This document shows positions 1 to 64,000 of a DNA stretch of 64,000 bases, piece by piece. Within the stretch, counting starts at the first letter, position 1. Each line of letters opens with the position of its first letter. The translations under genes were made by a program, and so were the position numbers. Under the pieces are notes generated by a model. That model was not told the origin of the DNA, searched no databases, and saw only the letters and a list, made by a program, of their open reading frames with translations. This DNA comes from Lacticigenium naphthae DSM 19658. GTDB taxonomy: Bacteria > Bacillota > Bacilli > Lactobacillales > Carnobacteriaceae_A. The stretch is from assembly GCF_000425865.1 (NCBI RefSeq), contig NZ_AUEG01000001.1:372001-436000 (forward strand). The letters are read 5' to 3'.

Positions 1-1652
1 AGGCCTTGTTGGTTAAAGAAAAGGAGTTACAAACATTATTTGACAATAATCATGCCTACCTCTGGACTATCGACTTAAACCAACAAACTTTTATTGCTTC
101 CAGTGGGTTTGAAAGTATTTTCGGGTACGGAAGAGATATGTTTTTAAAAAATTACGAGTTATGGTTGGAACGAACTTACCCAGAAGATTATCCTATTGCA
201 CTAAATCATTACTTACAATTAAAGAAAGGTCATTCTTCCAATCAAACATGGCGCTTTATTCATAAAAATGGATCTATTCGCTGGATCGATGCTTGGGGAA
301 AACCTATTTTCAACTCCAGCAACGAAGTAACACAACTAACTGGTGTAGCTTATGATATAACTGATCGAAAAAAGTTAGAAAAACAGTTGAAGTATCAAGC
401 TGATCACGATTTTTTAACTGGATTAGCCAATCGCAAATATTTGTATTCATCATTAAACAAAAAAATAAATTTTCCCGATACTCCATTTGCTTTATTTTTT
501 ATTGATATCGATCGGTTTAAGTTTATTAATGATAGTTTTGGACATACTGCAGGAGACCAGATTTTAATAGATGTTGCTGACCGGATTCAAACTGTACTTT
601 CTTCAAATGATTTAGCCGCCCGTGTCGGGGGCGATGAATTTATACTCGTAGTGAATCATCTCACTACTGATGAATTAACTGAAACAATACAAACCATATC
701 AGACTTATTTAACGATCCATTCGATTTAGAAAAAGAATCTCGCTATGTAACTGCTAGTATAGGAATAAGTTTGTTTCCTTATCATGATACATCAATTGAA
801 AGTTTAATCAGACAAGCTGATCATGCTATGTATCAAGCGAAAAAAACAGGAGTCTCGCTTGGTGTCATCGCACAATATCAAACTGTGGAAATGAAAGACA
901 GGGATCACATAATCGAAAAAGATATTCAATACGCTATCAAGGAAAAACAGTTTCATCTCTACTTTCAACCTATCGTAAATTTAAAAACAAACGAGATAAG
1001 TGGGTTGGAAGCTTTGATTAGATGGGAACATCCTGATTTTGGGATCATCTCTCCTCAATCTTTTATTCCACAAGCGGAGAAACAGGGACTGATCTATTCA
1101 ATCGGAATGTGGGTATTGGAAGAATCTTTTTGTTTGTTTTCCCCGCATTCATTTAATGATCTGCATCTTTCAGTCAACATTAGTCCAATTCAGTTAACCA
1201 ACGAAAAATTTTTAGTAGATTTAGATGATCTTCTAAATAAGTATGACATTATTCCCAGTAAAATAATTTTTGAAATAACTGAAGGTTTTATGGAAAATCC
1301 AAATGAAGCAAAAAAAATTCTCGCAGCTATCAGAGAAAAAGGAATTCAAATAGCCATTGATGATTTTGGAACAGGTTATTCTTCACTGAGTGTTCTAAGC
1401 AACATTCCTTTTGATATCTTGAAAATGGATTTATTATTTGTGAAAAATATGATCAGAAATCAAGCTACTCAACAACTCGTTAAAAGTATTATGCAGCTCG
1501 CACATACTCAAAATGCAAAAGTGATAGCGGAGGGAATTGAATCATCCGAGCAAGCAGATTTTCTACTAGATATTAACTGTTTGTATGGACAAGGGTATCT
1601 CTATGGCAAACCCTTACCATTAAAATATTGGAAAGAAAAACTTCATTTATAA
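1..1652 (+). CDS. PAS-GGDEF-EAL cyclic-di-GMP protein, 5' end at window edge
   Basis: This gene encodes a hybrid cyclic-di-GMP turnover protein. The frame is open to the left edge, so the true start and any N-terminal sensor may be missing; the first possible in-window start is TTG at 6. Counting from there, a PAS/PAC sensor spans about residues 8-122, a GGDEF domain about 130-285 and an EAL domain about 305-545. The cyclase motif ARVGGDEF is intact near residue 208. The product-inhibition site reads SSND instead of RxxD, so feedback inhibition is probably lost. The EAL domain keeps GLEALIRWEHP, FEITEG, AIDDFGTGYSSL, AEGIE and GYLYGKPLP, so phosphodiesterase activity is likely. No membrane segment is visible. 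Which activity dominates cannot be told from sequence. Confidence 0.93.
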   Translation, partial: ALLVKEKELQTLFDNNHAYLWTIDLNQQTFIASSGFESIFGYGRDMFLKNYELWLERTYPEDYPIALNHYLQLKKGHSSNQTWRFIHKNGSIRWIDAWGKPIFNSSNEVTQLTGVAYDITDRKKLEKQLKYQADHDFLTGLANRKYLYSSLNKKINFPDTPFALFFIDIDRFKFINDSFGHTAGDQILIDVADRIQTVLSSNDLAARVGGDEFILVVNHLTTDELTETIQTISDLFNDPFDLEKESRYVTASIGISLFPYHDTSIESLIRQADHAMYQAKKTGVSLGVIAQYQTVEMKDRDHIIEKDIQYAIKEKQFHLYFQPIVNLKTNEISGLEALIRWEHPDFGIISPQSFIPQAEKQGLIYSIGMWVLEESFCLFSPHSFNDLHLSVNISPIQLTNEKFLVDLDDLLNKYDIIPSKIIFEITEGFMENPNEAKKILAAIREKGIQIAIDDFGTGYSSLSVLSNIPFDILKMDLLFVKNMIRNQATQQLVKSIMQLAHTQNAKVIAEGIESSEQADFLLDINCLYGQGYLYGKPLPLKYWKEKLHL

Positions 1653-1665
1653 TCGTACTAAAAAA

Positions 1666-1716
1666 AGCTACTCTCTATTAGCAAGTATACTAATGGAGAG
1701 TAGCTCTCATTTTTTA
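1666..1716. terminator. Bidirectional terminator between convergent c-di-GMP genes
   Basis: A 16-bp stem (1666-1681 with 1690-1705, one G-U pair) is followed by a T-rich tract and preceded by an A-rich tract. It can therefore serve the plus-strand gene on its left and the minus-strand gene on its right. Confidence 0.85.
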
Positions 1717-1732
1717 TCATAACCTATACATC

Positions 1733-3058
1733 TCAAGAATAACCCTCTAAGGACTTCACAGTGCTTTTGTAGCGGTACATATCGATATCAGCTTGATTGT
1801 ATAACTCATCAAACGTTAAGCCTAAATCCGTTAACGTTGCACCGATCGATATGGAAACTTCTATTCTATCTTCCTTATGCATTAATGGTTGGTTTACTAT
1901 TTGAGAAAGACTTTTAGAAATTTCACGTAGCTGATTTTCATCAGGAACATTCGGTATAAAGAGCAAAAATTCATCTCCACCTACTCTGCCAATTGCACCA
2001 TTCGAAGAAACAAACTGGTGCATCCGTTCGACTGATTTTTTTAAAACAATATCTCCAAATATATGACCAAAAGTGTCATTTATGTATTTAAAATTATTAA
2101 AATCAATAACAATTAATGCATGAGATTGTTTGGATGACCACAATTTGCGTCTAACAATTTGTTCAATGCTTTTTTTATTATACACTCCAGTCAACGAATC
2201 TCTTTTGGATTCATAGCGGTGAACTTGGTATTGATCCACAAAACGATACACAAGCAAGAAAATCACTGTAATCAAAGCAAAATAATAAGCTTGTTCTCTA
2301 ACAAACAATGAATAACCTTGTGACCATCCCTTTTCTGGATAGATACCTATCTCCCATTCTTCATTAGGTAACTTAACTGTTTGATACAATGCATTTTTAT
2401 TGAATATATCTGTGTTTCCCCATAAAAAGTCATCTGTCCCGCTTATATCTTCAACCCTTAACGCTAGTAAAAAACCATTTTCCTCTGAATTTAAGTGACT
2501 TTTTAAAATTAATTCTTCGAAATCAACTGTGACGGTTATAAAACCCCAAAATTTACCATTTTCCAAAAAAATGGGTTTCCGATTGAATATTTTCAATCCA
2601 CCTTGTTTTGATTCGACTGGTCCTTGAGCTACTGCTGTTTTTAATTTAATTGCCTTATCTATACTTTTTGAACGATTTGGATCATTGATCGTATCATGAC
2701 CTATAGCTGATTCATTTCCTTCTAATGGCCAAACATCGGAAACTATCCCTTGAGGAGCAAGTGAAACGTTATCAATTATATTATTTTGTTGCAATATAGT
2801 TTCTGCAAAATCCCCCATCTCATTTATAGGGATACTATCATGAGTTTTTAAGTAAACTTCAAAAAAATCTGTATAGTACAAACTCGTGTTGAGTAATATT
2901 TGTATATTTTCAGTAACAGTATTTAATTCTTGCAGAGCTGCCAATTTATTGCTTTGTCTTCTGTGTGCCAAATGCTCTTGCTGAATCGTAAAAGCTGGCC
3001 AGATCAATAAAAAAGCAGCCACCAAAGCGACCGTTAAAGAAAGTAATTTTTTTTTCAT
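1733..3058 (-). CDS. Membrane diguanylate cyclase with CHASE-like extracellular sensor
   Basis: The product is a membrane-bound diguanylate cyclase. A signal-anchor helix lies at about residues 5-24, an extracytoplasmic domain at about 25-255, a second helix at about 256-273 and a C-terminal GGDEF domain at about 282-438. The outer domain has the CHASE pattern: a WPLEGNESAIGHD segment, then QGGLKIFNRKPIF, then WGFITVTVDFEEL, which suggests small-ligand sensing. The cyclase site GRVGGDEFLLF is intact, but no RxxD inhibitory site lies five residues before it. An AAAGGA ribosome binding site precedes the ATG at 3058. It converges with the PAS-GGDEF-EAL gene and is downstream of a degenerate GGDEF gene. 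The ligand is unknown. Confidence 0.92.
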   Translation of the reverse strand: MKKKLLSLTVALVAAFLLIWPAFTIQQEHLAHRRQSNKLAALQELNTVTENIQILLNTSLYYTDFFEVYLKTHDSIPINEMGDFAETILQQNNIIDNVSLAPQGIVSDVWPLEGNESAIGHDTINDPNRSKSIDKAIKLKTAVAQGPVESKQGGLKIFNRKPIFLENGKFWGFITVTVDFEELILKSHLNSEENGFLLALRVEDISGTDDFLWGNTDIFNKNALYQTVKLPNEEWEIGIYPEKGWSQGYSLFVREQAYYFALITVIFLLVYRFVDQYQVHRYESKRDSLTGVYNKKSIEQIVRRKLWSSKQSHALIVIDFNNFKYINDTFGHIFGDIVLKKSVERMHQFVSSNGAIGRVGGDEFLLFIPNVPDENQLREISKSLSQIVNQPLMHKEDRIEVSISIGATLTDLGLTFDELYNQADIDMYRYKSTVKSLEGYS

Positions 3059-3166
3059 TTATCTATCATTCCTTTGAAGGCATTATCAAATACACAGATA
3101 GTATAGCATAAAGCCAATTTGTAACCTACTATTTAGTTATATTCATACAGTTAGCTGAGATTCTAC

Positions 3167-3203
3167 AAAAAAACTATCTTTTAGGAGATACCTAAAAGAT
3201 AGT
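3167..3203 (-). terminator. Terminator of the small degenerate GGDEF gene
   Basis: A perfect 13-bp stem with a 5-nt loop spans 3173-3203. On the minus strand it is followed by a run of seven T residues, directly after the stop codon of the gene ending at 3210. Confidence 0.9.
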
Positions 3204-3209
3204 CACAAT

Positions 3210-3809
3210 TTATTTAGCTTTTTCTTGCAAGGATTCGAAAGTGGACTCGCCTTGCGATAGAGCTTGACGAAGCACATAAGAAAAATCAATTAAACGGTCT
3301 TTATAAGTGATGGGCACATCAATTGATTCTTTAATTCTATCTTTCACTGTTTCTAAGTTTTGCCTATTTTGAACATTGTATAAAAATATGGTAAATTCAT
3401 TTAATCCGATTCTCGCCAAACGATCATTGGGTCTTAAAACTGTATCGATCTGTTTAGCAGTTTGTTTCAAAATAACTTCGCCAGCTTCTTTGCCATAATG
3501 ATTTTGGATATCTTTTAAGTTATTAAATTCAACAATGACAACGCCATGTTTTTTATTTGCAGATTTCAAGTCGCCTTTAACATAGAACTCCATCGAAGTT
3601 TTTGTTAATAAACCAGTTAGAGGATCACGATCAAAAGCTTCTTTTTTTACTAAGTACTGATAGCTAACAACATAAACTAAACTACCTAAGAAAAGAAGTA
3701 ATAAAAATACATAATAAACTAACATTTGTTCAAAAAAGAAAATAGGCACAGCTAGTAAACTAATCACAAGTAAAGTAATGAGAATAGCAAGGGAGCGATT
3801 CCTTTGCAT
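3210..3809 (-). CDS. Membrane protein with degenerate GGDEF domain, inhibitory site retained
   Basis: This 199-residue protein has two N-terminal membrane helices (about 8-24 and 29-49) and one GGDEF-fold domain (about 60-195). The active-site motif reads ARIGLNEF instead of GGDEF, and the usual metal aspartate region is VVIVEFNNLKDI, so cyclase activity is unlikely. The sequence RPND lies exactly five residues before GLNEF, matching the RxxD inhibitory site that binds c-di-GMP dimers in active cyclases. That combination is typical of GGDEF domains converted into c-di-GMP receptors. An AGGAGG ribosome binding site precedes the ATG. Receptor function is inferred, and no output domain is present, so signalling would need a partner. 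Confidence 0.85.
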   Translation of the reverse strand: MQRNRSLAILITLLVISLLAVPIFFFEQMLVYYVFLLLLFLGSLVYVVSYQYLVKKEAFDRDPLTGLLTKTSMEFYVKGDLKSANKKHGVVIVEFNNLKDIQNHYGKEAGEVILKQTAKQIDTVLRPNDRLARIGLNEFTIFLYNVQNRQNLETVKDRIKESIDVPITYKDRLIDFSYVLRQALSQGESTFESLQEKAK

Positions 3810-3936
3810 AAATTAACCTCCTATCGGAATTATAGTTCTATAGTATAGTCTTAATTATAGCATCTATATTCATAAAAAAATTTTTATTAGGTCTAGATAT
3901 TCATTGATTCAAAAAGCTGACAAAAGTTTGTCACAT

Positions 3937-5142
3937 TTAAAAATTTCGTACTGTTTGATCTGCCCAACGAAGTGATTCCAAATACCACGTAGCCAAATTT
4001 TTATCATTTATTTTTAAATCTTGCGCCAATCTTTGCGCTTTACTCCATTCCGCTTCTTCATAAGCCCGAATGATTTTTAAAACTCTAGCCAAGTCGCCTT
4101 TTTTTGAAATCAAACTATCTTTTACATCTTCACTAATTGAAACATTTTCTAAAGCACTTTCCATTGATTGATCTAACAATGCATCTACAACACTAAAAAG
4201 ACACATTAAAGAAATTTCATGCTGACGTTGGTATAACGGCCCATTTTTTGCGAGTAGTTCGCCAAACTTTGATCTAACCAATGATAAGCGTAGAAGTTCA
4301 ATGGGTTTATTTGTTTTGAATTCCTGCATAAAGAGCACATGTACCCATCTTTCAAATTCATTCAATCCCATTCTTACTAAAGCAGATTGAATTGTTTTTA
4401 ATCTTTCTTTCGCATGTGTAATTTCTTTGATTCTCATCAATCGATAGGCAATATTGACATCGTGTGAAATAATTTCTGCTAGTTTTCTAAAAGAAGGTTC
4501 CTCTTTTTTTAATTCTTGGAAAATCATTTGAAAAATAATTTTTGGTGTCTTTTCCATTTTCATCCCCGCAATGATTTGAGGGCGTTGGAAAAAGAATCCT
4601 TGAAATAAGTGAAACCCCATTTCTTTAGCTAGCAAAAACTCTTCTTCCGATTCTACTTTTTCTGCCAGTAAAATATGATGATGTGCTAAATCATTTTTCA
4701 CTTCCTTCTTCAATGTCAACAATGAAGTTTGTCGGATGTCATACTTGATAATGTTAGCATATTTTTTTAAAGGAGCAGTAATTCCTTTATTATCAAAATC
4801 ATCTAAAGCAATTGTATATCCTTTTTGCCGTAGTTCTTTTATTCGCTGAATAATGCGAGGATCCGGATCAACGTTCTCAAGTACTTCTATTACTAGTACA
4901 TCCGGTTTAACTAATTCAATTGTTTTTGATAGCAAAAAATCATAATCAAAATTCACAAATGCTTTTTGTTTACCTACTATATTCTCTATTCCCAGTTCAA
5001 ATAGACCCCCTAATACAGTCGCAGTAGAAGCTTGAGGAGATATACAATCGTATGTAGAAGTTGTACTAGAGGATCGAAAAAGTAATTCATATCCATAAAT
5101 TTTTTTAGTTTTATTAAAAATAGGTTGTCTTGCTATATACAA
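3937..5142 (-). CDS. EAL-HDOD signalling protein (YuxH-like), paralogue 1
   Basis: The protein has an N-terminal EAL-type domain (about residues 1-195) and a C-terminal HDOD domain (about 200-390), the architecture of B. subtilis YuxH. I chose the TTG at 5142. A GAAGG ribosome binding site sits at suitable spacing, the N-terminus then matches its paralogue, and both proteins become exactly 401 residues. An upstream ATG at 5193 has no ribosome binding site. The EAL motif is YELLF; ALDDF is kept but the GTGYSSL loop is absent, so phosphodiesterase activity is doubtful. HDOD proteins usually act through protein contacts in signalling. It shares most of its sequence with the gene at 17327-18532. 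Confidence 0.9.
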   Translation of the reverse strand: MYIARQPIFNKTKKIYGYELLFRSSSTTSTYDCISPQASTATVLGGLFELGIENIVGKQKAFVNFDYDFLLSKTIELVKPDVLVIEVLENVDPDPRIIQRIKELRQKGYTIALDDFDNKGITAPLKKYANIIKYDIRQTSLLTLKKEVKNDLAHHHILLAEKVESEEEFLLAKEMGFHLFQGFFFQRPQIIAGMKMEKTPKIIFQMIFQELKKEEPSFRKLAEIISHDVNIAYRLMRIKEITHAKERLKTIQSALVRMGLNEFERWVHVLFMQEFKTNKPIELLRLSLVRSKFGELLAKNGPLYQRQHEISLMCLFSVVDALLDQSMESALENVSISEDVKDSLISKKGDLARVLKIIRAYEEAEWSKAQRLAQDLKINDKNLATWYLESLRWADQTVRNF

Positions 5143-5244
5143 AAAAGCACCTTCTTCACTTTTTTTGTCTCTAATTAATAAGATAACATACATTATTCTA
5201 TTTTAATTAAATTTTTTGAAATTTTTAAATGAAAGGATCAATAG

Positions 5245-5279
5245 AAAAGGAGCCAGAACAAAATGTTCTGGCTCCTTTT
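5245..5279. terminator. Strong bidirectional terminator
   Basis: A perfect 16-bp stem (5245-5260 with 5264-5279) has A4 and T4 at its ends and a 3-nt loop. It lies downstream of the minus-strand ABC ATPase gene and upstream of the EAL-HDOD gene, so it ends the sulphur-operon transcript. Confidence 0.88.
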
Positions 5280-5386
5280 CATTTTTCCCTTTAAAAAATA
5301 CAGTAAAAAAAGAAAATCCTTTAGCCAACAATCTATTTTTTGCTTATTTCTTTGAACTGAAACACTCGCTATCTGCCAGACTAAGC

Positions 5387-6166
5387 TTAATTATAGGTAA
5401 TCAACCCGAGAATTTCTTCTTTCGTTTTCAGATACTTCTCATCCATCTCTATTCGATGTGTATCAGATTGAAAAGCAGTATAAGTGTAATCCACATTAAT
5501 TTCTTTCAAAATTGTTCCTGGTTGCTTTGACATCACAACTACTTTTGTTCCCAAAGCTAAAGCTTCGTCTACATCGTGAGTGATCATCAAAACAGTGTTT
5601 TTATTCTCTTTCCAAAGAGTTCGAATGAGTCCTTGCATGTTTAGCCGTGTTAGAGCATCTAGAGCACCTAAAGGTTCATCCATTAGTACCATTTCCGGTT
5701 CGTTTGCTAATACTCTTGCAAGTGCTACTCTTTGCTTCATCCCTCCAGATAAATCAAAAACATTTTTATCTCCTTCGGAAGATAAATCGATTTGTCTCAA
5801 AAAGTTTTCCGTTTTTTCTTTTATCTCCTTGCTATCTAACCCTCTCATTTTAGGCCCAAAAGCAACATTTTCTTCTACAGATAGCCACGGATATAATGTA
5901 GGTGATTGAAAAACAACACCCTTATGCCAATCTGGTCCTTTTATTGGTTTACCTTGAAAAAATGCTTTCCCTTTTGTTGGAAACTGGTATCCAGCAATGA
6001 TTTCTAATAAAGTGCTTTTCCCACATCCAGAAGGACCAAGTACACAAATAAACTCTCCTTTATTAACAGTTAAATTGATTTTATCCAATGCAACTGTCCT
6101 TTGACTGCCTTCTCCATATTCCATTGAAACATCTTCTATTTTTACGAGTTGTGAATTTTCAGCCAT
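5387..6166 (-). CDS. ABC transporter ATP-binding protein, taurine/sulfonate family
   Basis: This is the ATPase of a TauABC/SsuABC-type importer and couples ATP hydrolysis to uptake at the inner face of the membrane. The Walker A motif GPSGCGKST is at residues 44-52, the signature LSGGMKQR at 139-146 and the Walker B region VLMDEPLGALD at about 160-170. Its 259 residues match the nitrate/sulfonate/taurine family. It lies 8 nt after the substrate-binding lipoprotein and is the last gene of a minus-strand operon that also holds a permease, a persulfide-type reductase and a YeeE/YedE transporter. The family is clear. The substrate is only inferred to be an organosulphur compound. Confidence 0.93.
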   Translation of the reverse strand: MAENSQLVKIEDVSMEYGEGSQRTVALDKINLTVNKGEFICVLGPSGCGKSTLLEIIAGYQFPTKGKAFFQGKPIKGPDWHKGVVFQSPTLYPWLSVEENVAFGPKMRGLDSKEIKEKTENFLRQIDLSSEGDKNVFDLSGGMKQRVALARVLANEPEMVLMDEPLGALDALTRLNMQGLIRTLWKENKNTVLMITHDVDEALALGTKVVVMSKQPGTILKEINVDYTYTAFQSDTHRIEMDEKYLKTKEEILGLITYN

Positions 6167-6174
6167 TATGATCC

Positions 6175-7218
6175 TTACCTTTCCAAAACCATTTCAATGT
6201 AACGAGGATTTATAAATTCATCATACGCTGCTTGCTCTGGAGAAGCTGAAATGGAACCTTGATCTTCTAAAAAGTCTCCGGTTTCTTTCATTACTTTTGA
6301 AAAATCCCCTGATTGCTCACTTGTGCCTAAATATTCTTTAGCTATTTCTTCTTCTGGTGACAGCCATATCGATCCTGCCATTTGTGAAAGAGCTTCATCA
6401 GCTGTGATTTCTAACGTCTTCGAAACTGTCATTGCAGCTTCTGCCGCATCATTTCTGTATACATCTCCACCGACTATTGTTGCTTCAATAAAATCAGCTA
6501 CTATTTCAGGATTGAATTCAGAGAATTCTTTACGTGCTAATAAGACATTTGCAGTTTTATGTCCCATTTCTGCCACTTCAGCAGAAGAGATGATCATTTC
6601 TCCATCTTCTAATAGCTTACCAAGAGAAGGTTGCCATGTATAAGCAGCATCTATGTCTCCTCTTTCCCAAGCTGCTACAATATCCATTGTTTGCATGTCC
6701 AATAGTTCTACATCTTCAGCAATACCTGCATTATCTAATGCCTGCAACAGGCTATAATGGGAAGTAGATGCAAAGGTTGTAGCTATCTTTTTTCCTTTTA
6801 AATCAGAAACCGTTTCAATTCCAGATTCTTTTCTTACGGCAAGACCTTCTATTTCGCCTAGTATTTCATGTAACCAAATCAATTCAACCTCGATACCATT
6901 AGCTAATGCAATAATACCGTTTGTGTTCCCCATCGATGCGAAATCAATACTTCCTGATGTGAGTGCTTTATTTGCATCCACACCGGAATCAAATACGATA
7001 AAATTGGTTTCGATCCCTTTTTCATCAAAGTACTCTTCGTAAATTCCTGAAGATAAAGCTACCATTTCATCATTTGGAACGCGTAAATATCCTATAGTGA
7101 TTTCACTTGGTTTATTCGCCTCTGTTTCACTCTCTTGGGAACAACCAACTAAGGTAAAAGCTGCAAGAACAGTGGTCATTACTAAACTTTTTCGTAATTT
7201 ATTTCTTTTAAATATCAT
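6175..7218 (-). CDS. Taurine/sulfonate-type substrate-binding lipoprotein
   Basis: This is the extracellular binding lipoprotein of the ABC importer. The start is the ATG at 7218, preceded by an AAAGGA site; its first base is also the last base of the permease stop codon (TAATG). A signal peptide ends in the lipobox LVGC near residue 23. The mature protein carries ITIGYLRVPND and FDSGVDANKALTSG, which resemble the FDSGADV region of TauA, followed by ASMGN. Mature length is typical for the NMT1/TauA fold. A longer upstream reading frame exists but lacks a signal sequence and overlaps the permease. The ligand could be taurine, another sulfonate or a different organosulphur compound. Confidence 0.92.
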   Translation of the reverse strand: MIFKRNKLRKSLVMTTVLAAFTLVGCSQESETEANKPSEITIGYLRVPNDEMVALSSGIYEEYFDEKGIETNFIVFDSGVDANKALTSGSIDFASMGNTNGIIALANGIEVELIWLHEILGEIEGLAVRKESGIETVSDLKGKKIATTFASTSHYSLLQALDNAGIAEDVELLDMQTMDIVAAWERGDIDAAYTWQPSLGKLLEDGEMIISSAEVAEMGHKTANVLLARKEFSEFNPEIVADFIEATIVGGDVYRNDAAEAAMTVSKTLEITADEALSQMAGSIWLSPEEEIAKEYLGTSEQSGDFSKVMKETGDFLEDQGSISASPEQAAYDEFINPRYIEMVLER

Positions 7219-8015
7219 TATTCTTTTCCTTTCCAAAATATTAATTTTCTTTCCAGATAAATAAACATTCCATCCATTGCAATACCGGTCAATCCCATCA
7301 GAATTATACCGACAAACATGACATCTGACTTCAAATATCTTGAAGCATCGATGACCATCCATCCTATTCCTGAAGTTGCCGCGGTCATTTCAGCCGCTAC
7401 CAAAGTGGTGTATGCAAATCCACTTGCTGTTCTTACACCAGTAAAAATATCTGGCATAGCGGCAGGCAAAACAATTTTTAAAAAAATATTTTTTTGTGAA
7501 GCTCCTAAAGATTTTGCACTTAAAATATAATCTCTATTAATACTACTCACGGCTGCCACACACGCAATATATATAGGGGCAAATGCCGCTAGAAATAGTA
7601 AGGTGATTTTAGATCCGTCTTCGATTCCCATCCATAATATCAATAGGGCATAATAAGCTAATGGGGGGATCGGTCTGTAAAACTGAACTATAGAATCAAT
7701 AATGGCTCTAAATTTTGCAAAAAATCCACTTAACAATCCTAAAGGAATCGCTGTAATCATGGCTAAAAATATTGAACCAAACAGCCTCTTGAAACTGTCC
7801 CCAAGATGTTGCCATAAACTTATTTGATTATATCCTTCTCTCACGATCCGAATAAATGCTGACCAAACTTGTTGAGGTGAAGGCAATATAGTAGAAGAAA
7901 AATTTTCAAATCGTGTCGCGAGGATCCATACAAGTAATATGACTAGCCATGTTCCTATCGTTAAAGCTCGCTCAAAGTTACTGCGCTTATTCTGTCGTTT
8001 CATTTTGTCCTCCAT
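7218..8015 (-). CDS. ABC transporter permease, taurine/sulfonate family
   Basis: This membrane subunit has about six helices. A first helix at about residues 15-33 is followed by a BPD_transp_1 core. The EAA-type loop is recognisable in the segment AAVSSINRDYILSAKSLGAS, followed by FLKIVLPAAMPDIFTGVRTA, the contact point for the ATPase. Its 265 residues match TauC/SsuC. The stop codon overlaps the binding-protein start by one base, which suggests translational coupling. A hairpin lies upstream, between it and the reductase gene, and could reduce transcription of the ABC genes relative to the two upstream genes. Confidence 0.93.
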   Translation of the reverse strand: MEDKMKRQNKRSNFERALTIGTWLVILLVWILATRFENFSSTILPSPQQVWSAFIRIVREGYNQISLWQHLGDSFKRLFGSIFLAMITAIPLGLLSGFFAKFRAIIDSIVQFYRPIPPLAYYALLILWMGIEDGSKITLLFLAAFAPIYIACVAAVSSINRDYILSAKSLGASQKNIFLKIVLPAAMPDIFTGVRTASGFAYTTLVAAEMTAATSGIGWMVIDASRYLKSDVMFVGIILMGLTGIAMDGMFIYLERKLIFWKGKE

Positions 8016-8047
8016 TATAAAAAATTCTCCAATTAAATAAAGAGAAA

Positions 8048-8080
8048 AAGAAGAAAAACTCTAATAGAATTTTTCTTCTT
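8048..8080 (-). terminator. Intra-operon hairpin after the reductase gene
   Basis: An 11-bp perfect stem of A/G-rich and T/C-rich arms (8048-8058 with 8070-8080) lies ten bases after the reductase stop. On the minus strand it is followed by a T-rich stretch. It may be a partial terminator or a processing stem separating the reductase from the ABC genes. Confidence 0.55.
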
Positions 8081-8089
8081 ACTATTTTT

Positions 8090-9787
8090 TTAAGCAAAGT
8101 TATAATCTGTAACAATTGGGTCTCTATCGAGTTGAATGTCATTGAAATATTCATATTCACTGATCCCCAAGAAGGATCCATCGATGTTATACCCATTAGG
8201 ATAACCTAATTGATTCAATGCGCGAACCATGTTATAACTGCGTTGACCAGAACGGCAGTGAACATAAAATGGTTTATCTTTCGGAAATTCATTTAAACGA
8301 TTACGGAATTGACTTAGTGGAATATTGATAGACCCTTTAACGTGACTAAGTTCGTATTCATCTTCTTCACGAGCATCAATGATTGTTGCTCCGTTTTCTA
8401 CTAACTCTCTAACTTTGGTTACGGGTACTTTATTAAATTCCCCATTTAATACATTTAATCCTACTAAAACAGCATGGTTAACGACATCTTTTGCTGTAGA
8501 AAAATGAGGAGAATAGCTTAACTCAAGTTCTTTTAGTTGTTCTAAGTTTCCGTGCAACATAATAGCTGTAGCTATCACATCGATACGTTTGTCCACATTG
8601 CCTTTTCCGACTGCTTGTGCTCCTAATATTTGACCAGAAGGTACTGCGAATATTAATTTAAAGAACAAGTTTTCAGCATCCGGCATAATAGAAACTTTGT
8701 CTTTTGGTATAACATATGCAAAATCATATTCGATTCCTGCATTTTGTAACTGTTTTTCGTTTAAACCAGTGCTGGCTATATTCATATCGAACATTTTCAA
8801 ACTTGAAGATCCTATCACACCGGTATTCAAATATGTTCTTCCATATACATGATCTGCTGCAGCACGAGCTTGTCTCTGAGCAGGACCAGCCAGTGTTAAC
8901 ATCATTTTTTTACCTGTAATGAAACAGGTGCTTTCAATTGCATCACCAACAGCATAGATAGACGGGTCGGTTGTTTGATAATGATGATTTACTTTGATTG
9001 CTCCGGTCTTACCTAATTCTAATCCCGCATCAACAGCTAATGTAGTTTCAGGTCGTACTCCAATAGCCATCACTACAGCCTGAGCCTTCACTTCTTTTCC
9101 TGAATGAAGAACTACTCGATCAGAACTAATTTCTGTAACAGCATCTTCTAAAATTAAGTCTATGCCATTTTTTACAATCTCTCTATTTACTATTTGAACC
9201 ATATCATAATCCATCGGAGCCATTACCTGATTCTGAGCTTCAATTAGCGTTACTGAAAACCCAGCTTTTTTTAGATTTTCGGCTACTTCTAATCCAATGT
9301 AACCTCCACCAACAACTACAACATCTTTCACATCATTTGATTTTGTATAATTTGTTAATTCTTCTACGTCTGGAACAGTTTTCATAACGAAGACATGAGA
9401 ACTATTAATCCCTTTTATGCTTTGTGGTAAAATTGCTTTTGCTCCAGGAGACAAGAAAAGAACGTCATAAGCTTCTGCATAGGTATCTCCAGTTTGATGG
9501 TTCTTCACTTCAACTGTTTTTTCTTCGCGATTTATATGCATTACTTCGTTATGCACTCGTGCATCGATATTGTATTGTGTTTCAAACCCATCAGGATTCA
9601 TCAGGACTAAATCTTGTGATTCTTCAATATCTCCACTTATGTGAAATGGAATACAACAGTTTGAAAATGATACATAAGGACCTTTTTCAAACATAACAAT
9701 CTCTGCCTGCTCGTCCAATCGTCTTACACGTGCGGCTACTGATGCTCCACCAGCAACTCCACCAACAATCAATACTTTTTTACTCAT
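8090..9787 (-). CDS. CoA-disulfide/persulfide reductase with C-terminal rhodanese domain
   Basis: This is an FAD- and NAD(P)H-dependent pyridine nucleotide-disulfide oxidoreductase fused to a rhodanese domain. Such fusions reduce CoA disulfide, CoA persulfide or polysulfide in the cytoplasm. The N-terminus VLIVGGVAGGASVAARVRR is the FAD-binding Rossmann motif. The redox cysteine region reads SFSNCCIPF, with cysteines at 44 and 45; most relatives have Cys-Gly there. A second nucleotide-binding motif is VVVVGGGYIGLEVAENL. The rhodanese part (about 465-550) has VHCRSGQRS with its catalytic cysteine near 512. The gene is 26 nt downstream of a sulphur transporter gene, which supports a role in handling imported sulfane sulphur. 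Confidence 0.93.
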   Translation of the reverse strand: MSKKVLIVGGVAGGASVAARVRRLDEQAEIVMFEKGPYVSFSNCCIPFHISGDIEESQDLVLMNPDGFETQYNIDARVHNEVMHINREEKTVEVKNHQTGDTYAEAYDVLFLSPGAKAILPQSIKGINSSHVFVMKTVPDVEELTNYTKSNDVKDVVVVGGGYIGLEVAENLKKAGFSVTLIEAQNQVMAPMDYDMVQIVNREIVKNGIDLILEDAVTEISSDRVVLHSGKEVKAQAVVMAIGVRPETTLAVDAGLELGKTGAIKVNHHYQTTDPSIYAVGDAIESTCFITGKKMMLTLAGPAQRQARAAADHVYGRTYLNTGVIGSSSLKMFDMNIASTGLNEKQLQNAGIEYDFAYVIPKDKVSIMPDAENLFFKLIFAVPSGQILGAQAVGKGNVDKRIDVIATAIMLHGNLEQLKELELSYSPHFSTAKDVVNHAVLVGLNVLNGEFNKVPVTKVRELVENGATIIDAREEDEYELSHVKGSINIPLSQFRNRLNEFPKDKPFYVHCRSGQRSYNMVRALNQLGYPNGYNIDGSFLGISEYEYFNDIQLDRDPIVTDYNFA

Positions 9788-9813
9788 TATACTATTTCCT
9801 CCTATTATTTAAT

Positions 9814-11124
9814 TTATTTCCTTATTCTATGTGGTAATATACATACTTTTCCTGCGAACATTTTCATTCCAACAATACCACCTAATGTCATTGCCATTAG
9901 AAAGAACCAACCAGAAATGGAAAAACTAGATATTGAAGCATACATTGCCCCTATATTACATCCTAATCCGAAACGCGATCCAAAACCTAACATTAAACCT
10001 CCAAGTGCGAAATAACCTGCATCTTTTTTGTTGAAACTAAAGTCAAATGAGAATCTCTTCGCTAGCAAGAAAGAAATGGTACATCCGAAGAAAAGCCCAA
10101 TATTTCGTATAGTCCCTCCATCCGTCAATAATCCTGCTTGCACTTTTTCAATATGCGATCCAAAATACTCAACTGGTAAATGGATACCCAAGTTTTCGTA
10201 TATTGCAACATTCCACGTTAACAAAGCTGTTGAGACACCCCAGTTTTTATTCGTAGTCACTAAAACAAACAATGCTCCAAAAGCTAGTACCAAAGCCCCA
10301 ACAACAAAGCTCCATCTCTGAATAAAAAATTTGTGATATGTTTCATAGCTAAAGAACGGAGCTTCTACATCAGAACTGAGTGGTTTCTCAAATTCTTCAT
10401 AATCTCCTTTGGGGTCCATATAAGTTCCTTCTAATTTACGTTTGTTCTCGTATTTGACAATTATCCAGTACAATAATCCCAACAAACTTCCAACAAATAA
10501 CAATGAGCCAAAATATCCCAGTACTTGTGGGAGATGGAGTTGAATACCGATTTTTCCTATAGCTGTGCCATCCACTATTTGTCTCATAAAGTGACCGGGT
10601 GCAGTGCCAAATACAAAAAAGATAAAGGCAATCAAAGCTCTTCCAGAACCTTCTCCAAAATCAGCTAATGTCCCCGAGCCACAACCTCCTGCCAACATCA
10701 TACCTATACCGAATATGAAGCCGCCTATGATCGTTGCAATATTAGTAAAGTAAACATTCGTTGTTCCAGGAATAAAAGATGCCCCTTCGGCAGCTAGATA
10801 AGCTGGAACTGCCCCGTTTTGAGCAGCTTGCCACTGAATACCCATGGTAACTAAAGCTGTTACGAATAATAATACAAGTATTGCTTTGGATAAGCTCCCT
10901 TCTCCTCTCATATAAATCCGTTTAATCCCTCCAGCAAAACCAAATCTAGCTCGCGTCAGTGTATACCCTAAAATTAGTCCCGCAAATAAATATAACGGGA
11001 GTTTAACGGACAAAGAATTTAAATATCCACCAAATAACCCCATTGCAATAATCAATCCTGATCCTATAATTGGCTGAAAATAAGAACTAGCTTTGCTTTT
11101 TACTGCAGTACTCGATTGTGCCAT
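9814..11124 (-). CDS. YeeE/YedE family sulphur (thiosulfate-type) transporter
   Basis: This is a multi-helix membrane protein of the YeeE/YedE (TsuA-like) family, whose characterised members take up thiosulfate. I placed the start at the ATG at 11124, which has a GGAGGA site seven bases upstream; a longer frame to 11175 adds no homologous sequence. The conserved cysteine motifs are LAGGCGSGTL (Cys148) and GLGCNIGAMYAS near residue 390, the pattern thought to hold the sulphur substrate by S-H contacts. An insertion of charged residues near 245-270 probably forms a cytoplasmic loop. It is the first gene of the operon under the divergent LysR regulator. Thiosulfate is the best substrate guess, but selenium compounds have been proposed for some relatives. 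Confidence 0.9.
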   Translation of the reverse strand: MAQSSTAVKSKASSYFQPIIGSGLIIAMGLFGGYLNSLSVKLPLYLFAGLILGYTLTRARFGFAGGIKRIYMRGEGSLSKAILVLLFVTALVTMGIQWQAAQNGAVPAYLAAEGASFIPGTTNVYFTNIATIIGGFIFGIGMMLAGGCGSGTLADFGEGSGRALIAFIFFVFGTAPGHFMRQIVDGTAIGKIGIQLHLPQVLGYFGSLLFVGSLLGLLYWIIVKYENKRKLEGTYMDPKGDYEEFEKPLSSDVEAPFFSYETYHKFFIQRWSFVVGALVLAFGALFVLVTTNKNWGVSTALLTWNVAIYENLGIHLPVEYFGSHIEKVQAGLLTDGGTIRNIGLFFGCTISFLLAKRFSFDFSFNKKDAGYFALGGLMLGFGSRFGLGCNIGAMYASISSFSISGWFFLMAMTLGGIVGMKMFAGKVCILPHRIRK

Positions 11125-11186
11125 ACTCTTCCTCCAGACCTTTAATGAAAACATCCTATGATAATAAGTGAGCAATAAATATTTTT

Positions 11187-11210
11187 AACTAGTGAATGTT
11201 TTCACTAGTT
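11187..11210. promoter_or_regulatory. Palindrome upstream of the sulphur operon, candidate LysR operator
   Basis: There is a perfect 10-bp inverted repeat, AACTAGTGAA (11187-11196) and TTCACTAGTT (11201-11210), with a 4-nt spacer. It lies about 65 bp upstream of the transporter start and on the divergent side of the LysR gene. It contains T-N11-A patterns typical of LysR-family sites. Binding is inferred from position only. Confidence 0.6.
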
Positions 11211-11352
11211 AATATGTAGTTTTCTCTACAAACTTTATCATACTAAGTTAACACATCATTGTAAAGCGCCTATTTGGAATGGATACATAACAAAAATGAA
11301 TAATCAAAGACAGCAACGTTTGGTAGCTACTGTCTTTAGAAAAACAGTAAAT

Positions 11353-11385
11353 AAATCACAATAACAGATAAAAAGATTGTGATTT
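11353..11385. promoter_or_regulatory. Second inverted repeat in the divergent LysR intergenic region
   Basis: Arms AAATCACAAT and ATTGTGATTT form a perfect 10-bp repeat with a 13-nt spacer. It lies just upstream of the LysR-gene promoter and is followed by a T-poor sequence, so an operator is as likely as a terminator. An 8-bp stem (AAAGACAG with CTGTCTTT) lies about 30 bp further left. Confidence 0.4.
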
Positions 11386-11407
11386 TATGCATAATGTATT
11401 CGCCAAG

Positions 11408-11436
11408 TTGTCGGTAAAAGCTTAAACTGGTATAGT
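11408..11436 (+). promoter_or_regulatory. Promoter of the LysR-family gene
   Basis: A sigma-A type promoter reads TTGTCG (11408-11413), 17-nt spacer, TATAGT (11431-11436). It precedes the TTG start of the LysR gene by about 43 nt. Confidence 0.7.
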
Positions 11437-11479
11437 TATGAGAATAAAAGCATTAATGGAAAGAAATTGAGGTGGTTTT

Positions 11480-12367
11480 TTGTTAGATTATCGTTATATA
11501 ACCTTTTTGATGGTTGCCAAAGAATTAAACTATACTAAAGCAGCAAAAAAATTAGCACTCAGTCAACCCGCTGTTTCAAAACATATTCACTACATTGAAA
11601 ATCATTTAAATACTAAACTTGTAAATTATCAGGACAGAAAATTGTCTTTAACAAAAAAAGGTGAATATTTAAAAATAAAAATTGAAGAAATACAGAATGA
11701 AATCGAGAGTATAAAAGTCGATTTAATCGATGATAAATCAGCTTGTAATTTACGGTTAGGAGCCAGTCGAACGATCGGGGAATTCTATATTCCAACTTAT
11801 ACTCAACTATTAAACATTCCGGATATTAAAATCGACTTGATCGTCGATAATACTACTCAATTATTAAATCTTCTTGAGGATGAAAAAATAGACTATGCTT
11901 TCATTTCGGGTCCGATAGATGCATCTAAGTATCATACACGTCCTTTTTACAACGATAAAATTGTTTTAGTCTGTTCACCTAAACATCCTTTAGCAAATCG
12001 AACAGTTGAATTGGAAGAATTGTTTTCTGAAAATTTATTGGCTCGTGAAATGGGTTCGGGGGTATGTGACAGTGTTGAGCACTATTTACTTCAACAGGGT
12101 GTTAGCTGCGATCAGTTTCACCAAACTACCAGAATAGGAAACATAGCCTTGCTAAAAACATATATTGCTAATAATGAAGGAATTGGATTCCTTTATGCCA
12201 TTTCAGTTGTAGAAGAACTTCAAAATGAATCGCTCGCAACAATTTCTATTGAAAATTTTTCCCCTTATCAAGATTTCTTCTTAGTTTGTAATAAAAAGAA
12301 GCAGAAAGAAAAAGATATCGAAAAACTAATCCATTTATTTACAAAAAATTTAAATACCACTGTTTGA
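11480..12367 (+). CDS. LysR-family transcriptional regulator
   Basis: This is a LysR-type regulator with an N-terminal winged helix-turn-helix (about residues 1-60: YTKAAKKLALSQPAVSKHI) and a C-terminal effector-binding domain (about 88-290). The start is TTG at 11480, preceded by GAGGTGG at about seven bases. The gene is divergent from the sulphur transporter operon with a shared intergenic region containing two inverted repeats, so it very likely controls that operon. It resembles CysB/CysL-type regulators in arrangement. The inducer cannot be read from sequence; a sulphur metabolite is a reasonable guess. Confidence 0.92.
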   Translation: MLDYRYITFLMVAKELNYTKAAKKLALSQPAVSKHIHYIENHLNTKLVNYQDRKLSLTKKGEYLKIKIEEIQNEIESIKVDLIDDKSACNLRLGASRTIGEFYIPTYTQLLNIPDIKIDLIVDNTTQLLNLLEDEKIDYAFISGPIDASKYHTRPFYNDKIVLVCSPKHPLANRTVELEELFSENLLAREMGSGVCDSVEHYLLQQGVSCDQFHQTTRIGNIALLKTYIANNEGIGFLYAISVVEELQNESLATISIENFSPYQDFFLVCNKKKQKEKDIEKLIHLFTKNLNTTV

Positions 12368-12461
12368 TCCTATACTTTGAAACGAAGTGAAGCATATTCT
12401 TTTTTATCTATCTTTATTCTCGTTATAATAAGTTGAGTACTCGGAAAGGGTGGGATTTTTT

Positions 12462-12605
12462 ATGTTAAAAACAATTATCTTGATCTTATTAGTGTTATGG
12501 CTGTTAGGTTTTGTCTTCGAAATACTTGGTGGTTTGGTGCATATACTTTTGATTGTAGCATTGGGATTATTTATTTATAATCAACTAAAAAAGAGGGACA
12601 CATAA
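12462..12605 (+). CDS. lmo0937-family small membrane protein, 47 residues
   Basis: This short gene encodes MLKTIILILLVLWLLGF and then a second hydrophobic stretch LVHILLIVALGLFIYNQL, ending in a basic tail. Two helices with an intervening Gly-Gly turn match the lmo0937 family of small Firmicutes membrane proteins, whose function is unknown. A GGAAAGGGTGGG purine-rich site precedes the ATG, a TATAAT box lies at 12424-12429 and a strong terminator follows directly. It forms its own transcription unit. Relatives are often stress-induced, but I see no clear alternative-sigma promoter. Confidence 0.85.
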   Translation: MLKTIILILLVLWLLGFVFEILGGLVHILLIVALGLFIYNQLKKRDT

Positions 12606-12638
12606 AAAGAAGCAGACAAAATTGTCTGCTTCTTTTTT
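12606..12638 (+). terminator. Terminator of the lmo0937-like gene
   Basis: A stem built from AGAAGCAGACAA and its complement with a 2-nt loop is followed by six T residues, beginning directly after the stop codon. Confidence 0.9.
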
Positions 12639-12732
12639 GTCCAAAATTTTTCGACTTCTCCTTTTTAATTCTGTATCATCAGTTTTCTATCAACGCTATG
12701 AAAGAATAGTAATATATCTAGAAAGTCCCATG

Positions 12733-12771
12733 AAATAGCGTCAAACTGATTGTCAGTATGATGCTATTTTT
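12733..12771 (+). other. Orphan terminator-like hairpin in a gene-free stretch
   Basis: The stretch 12639-12934 has no gene. It holds an imperfect stem (AATAGC...TCA...ACTGA paired with TCAGT...TGA...GCTATT) followed by five T residues. The lmo0937-like gene already has its own terminator, so this hairpin has no obvious coding partner and could end a small RNA. Confidence 0.45.
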
Positions 12772-12934
12772 AATGATCACTTTTTTTGTTTCTCTAGTGT
12801 TCTAAAACAGGTTGCCAACTTCTGGGAATCTTTTTGAGCATCACTTGTTTCATTCTGAATTTTATTTACTTTTTGAAAGAATACTATGCTAAAATTTATG
12901 TATAAGTAAATTATTATTAAAAGGAGCAACTTAA

Positions 12935-13936
12935 ATGATTTGTCCAAACTGCGCTATTTCTGGTCAACGACTGATTTTTTCGCTTCCTGATTCTGTTCTG
13001 AATATTTTTAGAGAAGGAAATACTTCTTTAATGAATCACTATAAAATATTAGACGCTAGTGTGGAAACAAATGAAGTAGGAGGGAAAGAACTTGTTGATT
13101 TCCTTGAAGCAATGAATCTCGAAGAAAACGTATCTTTTCAAATCAACAATGAAAGCTGGAAACCGATACATAAATTTTCAGATTATGTAAACGCAAACTG
13201 GGTAGATGACTTAATAAAAAATCGTCAAGTAAACATGCATTTCCAACCAATCATAACTAAAGACGGTAATATTTATGGTTACGAAATGCTTGCTCGTTTT
13301 TTTAATGGAGAAGGTAAAACACTTTATCCTAACATTGTCTTTCCAGCAGCTAAATTGCGCGGGCGAACTTTTGCTCTTGATCGTGTGTGTCGCATCGAAG
13401 CAGTTAAAAAAGTTAAACATTTAGTTCATGAAGAGAAAGTGTTTATAAATTTTCTTCCCACTGCGATTTATTCACCCGAATATTGTTTAAGAACTACGAC
13501 GCTTGTTGCTAATCAATTAGGAATAGACAGTCAACGGTTTGTTTTTGAGGTCGTTGAAACTGAAAAAATAGAAGATGTGGATCATCTAAAGAGTATTCTT
13601 CTCTATTATAAGCAAAATGGTTTCTCTTTTGCTCTCGATGATGTGGGGAGTGGATACAATACACTCGATTTATTAGCTGATTTAGAGCCTCCCTATATGA
13701 AACTCGACATGACTTACGTTCAAGGTGTTACTAACGATAAAGAAAAACAAGCTGTAGCCCTATCATTCTTGAAAAAAGCAAAGGAGCTAGGCTCTCTCAC
13801 TCTTGCAGAAGGGATTGAAACTCCGGAAGACTTTTTATGGTTTAAGGATACAGGCTATGATTTATTCCAAGGATATTATTTTGGTAAACCAGCACCCTTC
13901 CCATTAAATCAGACAACAGTAAACATACCGAAATAG
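12935..13936 (+). CDS. EAL-domain c-di-GMP phosphodiesterase with N-terminal CxxC segment
   Basis: The C-terminal two thirds (about residues 90-325) is an EAL domain with a largely complete active site: YGYEMLARF, FINFLPTAIY, FEVVETE, FALDDVGSGYNTL, MKLDMTYV, LAEGIETPEDF and QGYYFGKPAP. It is therefore probably an active phosphodiesterase that degrades c-di-GMP to pGpG. The first 85 residues form a separate domain beginning MICPNC, whose CxxC could bind metal or sense redox state. No membrane helix is present. An AAAGGAG site precedes the ATG. The gene is monocistronic, with its own terminator, and lies between the other c-di-GMP genes. Confidence 0.9.
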   Translation: MICPNCAISGQRLIFSLPDSVLNIFREGNTSLMNHYKILDASVETNEVGGKELVDFLEAMNLEENVSFQINNESWKPIHKFSDYVNANWVDDLIKNRQVNMHFQPIITKDGNIYGYEMLARFFNGEGKTLYPNIVFPAAKLRGRTFALDRVCRIEAVKKVKHLVHEEKVFINFLPTAIYSPEYCLRTTTLVANQLGIDSQRFVFEVVETEKIEDVDHLKSILLYYKQNGFSFALDDVGSGYNTLDLLADLEPPYMKLDMTYVQGVTNDKEKQAVALSFLKKAKELGSLTLAEGIETPEDFLWFKDTGYDLFQGYYFGKPAPFPLNQTTVNIPK

Positions 13937-13940
13937 TTTT

Positions 13941-13979
13941 AAAAAGCTCATCACAAACCATGCTGTGAATGAGCTTTTT
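13941..13979. terminator. Terminator between the EAL gene and the acetyltransferase gene
   Basis: A stem of AAAAAGCTCAT plus CACA pairs with TGTG, one bulged A, and ATGAGCTTTTT. The A-run and T-run allow it to act in both directions between convergent genes. Confidence 0.85.
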
Positions 13980-14008
13980 ACTTATCCTTAAATCAACTAT
14001 TAGGGAGT

Positions 14009-14569
14009 TTATGCTTCAATTGTTTTTAAGACTCGAGCAGGATTACCCCCAACTACAGAATTTTGGGGAACATCTTTGACAACAACAGCTCCGGAGGCAA
14101 TAACAGCGTTGTCCCCTATCGTGATCCCTGGATTAATAACTGCATTCCCACCTATCCAAACATTATCCCCAAAACGAACGGGCTTGCCATATTCTCTTCC
14201 AGAATTTCTTACAGTTGGATCTAAAGGATGAGTAGCAGTATAAATAGCTACATTTGGGCCCAACATGCAGTTATCTCCAAATCTCACTTCACAAACATCT
14301 AAAATAACTAAATTATAATTTGAGTAAAAATTCTCTCCAATATGAATGTTGTAACCATAATCAAATCGAATGGTTGGCTCCATGTAAAAAGTTTCTCCTG
14401 TGGATCCTAACATTTCTTTTAAAAGTGCTTGTCTCTTGTCTTTTTCCGACTCGTTAGAATCATTGAACTGTTTCACTTTCTCTCGCACCCTATTCCTTTC
14501 AGTACTTAATATCAAGTTTGAAGGATCATACATTTCTCCGGCTAACATCATTTCTTTTTCGGTTGGCAT
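14009..14569 (-). CDS. Maltose O-acetyltransferase-like hexapeptide acetyltransferase
   Basis: This cytoplasmic enzyme transfers acetyl from acetyl-CoA to sugar hydroxyls. An N-terminal Mac domain (about residues 4-58, starting TEKEMMLAGEMYDP) is followed by left-handed beta-helix hexapeptide repeats (about 75-182). The catalytic histidine lies in TATHPLD. The CoA-binding turn includes WIGGNAVINPGITIGDNAVI. Its length of 186 residues is typical for Maa/LacA. The gene is divergent from a cation transporter gene with inverted repeats between them. The natural sugar acceptor is unknown, and these enzymes are often detoxifying. Confidence 0.92.
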   Translation of the reverse strand: MPTEKEMMLAGEMYDPSNLILSTERNRVREKVKQFNDSNESEKDKRQALLKEMLGSTGETFYMEPTIRFDYGYNIHIGENFYSNYNLVILDVCEVRFGDNCMLGPNVAIYTATHPLDPTVRNSGREYGKPVRFGDNVWIGGNAVINPGITIGDNAVIASGAVVVKDVPQNSVVGGNPARVLKTIEA

Positions 14570-14632
14570 ATTTTTAGCTCCTTATTATCTATTTTAACAA
14601 GCTTCTCTGTAATCATACTTTAATCTCCTTTT

Positions 14633-14688
14633 TTACTCAAATACACTTAAAAATATATTTGAGTAATTTTATTCTCATTTCTAATGAG
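14633..14688. promoter_or_regulatory. Two inverted repeats in the divergent Maa/CDF intergenic region
   Basis: TTACTCAAATA (14633-14643) pairs with TATTTGAGTAA (14656-14666), a perfect 11-bp repeat. CTCATT and AATGAG form a second, smaller one at 14674-14688, directly before a TATACT box that probably belongs to the cation transporter promoter. These are candidate operators; no regulator gene is adjacent. Confidence 0.45.
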
Positions 14689-14729
14689 TTATACTATAGT
14701 TACCGTTGTGTCTAAGAAGGAGCATTTTT

Positions 14730-15899
14730 ATGTTTGATCAATTAATTGACTTTTATCTGCAACACGCAAAACCAACTAAGCATACACAAAGAAATCAATT
14801 AGGGATTTTTTCTGGAATAATAGGCTTATTCTCGAACCTAACCTTATTTTTGATAAAATTTTATGCAGGATTCGTTTCAGGAAGTGTTTCCATTATTACT
14901 GATTCAGTAAATAATCTTGCTGATAGTGGTTCATCTCTGCTTACTCTTATAGGATTTTCGGTTGCAGGAAAACCTCCCGACAAGAAACACCCTTATGGTC
15001 ATGAGCGCTTTGAATATATTATTGGATTATTCATTTCATTTATCATATTATTCGTGGGGATCGAATTTCTGACCACATCTTTCAAAAAAATTCTTTCTCC
15101 TAGTCCTTTAAGTCCTTCTTTTTTTATAATTGTTTTACTAATTCTCTCTATTTTTATTAAATGGACCCAAGGAAGATTATATGGCCATGTAGCAAAGCGA
15201 ACTCACTCACAGACCATTCAGGCTGCTAGTCAAGATAGCCTGAATGATGTACTGATCACGTTCACCGTTCTCCTTTCTTTTAGTGTAGAGTGGTTATTTG
15301 GGTGGCAAATAGATGGATATGTAGGTTTTATAATCGCTCTTTACATCCTCTATTCAGGGATAGTATTAATCAAAGAGTCCATTGATGACTTATTAGGTAC
15401 TGCACCTCATCCAGAAGAAATCAATAATCTGATCCATATTTTGGATCAATATGAATCGATTGTCGGCTACCATGATTTATTGATCCACTACTATGGACCA
15501 AACAAACGATTTGCTACTGTTCATATCGAAATTGATGATAGTTGGAACTTAGTAAAAGCACATGAAATAATCGATTCTATTGAAAAAATTACAAAAGAAG
15601 AATTAAGCATCAATCTCGTTTGTCATATTGACCCTATAGCTATCCGAAGTAAGGAACAAACCGATATTTATCGTCAAATCAAAAAGATCCTCCATTCTTA
15701 TTCTCTTTCCTTTTCTTTTCATGATTTTCGTGTAGAAGAACATGCTGGAGAATCACTCATTCGTTTTGATGCGGTTGTTCCAGACAATCTGGAAATGTCC
15801 GACGACGATCTCTACGATGCAATCGTCGCAGATATACATCTGAAAGTCGGATTTTATTCTGTTGAAATCGATTTTGATCATTTGTACTTTTTGAAATAA
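14730..15899 (+). CDS. Cation diffusion facilitator family transporter
   Basis: This is a proton-coupled divalent cation exporter of the CDF family. The start is the ATG at 14730, seven bases after AGAAGGAG; a longer frame from 14706 runs through this site. Helices 1-6 occupy about residues 25-215 and a long cytoplasmic domain follows to 389. The transport-site motifs are DSVNNLADSGSS in helix 2 and SQDSLNDVL in helix 5. HPYGHERFEYI between helices 2 and 3 is the family signature. The tail is longer than the usual 80-residue cytoplasmic domain and probably contains two ferredoxin-like units. Zinc or manganese is likely, but the metal cannot be assigned. The photolyase gene follows after 22 nt. 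Confidence 0.92.
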   Translation: MFDQLIDFYLQHAKPTKHTQRNQLGIFSGIIGLFSNLTLFLIKFYAGFVSGSVSIITDSVNNLADSGSSLLTLIGFSVAGKPPDKKHPYGHERFEYIIGLFISFIILFVGIEFLTTSFKKILSPSPLSPSFFIIVLLILSIFIKWTQGRLYGHVAKRTHSQTIQAASQDSLNDVLITFTVLLSFSVEWLFGWQIDGYVGFIIALYILYSGIVLIKESIDDLLGTAPHPEEINNLIHILDQYESIVGYHDLLIHYYGPNKRFATVHIEIDDSWNLVKAHEIIDSIEKITKEELSINLVCHIDPIAIRSKEQTDIYRQIKKILHSYSLSFSFHDFRVEEHAGESLIRFDAVVPDNLEMSDDDLYDAIVADIHLKVGFYSVEIDFDHLYFLK

Positions 15900-15921
15900 T
15901 GGTGAATGGGAGGATAAAATT

Positions 15922-17274
15922 ATGGATGCTCGAATTCAAGTCTTGAACGAAAATGAATTACAGGACAACCGTTACGTTGTTTATTGGATGCAAAGTTCAC
16001 AACGAACCGAATATAATCATGCTCTAGAATACGCAATAGTTGAAGCAAACAAGCTTTCAAAGCCTTTGCTCGTTTGTTTTGGATTGACGGCTGAATTTCC
16101 TGAAGCAAACACAAGACATTACACATTTATGCTTGAGGGACTCAAAGAAGTACAAGCGAATTTAGTAGAAAGAGAAATTCAGTTTGTTCTGCGAGCCATT
16201 TCCCCAGAGAAAGCAGCAATAGAAATAGCTCAACTGGCTGCGGTAATGATTGTAGACCGCGGATATTTGCGAATTGAAAGAGATTGGCGGAAAGAAGTTG
16301 CTAACAGTATCGAGTGTCCGCTGATCCAAGTTGAAACAAATGTGATCGTCCCTGTCGAATCGGCATCACCCAAGGAAGAATATGCTGCTCGAACGATCCG
16401 CAAGAAAATTCAAGTTCAACTGGATACTTTCACTTCATCTCTAGAGGAAAACAAAATCCAGCACTTTTCTTTAAATGAAGATTTACCCTTTTCTACCCTG
16501 GTCCCTATTGACATCCCGATACTATTAGACCATCTGCAGGTGGATGGTACGGTTCCAGCTGTGGATGGCTTCAAGGGTGGTACTGGTGAAGCAAAAAAAC
16601 GATTGGCAGATTTTATTGAGCGGAAACTTCCTTTTTTTAATGATGATAGAAACAAACCTGGCTATGATGTTGTTTCTGATATGAGTCCCTATTTGCACTT
16701 TGGTCAAATTTCTCCACTCTATATTTTTCACCAGTTGCAGGCTGCTTCCCCTTCCGAAAATAAGGAATCTTATATTGAAGAGTTGGTTATCCGAAGAGAA
16801 TTGAGCATGAATTTTGTTTTTTATAATGAAAAATACGATCAATATGTTGGCCTTCCTGATTGGGCAAAAGAGACGTTGGCGGATCATGAAAGTGATGAAC
16901 GTAAATTTCTTTACACCCTTAAAGAACTTGAAAAAGCTGGTACTCATGATCCATACTGGAATGCTGCCCAGAATGAAATGGTTTTGACAGGAAAAATGCA
17001 TGGATATATGCGCATGTATTGGGGGAAAAAGATCATTGAATGGAGTCAAAACTCAAAAGAAGCATTTGCTCGGTCTCTCTACTTAAATAATAAATATAAT
17101 TTAGATGGAAGAGATCCCAATAGTTTCACAGGGATTGCCTGGTGTTTTGGAAAACATGATCACGGATGGAAAGAACGAGAGATTTTCGGAAAAGTTCGCT
17201 ACATGAATGCAAAAGGTCTGGAAAGAAAATTTGACATGCAAAAATATGTAGATAAAATAAACGGGCTCCTATAA
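15922..17274 (+). CDS. phrB: Class II CPD photolyase
   Basis: This enzyme repairs UV-induced cyclobutane pyrimidine dimers using FADH- and light. Class II assignment rests on the N-terminal YVVYWMQSSQRTEYNHALEYA, the central HYTFMLEGLKEVQ, PYLHFGQISPLYI, and the C-terminal SFTGIAWCFGKHDHGW then IFGKVRYMNAKGLERKFD; these differ from class I enzymes. Length is 450 residues, as expected. A GGGAGGA site precedes the ATG. The gene is 22 nt after the cation transporter and is probably co-transcribed with it. A heliorhodopsin is encoded 18 kb away in the same window. Confidence 0.94.
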   Translation: MDARIQVLNENELQDNRYVVYWMQSSQRTEYNHALEYAIVEANKLSKPLLVCFGLTAEFPEANTRHYTFMLEGLKEVQANLVEREIQFVLRAISPEKAAIEIAQLAAVMIVDRGYLRIERDWRKEVANSIECPLIQVETNVIVPVESASPKEEYAARTIRKKIQVQLDTFTSSLEENKIQHFSLNEDLPFSTLVPIDIPILLDHLQVDGTVPAVDGFKGGTGEAKKRLADFIERKLPFFNDDRNKPGYDVVSDMSPYLHFGQISPLYIFHQLQAASPSENKESYIEELVIRRELSMNFVFYNEKYDQYVGLPDWAKETLADHESDERKFLYTLKELEKAGTHDPYWNAAQNEMVLTGKMHGYMRMYWGKKIIEWSQNSKEAFARSLYLNNKYNLDGRDPNSFTGIAWCFGKHDHGWKEREIFGKVRYMNAKGLERKFDMQKYVDKINGLL

Positions 17275-17322
17275 AAAAGCTACAGAAGTTAGGATGATCA
17301 CACTCTTATTTCTGTAACTTTT
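17275..17322. terminator. Imperfect bidirectional terminator after the photolyase
   Basis: AAAAG plus TACAGAA pairs with TTCTGTA plus CTTTT around one C-A mismatch, with flanking A and T tracts. It lies between convergent genes and can serve both. Confidence 0.55.
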
Positions 17323-17326
17323 GAGT

Positions 17327-18532
17327 TTAAAAATTTCTAACAGTTTGATCTGCCCACCAAATAGATTCTAAATAGCTAGTAGCCATATAATTAGTGAGCA
17401 TATTTAATTCACGAGACAATTTATCAACCTGAGGCCAATCTGCTTTTTCGTAAGCTTGAATCATTTTAATAAACGAAGCTAAATTGCCTTTCTTACCGAT
17501 CAGCGCGTCCTTGATATCATCGCTAATTGACACATTCTCTAATGCTGTTTCCATGTCCGTATCCAATAGCGCATCAAGAATACTGAATAAACACATTAAG
17601 GATATTTCATGTTGTCTATCGATAAAAGAGCTGTTTTTAGCTAACAATTCACCAAACTTTGAACGAATCAAGGAAAGTCTGAGCAGTTCTAGCGGTTTAT
17701 TGCTCGAAAAGTCCTGAATCATCAGCAAATAGACCCAGTGCTCCAATTCGTTTAATCCCATTCTGACTATTGCCGTACGAACTGTTTTTAACCGTTCTTT
17801 TTTTGATGTAATGTGGTCGATTCTCATGATTCGGTATGCAATATTGATGTCGTTTGAAATGATTTCAGCCAACTTTGTAAAAGAAGCTTCATCTTTCTTC
17901 ATTTCAACAAGGAGCATTTGATAGATAATTTTGGGTGTCTTTTTTATGGCCATTCCAGCTATCATCTGTGGTTTTTGAAAAAAATAGCCTTGGAATAAAT
18001 GAAAACCCAATTTTTTGGCTAGCAAAAACTCTTTTTCGGTTTCAACCTTTTCTGCCAATAATATTTTGTGTTGTTTTAGGTGTGCCTTGACTTGGCTTTC
18101 AATTTCATTTAGGGGAGTTGCCAGTATATCATACTTTATGATGTCCACATCTTTCTCCACTTTTGCTGAATGATTCATTATTTGATAGTCGTCTAAAGCT
18201 ATTTTATATCCCTTTTCTTTCAATTCTATTACGCGCGCAGAAACAGCTTCATCAATTTTAACGGTTTCAAGTATTTCAACAACTAAACGTTCTGGTCGGA
18301 TAAGTTCTAATGAGGAAGATTTGAGCATTTCTGAATCAAAATTCACAAAAGCTTTCGAATCGCCTGCAATATTATCCATTCCCCACTCAAACAATCCACT
18401 CAACACACTAGCAGTAGAAGCTTTTGAAGAAGTCCCGTCATACCCTTTTGATTGCTTCGTTGAACGAAACAGTAATTCATACCCATAAATATTTCGTTGT
18501 TTATTAAATATCGGTTGTCTTGCTATATACAT
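17327..18532 (-). CDS. EAL-HDOD signalling protein (YuxH-like), paralogue 2
   Basis: This is the second EAL-HDOD protein of the window. The start is the ATG at 18532 with AAAGAGG upstream, which gives MYIARQPIFN and 401 residues, exactly the length of the paralogue at 3937-5142. The EAL-like half contains YGYELLFRS, VVEILE, ALDDYQ and IKYDI; the catalytic GTGYSSL loop is missing, so catalysis is doubtful. The HDOD half has KLAEIISNDINIAYRIMRI and TAIVRMGLNELEHW. Both proteins end in an almost identical WADQTVRNF tail. The gene lies 43 nt after the membrane GGDEF gene on the same strand, so the two may be co-transcribed. Confidence 0.9.
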   Translation of the reverse strand: MYIARQPIFNKQRNIYGYELLFRSTKQSKGYDGTSSKASTASVLSGLFEWGMDNIAGDSKAFVNFDSEMLKSSSLELIRPERLVVEILETVKIDEAVSARVIELKEKGYKIALDDYQIMNHSAKVEKDVDIIKYDILATPLNEIESQVKAHLKQHKILLAEKVETEKEFLLAKKLGFHLFQGYFFQKPQMIAGMAIKKTPKIIYQMLLVEMKKDEASFTKLAEIISNDINIAYRIMRIDHITSKKERLKTVRTAIVRMGLNELEHWVYLLMIQDFSSNKPLELLRLSLIRSKFGELLAKNSSFIDRQHEISLMCLFSILDALLDTDMETALENVSISDDIKDALIGKKGNLASFIKMIQAYEKADWPQVDKLSRELNMLTNYMATSYLESIWWADQTVRNF

Positions 18533-18575
18533 ATTCTGCCTCTTTTCAAGCTTGGTTTCCCACAAATTATTTTAG

Positions 18576-20807
18576 CTATTTATTCTGTTTACTCCTGTTT
18601 TTTTCCTTATACATCCGTTGATCAGCAATATTCATTAACTGACTCAACGTTTTTCCATCTTCTGGAAAGAGAGCCATTCCAATACTCGCTTTTGTTATAG
18701 CAGAGTATTTTGAATTTAAACGATAAGCTTCATGATCAATAGATTGCAATCTTATTTTAATCTCTTCAGCTTCTTGAAAGGATTTAATTTTAGGAATAAG
18801 TACTAAGAACTCATCTCCTCCATATCTTGAAACCCAATCTTCTTCACGAATCATTTTACGTAAACGTTGTGCATAGAGTCTTAACAGTCTATCTCCCATT
18901 TGATGCCCATGCTGATCATTTATTTCTTTGAAGTTATTTAAATCGATCACAAATAGGCCGGATTTTCTACTAACATCTTTCTTATTTTGAACATGGTCGA
19001 GAAAAACTTCTTCGAACTTCACTCGGTTGGGCAAACCAGTCAGCTGATCGTAAAATGCCAATTGATGTAATTTTTTTTCCAGTCCTAATTTTTGACTTGC
19101 TTCTTCCAAATGGTAGGAAAGGACATCACTTAAAACAACTTGGAATGCTCCGTATTCACTCTTTTCCTGTTCGTGGAAAGAAAGGAGAAACCCCTTCACT
19201 TCCATCTCATATTTAAGCGGCAAATATTCTATTCTTTCAATTGAATATTTGCCAGTGGGGTCCCCTTTTACTTTCTTATAATACGGTTTATTCACTTTGA
19301 AATTGGATTTGTTTCTTATGCTTTCCCATTGACTTGTAACATATTTTTCCATTTGATTTTCTTTCAATCTCTCCTCTTGAGAGTAAAAATAATCTTGCGG
19401 TTCTCCTTCTTCTATTTCTACGTGCAAATAAACGAACGATGCCCCAGAGAACTTTGTCCATTTTGAGAGCAATTCCATTGTGAGCGATTCTGTTTCGCTT
19501 ATCTGCTTATTCAGAATTACATGTGCTAAGTCGCTGTTCAATTGCAATATATTTACGTTATGGTTATAGTCGATTCCTCTTTTTTTTAATATATATTGGA
19601 TATAGACTGCCAAGCTCGAAAAAATCATCAATAACAAGATCCGACTTATGTGATCAACTGATTGAATTGTATACTGCATTTCTGGGTATTTCATCCCAAA
19701 ATAAATAAATATTCCAAGCGACGTAAATGCAATGAATAATAAACGATTTAAGTTGCTAAATAGAATTGTGAACAATATCATGATGAGGGGGATCCCCATA
19801 CCTGCTACTTGTGCGAAGGACATTTGAAAATACAACAAAATAAATACTATGGTGCATGCCATAAGTATGGTTATTATCCACTCTTTTACTGGTATAGAAA
19901 AATGAGAAATACTCATAAAATACAAAAGATGTCCAACGATGAACAGGGTCGCTCCTGGGCGTATTGCTATATAAAATGAATGTCCCGTAACAAAGTATTC
20001 GATTGCATACACTAAATAAGCCATATAAATTAATCCTAGGCTCAAATACAAATAGCCCCTATCTTTCGCCTCCTCATTCATTAAACCAAAAGAAGTAGAA
20101 AGAATGGACTTCATTTTGCTTCTTTTTTCGTATTTAAATAATATATAGGCTGTTAAAACAAAAGGAATACCTAATAAGATGGGCGCTACAGTAGCATAAA
20201 ACACAAAGTATACTTCACCCAATAGAATCCTTGAAAGTAAAAAGAAAGTATTGGCTATAAAAAACCAGCCGACGTTTCGCTGTATGAGTCTCCTAACTTG
20301 AGATCCGTCTTTTACAATTACTTTTTTTGCTAGCATTGAATAAATGAATAAGCTATAAATAATAGAATATAGACCCAATATACTTTGATTTTCAAAAGTT
20401 GAAAATTGAGATAATAACCCAAATTGGTCAATCGGCATATTCACACTTGAGTTATTTAAGAAGATGACCCCATAAAATATCAACAGCAGAACCATCGGAA
20501 AATAGTTCATGAACAGCCACATTTTATTTTTGTTTTGCATTAGTTGCAATATAAAATGAGTAGTAAGCGGATAAACCACTATTTCAGAAATTTCCGTCAT
20601 GAAACAACTTATTGGGAGTAAATCTAGTGATTCTGCACTAAAAAATAGAGATAAATTAAACATCCATAGACTAAAAATCAAAGAAATCAGCAAAAATAAT
20701 TGCAACAAATGAGATTTTCGATTCAAATGATATAAAATGATTCCTGTAAAATAGAAAAAGATCAATAAAAAAAATAGAAGAAGCGATAAAGTTAGTGGAC
20801 GTTCCAT
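18576..20807 (-). CDS. Multi-helix membrane diguanylate cyclase
   Basis: I chose the ATG at 20807, which follows GGGAGGG by five bases, giving 743 residues. About eleven to twelve hydrophobic helices fill residues 5-410. A linker of about 150 residues that may be GAF-like follows, then a GGDEF domain (about 575-738). The active site SRYGGDEFLVLIP is intact, and REED sits exactly five residues before GGDEF, so the product-inhibition site RxxD is present. This is the only cyclase here with both sites. The N-terminal membrane region is not one of the common MASE types that I can recognise. An EAL-HDOD gene follows on the same strand, and a Crp-like regulator gene is divergent. Confidence 0.9.
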   Translation of the reverse strand: MERPLTLSLLLFFLLIFFYFTGIILYHLNRKSHLLQLFLLISLIFSLWMFNLSLFFSAESLDLLPISCFMTEISEIVVYPLTTHFILQLMQNKNKMWLFMNYFPMVLLLIFYGVIFLNNSSVNMPIDQFGLLSQFSTFENQSILGLYSIIYSLFIYSMLAKKVIVKDGSQVRRLIQRNVGWFFIANTFFLLSRILLGEVYFVFYATVAPILLGIPFVLTAYILFKYEKRSKMKSILSTSFGLMNEEAKDRGYLYLSLGLIYMAYLVYAIEYFVTGHSFYIAIRPGATLFIVGHLLYFMSISHFSIPVKEWIITILMACTIVFILLYFQMSFAQVAGMGIPLIMILFTILFSNLNRLLFIAFTSLGIFIYFGMKYPEMQYTIQSVDHISRILLLMIFSSLAVYIQYILKKRGIDYNHNVNILQLNSDLAHVILNKQISETESLTMELLSKWTKFSGASFVYLHVEIEEGEPQDYFYSQEERLKENQMEKYVTSQWESIRNKSNFKVNKPYYKKVKGDPTGKYSIERIEYLPLKYEMEVKGFLLSFHEQEKSEYGAFQVVLSDVLSYHLEEASQKLGLEKKLHQLAFYDQLTGLPNRVKFEEVFLDHVQNKKDVSRKSGLFVIDLNNFKEINDQHGHQMGDRLLRLYAQRLRKMIREEDWVSRYGGDEFLVLIPKIKSFQEAEEIKIRLQSIDHEAYRLNSKYSAITKASIGMALFPEDGKTLSQLMNIADQRMYKEKNRSKQNK

Positions 20808-20954
20808 TACACCCTCCCTTTCGTGAATCAAATGAATAAATTAACTAAAGTATACCTTAAACTAGTTCAAAATTTCTGTTACATATGAAACACTTCTTAA
20901 TATTTTTTTATAGTTGTCGATAGTATAAATATACCCTTGCGAGGAGACGATCAA

Positions 20955-21617
20955 ATGAATGAGTTGCTTTCTTTAGTAGAGAAGAGTTTTTTAACTACAT
21001 TTCTTACACAAGAAGAAATTCACAGAGCGATAAAGTCAAATCTGATTCAATTAAAAATATTCAATCGTAATACTCGGATGTTTCATGCAGAAGAGTCTCT
21101 CGAACATGCCACTTTTATCTTAGAAGGACAAGCGGAAGCTACTTTACATAATATAAATGGGGATGTTCTTTACCAGCATTTTTATTTAAAGAACGAGATC
21201 ATAGAACCAAATCTACTTTTTGGACCAAATCCCATTATATCTGTTCCAATTTATGCTTCCAAGAAAACATATCTTGCGGTGGTGGATAAAGCGATTGCTT
21301 TTCAATTCATTATTCATCATCCCAAAGCTTGCGAACAATTTTTAACTCAAATCAACACACAATATTCAATGTTGAATCGTCATTTATTTCTAGATCACTC
21401 CTTGAGTATTCGCGAAAAATTATTCTTTTATTTTGATAAAGAACGGATAGAACAGCAAAATGATTGTATCCTTTTACCCTTCACAAAAAAAGATCTCGCA
21501 AATAAATTAATGATTCAAAGAAGCTCCCTACATAGAGAATTAAAAAACATGGTGGAAGATAAATTGATAACTGTTATTGGGAAAGAAATCATCTTACATT
21601 TTGAACCTTTACATTAA
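20955..21617 (+). CDS. Crp/Fnr-family transcriptional regulator
   Basis: A cyclic-nucleotide-binding-type beta barrel (about residues 25-120) is followed by a dimer helix and a C-terminal winged helix-turn-helix (about 145-215, including TKKDLANKLMIQRSSLHRELKNM). The start is the ATG at 20955, with GAGGAG eight bases upstream. The barrel lacks the cAMP-binding arginine-serine motif, and no cysteine cluster for an iron-sulphur centre is visible, so the signal is unknown. It resembles the YeiL-like branch of the family. It is divergent from the large membrane cyclase gene and might control it. Confidence 0.85.
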   Translation: MNELLSLVEKSFLTTFLTQEEIHRAIKSNLIQLKIFNRNTRMFHAEESLEHATFILEGQAEATLHNINGDVLYQHFYLKNEIIEPNLLFGPNPIISVPIYASKKTYLAVVDKAIAFQFIIHHPKACEQFLTQINTQYSMLNRHLFLDHSLSIREKLFFYFDKERIEQQNDCILLPFTKKDLANKLMIQRSSLHRELKNMVEDKLITVIGKEIILHFEPLH

Positions 21618-21621
21618 TGCG

Positions 21622-21679
21622 AAAGTATTACATAAAATGAGATGGAACTATTCGTCCACCTCTTAGCGTAGTACTTTTT
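21622..21679 (+). terminator. Terminator of the Crp-like gene
   Basis: AAAGTATTAC pairs with GTAGTACTTT around an inner stem (GAGATGGA with TCCACCTC, one mismatch) and is followed by T residues. Confidence 0.65.
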
Positions 21680-21698
21680 AGAAAAGACTATATTATTT

Positions 21699-22383
21699 TC
21701 AAAAAACAAACCTGAATCCTGCTCTTAAACCCGTCTGATTATACGAACCAGTAAATTTGTTTTTTGTTCCATCAATTCTTTCAATTTCAATAGTAAAGAC
21801 CGGATACTCCTCTTTTTCAGCCTGTTCATTAGAAACTTTTTCCAAGCTTTCTTCTGCAACAGTCCATATTTTTTCTAGCAAATCATCAACTTATTCAACA
21901 TCAGAAAGAATCATTTTTATTTCTATCTCTTTATGTGTAGTTCTCTCGAAGTTTAATTGTTTTGAAGAACGAATAATTTCTAGTTTTTCTGTCTTAAACT
22001 GGTTCTCCTCTTTTCTATACCCTTGGGAAAACATTCTATGGGAGCAGATTTTTCTTCTATCAAATAGGATCGGATATCTAACAATTTTAAAAGGTGATTC
22101 CAGTTTGGGGGATATGAATTATTTCCTGACCATTTTAGACCTCTCATTCCCTGGAAACGTACGACTAAATCCTACTGTGTATCGTCCATAATAAGAGAAT
22201 CGCTATACTGTTCTTTCCAATTCTGAATTCTAATCTCATTCCATTTTTTTATAATACAGTGCGTTTCTTCCTCTATATAATAAGTCACAACAGTCTCTTC
22301 AAAGGATGGGTATATGTCTTAGTAGCTTTCCCATCTTTTATTTCTATCGAATACGCACAGTAACCTTCAAACAAATCTCCTAT
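21699..22383 (-). pseudogene. Decayed unknown gene with stop codons and frame changes
   Basis: On the minus strand protein-like sequence continues through this stretch but is interrupted. A first piece reads FEETVVTYYIEEETH and ends at a TAG. The same frame then continues with GLKWSGNNSYPPNWNHLLKLL. Another frame carries QLNFERTTHKEIEIKMIL to a TAA. Beyond it comes LLEKIWTVAEESLEKV and a final segment TIEIERIDGTKNKFTGSYN. The SNAYPPNW-like motif occurs in small Firmicutes proteins of unknown function. The pieces may be one gene or two, possibly once continuous with the broken ADP-ribosylglycohydrolase upstream. I assign no function. Confidence 0.55.
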
Positions 22384-23327
22384 TTAAAAACAAATATCTC
22401 TAACTTGACATTCACTCTGTTTGCTTTCCACATCTTGCAGAACTTCTAGCCATCCAGCTACATTCTTATCTTTTAGCCCAAGATAAGAATCAGAATTAGT
22501 TTCTGAATCAGCGGGATGCTTTTCTTTTTTCTGAGAATCATTGGAGTGAATTATGAATTCATCTGGATTTTCTTGCTGCTTAAATTTCATTATGTATTTT
22601 TTCAAAAGACTAAATTCTGATTTAGTCAAAGATTCACCAATTGAAATTGCATTGTGTGTAGTTTCTTCAAATGAAGCTGCCTCAAAAAATGCTCCTAGTG
22701 TTTGTGGTATCGTTTCTTGGCACATAGGGGCCGCAGAATAACTATCCGGAATATCCTTCAATACAAAATCAAGATCATATTTTTTTCATATGAGAAGAAA
22801 TATCACTTTTACACGTTCCACGTCGGGCCAAACAGATAGCTTGCGCAACTGCTTCCGCTCCTTTTTTACCCTTCGTCATGATTGTGTGTGATCTGTGTTA
22901 CGGTTCTTGAAAATTCGATTCCTTCAACTAGGGAGCGAGCACAATCTCCTATCAGACTGATATGCATTGCTTCTCCATTTCCAAAACTATTATATGGTTC
23001 CGGTTTATTTGAAAAAATCCATTGACCAAAAAACTCTCCATAACCGGTATCCGGATATGACCTCCCTGGTATTTGCATCCATTCAACCACCTTGCTTTCA
23101 ATGTGTTCCAAATAATCATCATTTACATCTATTTTACAAATTGACAATTTCAACATTTCTTCTGTTTCCATAATAGCTTTTGCAATTGCAAAGATCATTA
23201 CTGTATCATCCGTAAAAAAGCATTCTGGTGTAACTAATTCAAATTCTTTCTTACGGTAGTTTGTATATTCAAATCGCGAACCGACAATGTCACCAATTAT
23301 CACTCCAATCACATTTCGAACCTTCAT
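22384..23327 (-). pseudogene. Broken ADP-ribosylglycohydrolase family gene
   Basis: The first piece (22866-23327) starts IGVIIGDIVGSRFEYTN and continues ELVTPECFFTDDTVM, the metal-binding N-terminus of DraG-type ADP-ribosylglycohydrolases. After HNHDEG the frame stops. The expected continuation, EAVAQAICLARRGTCKSD, is found in another frame at about 22780-22860. A third frame (22384-22761) then gives SYSAAPMCQETIPQTLGAFFEA and NAISIG. The conserved GGDSDT metal site that should follow is missing and is replaced by ESLTKSEF, so there is also an internal deletion. At least two frameshifts plus the deletion make it non-functional. Confidence 0.8.
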
Positions 23328-23686
23328 TCGATAAATCTAAAATAAAAAGATCAATTGTCTAAAGGAAATACCGTATCGTGGAATCCGTTGAGGCTATTTA
23401 CTTTTGAGCCAGTTTACTAGTGATGGCTTCCATTATTTTAAATGTACAAACTAAAGGGTAATTTCGATCACGATTATCCAATTCTACCTATTGTTTCACT
23501 TACTCTTTTTACTTATTGAAAATGAACTCACACTCTAAATATTGGTAACAATCCATAATTTTAAGCGAGTATTATATCTGTATTTCAACACCAAAAATTT
23601 TACGTTTTTATATCATTTATTCACCCCACCGGTTGCTCAGATACAATAGATAGCATTGCTACTTTTTCCTATTCTTAAAAAATGCC
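23328..23686. other. Gene-free stretch
   Basis: No convincing coding sequence, strong hairpin or promoter was seen in these 359 bases. They follow the broken gene and may contain further decayed sequence. Confidence 0.5.
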
Positions 23687-24349
23687 TTAATCAACTATCC
23701 CAACTGTTCGTTTAACGTCTTGAAGAAATATTATCCCATTACCTGGTTTATCCAGATTTAGTTTTTGACGAATCGACTCTATTGTTTGTTCAACAATTTC
23801 TTCTTTAACCAAAATCAACACTGTCTCTTTTTCGGGTTCAACTTCCATATTAAACAACCGTATTGTTTCGTTAACACCTGATCCTCGTGCATTGATGATT
23901 GTACCTCCTTTAGCACCTACTGCATTAGCTGCTTCCACTACATCTTCTGCATTTCCTTTATTAACAATAGCTACTATTAACTGATACATTGACTCCCTCC
24001 TACTTTCTTCTGAATTTTTTTGCCTTTTCATTCTGGATCCTATTACCTGTTCAATAGAAGTAGAAAAAATTATCCCTCGATTGGGTTTATCCAGTTTGAA
24101 TTTCTTCTGTAATTCAGGCATAACTTTGGTAACTGTTACTGAAGTTGCACCTAGTAGAACTATCTCCTTTTTTTCTTCATAAATCGAAAAAAAGTTAAGA
24201 CGTTCATCACTTACTGTACCTTTTCCATAAATTACCGTTCCGCCTGGGATTCCTAATTTTTTTGCATGTTGTAAAACTTTGCTTCCCATTCTATTATTAA
24301 CGATAATATAAAGCAGTTCAAAACAGCTTGATTGTTTCTCACTTCCCAA
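23687..24349 (-). CDS. Tandem PII-like regulatory protein (two PII domains)
   Basis: The protein contains two consecutive PII/GlnB-like units (about residues 8-105 and 115-220). Each repeats the same order of motifs: GIPGGTVIYGKG and GAKGGTIINARG, then KKEIVLLG and EKETVLILV, then KLDKPNRGIIF and NLDKPGNGIIF. The start is TTG at 24349 within the 3' end of the DUF1538 gene. GGAGGAG inside that gene is its ribosome binding site, so the two are translationally coupled with an 11-nt overlap. The canonical uridylylation tyrosine loop is not evident. PII-like proteins commonly gate membrane transporters in response to nucleotides, so control of the DUF1538 protein is the natural inference. Confidence 0.88.
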   Translation of the reverse strand: MGSEKQSSCFELLYIIVNNRMGSKVLQHAKKLGIPGGTVIYGKGTVSDERLNFFSIYEEKKEIVLLGATSVTVTKVMPELQKKFKLDKPNRGIIFSTSIEQVIGSRMKRQKNSEESRRESMYQLIVAIVNKGNAEDVVEAANAVGAKGGTIINARGSGVNETIRLFNMEVEPEKETVLILVKEEIVEQTIESIRQKLNLDKPGNGIIFLQDVKRTVGIVD

Positions 24350-25832
24350 TTTCTTTCTCCTCCTTGTGCTCTAATTTAATTTTATACGTCCACCCTAATA
24401 ATTGTAAGGTTATAATCGGAGCCATCGCTACCATAGCAATCATTCCAAAACCGTCAATTATCACGTTGGCCCCTTCATATGCATTGGCGGCTCCCTGTAT
24501 GAATGCCAATATAAAAGTAGCTGTCATTGGACCGGTTGCTACTCCTCCAGCATCAAATGCCATACCTACGAATAGCTTTGGTACAATAAACATCAATCCT
24601 AGACTGATTATATAGCCCGGCAACAGAAAGTGCCATAGTTGAATAGATGGAACTAAAATGCGAATTACGGACAACATAACAGCCACTCCTCCTCCTAAAG
24701 CTAAAGGAATGAGGACAACTTTTCGTTTTACGTAACCGGTTGTCACTTCTTCAATTTGCTGAGTTAAAACGTAAACAGCTGGCTCAGCTAGGATAGTCAC
24801 TACACCAAGTAAAAATGAAATACTGATTATATACATCTTATTATCATGTTTGACCAAATTGGTCCCAATATAAGTACCCACATCCATAAATCCAGCATTG
24901 ATTCCAACTAAAAAAATGATTAATCCAAGAAATGTAAAAATGAATCCGGTGAATATTTGGCGAAATTTCCTTTTCTTTAGATGAAAAGCAAATATGTTAA
25001 ATAATAGGAAAATAATGAACAAGGGTAATATGGTCTGGATACTTTCTAAAAAGTAGACTGGAAAAATATTGACGAAAGGATAAAATATCTCATTTGAAGA
25101 AGATACTCGTGCAATTTCCCCACTACTTAAATCATCAGCATTTGAAATCCTATCTAAAATCAAAACGGCTATAATAGATCCGGTGGAAGCAATTGCTACT
25201 AAGCCAAAACTATCTTTCTCAGAAGCCTTACTGTCTTTTTTTAATTTAGATATCCCTGCCGATAAGGATAATATGAAGGGCACAGCTAGAATTCCGGTTG
25301 TTGATCCTGAAGCATCGAAGGAAATGGCTAGCATTTCTCGAGAAGAAAATAAAGCCAGCCCAAAAATCAATAAATAAATACTCAACAAGACTTTGTACAA
25401 AGGGATATTGTAGAAAATTCTGAAAAAACCCAGAGCAAGCATAATAGCAAGGCCTATAGATACATACAATACTAAGTTAAACGAACTTATTTCTCCAACA
25501 GTGACAGCTTCCACTTGATTTGCTAAAACAAGCAATCCCGGTTCAGCAATTGACGTAAAAAATCCAAGGATCGCTCCAATGATTAAAACGATGATAAGTT
25601 TATTCGTTTTAGCTAAAGTTGAACCGGTCAGACTTCCTAATGGTGATATACTTAAATCAACTCCCAATAAAAAGAAAGTCAGTCCTATGACTACAAAAAA
25701 AGACCCCAAAAGAAATCGGATCAAAATAGATGTTTCTATTGGTATCATAGTAAAATGAACAAGAAAGACTACTGCAGGAATAGGTAATACTGAAAAGAAT
25801 ACCTCTTTAAATTTTCCAATGATATCATTCAA
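24339..25832 (-). CDS. Two-domain DUF1538 membrane transporter
   Basis: This protein of about 497 residues and roughly twelve helices is an internal duplication. Half one has SIAEPGLLVLANQVEAVT and FDASGSTTGILAVPFIL; half two has ILAEPAVYVLTQQIEEVT and FDAGGVATGPMTATFIL. These are the DUF1538 signatures. A two-gene DUF1538 system has been described as a Na+(K+)/H+ antiporter (UmpAB), which I recall but cannot check here; this gene would be the fused form. The likely start is TTG at 25832, six bases after GGAAGG; a GTG at 25850 is the alternative. An extended -10 promoter lies upstream. The overlapping tandem PII gene suggests allosteric control. The transported ion is not proven. Confidence 0.85.
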   Translation of the reverse strand: MNDIIGKFKEVFFSVLPIPAVVFLVHFTMIPIETSILIRFLLGSFFVVIGLTFFLLGVDLSISPLGSLTGSTLAKTNKLIIVLIIGAILGFFTSIAEPGLLVLANQVEAVTVGEISSFNLVLYVSIGLAIMLALGFFRIFYNIPLYKVLLSIYLLIFGLALFSSREMLAISFDASGSTTGILAVPFILSLSAGISKLKKDSKASEKDSFGLVAIASTGSIIAVLILDRISNADDLSSGEIARVSSSNEIFYPFVNIFPVYFLESIQTILPLFIIFLLFNIFAFHLKKRKFRQIFTGFIFTFLGLIIFLVGINAGFMDVGTYIGTNLVKHDNKMYIISISFLLGVVTILAEPAVYVLTQQIEEVTTGYVKRKVVLIPLALGGGVAVMLSVIRILVPSIQLWHFLLPGYIISLGLMFIVPKLFVGMAFDAGGVATGPMTATFILAFIQGAANAYEGANVIIDGFGMIAMVAMAPIITLQLLGWTYKIKLEHKEEKEIGK

Positions 25833-25884
25833 TAATTTCCTTCCTTCCACTTAATGATTTGCTCTTTGTTAAGCATGCAATTCA

Positions 25885-25893
25885 ATTATACCA
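25885..25893 (-). promoter_or_regulatory. Extended -10 promoter of the DUF1538-PII operon
   Basis: On the minus strand the sequence reads TGGTATAAT, a perfect TATAAT with a TGN extension, about 52 nt before the TTG start. The -35 region is weak, as is common for extended -10 promoters. Confidence 0.6.
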
Positions 25894-26281
25894 TATGTTT
25901 ATAGATGTTGATCGAACGCGTTTTTTAAACTTGTTCTTTTCCCAATGCTAAAAATTGTTTTCTTGGAGTTCAAAATACGAATAGTGTGTGGATTGAAAAA
26001 TTATAATTCTATTTATCGATTTAAGTAGATCATCTCTTTGATTTCCACAAAGTATATATTTCTTTGATCACTGTTTAAAAACTTGTGCTACTCAATAATT
26101 TTTAGAATGTCACCTTAAAAGATTATCCATTATTCCTATTGATTTTACTAACTAATGGAAAAGTTTTTATAAAGGACCCATCCGATTTTTTGCGTTGATA
26201 TAGCAGACCATCCTCCAAGCTGACAGCCCCCAAAAATAAGCTAAAGAGATTCAGCTATCCTTACATGTTGTTTATCTTCTC
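25894..26281. other. Gene-free stretch
   Basis: I saw no gene here. Short complementary segments (AAGCTGA near 26216 and TCAGCT near 26250) could form a weak stem, but no T run follows. Confidence 0.4.
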
Positions 26282-26482
26282 TCACCTATATCTGACAGCA
26301 AATTTTTCAATGGGTACTGCAGTCAATTTTGTATCATTAACTACTTGCTGTACATTCTCCAAAAGGCTATATTTTTCAGCAGTATATTCACTTTCTGGAG
26401 GTCGGTTCATTTCGAAAAAAACTAGATAGAAAATAAAAATGCCTACGAAACTAACGCCTAATAAGGATACAATTTCCTCCAC
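26282..26482 (-). CDS. Possible 66-residue membrane protein
   Basis: The reading frame would give a single N-terminal helix (about residues 5-23) followed by a charged tail. It needs a GTG start and no good ribosome binding site precedes it. It could be a genuine small protein or the end of a decayed gene. I do not recognise a family, so it is listed with low confidence. Confidence 0.3.
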   Translation of the reverse strand: MEEIVSLLGVSFVGIFIFYLVFFEMNRPPESEYTAEKYSLLENVQQVVNDTKLTAVPIEKFAVRYR

Positions 26483-26579
26483 TACTCATTACGTCATATC
26501 TAAAATGCTTCCCAAATTTTCAAACCCCACTCAAGCTCTCTTTAGCAACTGATAAGAAGATCAACAAAAGGATAGATCA

Positions 26580-27014
26580 TTATTCTGTTAAACTATTATT
26601 TGGATATTCTTTTATTATATAGTCTACATTTTCTTGTATAAACTCCTTTATTATTTTTTCATCTACTTGATCAATACTTTTAATATAAACACAAGCAACC
26701 CCACTCTTGACTTTACCCAACTTGTTCAATAGTTTTTCTCTCGTATCTGGATCCGTAGAAAGATAGAGGCTAAACTGGTTTTTCCGCGGAGAAAATCCTG
26801 TGATCATCGCGTCTCCTTCGTGACCAGAAGCATATTTGTAATGGTACGTCCCATAACCGATAATATTTTCTCCCCACATTCTTGGTTCAAGTCCTGTCGC
26901 TTCGTTAAAAATGGATACAAGCTTTTTTGTCTCTTCTCTTTTTTTCTCATCTTCAATCGAATCAATAAAATTGCTGACATCTTTATCTGTTTCTTTTGTT
27001 TTTAATTTATACAT
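26580..27014 (-). CDS. DUF1801 domain protein
   Basis: This 144-residue soluble protein has the DUF1801 (YdhG-like) fold. The recognisable features are ARMWGENIIGYG-like (here EPRMWGENIIGYGTYHYKY), then GFSPRKNQFSLYL, and a C-terminal KSGVACVYIKSIDQVD segment. The molecular role of the family is not established. AAAGGAG lies seven bases before the ATG. It is followed on the same strand by a DUF5-numbered-free intergenic gap and then unrelated sequence, and preceded by the DUF1294 gene 21 nt upstream, so these two may be co-transcribed. Confidence 0.88.
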   Translation of the reverse strand: MYKLKTKETDKDVSNFIDSIEDEKKREETKKLVSIFNEATGLEPRMWGENIIGYGTYHYKYASGHEGDAMITGFSPRKNQFSLYLSTDPDTREKLLNKLGKVKSGVACVYIKSIDQVDEKIIKEFIQENVDYIIKEYPNNSLTE

Positions 27015-27035
27015 AATTTCGCTCCTTTACATATT

Positions 27036-27317
27036 CTATCTTAATAAACTATAAACTACCCCGGAAGTTAATAACCCAGCTAAGGGGATACCTAATTTAA
27101 ACGAAAGATGTTTTGTTTTATGTCTAAAAGCATACATGCTTACCCATGCTCCAACTCCACCTAAAGCAAAAGCAGATAAAAAGAGTGTTTTTTCAGAAAT
27201 TCTTCTTTTATTCTTTTTAGCTTTTTCTTTATCCAAAAAGAAGAGTACAAATGAAATGCTGTTTAATAATCCTATTGCTAACAAAGTAAATTGTTCTGTC
27301 ATAGTCAATTCTATCAA
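27036..27317 (-). CDS. DUF1294 family small membrane protein
   Basis: The product of about 93 residues has an N-terminal helix (LLAIGLLNSISFVLFFLDK), a basic cytosolic segment with KAKKNKRRISEKTL, and two C-terminal helices including GGVGAWVSMYAFRHKTKH. The latter is the DUF1294 signature. Function is unknown. I prefer TTG at 27317, eight bases after GAGGAG, over a GTG at 27326 that overlaps the binding site; a downstream ATG at 27302 lacks one. It lies 21 nt upstream of the DUF1801 gene. Confidence 0.85.
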   Translation of the reverse strand: MIELTMTEQFTLLAIGLLNSISFVLFFLDKEKAKKNKRRISEKTLFLSAFALGGVGAWVSMYAFRHKTKHLSFKLGIPLAGLLTSGVVYSLLR

Positions 27318-27410
27318 AAATAACACTCCTCATTAGTTGTAAAAAAGACTAAAAGCTATACGCATAGTTTAGTTAGCCTCTCTTTCATAACATTTTCTTA
27401 ATATATTTGT

Positions 27411-28862
27411 TTAAACAGGTGTATAAGTCTCTCTTAGTTCTATTTTTAATGGATCATTAATTTCTAAATAATTCCTCATAGATTGTACAGCGTGGATCGC
27501 TAATTCTTTTCTGTTTCTACCGTATTTTTTCTCTACGCCTTGGTAGGTTATAAATACAGCAGAGTATACTTTGCCGACATCCACTTTTTTATTTCCTACA
27601 AACATTGCTTGAACACGATGACCAGCCGGATTTTCAATTTTGATATAAGCTTTGAATCCCAAAGCTCTTTTGACAAATCCTCCCATTTGATTATACGGAT
27701 TTGAAGAAAATGACCTTTCGAGATTCTCTTCTATCATCTCAATTAACTCTTTTCCAGTAATTTCAACTGTCAGTAATGGTGGATCCATCGGGACAATATT
27801 ATACAAATCATTTAAGGATACATTTCCTGGCTCAATGGGAGCCCCGTAACGCCATCCATTGGAGAAAGCAAGTTCTGCTCCAGAGGAAGCTAACATGGAC
27901 TCTAGCAAAAAATTATCCATAGTTGATTCGAGCATAGTCGCACGGTTAAGAGCAGTATCAGTCTTTCCTACTATTACTTCAAGTTTTTCTTTAAACGGGC
28001 TCAAGACTTTTTGGATGATTTGTTCCATTTCATCGTCAGGTTTTATCTCTGAACTCACTTCAATTAATTCATGTTCATGATCAACAATTTTTCCATCCAT
28101 TATTTCTAACTTTAATTTGCCTAAAAACGATCCATGGCATCCTGATTGAATGACCACTGTATTTCCTTGTTTTATCGGCCGTGCTATACGGTTGTGTGTA
28201 TGTCCACTAAGGCATACATCAATTCCTTCAACTTCAGAAAGTAACTTCATATCTTGAGGGAAACCTAAATGAGAAAGTAATACAATGATATCTACATTTT
28301 TATCACTTCTCAATGAACGAATAATTTCAGGTAATTCTTCTTTCCCTAAAGTAAAATAAGTTCCTTCACTGAAATGAGGGGGCATCGTTTTATCAACAAT
28401 GTTTGAAGCTATTCCAATTATGCCCACTCTTAAATCACCGACAATTTTAACCACAGTAGAGGGGAAGAGCAATTCATCAGTATCCTTATTATAAACGTTG
28501 TTTGCCAGAAGAGGAAAATTCAATTTTTCAGATGTTTCAATTAATTTTTTTGGCCCATATCCAAATTCCCAATGCATAGCCATTGCATCTATACCTAATG
28601 CATTCACAATCGGCACCACAGCCTGCCCTTCTGTTTCAAAAGCTGGACGGGTACCATTTAACGTATCTCCATTATCTAAAAAAAGTAATCGCTCATTTGA
28701 TTCTTGTCTTATTTCTTTTACTAAAGTTGCAATTCTTGCATACCCTCCTGCTTTACGATAAGTAAATTGATCTTGTTCCCAAAACCATTCAGAATGCAAA
28801 TCAAAATATGCATGGCTATCATTCATTTGTAGAATAGTCATTTTTTTGCTTTCTTTCTCCAT
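27411..28862 (-). CDS. Cytoplasmic metallophosphoesterase/5'-nucleotidase family protein
   Basis: The N-terminal metallophosphoesterase domain (about residues 8-245) contains MNDSHAYF, FLDNGDTLNGT and CLSGHTHNR, and a C-terminal 5'-nucleotidase domain follows (about 285-450). The motif that is usually GNHEFD reads AMHWEFGYG here, as in a SoxB/YunD-like subgroup. There is no signal peptide, so it acts in the cytoplasm, unlike the secreted nucleotidases. The substrate might be a nucleotide or nucleotide sugar. An AGGAGG site precedes the ATG. The gene stands alone between unrelated neighbours. Confidence 0.9.
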   Translation of the reverse strand: MEKESKKMTILQMNDSHAYFDLHSEWFWEQDQFTYRKAGGYARIATLVKEIRQESNERLLFLDNGDTLNGTRPAFETEGQAVVPIVNALGIDAMAMHWEFGYGPKKLIETSEKLNFPLLANNVYNKDTDELLFPSTVVKIVGDLRVGIIGIASNIVDKTMPPHFSEGTYFTLGKEELPEIIRSLRSDKNVDIIVLLSHLGFPQDMKLLSEVEGIDVCLSGHTHNRIARPIKQGNTVVIQSGCHGSFLGKLKLEIMDGKIVDHEHELIEVSSEIKPDDEMEQIIQKVLSPFKEKLEVIVGKTDTALNRATMLESTMDNFLLESMLASSGAELAFSNGWRYGAPIEPGNVSLNDLYNIVPMDPPLLTVEITGKELIEMIEENLERSFSSNPYNQMGGFVKRALGFKAYIKIENPAGHRVQAMFVGNKKVDVGKVYSAVFITYQGVEKKYGRNRKELAIHAVQSMRNYLEINDPLKIELRETYTPV

Positions 28863-28979
28863 TTCTAGTTCCTCCTTCTATGATCCTTTATGCTCCACTG
28901 ACTCGCTATCTCTTTTTCAACTACTTCGATTATAACAATGTGAAAATCAAGAACCTAATTTTTACTCTTGTGAATATTA

Positions 28980-29016
28980 AATAAAGTCATTGCCTCATGA
29001 AGACAATGACTTTATT
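28980..29016. terminator. Terminator after the XRE gene
   Basis: AATAAAGTCATTG pairs perfectly with CAATGACTTTATT across an 11-nt loop. It lies just past the stop of the minus-strand XRE gene and is followed on that strand by a T-rich stretch. Confidence 0.75.
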
Positions 29017-29030
29017 TCTAACAATCAATT

Positions 29031-29234
29031 TCATTTTCTATACTCTAAAATATCACCTGGTTGGCAATCTAATGCTTTACATATTTCTTCCAAGGTTGAA
29101 AAACGGATGGCTTTTGCTTTCCCATTTTTCAATATAGAAATATTAGCCATAGTTATCCCTACTCTTTGAGATAATTCGGTAACAGTCATCTTTCTTTTTG
29201 CTAACATAACATCTAAATTAACAATTATTGCCAT
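29031..29234 (-). CDS. XRE-family (Cro/CI-like) small regulator
   Basis: This 67-residue protein is essentially one helix-turn-helix domain: MTVTELSQRVGITMANIS as helices 2 and 3, and FSTLEEICKALDCQPGDIL as the conserved end. It belongs to the YozG-like group of minimal regulators that pair with DUF2975 membrane proteins. TTGAGGTG precedes the ATG. It starts nine bases after the DUF2975 stop, so the two form one operon. The membrane partner may control the regulator's activity, which is an inference from the recurring pair. Confidence 0.92.
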   Translation of the reverse strand: MAIIVNLDVMLAKRKMTVTELSQRVGITMANISILKNGKAKAIRFSTLEEICKALDCQPGDILEYRK

Positions 29235-29243
29235 TATTACACC

Positions 29244-29723
29244 TCAAATCGTTAAGTCGTTTTCTTTTTTTATCACTAATGCATTCGTTAATAGTTTTTC
29301 TAAAACAGTTGTAAATATTGCAATAACCAATGGTGAGAACACAAACATTCCTCCAACTAATATCACTCCTGGTGCATCATCTACTTCACCAATAACAAAA
29401 AATAGTGGCATGCTTATTAGGTATAATATACTAATGCTTGCAGCAAATTTTTTTATTATTTTTAACGAATTTACGGAGTGTTCTGAGAAGGCTTGATTTT
29501 TATCTATATAATTTAATAATTGCTTAGTGTGATAGAGCGCACCAAAAAAGGGTATAAAGGTGACAGTCATGATAGTCATTAATGCATATAAAACAATAGC
29601 CATTTGAGTGCTCCCCCTACCTGCTTCTTCAAATAAGACTGAAAACACTAGAAGTGCGAACAGCGAAATAATCAACCCCACTAAGAATAGAGATATTTTC
29701 AAAAAAAGTGTTTCTTTTTTCAT
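29244..29723 (-). CDS. DUF2975 membrane protein paired with XRE regulator
   Basis: This 159-residue protein has four helices (about 8-30, 42-65, 95-115, 122-145) and the DUF2975 pattern, including IDKNQAFSEHSVNSLKIIKKFA between helices two and three. GAGAGGTG precedes the ATG. It is the first gene of a two-gene operon with the minimal XRE regulator. The pair recurs in many Firmicutes, but its signal is not known to me. Confidence 0.9.
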   Translation of the reverse strand: MKKETLFLKISLFLVGLIISLFALLVFSVLFEEAGRGSTQMAIVLYALMTIMTVTFIPFFGALYHTKQLLNYIDKNQAFSEHSVNSLKIIKKFAASISILYLISMPLFFVIGEVDDAPGVILVGGMFVFSPLVIAIFTTVLEKLLTNALVIKKENDLTI

Positions 29724-30206
29724 TTTTTACACCTCTCATTTATTTCTTTATGTATAAATAATACTATTCTATTTATTGATAAACAATAAATAAATTGTAA
29801 ATTTTAAAAAAATTTAACCTTTGCTTCATTTTCTAGAGAGTAAGGAGTTATAATAATTGACCACTACTCAAATGACTTCACATGGTTACTTTACTATTTA
29901 CCAATCCAATCGTTCTCCCCTATTATTTAGGTTATTTCGCAGGTTTGAGCAATAGTGAATCTTCCTTTTTATGTGGTAAATTTTTTCCCTTTTTTCTGTT
30001 GTTATTTATTCTTTAATTTTGAAAAAACGAAAATAGATTTAAAATAATAGTATCCCTTATTTCTAAGAAATCTGGTTCACTCTTTTGCTACACTATACTA
30101 CTATTTAACATTGACAGCCCTAATCCTCTCATTGCATAAGAATAAATCGAACTGATTTTTTCTGAAGATCCAAAAGACTCGTATCCATCGGAGGAGGCCC
30201 ATATTA
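29724..30206. other. Gene-free stretch, possible coding remnant
   Basis: No intact gene is present. A short plus-strand frame near 29880-30020 gives a hydrophobic peptide containing NPIVLPYYLGYFAGLSN, which looks like a membrane-protein fragment without a convincing start or continuation. Confidence 0.35.
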
Positions 30207-30705
30207 ATGAATCAAAAGGAACGCAAAATGTTAATTCAGTATATTTTATTAGCGTATAGTTTTTCTTGGTTATGTTGGGTAATTGTGTTTTTCTTTGGCT
30301 ATGAAAATTTTACATTTTTGGACATGACTACTATGGAGTTTGCAAATTGGGCTTTGTTTCTCCCCCTTTTTTTAGACTTGGAGCTATATGCGCTATTTGG
30401 TATTTTTCTTATGTCCTTTTCTTGTATTATACTAACGGTTTATTTTTTACACTCTTTTCTTTGATCGGCTTTTCTTTATCCATTATTGGTCAAACCTTTA
30501 TTTTTTCATGGTTATATTTAAAGACGAGAAGTATATTTCTAATGATCCTATTTCATGCCTAGTTAAATACGACAACAACAGTTGTACTTGGAGACATTAC
30601 AATAGGTAACCCTGTTATGGGAAAACTGTTCACGCTTTAGTCACTTGGGGAATTATTTTCCTTCTGGTCAAATTTGCTCCCATACAAACTATAGAAAAAA
30701 GATAA
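30207..30705 (+). pseudogene. Decayed CPBP intramembrane protease gene
   Basis: The start MNQKERKMLIQYILLAYSF and the end QTFIFSWLYLKTRSIFLMILFHA then TTTVVLGDITIGNPVMGK and HALVTWGIIFLLVKFAP are those of CPBP (Abi) proteins. They lie in three frames and are interrupted by stop codons. The catalytic EExxxR region that should lie in the middle is absent, so a deletion has also occurred. The gene has a GGAGG-type binding site and must have been functional once. An intact, different CPBP gene lies at 37697-38452. Confidence 0.8.
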
Positions 30706-30870
30706 TATACAGAGATACAAAGGACTCACATCTGCCTTTCAAGGGTACGTATAGATCTTTATACCAGTAAAAATAATAATTTATCAATTTTATGTTTTGT
30801 TTGTTCTATCATTTAACATATTTTCATAGCTATCTGAAATCTGAAATTTGAAATTGGGGCATAAAAAATT

Positions 30871-30900
30871 AGTCAATGAACACAAAAATGTTTATTGACT
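30871..30900. other. Hairpin downstream of the CapA gene
   Basis: AGTCAATGAACA pairs with TGTTTATTGACT (one G-U pair) around a 6-nt loop. It lies beside a stronger terminator and its role is unclear. Confidence 0.4.
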
Positions 30901-30921
30901 TGTGTTTTGGATAATATATAT

Positions 30922-30958
30922 AAAAAGCAGAATGGAATAATTATCCATTCTGCTTTTT
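30922..30958. terminator. Terminator of the VanY-CapA operon
   Basis: AAAAAGCAGAATGGA pairs perfectly with TCCATTCTGCTTTTT across a short loop. It is 46 nt past the stop of the minus-strand CapA gene. Confidence 0.85.
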
Positions 30959-31003
30959 ATTACTATTTTTTATTACGACAACCCAATTTTTATCATATTT
31001 TGA

Positions 31004-32287
31004 TTATTCTTCAAATTGGGAGGAATCCAGATTCATCCTGTTCATTGTTTCCTCGTATGAGGTTTTCATCCGATTAAGGTAATCCTCTGACAAGCTAGAA
31101 TCATCTAAATGTGCTTCAATCGGCAAAATACGGTAAGTATATGCTGACTGCCCTTCTTCTCTATTACGGTACACCCATGTTGGGACTAAGTCGATACTTT
31201 TTAGCTTCGTCTCGCCTGTTTTTTCGCTTTTTTGAATGTCCATATTAATAATTACTCCATCTTCTGTAGCTTCAAAACCAGCGCCTAGCGATTCACGCCT
31301 TTGATTTGATACAAAATTCCCCAATGAATAAGCAACAAACGATTTATTGCCGTCTACTTCTAAAAATTCAGTAGGTTGAATTACATGAGGATGACTTCCT
31401 AAAATAATATCTACTCCTTCACGTGTTAACAATTCAGCATAAGAAGTTTGCAATTCATTGGGTTCTTTAGCGTATTCATTGCCCCAATGGATATAAGTCA
31501 TTATTATATCTGGGTCATGACTATTTGCTTCTTCAATATCTGCTAATATTTGTTCTTCGCTAAGAAGATTGATCATTGAACTTAGTTCCTCAGAAGTATA
31601 TTGTGCTTCCATTCCATTTACATGTTCGGTATATCCTAAAATAGCAACCTTTATTCCCTCAACATCTTTTATTTGAATACGTGATTCAGGATCATCTTCA
31701 TAGGTCCCTACAGGGTCTAATCCTTTTTCTGTGATAACTTTTGCTGTCCTTTTTAATCCATCAGCTCGAGTATCTAAACTGTGATTATTAGCAGTCGCCA
31801 ACATATCAAAACCTGCGTAAGCTAGTCCATCAACTATAGCGTCTGGTGTATTAAATAATGGATAACCAATATATGCCCTCGTGGGGCCAGCAAGTGTGGT
31901 TTCAAGATTCGCAATTGCTAAATCGGATTCACTTATAAACGGTTTTACATCTTCAAAAACTGCTGAAAAATCATAACTATCTTTTCCTGAATCGTATGCG
32001 CTTATGAGTTGATTCCCGTGAGCCATTACATCTCCGACTGCTGAAATTTGAATATCAATAAACGTTTCTTCTTCGACTATTTCTGTTTCTTCTTCCTCTT
32101 TCGTGTTGCTTGATAATGCTTCTTCATTGGAAATCTCTTCTGTTTCTGGAGAACTATCACTCTCTCCAAACCATGAATTTGAATTTGCAAAGAAGAAGCC
32201 CGCACCGATTAAGAGCGCAAGAATCCCAATAATAACAACTAAAATCTTATTGAACTGTGACTTCTTTTTTCTATTCGTTGATCTCAA
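31004..32287 (-). CDS. CapA-family (PgsA/CapA-like) membrane-anchored metallophosphatase
   Basis: A signal anchor (about residues 13-31) and an acidic linker (about 32-70) precede a CapA-type metallophosphoesterase domain (about 75-400). Motifs are SAVGDVMAHGNQL, LANLETTLAG, ATANNHSLDTRADGL, YIHWGNEYAKEPN and GSHPHVIQP. CapA proteins take part in poly-gamma-glutamate anchoring, but many relatives occur without the capBC genes, as here, and their role is open. The start is TTG at 32287 with GGGAGAG upstream, inside the 3' end of the carboxypeptidase gene. The 17-nt overlap indicates coupled translation and a joint role in the cell envelope. Confidence 0.9.
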   Translation of the reverse strand: MRSTNRKKKSQFNKILVVIIGILALLIGAGFFFANSNSWFGESDSSPETEEISNEEALSSNTKEEEETEIVEEETFIDIQISAVGDVMAHGNQLISAYDSGKDSYDFSAVFEDVKPFISESDLAIANLETTLAGPTRAYIGYPLFNTPDAIVDGLAYAGFDMLATANNHSLDTRADGLKRTAKVITEKGLDPVGTYEDDPESRIQIKDVEGIKVAILGYTEHVNGMEAQYTSEELSSMINLLSEEQILADIEEANSHDPDIIMTYIHWGNEYAKEPNELQTSYAELLTREGVDIILGSHPHVIQPTEFLEVDGNKSFVAYSLGNFVSNQRRESLGAGFEATEDGVIINMDIQKSEKTGETKLKSIDLVPTWVYRNREEGQSAYTYRILPIEAHLDDSSLSEDYLNRMKTSYEETMNRMNLDSSQFEE

Positions 32288-33122
32288 TTTCTACTCTCCC
32301 TTCTTTCAAATACTCTTCATACGTCAAGCCACTTTCGTTTATTTCGAGAGCTAATCCTTCACTAACATAACGTAGATGCCAAGGTTCATATAAATAACCA
32401 GTAATCTTTTCTTTTCCTTGAGGGTAACGGATAATAAATCCATATTCATGTGCATGTTCCTTCAACCACAGTCCTTCAGCTGTTTCTCCAAATTCCTCTG
32501 TGAGTTGATAATTGACACTTTCACTTGTCACATCCATCGCCAAGCCCGTTTGGTGTTCACTTTCTCCAGGCCGTGCACTGTATCGACTGGCCGCTTCCTC
32601 CCCATGCTTAGAAACGTAATTATTGAACAATTGCACCTGAGTTTGATAGGAACGATAGCCTGATCGTGCATGTAATAGGATGTTTTCTTGTATGGCTGCA
32701 TCAAACATTTCTTTCAACGCCATAGCAGCTTCTTTTCTTAGTTGCTTGATTTCTGGATTTTCTAGCACCGTAGGGACTTCGACCGTTACCAAATCTTCCG
32801 GAATATAATCTTCTTCTAAACTATACTCTTTATTAACTAAAACAGCCAAACTTGAATGATTTAATAAATCTTCGTCTAAATCTGGAAGGATGCCTTCTGA
32901 TTCAGAAATATTTTCTGCAATGGAACTATCGGTTGTATCTGCTTGGTTTTCTTCAGTGTTTTTAGTGCTATCCACATTACTTGAATCAACCGAACCTACT
33001 TCGCCCATTTCCTGTGCAGAATCTACTTCATTTAAAGGTTCTTCACTAGTTTCTGAACAAGCCGTAAGCAGTCCCATATTAATCACTATAGCTCCAACTG
33101 CAATCCATTTCTTAGCAATCAT
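32271..33122 (-). CDS. VanY-type D,D-carboxypeptidase lipoprotein
   Basis: A signal peptide ends in the lipobox LLTAC near residue 22, and an acidic linker (about 25-90) leads to a VanY/D-Ala-D-Ala carboxypeptidase domain (about 110-275). The zinc-site motifs are ARPGESEHQTGLAMDV (SxHxxGxAxD) and EPWHLRYV (the second histidine). The arginine motif SGYRSYQTQ is also present. It would trim D-Ala from peptidoglycan stem peptides outside the membrane. No van genes or sensor kinases are nearby, so this is a housekeeping-type enzyme, not a resistance cluster. AAGGAG precedes the ATG. The CapA gene overlaps its end. Confidence 0.92.
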   Translation of the reverse strand: MIAKKWIAVGAIVINMGLLTACSETSEEPLNEVDSAQEMGEVGSVDSSNVDSTKNTEENQADTTDSSIAENISESEGILPDLDEDLLNHSSLAVLVNKEYSLEEDYIPEDLVTVEVPTVLENPEIKQLRKEAAMALKEMFDAAIQENILLHARSGYRSYQTQVQLFNNYVSKHGEEAASRYSARPGESEHQTGLAMDVTSESVNYQLTEEFGETAEGLWLKEHAHEYGFIIRYPQGKEKITGYLYEPWHLRYVSEGLALEINESGLTYEEYLKEGRVEIEINE

Positions 33123-33386
33123 ATATTTCTTACTCCTTTTTTAATATCATAAAATCGATTTTATAAACTCGTTCTATTTTAACATGAATTATTTTTTTTA
33201 AAACAATTTTGTGCTAATTATAATCAATCTCTTGTTTCACAGACTCTCCTAAAAATAAACTAATTCTCCCCCATAAAATCCTTATAGTAAATACTATTAA
33301 CCATAGTAGACATTTTCACATCTTCATTCACTTTTTTCATGGTTGCTCTGTATGATCCTCTTCCACACTAAGCTTGTTATAAAAGA

Positions 33387-33415
33387 TTGTATGTATCAAC
33401 AGAATATTATATAAT
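33387..33415 (+). promoter_or_regulatory. Promoter of the glutamate symporter gene
   Basis: TTGTAT (33387-33392), 17-nt spacer, TATAAT (33410-33415). The predicted start point lies about 60 nt before the ATG of the GltS gene. The rest of the 33123-33483 gap shows nothing else of note. Confidence 0.75.
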
Positions 33416-33483
33416 ATAATTTCGAACTATTTTATATTTTTATTTTAATCTCACAATACTACTATATATCAGGAGGAAAAATT

Positions 33484-34890
33484 ATGTCTGCAAACATACT
33501 CGGCTTCGGTTTTTTAATGATTGGTTTATTTTTAATTGTAGGGAAACTTATACGTTTTCATACTGGTTGGATGCGCAATTTATTTTTACCCAGTTCAATT
33601 ATTGCTGGATTTTTAGCCTTGATTTTAGGGCCAGATGTATTAGGTAAATTTACTGCGACACTATTTGATCCTTCCTCAATACTATACAATGGACTGGTTC
33701 CAGATGCCATTTTAGATGTTTGGCGCCCTCTTCCAGGATTGTTTATTAATATTGTTTTTGCTACTTTATTCTTAGGAAAAACTGTTCCTAGCGTAAAAAA
33801 AATATGGAGTACTGCTGGGCCGCAAATCATTATGGGACAAGTTGTCTCTTGGGGACAATATGTCATTGGATTGACACTCACGATTTTTGTGCTCACACCC
33901 TTTTTCGGTATGAATCCATTAGCAGGCGGGTTGATTGAAATTGCATTTGTAGGTGGCCATGGCACAGCTGCTGGACTCACTGACACATTTCAAGATTTAG
34001 GGTTCCCCGAAGGGCTAGATTTAGCGTTAGGTTTAGCAACCGTTGGGATACTAGTTGGTGTCATTGTGGGTATTATATTAATTAATATCGGTTTCAAAAA
34101 AGGATTTGCCAAGCACGTTGGCGGACGCTCCTATTTCTCAGATGAGGAACGCGAACAAATCGGAGACACTTATGGTTATGATATAGATAGTAAACTGAAA
34201 GAAGCTGAAGCGATTGAACCATTAGCCTTCCATTTTTCGTTAATTGCAATAGCTATTGTTCTAGGTTACGTACTACAACAAGGTCTGATTGCCCTAGAGG
34301 CAAACACTTGGGGTCCGAGCACTGGCGTATACTTACTGACCTATGTTCCTCTATTTCCTTTAGCAATGATAGGGGGAATGCTTATTCAATTAATTTTCAG
34401 TAAATTGGACCTAGAAGATTATATCAATCCAAATCTTATTAATCTGATTGCTGGATTTGCTTTAGATATTCTCTTATTCTCTGCTTTGGCCACTATTTCT
34501 TTAGATGTAATCAGCGATAATTTCATTCCTTTCTTACTATTAGCTATTGTTGGTACAATTTGGAATGTATTAGCCTTCTTATATTTGGGTCCACGAATGA
34601 TTCCTGATCACTGGTTTGAAAGAGGCTTAGGGGATTTCGGTCAAGCGACTGGTATGGCGGCCACAGGTATTCTTTTAATGAAAATCGCTGATCCGAAACA
34701 ACAAACACCTGCTCTCGAAAGCTTTGGTTACAAACAAATTCTATTTGAACCTTTCGTAGGTGGTGGACTAGTAACAGCAGCCGCTCTTCCTTTTATTTTC
34801 CAATTTGGTCCTCTTGCTTTCTTGATACTATCTGTTATTGTTACACTTTCCTTTACAGTATTTGGTTTGATTTATTTTGGTCGAAAATAG
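33484..34890 (+). CDS. gltS: Sodium/glutamate symporter, GltS family
   Basis: This membrane protein of about eleven helices belongs to the GltS family of Na+-coupled glutamate carriers. The two inverted halves carry matching pore motifs: AFVGGHGTAAGLTDTFQDLG in the first and GLGDFGQATGMAATGILL in the second. It is longer (468 residues) than E. coli GltS, as is common in Firmicutes. A GGAGGA site precedes the ATG by seven bases, and a consensus promoter lies upstream. It is monocistronic with a strong terminator. Other acidic substrates cannot be excluded. Confidence 0.9.
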   Translation: MSANILGFGFLMIGLFLIVGKLIRFHTGWMRNLFLPSSIIAGFLALILGPDVLGKFTATLFDPSSILYNGLVPDAILDVWRPLPGLFINIVFATLFLGKTVPSVKKIWSTAGPQIIMGQVVSWGQYVIGLTLTIFVLTPFFGMNPLAGGLIEIAFVGGHGTAAGLTDTFQDLGFPEGLDLALGLATVGILVGVIVGIILINIGFKKGFAKHVGGRSYFSDEEREQIGDTYGYDIDSKLKEAEAIEPLAFHFSLIAIAIVLGYVLQQGLIALEANTWGPSTGVYLLTYVPLFPLAMIGGMLIQLIFSKLDLEDYINPNLINLIAGFALDILLFSALATISLDVISDNFIPFLLLAIVGTIWNVLAFLYLGPRMIPDHWFERGLGDFGQATGMAATGILLMKIADPKQQTPALESFGYKQILFEPFVGGGLVTAAALPFIFQFGPLAFLILSVIVTLSFTVFGLIYFGRK

Positions 34891-34928
34891 GTCGAACAGT
34901 TGTTTTTCTATTTGAATTTATTTAAAAC

Positions 34929-34968
34929 GCTTGTACCTTTTGTAGACAAAAGGTACAAGCATTTTTTA
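34929..34968 (+). terminator. Terminator of the GltS gene
   Basis: GCTTGTACCTTTTG pairs perfectly with CAAAAGGTACAAGC across a 4-nt loop and is followed by six T residues. Confidence 0.92.
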
Positions 34969-35545
34969 TTTTTATTACGAGAATCAATTTCTCCTATTGT
35001 TTTTAAAATAGAATGCATAAATAGAAATGAAAGCTCTCGAAAGAAAATAGTTACTGCTCATAAGGACAGGAAAGAAAATAGTATTGTCGTCATAAGATTA
35101 TAGTGTTGTGTATTGCTTGCGTCAAACTGAACAATGAATCCAATAGTTTAAAGAATGGCTGCGAAATATTGAAACCCTCTATTGCTTTGCTGGTTTTTCA
35201 CTTGACCACTGTTCTTATCCGTATCTTGCATTTAAGGATACTAAGTATATGCGTTAGAGGATGAGTAAAGTGAAGCCGCTCAAAAACAATACTTTGTCAA
35301 AGGATTCAAAAAATGAAATCCAGCATTATCCTATTCAAAGAGAATTGTTGCCTAGATACTAGAGACTGTGAAATAACGCAAGTTATGCTAAAATGAATAT
35401 ATACATACTATTACGCTAACTATTATAAAATAATCTATTTATTTTATAATAAATAGAATCGTAAGGGGGGGATAATTTTTCGTATGTATGAACATTTAGT
35501 TAGTGTTCTATAGTATTTCATTTATATGATTAAGGGGTGAACAGC
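34969..35545. other. Gene-free stretch before the heliorhodopsin gene
   Basis: No supported gene lies here. An AT-rich inverted segment (TATTTATTTTATAATAAATA region near 35440) and a TATAGT box near 35507 are the only features. A clear -35 box for the heliorhodopsin promoter was not found. Confidence 0.4.
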
Positions 35546-36328
35546 ATGTCAAAAGAAATTACGTTCCATTCATTAAAGAAATTTAATACCATTATGGGTT
35601 TTTTACATCTTATTCAAGGACTCTTAATGCTCGGTTTTGCACTTTTTATTGAACGAATTGCAGATTTCAGGATACCCATTATGTCCTATTTCCTTACTTT
35701 CGACCAAACACAAATGCGCTTAGTTACTGAGCCAAACCAATTAGGTGAAGTACCTTTTGGAATAGCAGTCTCTCTCTTCCTATTTATATCTGCTTTAGCT
35801 CATTTTATTATTGTCAGCCCTTGGGGAAACAAAATATATAACCGTGATTTGAGTAATGGAATGAATCGATTCCGCTGGTATGAATATGCCCTCAGTTCCT
35901 CTTTAATGATCCTATTGGTTGCTCTATTATTTGGTGTTTATGATATTGGTGCCCTCATACTCATTGTCGTAGTGAATGCTTCTATGAATTTATTTGGATT
36001 AGATATGGAAGAAATCAATCAGTATACTAAAAGGACAAATTGGAAGCCGTTCATATTTGGATCCATTGCAGGTTTAGCTCCTTGGATAGTCATCTTGCTT
36101 TATGCCTTCGGTAATTCAAATCCGGCAGAAGTTCCTTGGTTTGTTTACGCAATTGTAGGCAGTTACTTTGTGTTTTTCAACCTTTTCCCGATCAATATGA
36201 TTTTACAATATAAAAAAGTTGGGAAATGGGAAAACTATCTTTATGGTGAGAGAGGATACATTATATTAAGTCTGTTTGCAAAGTCAATTCTCGCATGGCT
36301 AGCATTTGCTGGAGTAATGCAGCCCTAA
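35546..36328 (+). CDS. Heliorhodopsin
   Basis: This 260-residue, seven-helix protein matches the heliorhodopsin family, which is distinct from type 1 rhodopsins and sits in the membrane with the N-terminus inside. The retinal Schiff-base lysine is K246 in SLFAKSILAWLAFAGV, and the helix-3 counterion glutamate is E113 in RFRWYEYALSSSLM. GERGYIILSL before the lysine is also family-typical. The ATG at 35546 follows AAGGGG; a GTG three codons upstream lies inside that site. Heliorhodopsins do not pump ions strongly and are thought to be light sensors or enzyme regulators. No carotene cleavage gene is visible in the window. The gene appears monocistronic. Confidence 0.93.
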   Translation: MSKEITFHSLKKFNTIMGFLHLIQGLLMLGFALFIERIADFRIPIMSYFLTFDQTQMRLVTEPNQLGEVPFGIAVSLFLFISALAHFIIVSPWGNKIYNRDLSNGMNRFRWYEYALSSSLMILLVALLFGVYDIGALILIVVVNASMNLFGLDMEEINQYTKRTNWKPFIFGSIAGLAPWIVILLYAFGNSNPAEVPWFVYAIVGSYFVFFNLFPINMILQYKKVGKWENYLYGERGYIILSLFAKSILAWLAFAGVMQP

Positions 36329-36344
36329 TGTCAATTAGTTATGA

Positions 36345-36575
36345 GAAAGTGGGACAAAAAACGTTCAGATCCGAATAGAGCTCCGCATACTCTATCCGTA
36401 AGCCACTAAAGTGTCAACGGATACAGCAACTGGAGCGGATACTCGAAAGATAGTCGTAGACTATCGAAGAGTCTTCGTGAAGTGGATGTCGGATCTGTTT
36501 TTTGGAGCACGTTTTAGAAAGTAACCTTTGGAAAATGATTAGAGTCTGGGACTTTTGTCCCAGACTCTTTTTTTT
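36345..36575. repeat. Structured intergenic element ending in a terminator
   Basis: A 230-nt element begins near GTGGGACAAAAAAC and ends in GAGTCTGGGAC-TTTT-GTCCCAGACTC plus eight T residues. Inside, CAGATCCGA (36366-36374) pairs with TCGGATCTG (36489-36497). Nested stems include GATAGTC/GACTATC (36449-36465), CGAAGA/TCTTCG (36465-36477) and TATCCG/CGGATA. Similar GGGACTTTTGTCCC-type elements recur between genes in Lactobacillales, so this may be a repeat family copy. It also terminates the heliorhodopsin transcript. It could alternatively encode a structured RNA. Confidence 0.6.
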
Positions 36576-36611
36576 ACATCTTATTTTGCTATCGCTATTA
36601 TGGATCTTCAT

Positions 36612-37154
36612 TTAGAATGATTTGATGTAAATAAGTCTATATACTAATTCATTATCTAGTCGTACACTTTCCATCAATGAAATGCTATTAACCACTATTT
36701 CAGCATCAGGAACTTTTATTTTGTCAATGAGGCTCTCAACCGGAATGTTTAAGACCGCCTGACGAACCATGGTAATATGCGGTATATATTCTAGTCCTTC
36801 CTTATCGAACCCAACTTTATCTAGTTTATCTTCTATACTTATCTTAAGGTCCTTTAAACAATCTAACTGACCCTTTACTCCTACCCAAATAATTTCTTTC
36901 TTTTTTCTGGGAAAATGTCCTACAGTATCAAGAGAAATCGTAAAAGACGTTCCATTTGAAGCTGTTCGATCAATTACCTGTTTGAGTCGGCTTATTTCTT
37001 CCTTATCTACCTCTCCTATAAAACGCAAGGTTACATGGAAATTATCTCTAGAAGTATAGTTTCCTTTTTCTACATATTTTTTTATGTTATTTTGTATGCC
37101 TTTAAGCTGTTTTTTCGTTCGTTCCTCTATCTCTACCGCAATAAAAACTCTCAT
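36612..37154 (-). CDS. thpR: RNA 2',3'-cyclic phosphodiesterase (2H family)
   Basis: This enzyme of the LigT/ThpR family opens 2',3'-cyclic phosphates on RNA ends. The two HxT motifs are HVTLRFIG near residue 42 and HITMVRQ near 126, placed symmetrically as required. The length of 180 residues is typical. GGAGGTGG lies just before the ATG. It is a single gene on the minus strand, convergent with the heliorhodopsin gene across the structured element. The physiological substrate of bacterial ThpR is not certain. Confidence 0.92.
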   Translation of the reverse strand: MRVFIAVEIEERTKKQLKGIQNNIKKYVEKGNYTSRDNFHVTLRFIGEVDKEEISRLKQVIDRTASNGTSFTISLDTVGHFPRKKKEIIWVGVKGQLDCLKDLKISIEDKLDKVGFDKEGLEYIPHITMVRQAVLNIPVESLIDKIKVPDAEIVVNSISLMESVRLDNELVYRLIYIKSF

Positions 37155-37696
37155 AGGACCACCTCCCTGTTCTCCTTACTGCTCAAAATCACTGACACTT
37201 ATTCAGGATAGCAAAATAAGCCAGCTATGATGTATGCACACTGTTTCACTGAAAGATTGCTTTTTTTACTATACTCATCCTGACCATGAAATAGAGCGCT
37301 CCGGTTACATTTGCGGAATGTTTACCCAATCCTCTTTTGTAAACATTATAATTCTACTATATTAATCATTTTAGGTCTTTCATTTCCGGTTTTTCTTTAT
37401 AGCACACTATTTACTACCTCTACGATTCCAAAACAATCAAGCGAATCTAGTCCGGTTATTGTGTAGCTAGTTTTTGATATTTTTCAGCTTTTTGTAATCC
37501 AGTCTTCTCCGGTAACCCACAATTTGTAACATATCTGACCATTATTCTGTCCTTTCTAGCATGAATATAGATTAATTGGGATCCTTATCCACTGAACATG
37601 TTCCAAAAGTATATAAAACATTTAAACTTCTCAAAAACAAAAAGTCAATTCCTTTTCTTGACGAGGTATATTTGGATGAAATTGATAGTGTTCTCC
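37155..37696. other. Gene-free stretch
   Basis: No recognised gene was found in this 540-base stretch. A 61-codon plus-strand frame near 37576 lacks a ribosome binding site and runs into the antisense of the CPBP gene, so I do not accept it. Confidence 0.45.
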
Positions 37697-38452
37697 CTAA
37701 CTACCTAATAGCATCAATAGGGTCCCACCTAGAGTATTCACAACTAAATGAGCTACTATAATAATTGTGGTGTTCTCAAGTTTTTGTGCGACAAACGAAG
37801 CCGCTAGTGCGCCTGGCAAGAGAAATAGTAAGTTCCACCACCAGAACACATGGAACAACGTCCATAGGAGTCCATGAATGATCCATGTGTATCGACCATG
37901 GGCTAATTCTTGCCTAGGTAGTATATACCCCCTCCACCAGAATTCTTCTCCGAAAATATTAAAGAACAAAAAGAATAATTGAAAGACGAGCAGTATGACT
38001 ATAGGTGTCGTTTCAAATTCAGGTGGTATTCCATTTAATGTTATTTGAGGATTTAAAGTGGATGGTAAATAGGGAGGAGGGTCGAAGTTAACGGTATTAA
38101 GAATCCATTTTTGTGTAGGGCTCAAAATGAAATTTCCAAAGACCATGAATAAGGATAAAAAAATTGTCCATATCCATTCTCTTTTTTTCAAAGGCTTGAG
38201 TCGGAATCTCATCTTAATTGTATTCCAATTTAAAGTGTATCCATCAATTTTAAGTGCTACAAATGACGAAACAAAGAGCAAGAAAACAGGTCCCATTAAT
38301 GTTAGAGAATAGTTTATAATTGGGGCGATTCCAGCTTCCCCTAAAGATGGCATAATGACATATATACTGAAGAAAAAAATAACCGTTGGAATAGCAAAAA
38401 ATACTATTGACTGCCATAATGGCATTGGCTTTAGCTTTCTTATTACAATCAT
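37697..38452 (-). CDS. CPBP-family glutamic intramembrane protease
   Basis: This protein of about 251 residues and seven helices carries the CPBP (Abi/Rce1-like) motifs GEEFWWRGYILPR (motif EExxxR), FHVFWWWN and a final HLVVNT segment. The first pair of glutamates and the histidines form the proposed active site. Such proteins process peptides or prenylated substrates in the membrane and can give immunity to bacteriocins, but no bacteriocin gene is nearby. The ATG at 38452 has only a weak GAGGG site very close to it. Confidence 0.85.
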   Translation of the reverse strand: MIVIRKLKPMPLWQSIVFFAIPTVIFFFSIYVIMPSLGEAGIAPIINYSLTLMGPVFLLFVSSFVALKIDGYTLNWNTIKMRFRLKPLKKREWIWTIFLSLFMVFGNFILSPTQKWILNTVNFDPPPYLPSTLNPQITLNGIPPEFETTPIVILLVFQLFFLFFNIFGEEFWWRGYILPRQELAHGRYTWIIHGLLWTLFHVFWWWNLLFLLPGALAASFVAQKLENTTIIIVAHLVVNTLGGTLLMLLGS

Positions 38453-38588
38453 GCCCTCAAACCCCCAATTCTCTTTTATTTTTCGTTATTCTTTAAAGAT
38501 AAGTTCTTTTAAGAAATAAAAGTAAAACGAATCAACGAAATTGATCCATTCATCTGGATAATAAACTTTGATTTAGTAAATCCCCTGT

Positions 38589-39809
38589 CTATCTTCGTGG
38601 AGATAAACCCCTTCGTCCATAGACTTTTAAATTATGCAATAGGGGGCTCCATGCATTACGGTGAATTCTTGGGTTTTTACCTTTTGCAATCCGTTGTATC
38701 TGTTGCTCATAATAAGTAAGACCAATCAGAGAACCCAACTTTTTGTCGAGAGCTTTACAGCCTGTCGTCAGTCTTGGTTCAGCAACAGTTACATAGTGCC
38801 CTGTTAAAATATCCTCGGGAATATCTGGATTTAAAGCGAGTGGTCGCGCCATGCCTATCATAGATGTTTCATTATTTTCCAAAGCTCTTTCCATAGTCTC
38901 AATACTTCTAAATCCTCCAGTAACAACAAGAGGTGTGTCCACTATGTTTTTTAACTTACGGGTATAATCAATGAAAAATGCTTCTTCATTTTCCTTTGCA
39001 TCTGAAAACATTTTCGGGTTCTCATAGTTGCCACCAGAAATTTCAATTAAATCAATTCCCAGCTCAGCCAGTTTCATCACTACTTTTAAAGAGTCTTGCT
39101 TACTGAATCCACCTTCTTTAAAATCTGATGAATTCAATTTAATTCCTATAGGAAAATCATTACCCAGTTCTCTTCTCATTCCTAAATAGATTTCTACTAA
39201 AAATCTCATTCTGTTTTCTATTGGTCCTCCGTATTCATCATTTCTTCTATTATCAAATGGAGATAAAAATTGACTAATTAAATAACCATGAGCTCCATGT
39301 ATTTGTACTCCTGTAAAACCTGCTTTTTTTGCAATTGCTGCTGTATTTACAAACTTATTGATCAATTCTTTTATTTCTTTGTTAGTTAATGTTCTCGGTT
39401 TATTAAAGAAGGCAGCCTGTCTATTACATAATGGAATAGCACTAGGTGCCACAGGTTCTTTTGAAAGTGTCTTTGGAGATTGTTTCCCCGGATGATTGAT
39501 TTGCATCCAAAGATGAGTACCATTTATAGTTCCTGCTTTTGCCCATCTCTTCAGGCTATCTAAATCACGATCATCTTCAATTACCACATTTCCTGGTTCG
39601 CCTAGAGCTCCCCTGTCTATCATCACATTTCCTGTTACAACTAACCCCGATCCACCTTCAGCCCATTTTTTATAAAGATTCACATATAATGATTCTGGGC
39701 CATTCTGACTGTTGCCCATAGCTTCACTCATAGCCGATTTACAAAATCGGTTTTTTATTTTTGTTCCATTTGGCAATGTTAATTCTTCTGCTATTTTTAA
39801 ATTTGCCAT
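38589..39809 (-). CDS. Old-yellow-enzyme family NADH:flavin oxidoreductase
   Basis: This FMN-dependent oxidoreductase has a TIM-barrel (about residues 5-355). Characteristic segments are NRFCKSAMSEAMG at the flavin edge, QINHPGKQSP, GAHGYLISQFLSP, NRRNDEYGG and VVTGGFRS in the phosphate-binding region. The C-terminal flavodoxin-like half of 2,4-dienoyl-CoA reductases is missing, so it is a short OYE that reduces activated alkenes or quinones with NAD(P)H. An AAGGAG site precedes the ATG. A decayed fragment lies upstream and may be the remains of its regulator. Confidence 0.92.
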   Translation of the reverse strand: MANLKIAEELTLPNGTKIKNRFCKSAMSEAMGNSQNGPESLYVNLYKKWAEGGSGLVVTGNVMIDRGALGEPGNVVIEDDRDLDSLKRWAKAGTINGTHLWMQINHPGKQSPKTLSKEPVAPSAIPLCNRQAAFFNKPRTLTNKEIKELINKFVNTAAIAKKAGFTGVQIHGAHGYLISQFLSPFDNRRNDEYGGPIENRMRFLVEIYLGMRRELGNDFPIGIKLNSSDFKEGGFSKQDSLKVVMKLAELGIDLIEISGGNYENPKMFSDAKENEEAFFIDYTRKLKNIVDTPLVVTGGFRSIETMERALENNETSMIGMARPLALNPDIPEDILTGHYVTVAEPRLTTGCKALDKKLGSLIGLTYYEQQIQRIAKGKNPRIHRNAWSPLLHNLKVYGRRGLSPRR

Positions 39810-39876
39810 CTTTCAAACTCCTTATGTGAGTTATTTCGTAATATCTATTGACTGTTTTTTTATTTTTTAGCCGGAT

Positions 39877-40130
39877 TCATTCATCGATTTTAAAATTAGT
39901 TTCAGCTATTGCACTTCTCATATTACGAGTATTTGTTTCTGCTTTGTTTTCAATTAGTTCAACACATTCCGAGCAGAAATTAAATCTATCTTTTAAAAAT
40001 TTATAATTATGAACAGAAAGATTATGCAATGCCCATCAAAATCAGACGACCAATTATATATACTATCGATACCTTCATAAACAGCATCCATTTCCTCAGG
40101 AAAAGAAATATTGTTTGTATACATGACCTT
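39877..40130 (-). pseudogene. Possible remnant of an unknown gene upstream of the OYE gene
   Basis: Two protein-like pieces lie in different minus-strand frames. One reads EEMDAVYEGIDSIYNWSSDF and ends near 40030; the other reads LHNLSVHNYKFLKDRFNF then RNMRSAIAETNFKIDE and stops at 39877. One frameshift would join them. The family is not recognised. The rest of the gap up to 40280 has no gene. Confidence 0.3.
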
Positions 40131-40280
40131 TTTTATATTATATCAAAAATGTACAACAGGGTACTAGTTGTCTGCTGCGGTAGTTCGTCTCAACAGGTCT
40201 TCAACTTAATGATTCCATTTACAAATCGAAATACTGTCTCTTTTTCCTGATATATATCCAACCTTCTTAAAACTATTTTA

Positions 40281-40318
40281 CAAAAAAAACACTCTATTAG
40301 TTTTATGCTAATAGAGTG
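40281..40318 (-). terminator. Terminator of the YjiH-family gene
   Basis: CACTCTATTAG pairs perfectly with CTAATAGAGTG across a 7-nt loop. On the minus strand a run of eight T residues follows. Confidence 0.88.
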
Positions 40319-40339
40319 CTTTATTGTTAATTTTCAATT

Positions 40340-41695
40340 TTAAAATGAGATAACATTCATTGCTGCTAAAATATTTGTAATTATAAATAGCAATGGGATT
40401 GATACTACAGTTCTGAATATAAAGACCTTAATTACATCCCAGAAATTCAATCCAATTTTTGTATTCACTAAAATCATTCCTGTTTCAGACATGAATACCA
40501 ATTGAGTAAATGCTAACACTCCAATGAAAAATCTAGAGGCTTCTGAAGCAGATCCACTAATAAACAGAGCCGGTAAATACATGTCTGCGAACCCAGCTAC
40601 CGAAGCAGGAGCCATTAGAGAAGCTACCTCTGTCGAATACCCCAAATAATCATATACATATACTAGAGGAGCACTAATGATATCGAAAAATGGTGTGTAT
40701 TCCGCAATAATCAATGAGAATGTCCCAATAGCCATAATAATGGGAAGGAAGCCTACATATATTTTTACGATATTTTTTAAAGCCTCAAATATCGCTTCAA
40801 GCACTTTTGTGCTTTCTGCTTGTTCAATAGCAGCATCAAATGCCTGTTCTCCTATACTTCCTTCTTCTGTAATTTCACTTGATTTTGAATCCTGTCCTTT
40901 ATAATACTCAGGAGGAAACTTTTTGAGTGGTAGACGAGAAGTTATAAATGCCAAAATCAAGGTAACTAACACAATAGAACCATAGAAAATAGGAAAAATA
41001 CTGCCAAAACCTAATTCATCAGCCACTGCTGCAGCAAAGGCAATTCCAACAATTGAAAAACTAGTTGCGATGATATAGGCTTCTCTCTTGTTGTAATACC
41101 CTCTTTGATACTGATTATCTGTTACTACAATACCAATCGTTCCATCACCTACAAAGGAAGCAATCGCATCGATCATAGAATATCCCGGTACTTTAAACAA
41201 TTTTTCAACTAAAGGACCTAATAAAATCCCAACAAACTCTACAACACCAAAGTGAGTAAGCAACGGAAGTGCAAGAATACCTACAAAAAATGTTATATAT
41301 AACGTAGTTAGTAGACCACCTGCTCCTGCCATTAATCCTCCTGTATCTGGATCTAAAATCATAGAAGCAAGGTTTGTGTTTTCAAACCATCTATATATGA
41401 CCATCAGATACAAAAATGAGCCTATTATCCTTAAAGCAACATTTATAGGTGAAGCTTTGAATACCGAATTAATAAACTTGAATTTCGATTTATAGAAAAT
41501 AAAAACTACAGTTCCAATTAATACAATTCCCGAAACAACAGCCGTGAATGTGATGAACGAATCAAGAATATTCATAGTCACAAAATCAACAATATGAGAA
41601 ATGCTGATTTTACTTTCACCGTTGATGGGAAAAGGAACTAAGAAAAAAATAAAACCAAGTAAAGATAAAAATATGAACTTAAACTTATTTATCAT
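40340..41695 (-). CDS. YjiH-family membrane protein with nucleoside-recognition (Gate) domain
   Basis: The protein has about ten to eleven helices. Gate-domain features are VEFVGILLGPLVEKLFKVPGYS, then SFVGDGTIGIVVTDNQYQRG, and later SLMAPASVAGFADMYLPAL. This arrangement belongs to the YjiH family, whose members are presumed transporters with no proven substrate. A cytoplasmic insert of charged residues lies at about 255-295. A GGAGGG site precedes the ATG. Inverted sequences GGATTATTA and TAATAATCC frame the likely promoter region upstream. The gene is monocistronic. Confidence 0.85.
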   Translation of the reverse strand: MINKFKFIFLSLLGFIFFLVPFPINGESKISISHIVDFVTMNILDSFITFTAVVSGIVLIGTVVFIFYKSKFKFINSVFKASPINVALRIIGSFLYLMVIYRWFENTNLASMILDPDTGGLMAGAGGLLTTLYITFFVGILALPLLTHFGVVEFVGILLGPLVEKLFKVPGYSMIDAIASFVGDGTIGIVVTDNQYQRGYYNKREAYIIATSFSIVGIAFAAAVADELGFGSIFPIFYGSIVLVTLILAFITSRLPLKKFPPEYYKGQDSKSSEITEEGSIGEQAFDAAIEQAESTKVLEAIFEALKNIVKIYVGFLPIIMAIGTFSLIIAEYTPFFDIISAPLVYVYDYLGYSTEVASLMAPASVAGFADMYLPALFISGSASEASRFFIGVLAFTQLVFMSETGMILVNTKIGLNFWDVIKVFIFRTVVSIPLLFIITNILAAMNVISF

Positions 41696-42178
41696 GTATA
41701 TAACCCTCCATTAATAACGCTTATTACAATAGCATACAATATGGATTATTACAATTAAAACAGTATAATATAGTAGCTCTAATACTCATTTTTTATGTAT
41801 AATAATCCAAATTTTGACAACTAGTGATTGCCTAAGTATTTTATTCTATCTTATATTAAATCATCTATTTAGCATAACTATTTTGTTAGAACATACAGCA
41901 CTTCTTTAGAGAGGCTTGATATATTATTACTTTAACCCCGTTTTTAACCATCTCAAAATAAGATAAATCCGAGAATTTTCTCAAATGCAAGCCTTTATGT
42001 CCTTTGGAAAAGTAGGACCTATCTTAGAATAAACTGCAGCGGTTGCTTAAATTTATCCTCCTTCAAATAGATGCTGGACCATACGATTATCTATTCACTT
42101 TCTTTTAACTTATACCAATTTTTTTACAATTGTTTATCTTATCAAATTAAACCCTATTCATTGATTTTTTCTATTTTT
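41696..42178. other. Gene-free stretch with a split inverted repeat
   Basis: Upstream of the YjiH gene, GGATTATTA (near 41744) and TAATAATCC (near 41802) form an inverted repeat separated by about 45 bp over the AT-rich promoter region. No gene was recognised in the rest. Confidence 0.4.
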
Positions 42179-42757
42179 CTATTTTTCTTCTTGAAGGACA
42201 CTATACTTACCAATAAAAGCAAATATGATCAGCAGAATACCCGTTATCCATCCTCCTAGGCTAAAAATTTGAGGACCATATAAGGCAAGGTATGTTCCCA
42301 AACTTATAAGAAGTGTTGCTAGGACACCAAATATTTTCATTCCATATAAGGTCATGAACGGCAAATAATGAGATCCGACTACAATCATGGCTGCCGGAAA
42401 AAACCACATCGGTCTATAAATTGAAATTCCTCCAACCAAAAGAAAGTTTATGGGTACGATGAAAGCTATTTGTGCACCCAATGGCCATAATCCGTTATCT
42501 TTATTTACTTTGGGTTTTCGACCTATCATAAACAAAATTAATTGAGTCAGTGGAAAAATACTCATGGATCCAAAAAATAAAACTGCCATACCATATTGTG
42601 GTTTGGCCAACACACTTATTCCAGAAGCAAGTAACCATATCAGTCCAGAAATAAGCTGTCCAGCAAATCCGCCCAAGAAAGCTCCACGCATTTCTTTTTG
42701 ACTTTCGGATAATAGCGTACGTCCACCTTTATGGATCACCTTTTTCCCCTCCTTCAT
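42179..42757 (-). CDS. DUF7010-like hypothetical membrane protein
   Basis: This 192-residue protein has about six helices. Recognisable stretches are GAFLGGFAGQLISGLIWLL near the start, GSMSIFPLTQLI, RPMWFFPAAMIVVGSHYLPF and a final GGWITGILLIIFA. They match the DUF7010 group of uncharacterised Firmicutes membrane proteins; I assign this family from memory. A GGAGG-type site precedes the start. No neighbour on the same strand suggests a function. Confidence 0.75.
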   Translation of the reverse strand: MKEGKKVIHKGGRTLLSESQKEMRGAFLGGFAGQLISGLIWLLASGISVLAKPQYGMAVLFFGSMSIFPLTQLILFMIGRKPKVNKDNGLWPLGAQIAFIVPINFLLVGGISIYRPMWFFPAAMIVVGSHYLPFMTLYGMKIFGVLATLLISLGTYLALYGPQIFSLGGWITGILLIIFAFIGKYSVLQEEK

Positions 42758-42846
42758 TCATTTTCAAAAAATGCATCAAGTACACTATTAAGACTTTACT
42801 GGGCAATTGATATGCAGCCCTATATTAAGAATTTTGTTCTATTTAT

Positions 42847-42899
42847 CAAGATAGTCAAATCATCTTCGTAAATCCGATTTGGCTATCTTGAATTTTTTT
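42847..42899 (+). other. Orphan terminator hairpin in the gene-free stretch 42758-43220
   Basis: CAAGATAGTCAAATC pairs with GATTTGGCTATCTTG (15 bp, one G-U) and is followed by seven T residues on the plus strand. No plus-strand gene precedes it, so it may end a small RNA. The rest of 42758-43275 holds no gene. Confidence 0.55.
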
Positions 42900-43221
42900 C
42901 ATTAACTTCAAATACAGCAAAAAATCGGACACAATTTGAGAGGTCTTTTACTGTGTCTTCATACAGAAGCAAACTCAACGATTCCTTGCACTACTTTTAT
43001 CTGACAGAGTTATATTGAAATAGTATCCATCTATATGTTATCAATAATCACTCCTGTTAGTTTCAAAAAAACAACAAGAACTATGAAATTAAGATCTCTG
43101 ACCTTTTGATATGTAAAAATGAGGACTTGCTACTAAATCGGCTTATATCCACCTTATTATTTTATCACGAACAACTGTATATTCTAGATATTCACACTTT
43201 TAAAAAATTCTATATAAAAAA

Positions 43222-43257
43222 AAAGGTAAGCACATGAACTAACATGTACTTACCTTT
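43222..43257 (-). terminator. Terminator of the cold-shock gene
   Basis: AAAGGTAAG, one mismatch, ACATG pairs with CATGT, one mismatch, CTTACCTTT. A run of T residues follows on the minus strand. Confidence 0.85.
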
Positions 43258-43275
43258 ATCAAATGTTTTAGGTTA

Positions 43276-43476
43276 TTAAGCCTTAGTAACGTTTGTTGCT
43301 TGAAGTCCGCGGTTGCCTTCTTCAATTTCAAAGTTAACTGCTTGGCCTTCGTCTAAAGATTTGAATCCTTCTTCTTGAATTGCTGAGAAATGTACGAATA
43401 CATCATCTGCACCTTCGCGTTCGATAAATCCAAAACCTTTTTCTGCGTTAAACCATTTTACTGTACCTGTTTCCAT
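43276..43476 (-). CDS. Cold-shock protein, CspA family
   Basis: This 66-residue single-stranded nucleic acid chaperone has the RNA-binding motifs KGFGFIER (RNP1, about residues 13-20) and VFVHFS (RNP2, about 27-32). Length and ending (LQATNVTKA) are typical of Csp proteins of low-GC Gram-positives. AAGGAGGA lies before the ATG. The upstream region carries a TTGCAA box and a probable 5' leader of more than 100 nt, with a small TGTGC/GCACA hairpin just before the ribosome binding site, as expected for temperature-controlled csp mRNAs. Confidence 0.95.
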
Positions 43477-44373
43477 ATTAAAAATTCCTCCTTGTGCCGT
43501 TTTAGCACATATTATTTTTACATTATTGCTTAAAGGCCAATTCGGAATGCATTACACAGTTCGTTGTTTGTCTCTTACAATATGTTAAACCTAGTGTAAC
43601 ACAGACTTGCAAAAAAACCTAATACTAATTTAAAAAGATTTTTATTTTCTCTTCCTATTGTCTTCCTATCTTTTGATTTACATCAAATAAGGTTGATAAG
43701 TCAATGTTTCCATAAGCTTTCAGCCTGTTTTTTCCATAAATATAAATTTTAACAAATCACCCCACTGTCTTTATTTGTTTTTCAAACATTAAAAACATAA
43801 TAATATTACCAATATAGAAGCTTCATTTTTACAAATGTTCTCTGAATTTGGAATCTTTCTTCAGTCCTATCATTGAAACAAACCCATACAATCCTAAATT
43901 AGTGTTGTGCATCCCCACACTAAATAGCCTGAATCTTTTAAACATGTAACTAACTGGTAAATAGTCGTTGATCAATTTGCACTCATACATGATGGTGCAT
44001 TAATTGTAGTTAGATCACTTATTGTTCGACTTTTTTAATCATCGCCTGAACAAGTACATCATCGCGACAATAGTATGTAAAACATAAAATAGAAAGCCTG
44101 CATTCTCTGAAAGAGACAGCCAGTTACCCTTGTTTTTTCCTTTCAGTGCAACAACTTTCCTGTCACAATAAATAGCATCTTCAATAACAATGTTCTTGCA
44201 CGTTACCGTGCTCGCATTTCCTATCTGGTTAACGACGTATATTACACCGTCTAGGCAGCGGGCTTACTTTCAGTGGTTAAATCATTGTGTGCACTCTAAT
44301 GTTAAACGATAAACAGTTTGATATAATGAATAGGTATAAGTCAATAAAATCTATTTATAAGGAGAGTGTGATT
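43477..44373. other. Csp leader and long gene-free stretch
   Basis: The first 150 bases hold the cold-shock leader and promoter. Beyond them I found no supported gene or strong hairpin up to the ribosome binding site of the epimerase-like gene. Confidence 0.5.
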
Positions 44374-45099
44374 ATGAAAGCAATGATAACAGGTATGAAC
44401 GGAACAGTTGCTCCCTATGTTTATAAAGAATTAAAAAAACGAAATATCGACGTCGTGATTTGGAACCGAGAAGAAGTATCCATCGATAGTGAAAAAGTTG
44501 TTTTTGATTTTATTAAAGAGACAAACCCTGACTTATTCTTCCATATTGCAACAGGTCCGGTAGAATGGATAAAGTATATTGCAAAAGCCACAAATGAATT
44601 AGGCGTAAAACTATTATTCACTAGTTCAGTTTCAGTTTTTTCTGAAAAAGGTACAGGTCCGTATGATATTCAAAGTGTGCCAAATTCAGAAGAAGACTAC
44701 GGCCGTTACAAGATTGCCGGTGAGAATAGTGTGAAAGAACATAATCCGGATGCATTCATTACTAGGTTGGGATGGCAAATAGGTTCAACAACTGGATCTA
44801 ATGATATGTTCGACTTTTTAGAAAAAGAACAGGAAGAAAATGGATTTATTGAGGCTAGTTCAAAATGGTATCCTTCCTGTAGTTTCTTGAAAGACACAGC
44901 TAAGACAATTGTTGATGTTGCGTTGGAATATAAACCAGATACCTATCTAGTAAACTCTAATAAAAACTATAGTTTTTATGATATCGTTAATCACCTAAAA
45001 GAAAAAAATCGAACAAACTGGGAAATTCATGAGATAATTTCTTTTGTCCGTGATGACCGTATGTATGATAATCGTATCAAAATCAAGGATCTATTTTGA
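44374..45099 (+). CDS. RmlD-like NAD(P)-dependent sugar/epimerase-family reductase
   Basis: This 241-residue extended-SDR protein resembles dTDP-4-dehydrorhamnose reductase (RmlD). The start is the ATG at 44374, with AAGGAGAG upstream. The N-terminal MITGMNGTVAPYVYKEL replaces the usual GxxGxxG nucleotide loop with a variant. LLFTSSVSVFSEKG carries the catalytic serine, YGRYKIAGE the YxxxK pair, and ITRLGWQIG a substrate-loop region. It is shorter than RmlD (about 280-300) and no rhamnose genes are adjacent, so the substrate is unknown. It is monocistronic, between a long gap and a strong terminator. Confidence 0.85.
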   Translation: MKAMITGMNGTVAPYVYKELKKRNIDVVIWNREEVSIDSEKVVFDFIKETNPDLFFHIATGPVEWIKYIAKATNELGVKLLFTSSVSVFSEKGTGPYDIQSVPNSEEDYGRYKIAGENSVKEHNPDAFITRLGWQIGSTTGSNDMFDFLEKEQEENGFIEASSKWYPSCSFLKDTAKTIVDVALEYKPDTYLVNSNKNYSFYDIVNHLKEKNRTNWEIHEIISFVRDDRMYDNRIKIKDLF

Positions 45100-45250
45100 T
45101 TTAAACGCACACAATTTGTGCAATCGCATATCTTGTTGTACCTTCCTAAAATCTATTCGAAGAAACGCACTCGGAATTTTCAATTCTTTTACCAGACTTT
45201 TGAAAAGTTTATAGTTCCGTTTCGTCTATTTCTACTAGTTTCGTATTAAT

Positions 45251-45310
45251 TATTCAAAAAACCTATAGAACGGACAGTGAACACTGCCCATTCTATAGGT
45301 TTTTTGAATA
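45251..45310. terminator. Long-stem terminator after the RmlD-like gene
   Basis: A nearly perfect stem of about 29 bp (TATTCAAAAAACCTATAGAA paired with its complement, plus CAGTG/CACTG at the tip) spans 45251-45310 and contains T and A runs. It can act in both directions. Confidence 0.85.
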
Positions 45311-45463
45311 GAGATAGAGGAACCCTCTCACTTGCTTTTTAGTTCGCTACATCATTTTTTAAACTTTACACTAAAAGCAATTACGATCCTTTGAAAAACT
45401 ACCACTAGTATGTTCTTTCATTGGTGCAATTTAGAAGAACTATAAATTTTATATATTCATTTT

Positions 45464-45501
45464 AAAAAAATAGGCTTTGCTCTAAATACAAACAAAGCCT
45501 A
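45464..45501 (-). terminator. Terminator of the dihydrouridine synthase gene
   Basis: TAGGCTTTG pairs perfectly with CAAAGCCTA, and on the minus strand seven T residues follow. Confidence 0.82.
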
Positions 45502-45516
45502 CTTTTGACCTACTAG

Positions 45517-46530
45517 TCAATATTCTGATGATAAAACACTCTTGTTTTTCTCTTCCTCATACTCATACTCATAATTAGCTTGAAACTCATCTAACAGCAC
45601 ACGTACATCATCTGTTGTAACAGCTTCCATCAATTGATTTCTTAATCCACTCGCTCCTCGAATTCCGCGAACATAGATTTTAAAGAAACGACGAAGCGGT
45701 TTAAATGAATCATGTTCTTCAGAGGAATGCTCATCAAAAAGATCCAAGTGCAGCCTTAATAAATCAAGTAATTCGTCGCTGCTGTGCTCTCTAGATTCTT
45801 TTTCAAATGCAAATGGGTTTTTGAAGACTCCACGGCCAATCATCACTCCATCAACACCGTATTTTTCAACAAGCTTCATACCTGTTTCACGATCAGGAAT
45901 ATCACCATTAATTGTCAACAAAGTATCAGGTGCTACCTCGTCACGCAGTTTTTTGATTTCCGGAATCAGTTCCCAATGTGCATCGTACTTGCTCATTTCT
46001 TTTTTTGTACGTAAGTGGATAGATAGATTTGCTATATCTTGGTTTAATAAATGTGTGATCCAATCACGCCATTCATCAACATTGATGTAGCCAAGTCTCG
46101 TTTTCACGCTGACCGGCAATCCACCTGCTTTGGCTGCTTCTATTAAATCTGCCGCAACATTCGGTCGGCGAATAAGGCCGCTCCCTTTACCTTTTCCAGC
46201 AACGTTCGGAACTGGACACCCCATATTGATATCGATCCCGCGGAATCCTTCTTTTGCCATTCCAATACTCATTTCGCGGAAATGTTCGGGTTGGTCTCCC
46301 CACACATGGGCAACAAGTGGTTGTTCATCTTCTGTAAACGTCAACCGTCCACGAACACTGTTACGTCCTTCGGGGTGGCAATAACTTACTGTATTTGTAA
46401 ATTCCGTAAAAAAAACATCCGGCCTTCCAGCTTCACTTATAACGTGCCTAAACACAACGTCTGTAACATCTTCCATAGGTGCCAATATAAAAAATGGTTG
46501 TGGCAATTCCTGCCAAAAATTTTTTTCCAT
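45517..46530 (-). CDS. dus: tRNA dihydrouridine synthase (Dus family)
   Basis: This FMN enzyme reduces uridines in the tRNA D-loop with NAD(P)H. The barrel motifs are [49 protein letters not shown] (with the catalytic cysteine) and [13 protein letters not shown], then [13 protein letters not shown]. Its 337 residues fit the family. It belongs to a subgroup seen in Lactobacillales that resembles DusC-type proteins; I do not assign the target position. It is convergent with the RmlD-like gene. Confidence 0.93.
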
Positions 46531-46928
46531 TTTTAGTAACTAATCCTTCCATTAAGCAATTACCATTTAAGGTTAGTGCCATTATTATATCTGAAAATTT
46601 TATGATAGCTCTATAGATATCTATCGTACTCTCTCACTAATTATTTTAACAAAAAAAATCATTTTGATAAGAGGGAGGATTGGAAGTTTATCTAATCAAA
46701 CCTAACTCTATCTATTTTATCCATTTGAGCATTTTTGTCAACTATCGGATTGAATAGCTAGTTGATACACTCTGAAGTTGCCTTAGAAAATGGGTAGTGT
46801 ATACTCTGTAGATTTTTAGTCAAAAGGTTAGTGTTGCCTAGATTACTCCTCTCGAATTCACACCTCCTACGGTAGTTGGTTTCTCTAGAAACTCCACCGA
46901 CTCATTTGTTTTTGAATTTAATGTTCAG
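46531..46928. other. Gene-free stretch between MATE and Dus genes
   Basis: No gene was found. GTTTC/GAAAC with a 4-nt loop near 46888 gives a small stem, but no convincing terminator for the MATE gene could be drawn. Confidence 0.4.
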
Positions 46929-48254
46929 TTAAGCAGCTTGTTTCACATATACTATTTCTTTTTTTTTCTCTTTCAAATATATCCCAAGGAGTGTTACCAA
47001 GAATTCAGTAACTACAAATGCTAGCCATACACCCATCATTCCCAAAATGTTGCTTAATATCAAAACTAGGGGAACCATGATCACAAGTCCTCTTGCAATT
47101 GTAATAAAAAAAGCATCTTTTGGATTTTCAGTCGCACTCAAAAATATAGCTGTAACGATGTTTACACCAGCAAAAAGAAATCCTATAAAGTACACTTTCA
47201 ATCCTATTTCAGCTATTCGAGCTATCTCCATATTATTCTCACTGTTAAAAATTTGAATGATGCTGTCAGAAAAAAGCAGGATAAAAATATAGATTATCAT
47301 TGCTATTGCTACTGAAGTTAGTACAGAGAATTGACGAACTTTCCTTGTCTCGGCATGTTCCTTTAGCCCGTAGTGTTTACTAATCAGCGGTTGTATTCCT
47401 TGGGATAACCCGGTAAATACAGCTATTCCCACGAGAGCTAAATTAGCGACTATTCCATAAGCAGCAACCCCTAGATTTCCCTCAATTCCTAGAATTACTA
47501 AGTTAAAGGTTATCAAAACTACTGCAGACGAAACCTCAATGATAAAGGCAGACGATCCTAAGCTTAAAATATCAGGAATGAGATTCCATTGTAACTTGCT
47601 CTTCCAGAAGGCTAAAGCATTTTTCTTATCAATGAAATGGAGCAGCAAAACAAAAATACTAATCAAAGGTGCAAGAGTGGTCGCAAAAGCTGCCCCAAAC
47701 ATTCCCATATCCAGCGGAAAAATGAGTATGTAATCCAGGATGACGTTTGAAAAACTACCTACTAACATTGCAATCATTGACAATTTAGGGTTGTTATCAT
47801 TACGCACAAACGCTAGTAAAATATTATTCACTATAAATAACATTGCGAAAAACAGAATCGTAGTCAAATAGGTCTGTGTTAGTGCTAACGTTGCTGAATC
47901 TGCCCCAAGAGCAAGTGCTAAATGCTCTGTTCCAAAAACACCCAGTATAGCCAAAAGCATCCCTATTATAATACCCGTTTTGATTGCGGTAGAAAAAACA
48001 ATGCTGGCTTTTCCTATTTCATTCTGGGATTTCAAAATACTAAATCTGGATGCTCCTCCGATTCCTATCATCAATCCAATACCATGGATCACACTGTAGA
48101 TTGAAATAGAAAGATTCAATGATGCCAATCCTGTAGGCCCCATCGCTTTCGATACGAAATATGTATCGGCCAATATATAGAGAGATAGCCCCATCATACC
48201 CAGTATGTTCAGGCTGGCATACTTTATAAAATTTTTGAATAAAGTTTTTTCCAA
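46929..48254 (-). CDS. MATE-family efflux transporter
   Basis: This protein of 441 residues and twelve helices belongs to the multidrug and toxic compound extrusion family and probably exports cationic compounds in exchange for Na+ or H+. Typical segments are LYILADTYFVSKAMGPTGLA in helix one, GLMIGIGGASRFSI in helix two and GLSQGIQPLISKHYG in the second half. The start is TTG at 48254, ten bases after GAGAGGAG. A promoter, a hairpin and a terminator lie within the preceding 150 nt, which suggests that a signal controls read-through. The substrate is unknown. Confidence 0.92.
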   Translation of the reverse strand: MEKTLFKNFIKYASLNILGMMGLSLYILADTYFVSKAMGPTGLASLNLSISIYSVIHGIGLMIGIGGASRFSILKSQNEIGKASIVFSTAIKTGIIIGMLLAILGVFGTEHLALALGADSATLALTQTYLTTILFFAMLFIVNNILLAFVRNDNNPKLSMIAMLVGSFSNVILDYILIFPLDMGMFGAAFATTLAPLISIFVLLLHFIDKKNALAFWKSKLQWNLIPDILSLGSSAFIIEVSSAVVLITFNLVILGIEGNLGVAAYGIVANLALVGIAVFTGLSQGIQPLISKHYGLKEHAETRKVRQFSVLTSVAIAMIIYIFILLFSDSIIQIFNSENNMEIARIAEIGLKVYFIGFLFAGVNIVTAIFLSATENPKDAFFITIARGLVIMVPLVLILSNILGMMGVWLAFVVTEFLVTLLGIYLKEKKKEIVYVKQAA

Positions 48255-48260
48255 TTAGGT

Positions 48261-48408
48261 TTTCTCCTCTCAAAACAAAAAGGTGTTCCAGCAACATTCC
48301 TTCCAAGACCTAATGGAATGTTGTGGAACACCTTAAAAACTTCACCCGGTGGTAAAGTTTCGGTTTCTATTTCTTTACTATTGTAGGACAAGTGTAGCTT
48401 TAAATCAA
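48261..48408 (-). promoter_or_regulatory. Promoter and attenuator leader of the MATE gene
   Basis: On the minus strand, TTGATT (48403-48408), 17-nt spacer and TACAAT (48380-48385) form a promoter. The short leader first folds a 10-bp hairpin with tip CCACCGGG (48337-48360). A strong terminator follows (48280-48300 with 48315-48334, one bulge) with TTTTTGTTTT, and then the ribosome binding site. Such an order normally means transcription attenuation by a ligand, protein or translated leader. The class is not recognised: the hairpin tip resembles, but does not match, the ACGR loop of guanidine-II riboswitches. The rest of the gap to 48733 has no gene. Confidence 0.75.
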
Positions 48409-48733
48409 GTTTTCCTAATAATCAATTACATGACCACAAAAAGACAACATTTGATTCTAAATCTCTTTACTCATTAATTTTATGCACTTGAGTTACTCCT
48501 TGTCCATCCTCAAGAAAATATACTGAAGCTCTGTAGTGATCTAACATAAAAAACTCCTCACTCCTGAATCGAACTATTCAGCTAGTTTCTTTGCAAATTT
48601 CTGTTTTAGACTATCCTTTTTAACCTCGGCCCTATTAAGGTTAGTAATGTAATTCTATAAAATCTTATCTTATATTCAGTTAGTCTTATGGATATAAACT
48701 TGGATTTTGAAACCCCTTGATCTATCTTCATCC

Positions 48734-49060
48734 TCATTTTTTAGTTCGACTAAGCCAGCCTTCCAGGAACACGCCATACAAAATCCCTGCCACAAAACTG
48801 ATAGGATCTTGAAATCCCGTAGAACTGTAGAATGCAAAAGACACCAGTAGTCCCAATAAAGCACCACGAACTAGCGCCTTACTTCTCTCTGTCGCAGCCC
48901 ATGGAGCGCCTACAGCCAATCCAATGATTACCCGATTATACCACAGTGAAAATACAAAAATAGGGGAGGCGGTAAAATCAGAACGTATATATGCCCCCAC
49001 CACACAAAAAACTCCTAATACAGCTCCACCAATAAGAGCAACCTTCATTCTTTTTTTCAT
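48734..49060 (-). CDS. Hypothetical small membrane protein
   Basis: This 108-residue protein has about four hydrophobic segments (about 7-24, 42-58, 66-83, 88-100). An AAAGGGAG site precedes the ATG, so it is probably translated. Glycine-rich helices (VALIGGAVLGVF, GALLGLLVSFAFY) suggest tight packing. I do not recognise a family. The gene stands alone on the minus strand between the MATE leader and the sulfate-type transporter. Confidence 0.75.
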   Translation of the reverse strand: MKKRMKVALIGGAVLGVFCVVGAYIRSDFTASPIFVFSLWYNRVIIGLAVGAPWAATERSKALVRGALLGLLVSFAFYSSTGFQDPISFVAGILYGVFLEGWLSRTKK

Positions 49061-49423
49061 CTCATTACTCCCTTTAGATCAATTCAGATCTATGAATTTT
49101 TTAGTATTCCGCTATCTTTGAGTTCTTATTTATTCTGTCAGTTTAATACTCTCAGTAAATCAATTCTAAGTTAGACGGAGTATACCACATAGTTTAGTTC
49201 TTATATGCCTAGCAATTCCAACATACGATTTAGTTGGAATGAACCTATTTCCCCTGAATGTTTCAGAACTTATAGAAACGAATAACTTCCTATACATTTC
49301 TAGACAATCGGAATCGAACATTCAAATTCAAATTGAAATCACTCACGTAGTACTGAAGTTTCAACAATAAATATATTCCATAACAAACAATAGGATCCTG
49401 AGCCTACCTGAACTGTTTTTGTT
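49061..49423. other. Gene-free stretch
   Basis: No gene or clear regulatory signal was seen, apart from the promoter region expected for the small membrane protein. Confidence 0.4.
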
Positions 49424-49469
49424 CACATAAAAACACTCCCAAAGAATGTATACTTATTTGGAAGTGTTT
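49424..49469 (-). terminator. Terminator of the TetR-SulP operon
   Basis: AAACACT, one mismatch, CCAAA pairs with TTTGG, one mismatch, AGTGTTT around a 13-nt loop. On the minus strand GTTTTTATG follows. It lies about 60 nt past the SulP stop. Confidence 0.75.
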
Positions 49470-49530
49470 CCTATTGTCTCACTATGTTACTATTGATCTA
49501 TTTCTATGAATAATTTTTTATTACCGAAGA

Positions 49531-51234
49531 TTAAACCTGAGAATCGTGTTCCGTTTTTACTATTTGACTTGCCACTTTAATTGCCTCCTCAGTTGTATTA
49601 AAGAAACAGTCTCTTCCAACTTTTTCAACGAACCCACTTCTTTCTAAAACTTTCATAGGTTGCGTATTAGTTTCTGAATATAAAATGAGTATGTTTTGAG
49701 ATTTGCATCTTTTATCTAACTGCTTTACAGCGTTCAGAGCAGTTGCATCCATACTATTAACATTTTTCATTCTTAATATCATGACTCCTGTTGTGCTCTT
49801 CATCTCATTAAGCATGTCTAAGAATGTATTCACAACACCATAAAAAAGAGGTCCATTTACTTCATATATTGCAATTTTACTGTCTAAATGGGTTTTTAGT
49901 GATGCATCTAAAATATCAGCGCCGTCTTCTTCTTCATTTATATAAATCCCAAGCTCATGACTTACATTCTCTATCAGTTTATTTTCAGACATTCTTCTTA
50001 CAAACAAAAACATAGCCATAATCATTCCAACTTCAATTGCAACAACAAGGTCGAATAACACAGTTAAAACAAAAGTAGCCAATAACACAGCTACATCACT
50101 TTTAGTTGAATTGAAAATCCCCTTAAAGGATCTCCATTCGCTCATGTTGTATGCAACGATAACCAATATCGCTGATAGTGTGGCCATTGGAATGAGTTTT
50201 GCTAATGGCATAAAAACCAACATGATCAATAGTAATGTTAATGCATGGACAATTCCTGCTACCGGTGTTCGTCCTCCATTTTTTACATTCGCTGCCGTAC
50301 GTGCTATTGCACCTGTCACGGGGATGCCCCCAAATAATGCAGATGAAATATTAGCTACACCTTGCGCAATGAGTTCCATATTCGAGTTATGCTTCTTTCC
50401 AATCATTCCATCAGCTACGACTGCAGATAACAACGATTCGATACTTGCTAGGAATGCAATTGTAATTGCTGGTCTGATCAGTTTTTCAATTATTGGTAAT
50501 GATATATTTATCGATGAAAAATCTACAAATTTTATAGAACTGGATATATCTCCAAATCTACTTCCTATGGTTTCCACTGGAATATTGAACATCTTGACAC
50601 AAATAGTAATTAAAATTAATGCGATTAATGATCCCGGAATTTTTTTATTGATTTTAGGCCAAATAATGATGACAAAAATCGAAGCTAAGCCAACTAATGT
50701 TGTTGCCAAATCTATCGTATTGAAATGGTGGATATAAACCTTCCATTTTTCTATGAATTCAGATGGGACCTGATCAATTTCAAGTCCAAAAAAATCCTTG
50801 ATTTGGGTCGATAATAATACGACAGCAATCCCACTGGTAAACCCGGTTGTAGTTGGATAGGGTATATACTTAATTACACTACCCAACTTCACTGCTCCCA
50901 TAACGATCATGAATATACCCGCTAAAATTGTCGAAATGAGTAATCCATCTAACCCATATTGTGCAATGATTCCATATATAATAACTACAAAAGCTCCGGT
51001 TGGTCCGCCAATTTGAACTCGACTTCCTCCTAATAAAGAAACTAAAAGTCCTCCAATGATAGCCGTTATGAGCCCTTTTTCAGGTGTGACTCCTGAAGCA
51101 ATTGCTAATGCAACTGATAATGGTAGTGCTATGATAGCAACGATAATACCTGCAACTATGTCATCTTTCAACTGATGTACAGACAATTCTTTTTTTCTGT
51201 TCTTTATAATTGAGAAAAATTTTGGCTTTAGCAT
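49531..51234 (-). CDS. SulP-family (SLC26) anion transporter with STAS domain
   Basis: About twelve to fourteen helices (residues 25-440) form the SulP transport domain. Motifs include LLGGSRVQIGGPTGAFVVI, IPYPTTTGFTSGIAVVL and GGIPVTGAIARTAANVKNGG. A C-terminal STAS domain (about 445-555) contains NSMDATALNAVKQLDKRC. Members carry sulfate, bicarbonate or dicarboxylates. The gene follows a TetR regulator gene by one base, so it is co-transcribed and locally controlled. Because the window also holds a sulphur module, sulfate is possible, but bicarbonate or another anion cannot be excluded. Confidence 0.93.
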   Translation of the reverse strand: MLKPKFFSIIKNRKKELSVHQLKDDIVAGIIVAIIALPLSVALAIASGVTPEKGLITAIIGGLLVSLLGGSRVQIGGPTGAFVVIIYGIIAQYGLDGLLISTILAGIFMIVMGAVKLGSVIKYIPYPTTTGFTSGIAVVLLSTQIKDFFGLEIDQVPSEFIEKWKVYIHHFNTIDLATTLVGLASIFVIIIWPKINKKIPGSLIALILITICVKMFNIPVETIGSRFGDISSSIKFVDFSSINISLPIIEKLIRPAITIAFLASIESLLSAVVADGMIGKKHNSNMELIAQGVANISSALFGGIPVTGAIARTAANVKNGGRTPVAGIVHALTLLLIMLVFMPLAKLIPMATLSAILVIVAYNMSEWRSFKGIFNSTKSDVAVLLATFVLTVLFDLVVAIEVGMIMAMFLFVRRMSENKLIENVSHELGIYINEEEDGADILDASLKTHLDSKIAIYEVNGPLFYGVVNTFLDMLNEMKSTTGVMILRMKNVNSMDATALNAVKQLDKRCKSQNILILYSETNTQPMKVLERSGFVEKVGRDCFFNTTEEAIKVASQIVKTEHDSQV

Positions 51235-51235
51235 T

Positions 51236-51799
51236 TCATTCTTCTTTCTGTAACATTTTTTCGATTATCTGCCACTCTCGATCATAGCGACTTTCAATTA
51301 TAAGTTTTGAATAAATAATCTCACTCGATAGTAGTCCATGAATAATAGACAGGAACATAACCGTTAATACATCATCGTTTTGCTGCTTATTGCTTTTTAG
51401 AGGTGAACCGCTACTTATGAGCTCTTTTACTTTTTTATAGCGTTGCTCTGATAAATCTATTATTTTTTGCCTTATTTCGCTATCCATCGTATCAGGGGGA
51501 AACAAAAGCATTCTTTTCCAAAATAAAAGTTTTTGACGTGAACTGCTGTAATAGTTTAAGACTCCGAAAAAAAAATCTTTTAGACTATTTGATTGATCTT
51601 CCACAACAGTAAAGTATTCATCAATCTCTTTATTAAATAATTGAAATAATAGCTCTTCCTTACTTGTGAAATGTGCATAAATCGAGGCCTTTTTTATCCC
51701 AACAATAGTAGCGACTTCATTTAAAGAAAACTCCATACCTTTTTCTGCAAACAATCCATAAGTTGCATCTATAATTTTGTTTTTTGTTTCCAAAACCAT
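51236..51799 (-). CDS. TetR/AcrR-family regulator of the SulP operon
   Basis: This 187-residue repressor-type protein has an N-terminal helix-turn-helix (about 5-50: IIDATYGLFAEKGMEFSLNEVA and VGIKKASIYAHFTSKEEL region) and a variable ligand domain. A GGGGAGGAG site precedes the start. Three hexamer half-sites CCTACC/GGTAGG overlap its own promoter, so it probably represses itself and the SulP gene. The inducer is not known, but would logically relate to the transported anion or to membrane stress. Confidence 0.92.
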   Translation of the reverse strand: MVLETKNKIIDATYGLFAEKGMEFSLNEVATIVGIKKASIYAHFTSKEELLFQLFNKEIDEYFTVVEDQSNSLKDFFFGVLNYYSSSRQKLLFWKRMLLFPPDTMDSEIRQKIIDLSEQRYKKVKELISSGSPLKSNKQQNDDVLTVMFLSIIHGLLSSEIIYSKLIIESRYDREWQIIEKMLQKEE

Positions 51800-51810
51800 T
51801 TCTCTCCTCC

Positions 51811-51867
51811 CCTACCTTCCGTTTGGTAGGTAATTAATATCCTACCTATATTTTAGTGAAATGTCAA
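51811..51867 (-). promoter_or_regulatory. Promoter with overlapping TetR-type operator
   Basis: On the minus strand TTGACA (51862-51867), 17-nt spacer and TAGGAT (51839-51844) form the promoter. Half-sites CCTACC, GGTAGG and CCTACC lie at 51811-51816, 51825-51830 and 51841-51846, giving two inverted repeats. One half-site covers the -10 box, as expected for autorepression. Confidence 0.75.
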
Positions 51868-52082
51868 TTAGATATTTACTTAAACGTACTATCATGAAAT
51901 TATTATGTATAAATATAAAACGGAGGAATCTTGAGATACTACTCTTTCTTATATATCATATTTTTATATCTAATTAAGTAAAATTTATCGTTCCCCCATG
52001 ATCTTGTACTCCTTCGTTCTTAAATATCCATGTGCTAGTACTAGAGATCCTTCCATATTACTGAAATTGGTAGCTATAGTCG

Positions 52083-52122
52083 CAAAAAATACCAAAGCCC
52101 ATTATCGTATGAGCTTTGGTAT
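52083..52122 (-). terminator. Terminator of the TspO-like gene
   Basis: ATACCAAAGC pairs perfectly with GCTTTGGTAT across a 14-nt loop. On the minus strand six T residues follow. The rest of 51868-52198 holds no gene. Confidence 0.82.
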
Positions 52123-52198
52123 GCTTGGTAAACAGTGGATATCATTCAGGAAAGACCCTGCAGGGCTAATTTTTATCAAGCCGATCATCTATCTGATA

Positions 52199-52996
52199 TT
52201 AATCTATACTTATTGAAGTATCTGGCATGAGATTGTATTGATTTTTATAAAACTGGATTGCTGAAATACCAATCAAAAGCACTATCCCTATCAATGCAAT
52301 ATTTTGCAAGAAGTTGTACTGTCCTTGAAATCCTTCTGGTGCTAATAAATATGTGTAGATCCCGAAATATGCCCATGCTATAGGAATCGGAAACAATGCA
52401 TTTTTAGTGCTCCACAAAACTATAAAAGTCAGTCCCACTGCAACTAGAAGAATAATAGAGCTCCAAGTATCTACATCTATTCCAAATCTATCCCATTCAA
52501 TTTTAACAAGCCAGGCGGCTATATTTACTACAGTTGCTATAAAAAGCCACCCTGAATACAAACCAAAAGTGGTGGGAAGCAACCAGCGTCCTCTTGTCTG
52601 GATTTTTCCAACTTTTTTTACAATTAAAATCATCACGATTAAAAAAGCAAAGATGAATAGCGTTGACAGACCAATCAAGTTATAAGAAAAGCTTATTATC
52701 CAAACACTATTCAAACCACATGATATCCAAAAGAGATAACTGATTTCATCAATAGCTTGTCCATAGTAGGACTTTTTACTTTTAATGATCATGACAATTA
52801 TAGATACAATCAAAAACGTGTATATTATACTCCATATACTAAAGGTTGAGGGTGCTGGTGTAATCAAAGTTGGGTACATATCTGATACTTCTTTTTGTGA
52901 AAGGCCATTAATTAAGCCAAAAGCACCCAGACCATTTATGATTAATGTACCGACCAATAATATTGCATTTATATATGCTTTTGTTTTACTTTTCAT
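52199..52996 (-). CDS. TspO/MBR-like tryptophan-rich membrane protein
   Basis: This 265-residue protein has about seven to eight helices and the features of larger Firmicutes TspO-like proteins. TPAPSTFSIWSIIYTFLI matches the TspO PxPxxFxxWxxIY signature, and LYSGWLFIATVVNIAAWLVK matches the later tryptophan helix. TspO proteins bind porphyrins and other hydrophobic ligands, and some degrade them. A flavodoxin gene lies 130 nt upstream on the same strand. A short GGAGC site precedes the ATG. The ligand is unknown. Confidence 0.83.
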   Translation of the reverse strand: MKSKTKAYINAILLVGTLIINGLGAFGLINGLSQKEVSDMYPTLITPAPSTFSIWSIIYTFLIVSIIVMIIKSKKSYYGQAIDEISYLFWISCGLNSVWIISFSYNLIGLSTLFIFAFLIVMILIVKKVGKIQTRGRWLLPTTFGLYSGWLFIATVVNIAAWLVKIEWDRFGIDVDTWSSIILLVAVGLTFIVLWSTKNALFPIPIAWAYFGIYTYLLAPEGFQGQYNFLQNIALIGIVLLIGISAIQFYKNQYNLMPDTSISID

Positions 52997-53128
52997 TTTC
53001 TGCTCCTTTTATATATTTTTACCTTCGCAATCTTTATTGTAGTTTCTCTAAATTATTATTTTTTGTGAATGAACCCCTTTAGCTTATTTTGAAAATTAAA
53101 AATGTTGTAAAAGATCAATGCTGAAATT

Positions 53129-53644
53129 TTAAAGTTTCTTAGCATAAGCAACAAGCGCTTCAATGTGTTTTTTATCAACATAATTAGTCGGATGATAATA
53201 ACTCTCGATGATTCCTTCCTCATCTTCAGTTTTATTTTTCTTTCTTTCCACATTTTTTATAAATATGTTCAGAAATATTTTAATAATGCCCCTCACCTTA
53301 GAGAAATCAATCCCCCCAGGCAAATAAAAAAATGTATGGAATGCTAACTGGTCTTCATTAAAATTATTATTTTTGATGTCAGCAATATCTTTCTCAACAT
53401 TATTATTACCGGCACAGGCAAAAATAATGATGGGTTTATCTTTGAACCATTCAAGGACTTTTTTAACTTTGTTCATTTTGCCCATGTAAACGCCACTTCC
53501 AAAAATAATAGTATCGTAGTCTTTTATTTCTGTTTTTTTAAATTTGGAAAAATCTCTTATCTCCCAATTCAATTCCTCCGCAATCCAACTTGCATACTGA
53601 AAAGTGTGTCCATATTTGCTTTTATATAAGACAATATTTTTCAT
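53129..53644 (-). CDS. Flavodoxin-domain protein (HemG-like)
   Basis: This 171-residue protein has a flavodoxin_5-type fold. The FMN phosphate loop is YKSKYGHTFQYASWIA, followed by DTIIFGSGVYMGKM and IIIFACAGNN. It resembles the menaquinone-dependent protoporphyrinogen oxidase HemG, but other redox roles are possible. Its ATG overlaps the stop of the CrtI-like gene by four bases, so translation is coupled and the two probably share a pathway, the flavodoxin perhaps carrying electrons for the oxidoreductase. Confidence 0.87.
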   Translation of the reverse strand: MKNIVLYKSKYGHTFQYASWIAEELNWEIRDFSKFKKTEIKDYDTIIFGSGVYMGKMNKVKKVLEWFKDKPIIIFACAGNNNVEKDIADIKNNNFNEDQLAFHTFFYLPGGIDFSKVRGIIKIFLNIFIKNVERKKNKTEDEEGIIESYYHPTNYVDKKHIEALVAYAKKL

Positions 53645-55242
53645 ATTTTTTTTCCTTTCTTCAATGTCTTAACTGCTTTATCAGCTGCAATCTTTCCAGT
53701 TAAGATGCTGATCGGTAAGCCTGACGGGCTAAATGTCCACTGACCGGCTTGCAGTATATCCGGAATTGGCGTGTGACAAGTTTTTTTGATCTTGGTCATC
53801 TTTGTTATAGACGGTATGACATCATTCGTAAAAGCCCAGCCGGTTATTCCACCTTCGTGATTTCCACTTACTCTTTCGATGGTTAGTGGGGAAGAACTAA
53901 ATTGATGGATCACTTTTTCCTTTAGATTTTCATAAACGCTAGTGTTAAGTACACTGATGATCTTTTCTTCAGCGAAATGCTTAAACTCTTCATAAAATCC
54001 TAAAGATTGAATATTACTAATAAAATCATAATCCATTAGAACGCTGACGACTAATCCTGTCTTTCCTTTTGGAGCAAGTTCTTTATTCCGTAATGAGGGG
54101 ATGGCAATTTCATAGGTAGTATAGTCCAGGTACTCATTCATCCAATCAAAAATTTCTTTTTTTTCAGTTGCTTTCTTTGCAATTTTTAATTTGTTGAAAA
54201 CTTTGGATTGTCCGATTTTACTGGGGGTATAAAACAAATGGCCACTCGATCTCGTTTGGAAGTATTCTTTCTCCAAATCAACCGTTAAATACACTGAATA
54301 AATTGAATCTCCTGCTCTTTTCCCTTTAAGAAGAGTTCTTTTTCCCTCTATTTCCTCTTTGACTTTTCTATCACGGATCGTTTCCCTATCGATTGCTTTA
54401 TACAGCTGATTAGTATCAGCTGCCCAAATCAACTGATTATATTCATACTCTTGTTCATTCTGATCATGGATTGATTTGTTGAGGGTATCAATTTTTTTGA
54501 TTTCTGTACCCCTTTTGATAATGCCGTTTGATTTTATAATATACTCTTTTAAATTTTCAGCCAAATCGAAGGTTCCTTTGACTGGATATTCATAATCTAA
54601 GTACAGACTAAAATAACTTAAAGCAAATGAAGCGGGAGTTTTTCGAAAAAAATGTTGACTGATTATATCAATCAATGATTGGTTATCAGTTAGCTGACTT
54701 AAATAGTCATAAACGGGTATATTAAATTTATTGATTTTACCTGATTTTGCCAAGAATTTAAATACCCACGGAAACAATGTTTTAAAAAGATAATCTTTAT
54801 CTTTCTTTAAATCTTTGAATAAAGGGTTCTCAATTCCGTATATAACATCCATGTAATCCATAACTGTTTTTATTTCACGAAGTATAACATCAATATCTTT
54901 TTCATCTTCAGGATAAAGTTTTACAAGCATTTCTCGATAATCATTCAAACTGTCCACTGTTTCAACTCTAATCAATTCATTTTCGATACCGATAGTCACG
55001 ACACTTCTGACGAACTCGATATCAATATCCAGCTGCTTTAACATGGGTCTAACGATTCCAGAATCTATAATACCTCTAGCACCGGTATCAAACAAAAAAC
55101 CGTCATAATAGAATGAATTTACTAAACCACCGACGTTATCCTCTTTTTCACAAAGCATTATTTTATAGCCATTTTTAGCCAAAAAAGCTGCACTTGTCAA
55201 TCCGGCGATTCCCCCACCGACAATAACCGCATCATATCTCAT
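53641..55242 (-). CDS. Phytoene desaturase/retinol saturase-like FAD oxidoreductase
   Basis: This protein of about 533 residues has the N-terminal FAD-binding motif VIVGGGIAGLTSAAFLAKNG followed by CEKEDNVGGLVNS, and near the C-terminus a segment LQAGQWTFSPSGLPISILTG that closes the flavin site. The layout belongs to the CrtI/CrtH/RetSat group, which act on polyenes, but many bacterial members have no known substrate. I prefer the ATG at 55242; the ATG at 55254 is directly against the purine-rich site. It follows the SDR gene by four bases and overlaps the flavodoxin gene. A role in carotenoid or retinoid metabolism is possible but not shown. Confidence 0.88.
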   Translation of the reverse strand: MRYDAVIVGGGIAGLTSAAFLAKNGYKIMLCEKEDNVGGLVNSFYYDGFLFDTGARGIIDSGIVRPMLKQLDIDIEFVRSVVTIGIENELIRVETVDSLNDYREMLVKLYPEDEKDIDVILREIKTVMDYMDVIYGIENPLFKDLKKDKDYLFKTLFPWVFKFLAKSGKINKFNIPVYDYLSQLTDNQSLIDIISQHFFRKTPASFALSYFSLYLDYEYPVKGTFDLAENLKEYIIKSNGIIKRGTEIKKIDTLNKSIHDQNEQEYEYNQLIWAADTNQLYKAIDRETIRDRKVKEEIEGKRTLLKGKRAGDSIYSVYLTVDLEKEYFQTRSSGHLFYTPSKIGQSKVFNKLKIAKKATEKKEIFDWMNEYLDYTTYEIAIPSLRNKELAPKGKTGLVVSVLMDYDFISNIQSLGFYEEFKHFAEEKIISVLNTSVYENLKEKVIHQFSSSPLTIERVSGNHEGGITGWAFTNDVIPSITKMTKIKKTCHTPIPDILQAGQWTFSPSGLPISILTGKIAADKAVKTLKKGKKI

Positions 55243-55246
55243 TCCA

Positions 55247-56176
55247 TCAACCATCCTTTTTTATTAAACCTGTCATTTCTAGACTCTTGTTCCAGATTTC
55301 TTCCTGCTTTTTCGTATTCAAAGCATGTTTTGCCGGTTTTTCTTTGATTGTCAAATTGAAGAACACACCACTGACATTGTTCAATTCACTCGCTGAAGCT
55401 AGGTAATAGATAGCTTCCCCGGATATTTTCGGATCTTTTAAAAAATGCCAAGTTATATGATGTAAAAACCAGCGATATAATCTGCCATTATTATTGCCTA
55501 TATTAGTCCTTACACCGCCAGGATGCATTGCATTGATAGTAACACCGGTACCTTTTAATTCTTGTGCAAATTTCCAAACAGTTAATAATTGTGCTGTCTT
55601 AGAGGCACCATAACTTCTTAAGCCAGTATACGTTCGTTTTTCCCAGTTTAAGTCATCCACATTCAGCCCGTTAAATCGATGCCCTTCAGAATTCACCTGA
55701 ATAATCCTAGAAGGCGAAGATTCAATCAGCTTATTCATTAGTAGTTTCGTAATCAAAAAGGTCGCTAAATGATTGACACAAAATACCATTTCATAACCTT
55801 CTTCATTCACTATTCTTTTTGTTGAATAAAGTCCGGCGCTATTGATCAAGACATCCACTCTTGGATATTTTTCCGAAATTTCCAAAACTGCTTTTTTGAC
55901 TTGCTTTAAATCTGAAAAATCAGCGATAAAATAATCGACAAATACCGAATGTTTTTTCTCTATTTCTTCTTTGACGGCTTTAGCTTTATTTTCGTTTCTG
56001 ACTAACATCACAATATTCGCTTTTCCGGCAGCTAATTTTTTAATAGTTTCATAGCCAACGCCAGAGGTAGCACCAGAAACAACGCATAATTTCCCATTCA
56101 TCGATTCATCACTATGTTTTTGTACAGCTTTTCTATTTTTCATGAACAGTAATTGTTCTGGAAATTTCATTATCAC
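55247..56176 (-). CDS. Short-chain dehydrogenase, retinol-dehydrogenase-like subgroup
   Basis: This classical SDR has the cofactor loop VSGATSGVGYETI, NSAGLY, a catalytic serine in IIQVNSEGHRF and YGASKTAQ with the YxxxK pair, followed by HPGGVRTNIG. Its 309 residues and layout match the retinol dehydrogenase/WWOX-like SDR group, which prefers NADP and long hydrophobic alcohols, but the substrate cannot be read. It lies between the NTF2-like gene (11 nt upstream) and the CrtI-like gene, in one operon. Confidence 0.9.
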   Translation of the reverse strand: MIMKFPEQLLFMKNRKAVQKHSDESMNGKLCVVSGATSGVGYETIKKLAAGKANIVMLVRNENKAKAVKEEIEKKHSVFVDYFIADFSDLKQVKKAVLEISEKYPRVDVLINSAGLYSTKRIVNEEGYEMVFCVNHLATFLITKLLMNKLIESSPSRIIQVNSEGHRFNGLNVDDLNWEKRTYTGLRSYGASKTAQLLTVWKFAQELKGTGVTINAMHPGGVRTNIGNNNGRLYRWFLHHITWHFLKDPKISGEAIYYLASASELNNVSGVFFNLTIKEKPAKHALNTKKQEEIWNKSLEMTGLIKKDG

Positions 56177-56187
56177 TTTCCATCTCC

Positions 56188-56643
56188 TTATCCGAAAAAT
56201 ACTCTCATTAACCAGCGGTAAATTGATCTAACAACAGGGATACCATCACAAATATCTCCCCACAAATCGTAATAATCTCTCTGTTCAATAATCAAACCAT
56301 CACTGTCAAAAGTTAATCTAGTGGCCCCGTAAATTGGTTTTGTGGGAAAAACACGAAACGACATCGTCATCTTCCATTCCATCATTACACTATTATCGGC
56401 TTTAATAATAGTGTAGATATCCATCCTCAAACTTTTACAGCGTTTAGCCAAGCGATTACACATTGCTTCAAATTCAACTTTCCCTTCAATTCTCTGGATT
56501 GAATCCTGAAAGATAATATTTTCATGATAAAACGGAAAAATATGTGACCAGTCTGGCTTTCCATCAGCGCTATAGGTTTTTGACCACAATTCTTTAATTT
56601 CTTCAATGGACATTATTTTGTTTTGTAGTGAGTCTCTCCCCAT
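56188..56643 (-). CDS. NTF2/SnoaL-like protein
   Basis: This protein of about 151 residues has the cone-shaped NTF2-like fold. WSHIFPFYHENIIFQDSIQ and MEWKMTMSFRVFPTKPIYGATRLTF are typical strands, and IEQRDYYDLWGDI closes the cavity. Such proteins can be isomerases, cyclases or binding proteins for hydrophobic small molecules. The ATG at 56643 lies eight bases after GGAG; a GTG nine bases upstream overlaps it. It is the first gene of the redox operon, so the pathway probably includes a hydrophobic intermediate. Confidence 0.85.
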   Translation of the reverse strand: MGRDSLQNKIMSIEEIKELWSKTYSADGKPDWSHIFPFYHENIIFQDSIQRIEGKVEFEAMCNRLAKRCKSLRMDIYTIIKADNSVMMEWKMTMSFRVFPTKPIYGATRLTFDSDGLIIEQRDYYDLWGDICDGIPVVRSIYRWLMRVFFG

Positions 56644-56652
56644 AAAAAACAC

Positions 56653-57382
56653 TCCATCTTGATTTATTATTCCCTACTACTATTGTACCAAATCACAACA
56701 GAAAACGCTTACAATATAGGTGCCAGTTAACTATTCCTTCAGAATAAGCGCCTTAGAATTTAGTTTTGCTATTCTTTCATTTAATTGAGTTTATTTTATA
56801 GAATTAGATCTTACACGACTCATTCTTGGAATAGCTATCCGTTAGTCCATTGGTTAGTTATCATTCAAGATACGATAACTTTTTTGGCTGATACTTTTGG
56901 TAATTGGAGACATGCTTTTTAGAGGGTTTAAACTTTTTTTTGGATTTCTTCTGTTCCCAAATCATAATCAGTACTTCTATCCACGTAACCTAGAAAAGTT
57001 GAGTGTTCTAATCGGTGAACGGCGTGTCCAGAAAATACTGATTAAAAGAATGGATCCCTTTTATGAATCACGTTATTAGATCCTGATCAGGACTATTTAC
57101 TTCTTCAAAACAATAAAGCCAGGCTGCTATTATATTACTCGTTACTAGTGTTCTAGCTTTTGTTTGGTGTATTGATTTGTAAATACAATACTATTCCTGT
57201 GCAAACGGACACTCCCCATCTCAATATGCATTTATAATATAGTGCACACAAGATTTCAGTGCTATTACCGTAATGATAATATGAAATTCATGAAAATATT
57301 ATACTGTGTATTTGATAGTTGATGTCCATCAGATGTTTCTACATCATTTTTTGAATCTTATAATAGATACAATTGAATGTTA
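56653..57382. other. Long gene-free stretch, possible remnant
   Basis: No intact gene was recognised. A plus-strand frame at 56897-57079 gives a hydrophobic start followed by NHNQYFYPRNLEKLSVLIGE. It has no good ribosome binding site and may be the end of a decayed membrane-protein gene. Confidence 0.4.
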
Positions 57383-57431
57383 CAAAAAATAAGGCATTCT
57401 GCGTTGATTGATTTAGACACCAGAGTGCCTT
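57383..57431 (-). terminator. Terminator of the 57.6-kb membrane gene
   Basis: AAGGCATTCTG pairs with CAGAGTGCCTT (one G-U) across a 19-nt loop, and ATTTTTTG follows on the minus strand. It lies about 160 nt past the gene end. Confidence 0.65.
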
Positions 57432-57590
57432 AGATTTATCGATTTATAATAAACTATTAAGGCTGTGACTCCAATAAATTTTATATCATTCATGTCATTA
57501 TCCCTGTTCTAACCGGTTCCCGTTTATGCTTTTCTCTCTTCTATATGAATCTCATAGAACAGATTCAAGATCCCCTTTTATACAGTATTT

Positions 57591-58031
57591 TCAAGTGATG
57601 GGCCATAGATAATATAGGGATGCTATTATGGAAATCGCTATAGCATAGTAATGAAACCATGCTTTCTTCATTTTACGAAGAAGAAACAAGCTGATTACAA
57701 CAGCCAATACCATGAACAAAGCTACTATAATCGGATATTCGAATAGTTGAACTCCAACTGTGGCCATAAAGGTAGTAAGTGAACCAGTAAGCACACTAGC
57801 TTTAAGCCATTCACCTATCCTGCTTCGATATATTATAAAACAGAAAACGATCCATATGATTCCATATCCGACTCGTAAGGGTGCTACAAAGTTATATGAA
57901 TTATTCTGATTTACCATTTTTTGAATAAGCATGAAGGTAATAAAATATAATAAAAAAGCTACTATCAAAATAACAAAGCCACCTACTGTAACAAGTAGTC
58001 CCTCCTTGATTATTTCAGATTTTTTATTCAT
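57591..58031 (-). CDS. Hypothetical four-helix membrane protein
   Basis: This 146-residue protein has four or five helices (about 14-36, 48-66, 73-92, 96-118, 122-143) and short loops. I do not recognise a family. A GAGGAG-type site precedes the ATG at 58031. It is monocistronic, divergent from the LtaS-like gene. Confidence 0.75.
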   Translation of the reverse strand: MNKKSEIIKEGLLVTVGGFVILIVAFLLYFITFMLIQKMVNQNNSYNFVAPLRVGYGIIWIVFCFIIYRSRIGEWLKASVLTGSLTTFMATVGVQLFEYPIIVALFMVLAVVISLFLLRKMKKAWFHYYAIAISIIASLYYLWPIT

Positions 58032-58533
58032 ATACTATTCATCTCCTCTTCTCATGATAAATTCAATAAATTTTAAAATTCATCTCTCAGAAGCAATATT
58101 AAAAAGCCTTAGTTTTTGTAATCCAAAATATAATACAATCTATTTAATTATAAGTGTACCGCTCTATGTATATTCTCCCTTTCCAATCCCTCTAGACCGC
58201 GTGTAATTGTTGCCTTTTCCTTTACTATCTTATTCTCTCTGAGTCTTTCTCTACAATTCTATTAAAATACTCCCATTTTGAACGTATTTCTGTCTTGTCT
58301 GATTTGAGAGTAACACTGCCGAATCTCATTAAACAATCAGTATTGGTTTGAACTTATCATTCATACTGTATTTCATATTGATAATTTCCATTTGAACTAT
58401 AGTATGTTCATACCATGATATGTATAGATATATAGAGATTTTTCCATTTGCTATTTTAAATACCGGTTCTATTTCTTTAAGTAGTGCAATTTATTACGAT
58501 GTGTTAAGCTGTCCACAACAAGGAGGCGCTTTC
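58032..58533. other. Divergent promoter region without a gene
   Basis: This holds the leader regions of the flanking divergent genes. A GAAC-N8-GTTC inverted repeat lies near 58395 upstream of the LtaS-like gene; no confident promoter pair was found. Confidence 0.4.
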
Positions 58534-60537
58534 ATGATCAAAAAGAAATCATCTCTGCCCTTATTAATCTATTTTGTACTCTCCCTTTTCTTTTTGGAGT
58601 TTGTTTTAAGACTGCGCGTAGATGGGGATTCCACATTTATTTCTATGAGTCTTTTCATTTCTTTTATATTCTCACTGATTTTAGCCATTGCTCTATTTTT
58701 GCTTTCTAGCTTGTTTCGAAATAGAACTAATTATATTTTATCCTTTGTATTTCTAATTATAGCGGGCTCAATCTTTTCAACGCAATTTGTTTATTTTCAG
58801 TTCTTTAGAACCTTCTACAGTTTCTATTCGACTGGAAATGTATCTCAAATATTCGAATTTAGACAGGATATCTGGACCGTCATTTCAAATAATTATTCTT
58901 TGATAATACTATTTTACCTTCCAGCTTTATTTCTCTTATTTTTTGGAAAAAAACTTTTCCGCTTTAACAAGATAAGCGAACTTTATAGAAGTTTCTTAAT
59001 TTGTTTAATTATAATCTTTCATATAACTGGCTTGACCACTATTTGGTTCAATGGAAAAAATCAGAATTCTGCATATGATTTATATTTCCAAACGAGGGAT
59101 CCCATTCTTTCTGTTGACAGGCTTGGATTGATCACTACCATGCGGTTAGATTTTCAAAGATTGGCGACTGGATGGTCTCCTACCCAGACTATCCCTGATA
59201 TGCCAGTCTCTAACTCAGAGTCTATATATGAGTCTGACAAAGAGGATGATGAAGATGAGCAACTAAAGGAAATTGATGAATCTGAAATTGTAGAAAAAGA
59301 AATAGACTATAATATGTTGGATATCGATTTTGATAAATTGATTTCGACTGAAAATGATGAAACGATTAAACAAATGCATAATTACTTTGCTAATGTTGAA
59401 CCAACAGCAAAAAATGAATATACAGGGAAATATGAAGGTTATAATCTTATATTTTTAACTGCTGAAGGGTTTTCCCCCTATGCTGTAAACGAGGAACTAA
59501 CGCCAACTCTATTCAAAATGGTTCACGAAGGATACAATTTTACCGACTTTTATGTTCCTCTATGGGATGTAAGTACTTCTGATGGTGAATATGTATCGTT
59601 GACAAGTCTTATTCCCAAAAGTGGGATCTGGAGTTTTTCTGCATCGGCCAAAATTGATCTTCCCTTTGTTATGGGGAATCAATTTAAAGAACTCGGGTAT
59701 AAAACAGTAGCCTATCATAACCACACTTATTCTTACTATGATAGAGATGCCTCCCATCCCAATATGGGCTATGATTACACGGGTGTCGGGAATGGTCTGG
59801 ATATGAGCGGAGGGTGGCCTGCATCTGATTTGGAAATGATGCAAGAAACAATTCCTCAGTATATAGCTGATGAACCCTTTCATGCTTATTACATGACAGT
59901 CAGCGGTCATATGCAGTATTCTTTTTCTGGAAACAATATCGCTTATAAAAATAAAGAATATGTTAAGGATTTGTCTTATTCAGAGCAAGCTCAAGCTTAT
60001 TTAGCTACTCAAATAGAACTTGATAAAGCCTTAGAGAATATGCTCAATCAGCTGGAAGAAGCCGATATGGCAGAGGAAACATTAATTGTCTTAGCCACAG
60101 ATCATTACCCTTACGGTCTTGATAACTCAACCATTGATGAGCTAGCTGGACATCCAGTAGACAGAGATTTTGAGCTCTATAAAAGCCCCTTGATTATTTA
60201 TACAAAGGGTATGGATCCCGTAACTGTAGATAAACCCAGTTCGAATCTTGATATTATTCCTACACTTTCCAATTTGCTCGGATTAGAATTTGACTCCAGA
60301 CTAGTTATGGGATCCGATATTTTTTCCGATTCCAGTCCCCTTGTCATGTTTAGAAATAAAAGCTTTATTACTGAAAAGGGTAAGTATAATTCTGCAACCA
60401 AGCAGTTTTCACCCACTGAAGATAATAGCAATCAGGATTACACTGAGCATATCGACACCATTTCGCTCAGTGTAGACAATAAATTTTATTATTCCGGCAA
60501 GATACTCGAAACAGATTACTATAAAGGATTTAAGTGA
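58534..60537 (+). CDS. LTA synthase-family phosphoglycerol transferase (sulfatase fold)
   Basis: The start is the ATG at 58534, preceded by AGGAGG. Five N-terminal helices (about residues 8-205) are followed by an acidic linker (about 235-290) and an extracellular sulfatase-fold domain (about 305-640). Catalytic features are the metal glutamate in LTAEGFSP (about E310), the nucleophile threonine in DVSTSDGEY (about T347), SGHMQYSF and ATDHYPYG (D523, H524). LtaS enzymes polymerise glycerol phosphate from phosphatidylglycerol, but this sequence diverges from LtaS (HMQ instead of HTP), so it may modify another envelope polymer. It is monocistronic with its own terminator. Confidence 0.88.
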   Translation: MIKKKSSLPLLIYFVLSLFFLEFVLRLRVDGDSTFISMSLFISFIFSLILAIALFLLSSLFRNRTNYILSFVFLIIAGSIFSTQFVYFQFFRTFYSFYSTGNVSQIFEFRQDIWTVISNNYSLIILFYLPALFLLFFGKKLFRFNKISELYRSFLICLIIIFHITGLTTIWFNGKNQNSAYDLYFQTRDPILSVDRLGLITTMRLDFQRLATGWSPTQTIPDMPVSNSESIYESDKEDDEDEQLKEIDESEIVEKEIDYNMLDIDFDKLISTENDETIKQMHNYFANVEPTAKNEYTGKYEGYNLIFLTAEGFSPYAVNEELTPTLFKMVHEGYNFTDFYVPLWDVSTSDGEYVSLTSLIPKSGIWSFSASAKIDLPFVMGNQFKELGYKTVAYHNHTYSYYDRDASHPNMGYDYTGVGNGLDMSGGWPASDLEMMQETIPQYIADEPFHAYYMTVSGHMQYSFSGNNIAYKNKEYVKDLSYSEQAQAYLATQIELDKALENMLNQLEEADMAEETLIVLATDHYPYGLDNSTIDELAGHPVDRDFELYKSPLIIYTKGMDPVTVDKPSSNLDIIPTLSNLLGLEFDSRLVMGSDIFSDSSPLVMFRNKSFITEKGKYNSATKQFSPTEDNSNQDYTEHIDTISLSVDNKFYYSGKILETDYYKGFK

Positions 60538-60582
60538 TTTTCTTTTTCAATAGAGACTATTTCTCAACACCTTTATTCCTAT

Positions 60583-60614
60583 AAAAACCAGTATGTAATC
60601 TAATACTGGTTTTT
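60583..60614 (+). terminator. Terminator of the LtaS-like gene
   Basis: AAAAACCAGTAT pairs perfectly with ATACTGGTTTTT across an 8-nt loop, with T residues at the 3' end. Confidence 0.88.
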
Positions 60615-60640
60615 TAACTTTATTGCAGTTAGCTATTCCA

Positions 60641-60786
60641 TTAGCCAAATGCTTTTTTTTCAGTATTCTTTATAAAATCAATCACACCCGCAGTTATTCG
60701 TTTTATCAATTCAAAAATGGCGTCGAAATCAGACTTTTTAATTAAATGGTTCACACAAAGACGTTTTTCAATTTTTATCGGTTGTT
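60641..60786 (-). pseudogene. C-terminal gene remnant, paralogous to the partial gene at the right edge
   Basis: On the minus strand a piece ending SDFDAIFELIKRITAGVIDF and then IKNTEKKAFG is bounded upstream by a TAA. It aligns with the last 35 residues of the gene at 63880-64000 (PDFDNLPALTKQIDAGVISF then IKNIEKNYL). No start or upstream portion remains, so it is a truncated copy. Confidence 0.6.
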
Positions 60787-60822
60787 ATCCTATTTTTCCT
60801 TTTTTAGAATATGTTTTTTGAT

Positions 60823-62169
60823 TTACCTGCCACTATTTGTTTTAGGTTGCTCCTCATCTAACCCTCTTGCAGCTAAACAGGTTTTATCGTAAAGATCTCT
60901 AAAGATATTATCCGGATCTGTTCTTTTTTTAACTATTTCATAGTTCTCTTTGTTCCATACGTTCCAAAATTCATTTTTTGAATAAAGATTTGTAGATATC
61001 AGCGTTTTTATCGCATTGATTTCTGTTAGTTTATCTTCAATGATTTTGTAGTAGAATTCAGAGTTTTTTATTCGCATCCCATATATGGCAATATCCAAAA
61101 ATAGTTCATCTGTTACATTGTCAAAGAAGTCTTCTGAGATCCATTCGTATTTGTGAACAATACGATACGGCACACACCATAACGGAAAATGATCGATTTC
61201 CTTTATATACCAATCCATAAACTCTTCGATTTTTGAAAATGGAATAAACGTGTCGACAGTAACAGGTATTAATTTTGAAGGAATAAATCGTCTCAGAATA
61301 GTCGCCATCCTTAAAGTAGTATTGGCGTTCATTATCCGACCAAATAAGAACCTTAAAAGGCGCGTTTTAGGATGAACATTGGTAACTCCTTTGTTGTAAC
61401 GAAAGAAATAATCTGGAGTAGTAAGATAGTCTTCTGATCGTTCTGCAGTACTTGTATAGTAAATTCTTGTCCAGTCATAGTTATGGGTATAAGGAGCCTC
61501 GTCTACTAAATATCCTTTACTTAGAATAAAAAGATCAGGAGAATGAATGATCCCGTCCATGAAATCAAGATCTTTATTTTCGAAATGTTCCCATATAGCC
61601 TTCTTATAATCATCAAGATTTTCAAACCGTTCATAGACCACTCGTACAAATGGCTTAGCAGGTAAAAGCTTAAAAGTCAGCTTCGTGATGATTCCTAAAG
61701 TGCCAAAAGTACCATGAATCATCTGAAACAATAAGCTATTCTCATTATCGGGTGTACAGTTCAATACTTCCCCTTTAGCAGTAACAACTTCATACTCCAG
61801 ACAGTTATCATGAAATCCTCCAACCTTGTAGGACATGGATTCTATCGAACATCCCGCAACAGCTCCACCAATCGTTATAGTCTTAAGTTCCGACACTACA
61901 GCTGGGATCAGATCATGTTTTAGAGTCGCTTCAACTAGTTTTTCGAACGTCACACCGGGCTCCGCAACACAAATCCGATTCCTCTGATCAATAGAAAGTA
62001 TCTCATCGAAGTCGCTGATATCAAGTTTTTCGTCAGTATAAGTCTTACTCTCTGGCTTAGGTACCATATGAGAAACAGTTTTCTTCTTAAGCTTCAAATA
62101 GGCTGTTCCTTCTCGTTGCTTCAACTGTTTTACGATCCTATCTAATTTAACTTCATGTGTAGCCTGCAT
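60823..62169 (-). CDS. FAD-binding oxidoreductase, DHCR24-like
   Basis: This 448-residue flavoprotein has a FAD_binding_4 (PCMH-type) domain at about residues 20-190, with RICVAEPGVTFEKLVEATL, TIGGAVAGCSIESMSYKVGG and FGTLGIITKLTFKLLPAKP. The C-terminal part resembles delta(24)-sterol reductase and related alkene reductases. Bacteria of this group do not make sterols, so the substrate is probably another hydrophobic alkene. I chose the ATG at 62169 with GAGGAGAG upstream; an upstream extension to 62256 is low-complexity. A gene remnant lies directly downstream, so the original operon may have been longer. Confidence 0.88.
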   Translation of the reverse strand: MQATHEVKLDRIVKQLKQREGTAYLKLKKKTVSHMVPKPESKTYTDEKLDISDFDEILSIDQRNRICVAEPGVTFEKLVEATLKHDLIPAVVSELKTITIGGAVAGCSIESMSYKVGGFHDNCLEYEVVTAKGEVLNCTPDNENSLLFQMIHGTFGTLGIITKLTFKLLPAKPFVRVVYERFENLDDYKKAIWEHFENKDLDFMDGIIHSPDLFILSKGYLVDEAPYTHNYDWTRIYYTSTAERSEDYLTTPDYFFRYNKGVTNVHPKTRLLRFLFGRIMNANTTLRMATILRRFIPSKLIPVTVDTFIPFSKIEEFMDWYIKEIDHFPLWCVPYRIVHKYEWISEDFFDNVTDELFLDIAIYGMRIKNSEFYYKIIEDKLTEINAIKTLISTNLYSKNEFWNVWNKENYEIVKKRTDPDNIFRDLYDKTCLAARGLDEEQPKTNSGR

Positions 62170-62411
62170 TTCATTCTCTCCTCTAGACGAACTAGGCTTG
62201 ATCGATATAGTCCCATTTTGTGTGTGCTTGAATTTTTTTATAAAAAAATCAGGCACACGGAATAATGCATCAGGAATAACTTCACTCTCTTTAAATTGAT
62301 GTTCATTTTTTTAGTAGATAGACATTGTTCCTAGTTATTTCTATATGTATCACTAGTTTCCTTGCTTACACAAATTTTTATACTCATATTTCATTATAAG
62401 CGATACTATAA

Positions 62412-62741
62412 GGTGCATTTATAAGTTGTATTGGTACGATTTTACCACCGTTGTTTTTATTGTCAATTATATCTTATTACTATGCTTTCTTTCGAAACAA
62501 TCAGACTCTAACCTCGATACTGCGTGGTATGGAACTAGGTGTCGTAGCAATAATCGTTCATCTAGTAATTGAAATGACAAAAGGGGTTCTCAAAAATCGT
62601 AATACAATGATATCCTTCCTGATTCCATTAGCCTTTTTCTTAAGTTTCTTCACACAGATAAATGTAGTATTCATTATTATCGGCGGGGCACTTTTAAGTT
62701 TTTTGCAAAAATATCTAGTCAAGAGGAGAGCCACTAAATGA
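62412..62741 (+). pseudogene. N-terminally truncated chromate transporter subunit
   Basis: The frame reads AFISCIGTILPPLFLLSI then RNNQTLTSILRGMELGVVAI, which is the second half of a CHR-type chromate transporter subunit. The first half with the GGGYA and MTPG motifs is missing, and a TAA lies just before the first recognisable residues. The remainder may still be translated from an internal start but would lack half the fold. Its stop overlaps the start of the next subunit gene (ATGA), showing that the two were a pair. Confidence 0.78.
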
Positions 62742-63298
62742 TCGGAGAATTAATAAATCTGTTTATGACCTTTTTGAAAATTGGACTCCTAAGCATCGGT
62801 GGAGGTTACGCAATAATTCCTCTGATACAAGAAAGTGTAGTAGCATCCACTGGTTGGATCACGGTACAAGAGTTTACAGAAATCATTACTATCTCTCAGA
62901 TGACTCCTGGATCTTTAGCAATAAATATATCCACGTTTATTGGCATGAAAATAGCGGGCATTATGGGGGCACTTGTTTCCACTATCGGGGCAATATTATT
63001 TGGTACTCTATTTTCCATATTATTATTTAACTTCTTTGGAAAACATAAAAATATCGCCAGTATTGCCAATGTTTTAAAAGGTCTCAGAGCGACCTCTATT
63101 GGATTAATTGCTTCTTCAGCATTAACCATTGCTTTAACTGCATTTTGGGAATCACCATCAATTAATACTGATGTAGCATCGCTAAATTTATCTGGACTAT
63201 TTATTTTCAGTCTCTCTTTCATCCTCTTGTATAAGTATAAAGCCAATCCTTTAGCAATAATTGCACTTACCGGAATCATCGGTTTATACATTTATTGA
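62738..63298 (+). CDS. Chromate transporter (CHR family) subunit
   Basis: This 186-residue membrane protein is a complete short-chain CHR subunit with FLKIGLLSIGGGYAIIPLI, GWITVQEFTEIITISQMTPG and STFIGMKIAGIMGA, the typical sequence of the N-terminal fold, followed by LKGLRATSIGLIASSALTI. Short CHR proteins act as heteropairs, so the loss of the upstream partner's first half probably abolishes export. Its ATG overlaps the upstream stop by four bases. The natural substrate may be another oxyanion. Confidence 0.88.
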   Translation: MIGELINLFMTFLKIGLLSIGGGYAIIPLIQESVVASTGWITVQEFTEIITISQMTPGSLAINISTFIGMKIAGIMGALVSTIGAILFGTLFSILLFNFFGKHKNIASIANVLKGLRATSIGLIASSALTIALTAFWESPSINTDVASLNLSGLFIFSLSFILLYKYKANPLAIIALTGIIGLYIY

Positions 63299-63879
63299 TT
63301 ATCAATAAGCGTACGTTCTCTACTCGGCATCTTTAAAAGCATATGTAGGTTAACCTAATAATCCAGATATATTTTCCCAGTTGATTCTACTACTTCTTAG
63401 TACAACTTATAGATTTATACCTACTTAATTTAAAGAAACTTAGGAATATCGCTTTTTAAAAGTTAGATTAAACAATCTGATTTTTAGAAGGCGACACTCA
63501 ATCACTAGTTTGAATCAGTTTTTTATTCAATCGTATCTTTTGTTATTCATTCTAATCTATATTTAATGATCCTCTTTTATCTACAATAAGCCTTTTTCTT
63601 TTTATAGCAAGAAATGGAACTAAGCAATTGTACTACTGATAATAATAGAAACTTAGTTTTGAAATTAATTGTCTAAGATAGAGTTTGTGAATACATAACT
63701 CAATAGCTTGGAAGTGTTTACCTATAATTGAAATAAACAAAAAAAGCAGAGTAAAATCACTTACTCTGCTTTTTCGTGGAGTTCTTTATTGATATACAGG
63801 TTGAAAAATCAATTTCTCTGGAACACCTCATCCCTTAGCTATACATTCAAGAAGAAATCTATTGTAAAAGCCCCGTGGC
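63299..63879. other. Gene-free stretch with one terminator
   Basis: No supported gene was found. The only clear signal is the terminator at 63741-63774, listed separately. Confidence 0.45.
63741..63774. terminator. Strong bidirectional terminator near the right edge
   Basis: AAAAAGCAGAGTAA pairs perfectly with TTACTCTGCTTTTT across a 6-nt loop. It lies about 105 nt past the stop of the minus-strand edge gene and could also end the chromate transporter transcript. Confidence 0.88.
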
Positions 63880-64000
63880 CTAATCATTGGTCAAATAATT
63901 TTTTTCAATATTTTTTATAAAACTTATCACACCTGCATCGATTTGTTTTGTTAATGCAGGTAGATTGTCAAAATCAGGATTTTCAACCAATACAGTTCCA
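63880..64000 (-). CDS. C-terminal end of an unknown gene, cut by the window edge
   Basis: About 39 codons are visible, ending ENPDFDNLPALTKQIDAGVI then SFIKNIEKNYLTND and a TAG. The segment is paralogous to the remnant at 60641-60786 next to the DHCR24-like gene. I cannot name the family from this short tail. Confidence 0.6.
   Translation of the reverse strand, partial: GTVLVENPDFDNLPALTKQIDAGVISFIKNIEKNYLTND

Follow-up and report, generated by a model that had tools for sequence, protein, structure and literature searches.

The heliorhodopsin (HeR) gene lies at positions 35546–36328 (+ strand, stop codon included) of the window, the 64,000-nucleotide stretch of Lacticigenium naphthae DSM 19658 DNA that was analysed. 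It encodes a protein of 260 amino acids from an ATG start codon, and AAGGGGTG (35532–35539, + strand), which reads as a Shine–Dalgarno sequence, ends 6 nt ahead of it. The product matches the Pfam profile PF18761 (Heliorhodopsin) over its full length with 343 bits (E = 7.8e-103, cut-off 26.7) and the NCBIfam HeR equivalog NF038020 with 318 bits (cut-off 100). A sequence search of the PDB returned heliorhodopsins only (E = 6e-58 to 5e-55 for 6is6 and 48C12). An AlphaFold model built from 26 relatives (pLDDT 89.5) has the seven-helix fold and the long, strand-forming A–B loop, with two long strands at residues 42–70. In Foldseek comparisons the model reached TM-scores of 0.82–0.89 against TaHeR and 48C12 (0.89 for TaHeR) and 0.50–0.60 against the type-1 rhodopsins listed. 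Glu113 stands within RWYEYALSS, aligns with TaHeR E108 and is the helix-3 glutamate counterion, while Lys246, within SLFAKSILAW, takes the Schiff-base lysine position of helix 7. The open reading frame is thus a genuine heliorhodopsin and not a chance match, as the preliminary description had held on the strength of these two residues, both of which are exactly where it placed them. By homology, the protein would have the inverted topology, with a cytoplasmic N-terminus. It shares about 44% identity, the retinal lysine, the helix-3 glutamate and the fold with TaHeR (6is6, 7clj, 7u55) and 48C12 (6su3), which are archaeal and actinobacterial, respectively, whereas the window HeR comes from Lactobacillales. 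The genome, of 2.13 Mb, has no second copy of the gene.

The low-GC Gram-positive host was also correctly recognised, but its presentation as news was overstated. HeR is known from Trichococcus, Alkalibacterium and Enterococcus, and TfHeR of Trichococcus flocculiformis is a characterised protein (PMC9769723). The window HeR adds one member to an already known family.

The HeR gene is flanked upstream by a + strand gene for a polytopic membrane protein (33484–34890) that looks symporter-like by eye and has no Pfam or NCBIfam match. This gene is not kept beside HeR in relatives and was rejected as a partner. Downstream, a gene for a ThpR/LigT-like RNA 2',3'-cyclic phosphodiesterase (36612–37154, − strand) runs convergently with HeR, and no signalling gene adjoins HeR at this locus. 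A palindrome, ATAAC-N4-GTTAT, over an extended −10 element (TATGCTAAAAT, 35373–35394, + strand) stands 150–173 bp upstream of HeR. The full block, ATAAC-N4-GTTAT-G-N-TAWWAT, is found upstream of HeR in the window and at four Alkalibacterium loci (L032, L033, L034 and L036), at −173 from the start codon in the window and at −113 to −134 in the relatives. Two further loci (L037 and L041) retain the extended −10 alone, without the palindrome. The conserved block is taken as a candidate for a regulated, stand-alone HeR promoter. The palindrome occurs once in the window, against 0.17 copies expected; an operator common to HeR and the photolyase gene phr2 was ruled out, since this single copy leaves none at phr2.

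The preliminary description gave the gene its own transcript, ending in a structured element. The first part is plausible, given the flanking gene layout, in which the + strand gene ends 655 bp upstream and the gene downstream is convergent, together with the conserved extended −10 and palindrome. As for the second, the element is real but not specific to HeR. The segment at 36344–36575 (+ strand; ends GTGGGACAAAA and TTTTGTCCCA) folds strongly (z = −5.3), and its 3' end forms an intrinsic terminator (36541–36576, + strand) composed of a hairpin at 36541–36568 and a T tract. The same segment is a copy of a dispersed repeat with 57 matching stretches in the genome, of which 8, the window copy counted, are near-full and 89–100% identical; a shorter form lacks 80 bp. 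Members of this family (L140–L149) are about 230 bp long, have short inverted repeats at their ends and contain a terminator hairpin. A known RNA was ruled out, as Rfam yielded no family at the gathering threshold and only noise below it. A HeR-specific element was likewise rejected because the repeat is genome-wide and is missing 3' of the Alkalibacterium HeR genes, where other short hairpins stand in its place. The repeat supplies the end of the HeR transcript by happenstance of position.

The window HeR is 84–88% identical to the Alkalibacterium heliorhodopsins, for which no published study was found in the literature, and adjoins them in the tree. The phosphodiesterase gene lies beside or near HeR in most Alkalibacterium, which points to an inherited locus, and vertical descent is the best explanation of tree and synteny. 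K246 is kept in all 102 relatives with a residue at that site and E113 in all 103 sequences that cover its site in the HeR alignment. Loss of the lysine in related strains, which the preliminary description had named as evidence against its reading, was looked for and not seen. Against the Alkalibacterium genes, synonymous sites are saturated, pN is about 0.09 and pN/pS is about 0.1; the window HeR is under strong purifying selection.

Loss of HeR does happen among relatives. A nonsense codon replaces a tryptophan codon in A. thalassium (L036; TAG, near the C-terminus) and in A. putridalgicola (L038; TGA), two relatives' genomes searched (G002 and G023) have no HeR, and a third (G016) holds only a short broken fragment. 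The two interrupted genes are otherwise intact, and the nonsense codon is the only amino-acid difference between the A. thalassium and A. pelagium proteins. These losses would fit a decaying gene, a remnant no longer needed and retained through recent descent. In the window, however, the frame, the promoter block and the Shine–Dalgarno sequence are intact, and a pN/pS this low at saturated synonymous divergence speaks against decay, so that such a remnant is very improbable. One Alkalibacterium HeR (L018, genome G022, genus g3) belongs to another clade than those of its congeners, near the proteins of G147 and G229, and is a probable replacement through horizontal transfer.

The preliminary description saw no carotene cleavage gene nearby, left retinal supply as an open question and called for a genome search. 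That search was run, and it extends the observation to the entire genome (2.13 Mb, 99.96% complete, 32 contigs), in which no match was found to squalene/phytoene/dehydrosqualene synthase (SQS_PSY), Blh (BCD) or carotenoid oxygenase (RPE65). The question is partly answered by these results, and the cell appears unable to make retinal. None of 148 relatives has a Blh or carotenoid oxygenase above the cut-off. Blh candidates of 20 bits in six Alkalibacterium genomes were set aside after two loci had been read, one of which (L028, beside rnpA) encodes a YidC-like protein and the other (L030) a ZIP-like membrane protein.

Retinal-making genes might be present but missed, through an assembly gap or an unrecognised cleavage enzyme. 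The assembly is in 32 contigs, and it contains an orphan CrtN-like desaturase gene (G000:C6:23747-25222, 343 bits) followed directly by an aldehyde dehydrogenase gene, in a genome without crtM. This is possibly a remnant or a repurposed pair. The near-complete assembly with its phytoene/dehydrosqualene synthase wholly missing argues against such an oversight, as does the nature of the weak Alkalibacterium BCD matches. Furthermore, the CrtN type of the relatives, as in the crtM–crtN-type operon of Alkalibacterium genome G020, is of the acyclic C30 kind, a pathway that, as established, gives no beta-ring and hence cannot lead to retinal. Missed genes are accordingly given very little weight.

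The missing pathway and the 0/148 count among relatives would also suit a HeR that works wholly or partly without retinal, as an apo-opsin or with another bound chromophore or lipid, and many HeR relatives come from sediment or anaerobe genomes. This is improbable, as the invariant K246 is hard to account for without a Schiff base. In addition, HeR is described as reconstituting quickly with external retinal, a point that PMC9296517 takes from Shihoya 2019. Both for SacR and for microbes with HeR, published work describes retinal uptake in the absence of blh (PMC9296517). The Saccharibacteria rhodopsins of that study are likewise kept in genomes without retinal synthesis and receive their chromophore from outside, although they are type-1 proton pumps and not heliorhodopsins. 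Retinal is therefore most likely scavenged from outside, the supply best supported by the absence of synthesis genes from the genome together with this published uptake.

The most telling functional clue in the window was overlooked in the preliminary description. A class II CPD photolyase gene (15922–17274, + strand, 450 amino acids) lies 18.3 kb upstream of HeR, with many genes between, so the two do not form one operon. Its product scores 543 bits against TIGR00591 and the Trichococcus enzyme 524 bits, both below the NCBIfam cut-off of 550. The two photolyases are 58% identical, and the window enzyme is the orthologue of the one that TfHeR binds. TfHeR interacts with the class II CPD photolyase of its own operon (KD about 22 uM), stimulates it and extends repair to green light, and TfHeR R162 and K227 are essential for the binding (PMC9769723). 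In Trichococcus the operon order is phr2–DUF2238–HeR. All three genes are present in the window's genome, where they are dispersed and HeR has its own candidate promoter; the DUF2238 proteins of the two are 72% identical. The window HeR and TfHeR come from the same family and order and share about 60% identity and the same invariant pocket. K227 corresponds to the conserved K224, whereas R162 aligns with Thr161, with a Lys/Arg pair two residues on, in a gapped and ambiguous loop alignment.

Photolyase and HeR are strongly associated in Lactobacillales. Photolyase was found in 32 of 33 HeR-positive and 71 of 363 HeR-negative genomes (396 in all; Fisher p = 8e-20, OR 132). By genus, the counts among the listed genomes are 9/10 and 21/70 (p = 4.5e-4), genus labels being a crude control for descent among genomes that are not independent, and stratification within genera g3, g5 and g30 gave an exact p of 0.0028. 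Since HeR falls into about six separate lineages of the order in the tree, the pairing recurs, and since 71 HeR-negative genomes have photolyase, the link runs one way. HeR in Lactobacillales is almost confined to species with photolyase, a pattern that is new here. Of the 148 relatives, five have class II photolyase and three have DUF2238 above the cut-off, and all of these are HeR-positive. Carotenoid synthase also tracks HeR (OR 4.5, p = 0.004), far more weakly; Crt genes were rejected as HeR partners, with a correlation that is weak overall and nil within the Alkalibacterium genus g3.

Taken together, the reading that we favour, tentatively and with somewhat less than even confidence, is that the window HeR is a photosensor rather than a pump that works on exogenous retinal and is read out by a light or UV-damage response, likely as a photolyase helper. 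Because the cell cannot make retinal, all-trans retinal would be taken from outside, from algae, plant matter or neighbours, and would enter the K246 pocket. The photocycle of the protein would then be read out by the light or UV-damage response, and the enzyme most likely helped, presumably by physical contact, would be the class II photolyase at 15922–17274, as published for Trichococcus. Several observations stand against a helper role. There is no HeR–phr2 operon, the palindrome is missing at phr2, and R162 aligns with Thr161; moreover, in most HeR-positive Alkalibacterium the only photolyase is of class I, and G147 alone among the 33 HeR-positive genomes has no photolyase.

The same co-occurrence could arise from shared light exposure. 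HeR may be a general photosensor with another direct partner, such as a two-component system, a metabolic enzyme, a transporter or a DUF protein, with photolyase co-kept by species living in light. This is a serious possibility, only slightly less probable than the helper reading. Partners published for heliorhodopsins include glutamine synthetase, ABC transporters and histidine kinases (PMC9529153, PMC11109279, PMC8612252). The association with carotenoid synthase is what shared exposure predicts, the HeR gene of G147 stands beside a DUF2177-like gene, and TfHeR R162 appears not to be conserved. Against it stand the odds ratio for photolyase, far above that for carotenoid synthase, the recurrence of the link within three genera, and the restriction of class II photolyase and DUF2238 to HeR-positive genomes among the 148 relatives; furthermore, the window HeR has no signalling gene beside it.

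A further form of the photolyase reading, which is rather unlikely, makes the Lactobacillales HeR a dedicated accessory of photolyase repair, whatever the operon or photolyase class, on scavenged retinal. If true, the dispersed helR–phr2–DUF2238 set would be a functional module kept by selection instead of linkage, in which DNA repair is adjusted by retinal from the environment.

What heliorhodopsins do continues to be debated, and this locus adds a case in which the pigment is one the cell cannot make and cultured relatives are many. HeR itself is an ordinary family member; what merits following up is its pattern of co-occurrence with photolyase. With the contrast between 32/33 and 71/363, a single reported pairing, that of TfHeR with its class II photolyase, becomes a general hypothesis open to testing. 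Natural contrasts are provided by the species in which HeR is accompanied by class I photolyase alone and by the one species that has HeR and no photolyase. Most Alkalibacterium belong to the former, and their heliorhodopsins (e.g., that of A. olivapovliticus, L033) share with the window the syntenic place by the phosphodiesterase gene and, at four loci, the palindrome and extended −10. They differ in having, in most cases, class I photolyase together with a C30 carotenoid synthase, in the interrupted HeR of two species, and in the 3' end that lacks the dispersed repeat. In G147 (L173), the DUF2177-like gene, recognised by eye, lies directly 3' of HeR.

The photolyase gene of the window is surrounded by a cluster of c-di-GMP genes (12935–20831). 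The cluster includes an EAL protein at 12935–13936, an EAL-like protein at 17327–18565 (− strand) and a GGDEF-like membrane protein at 18576–20831 (− strand), of which the latter two were identified by eye. Some Alkalibacterium loci also encode a similar EAL protein near HeR.
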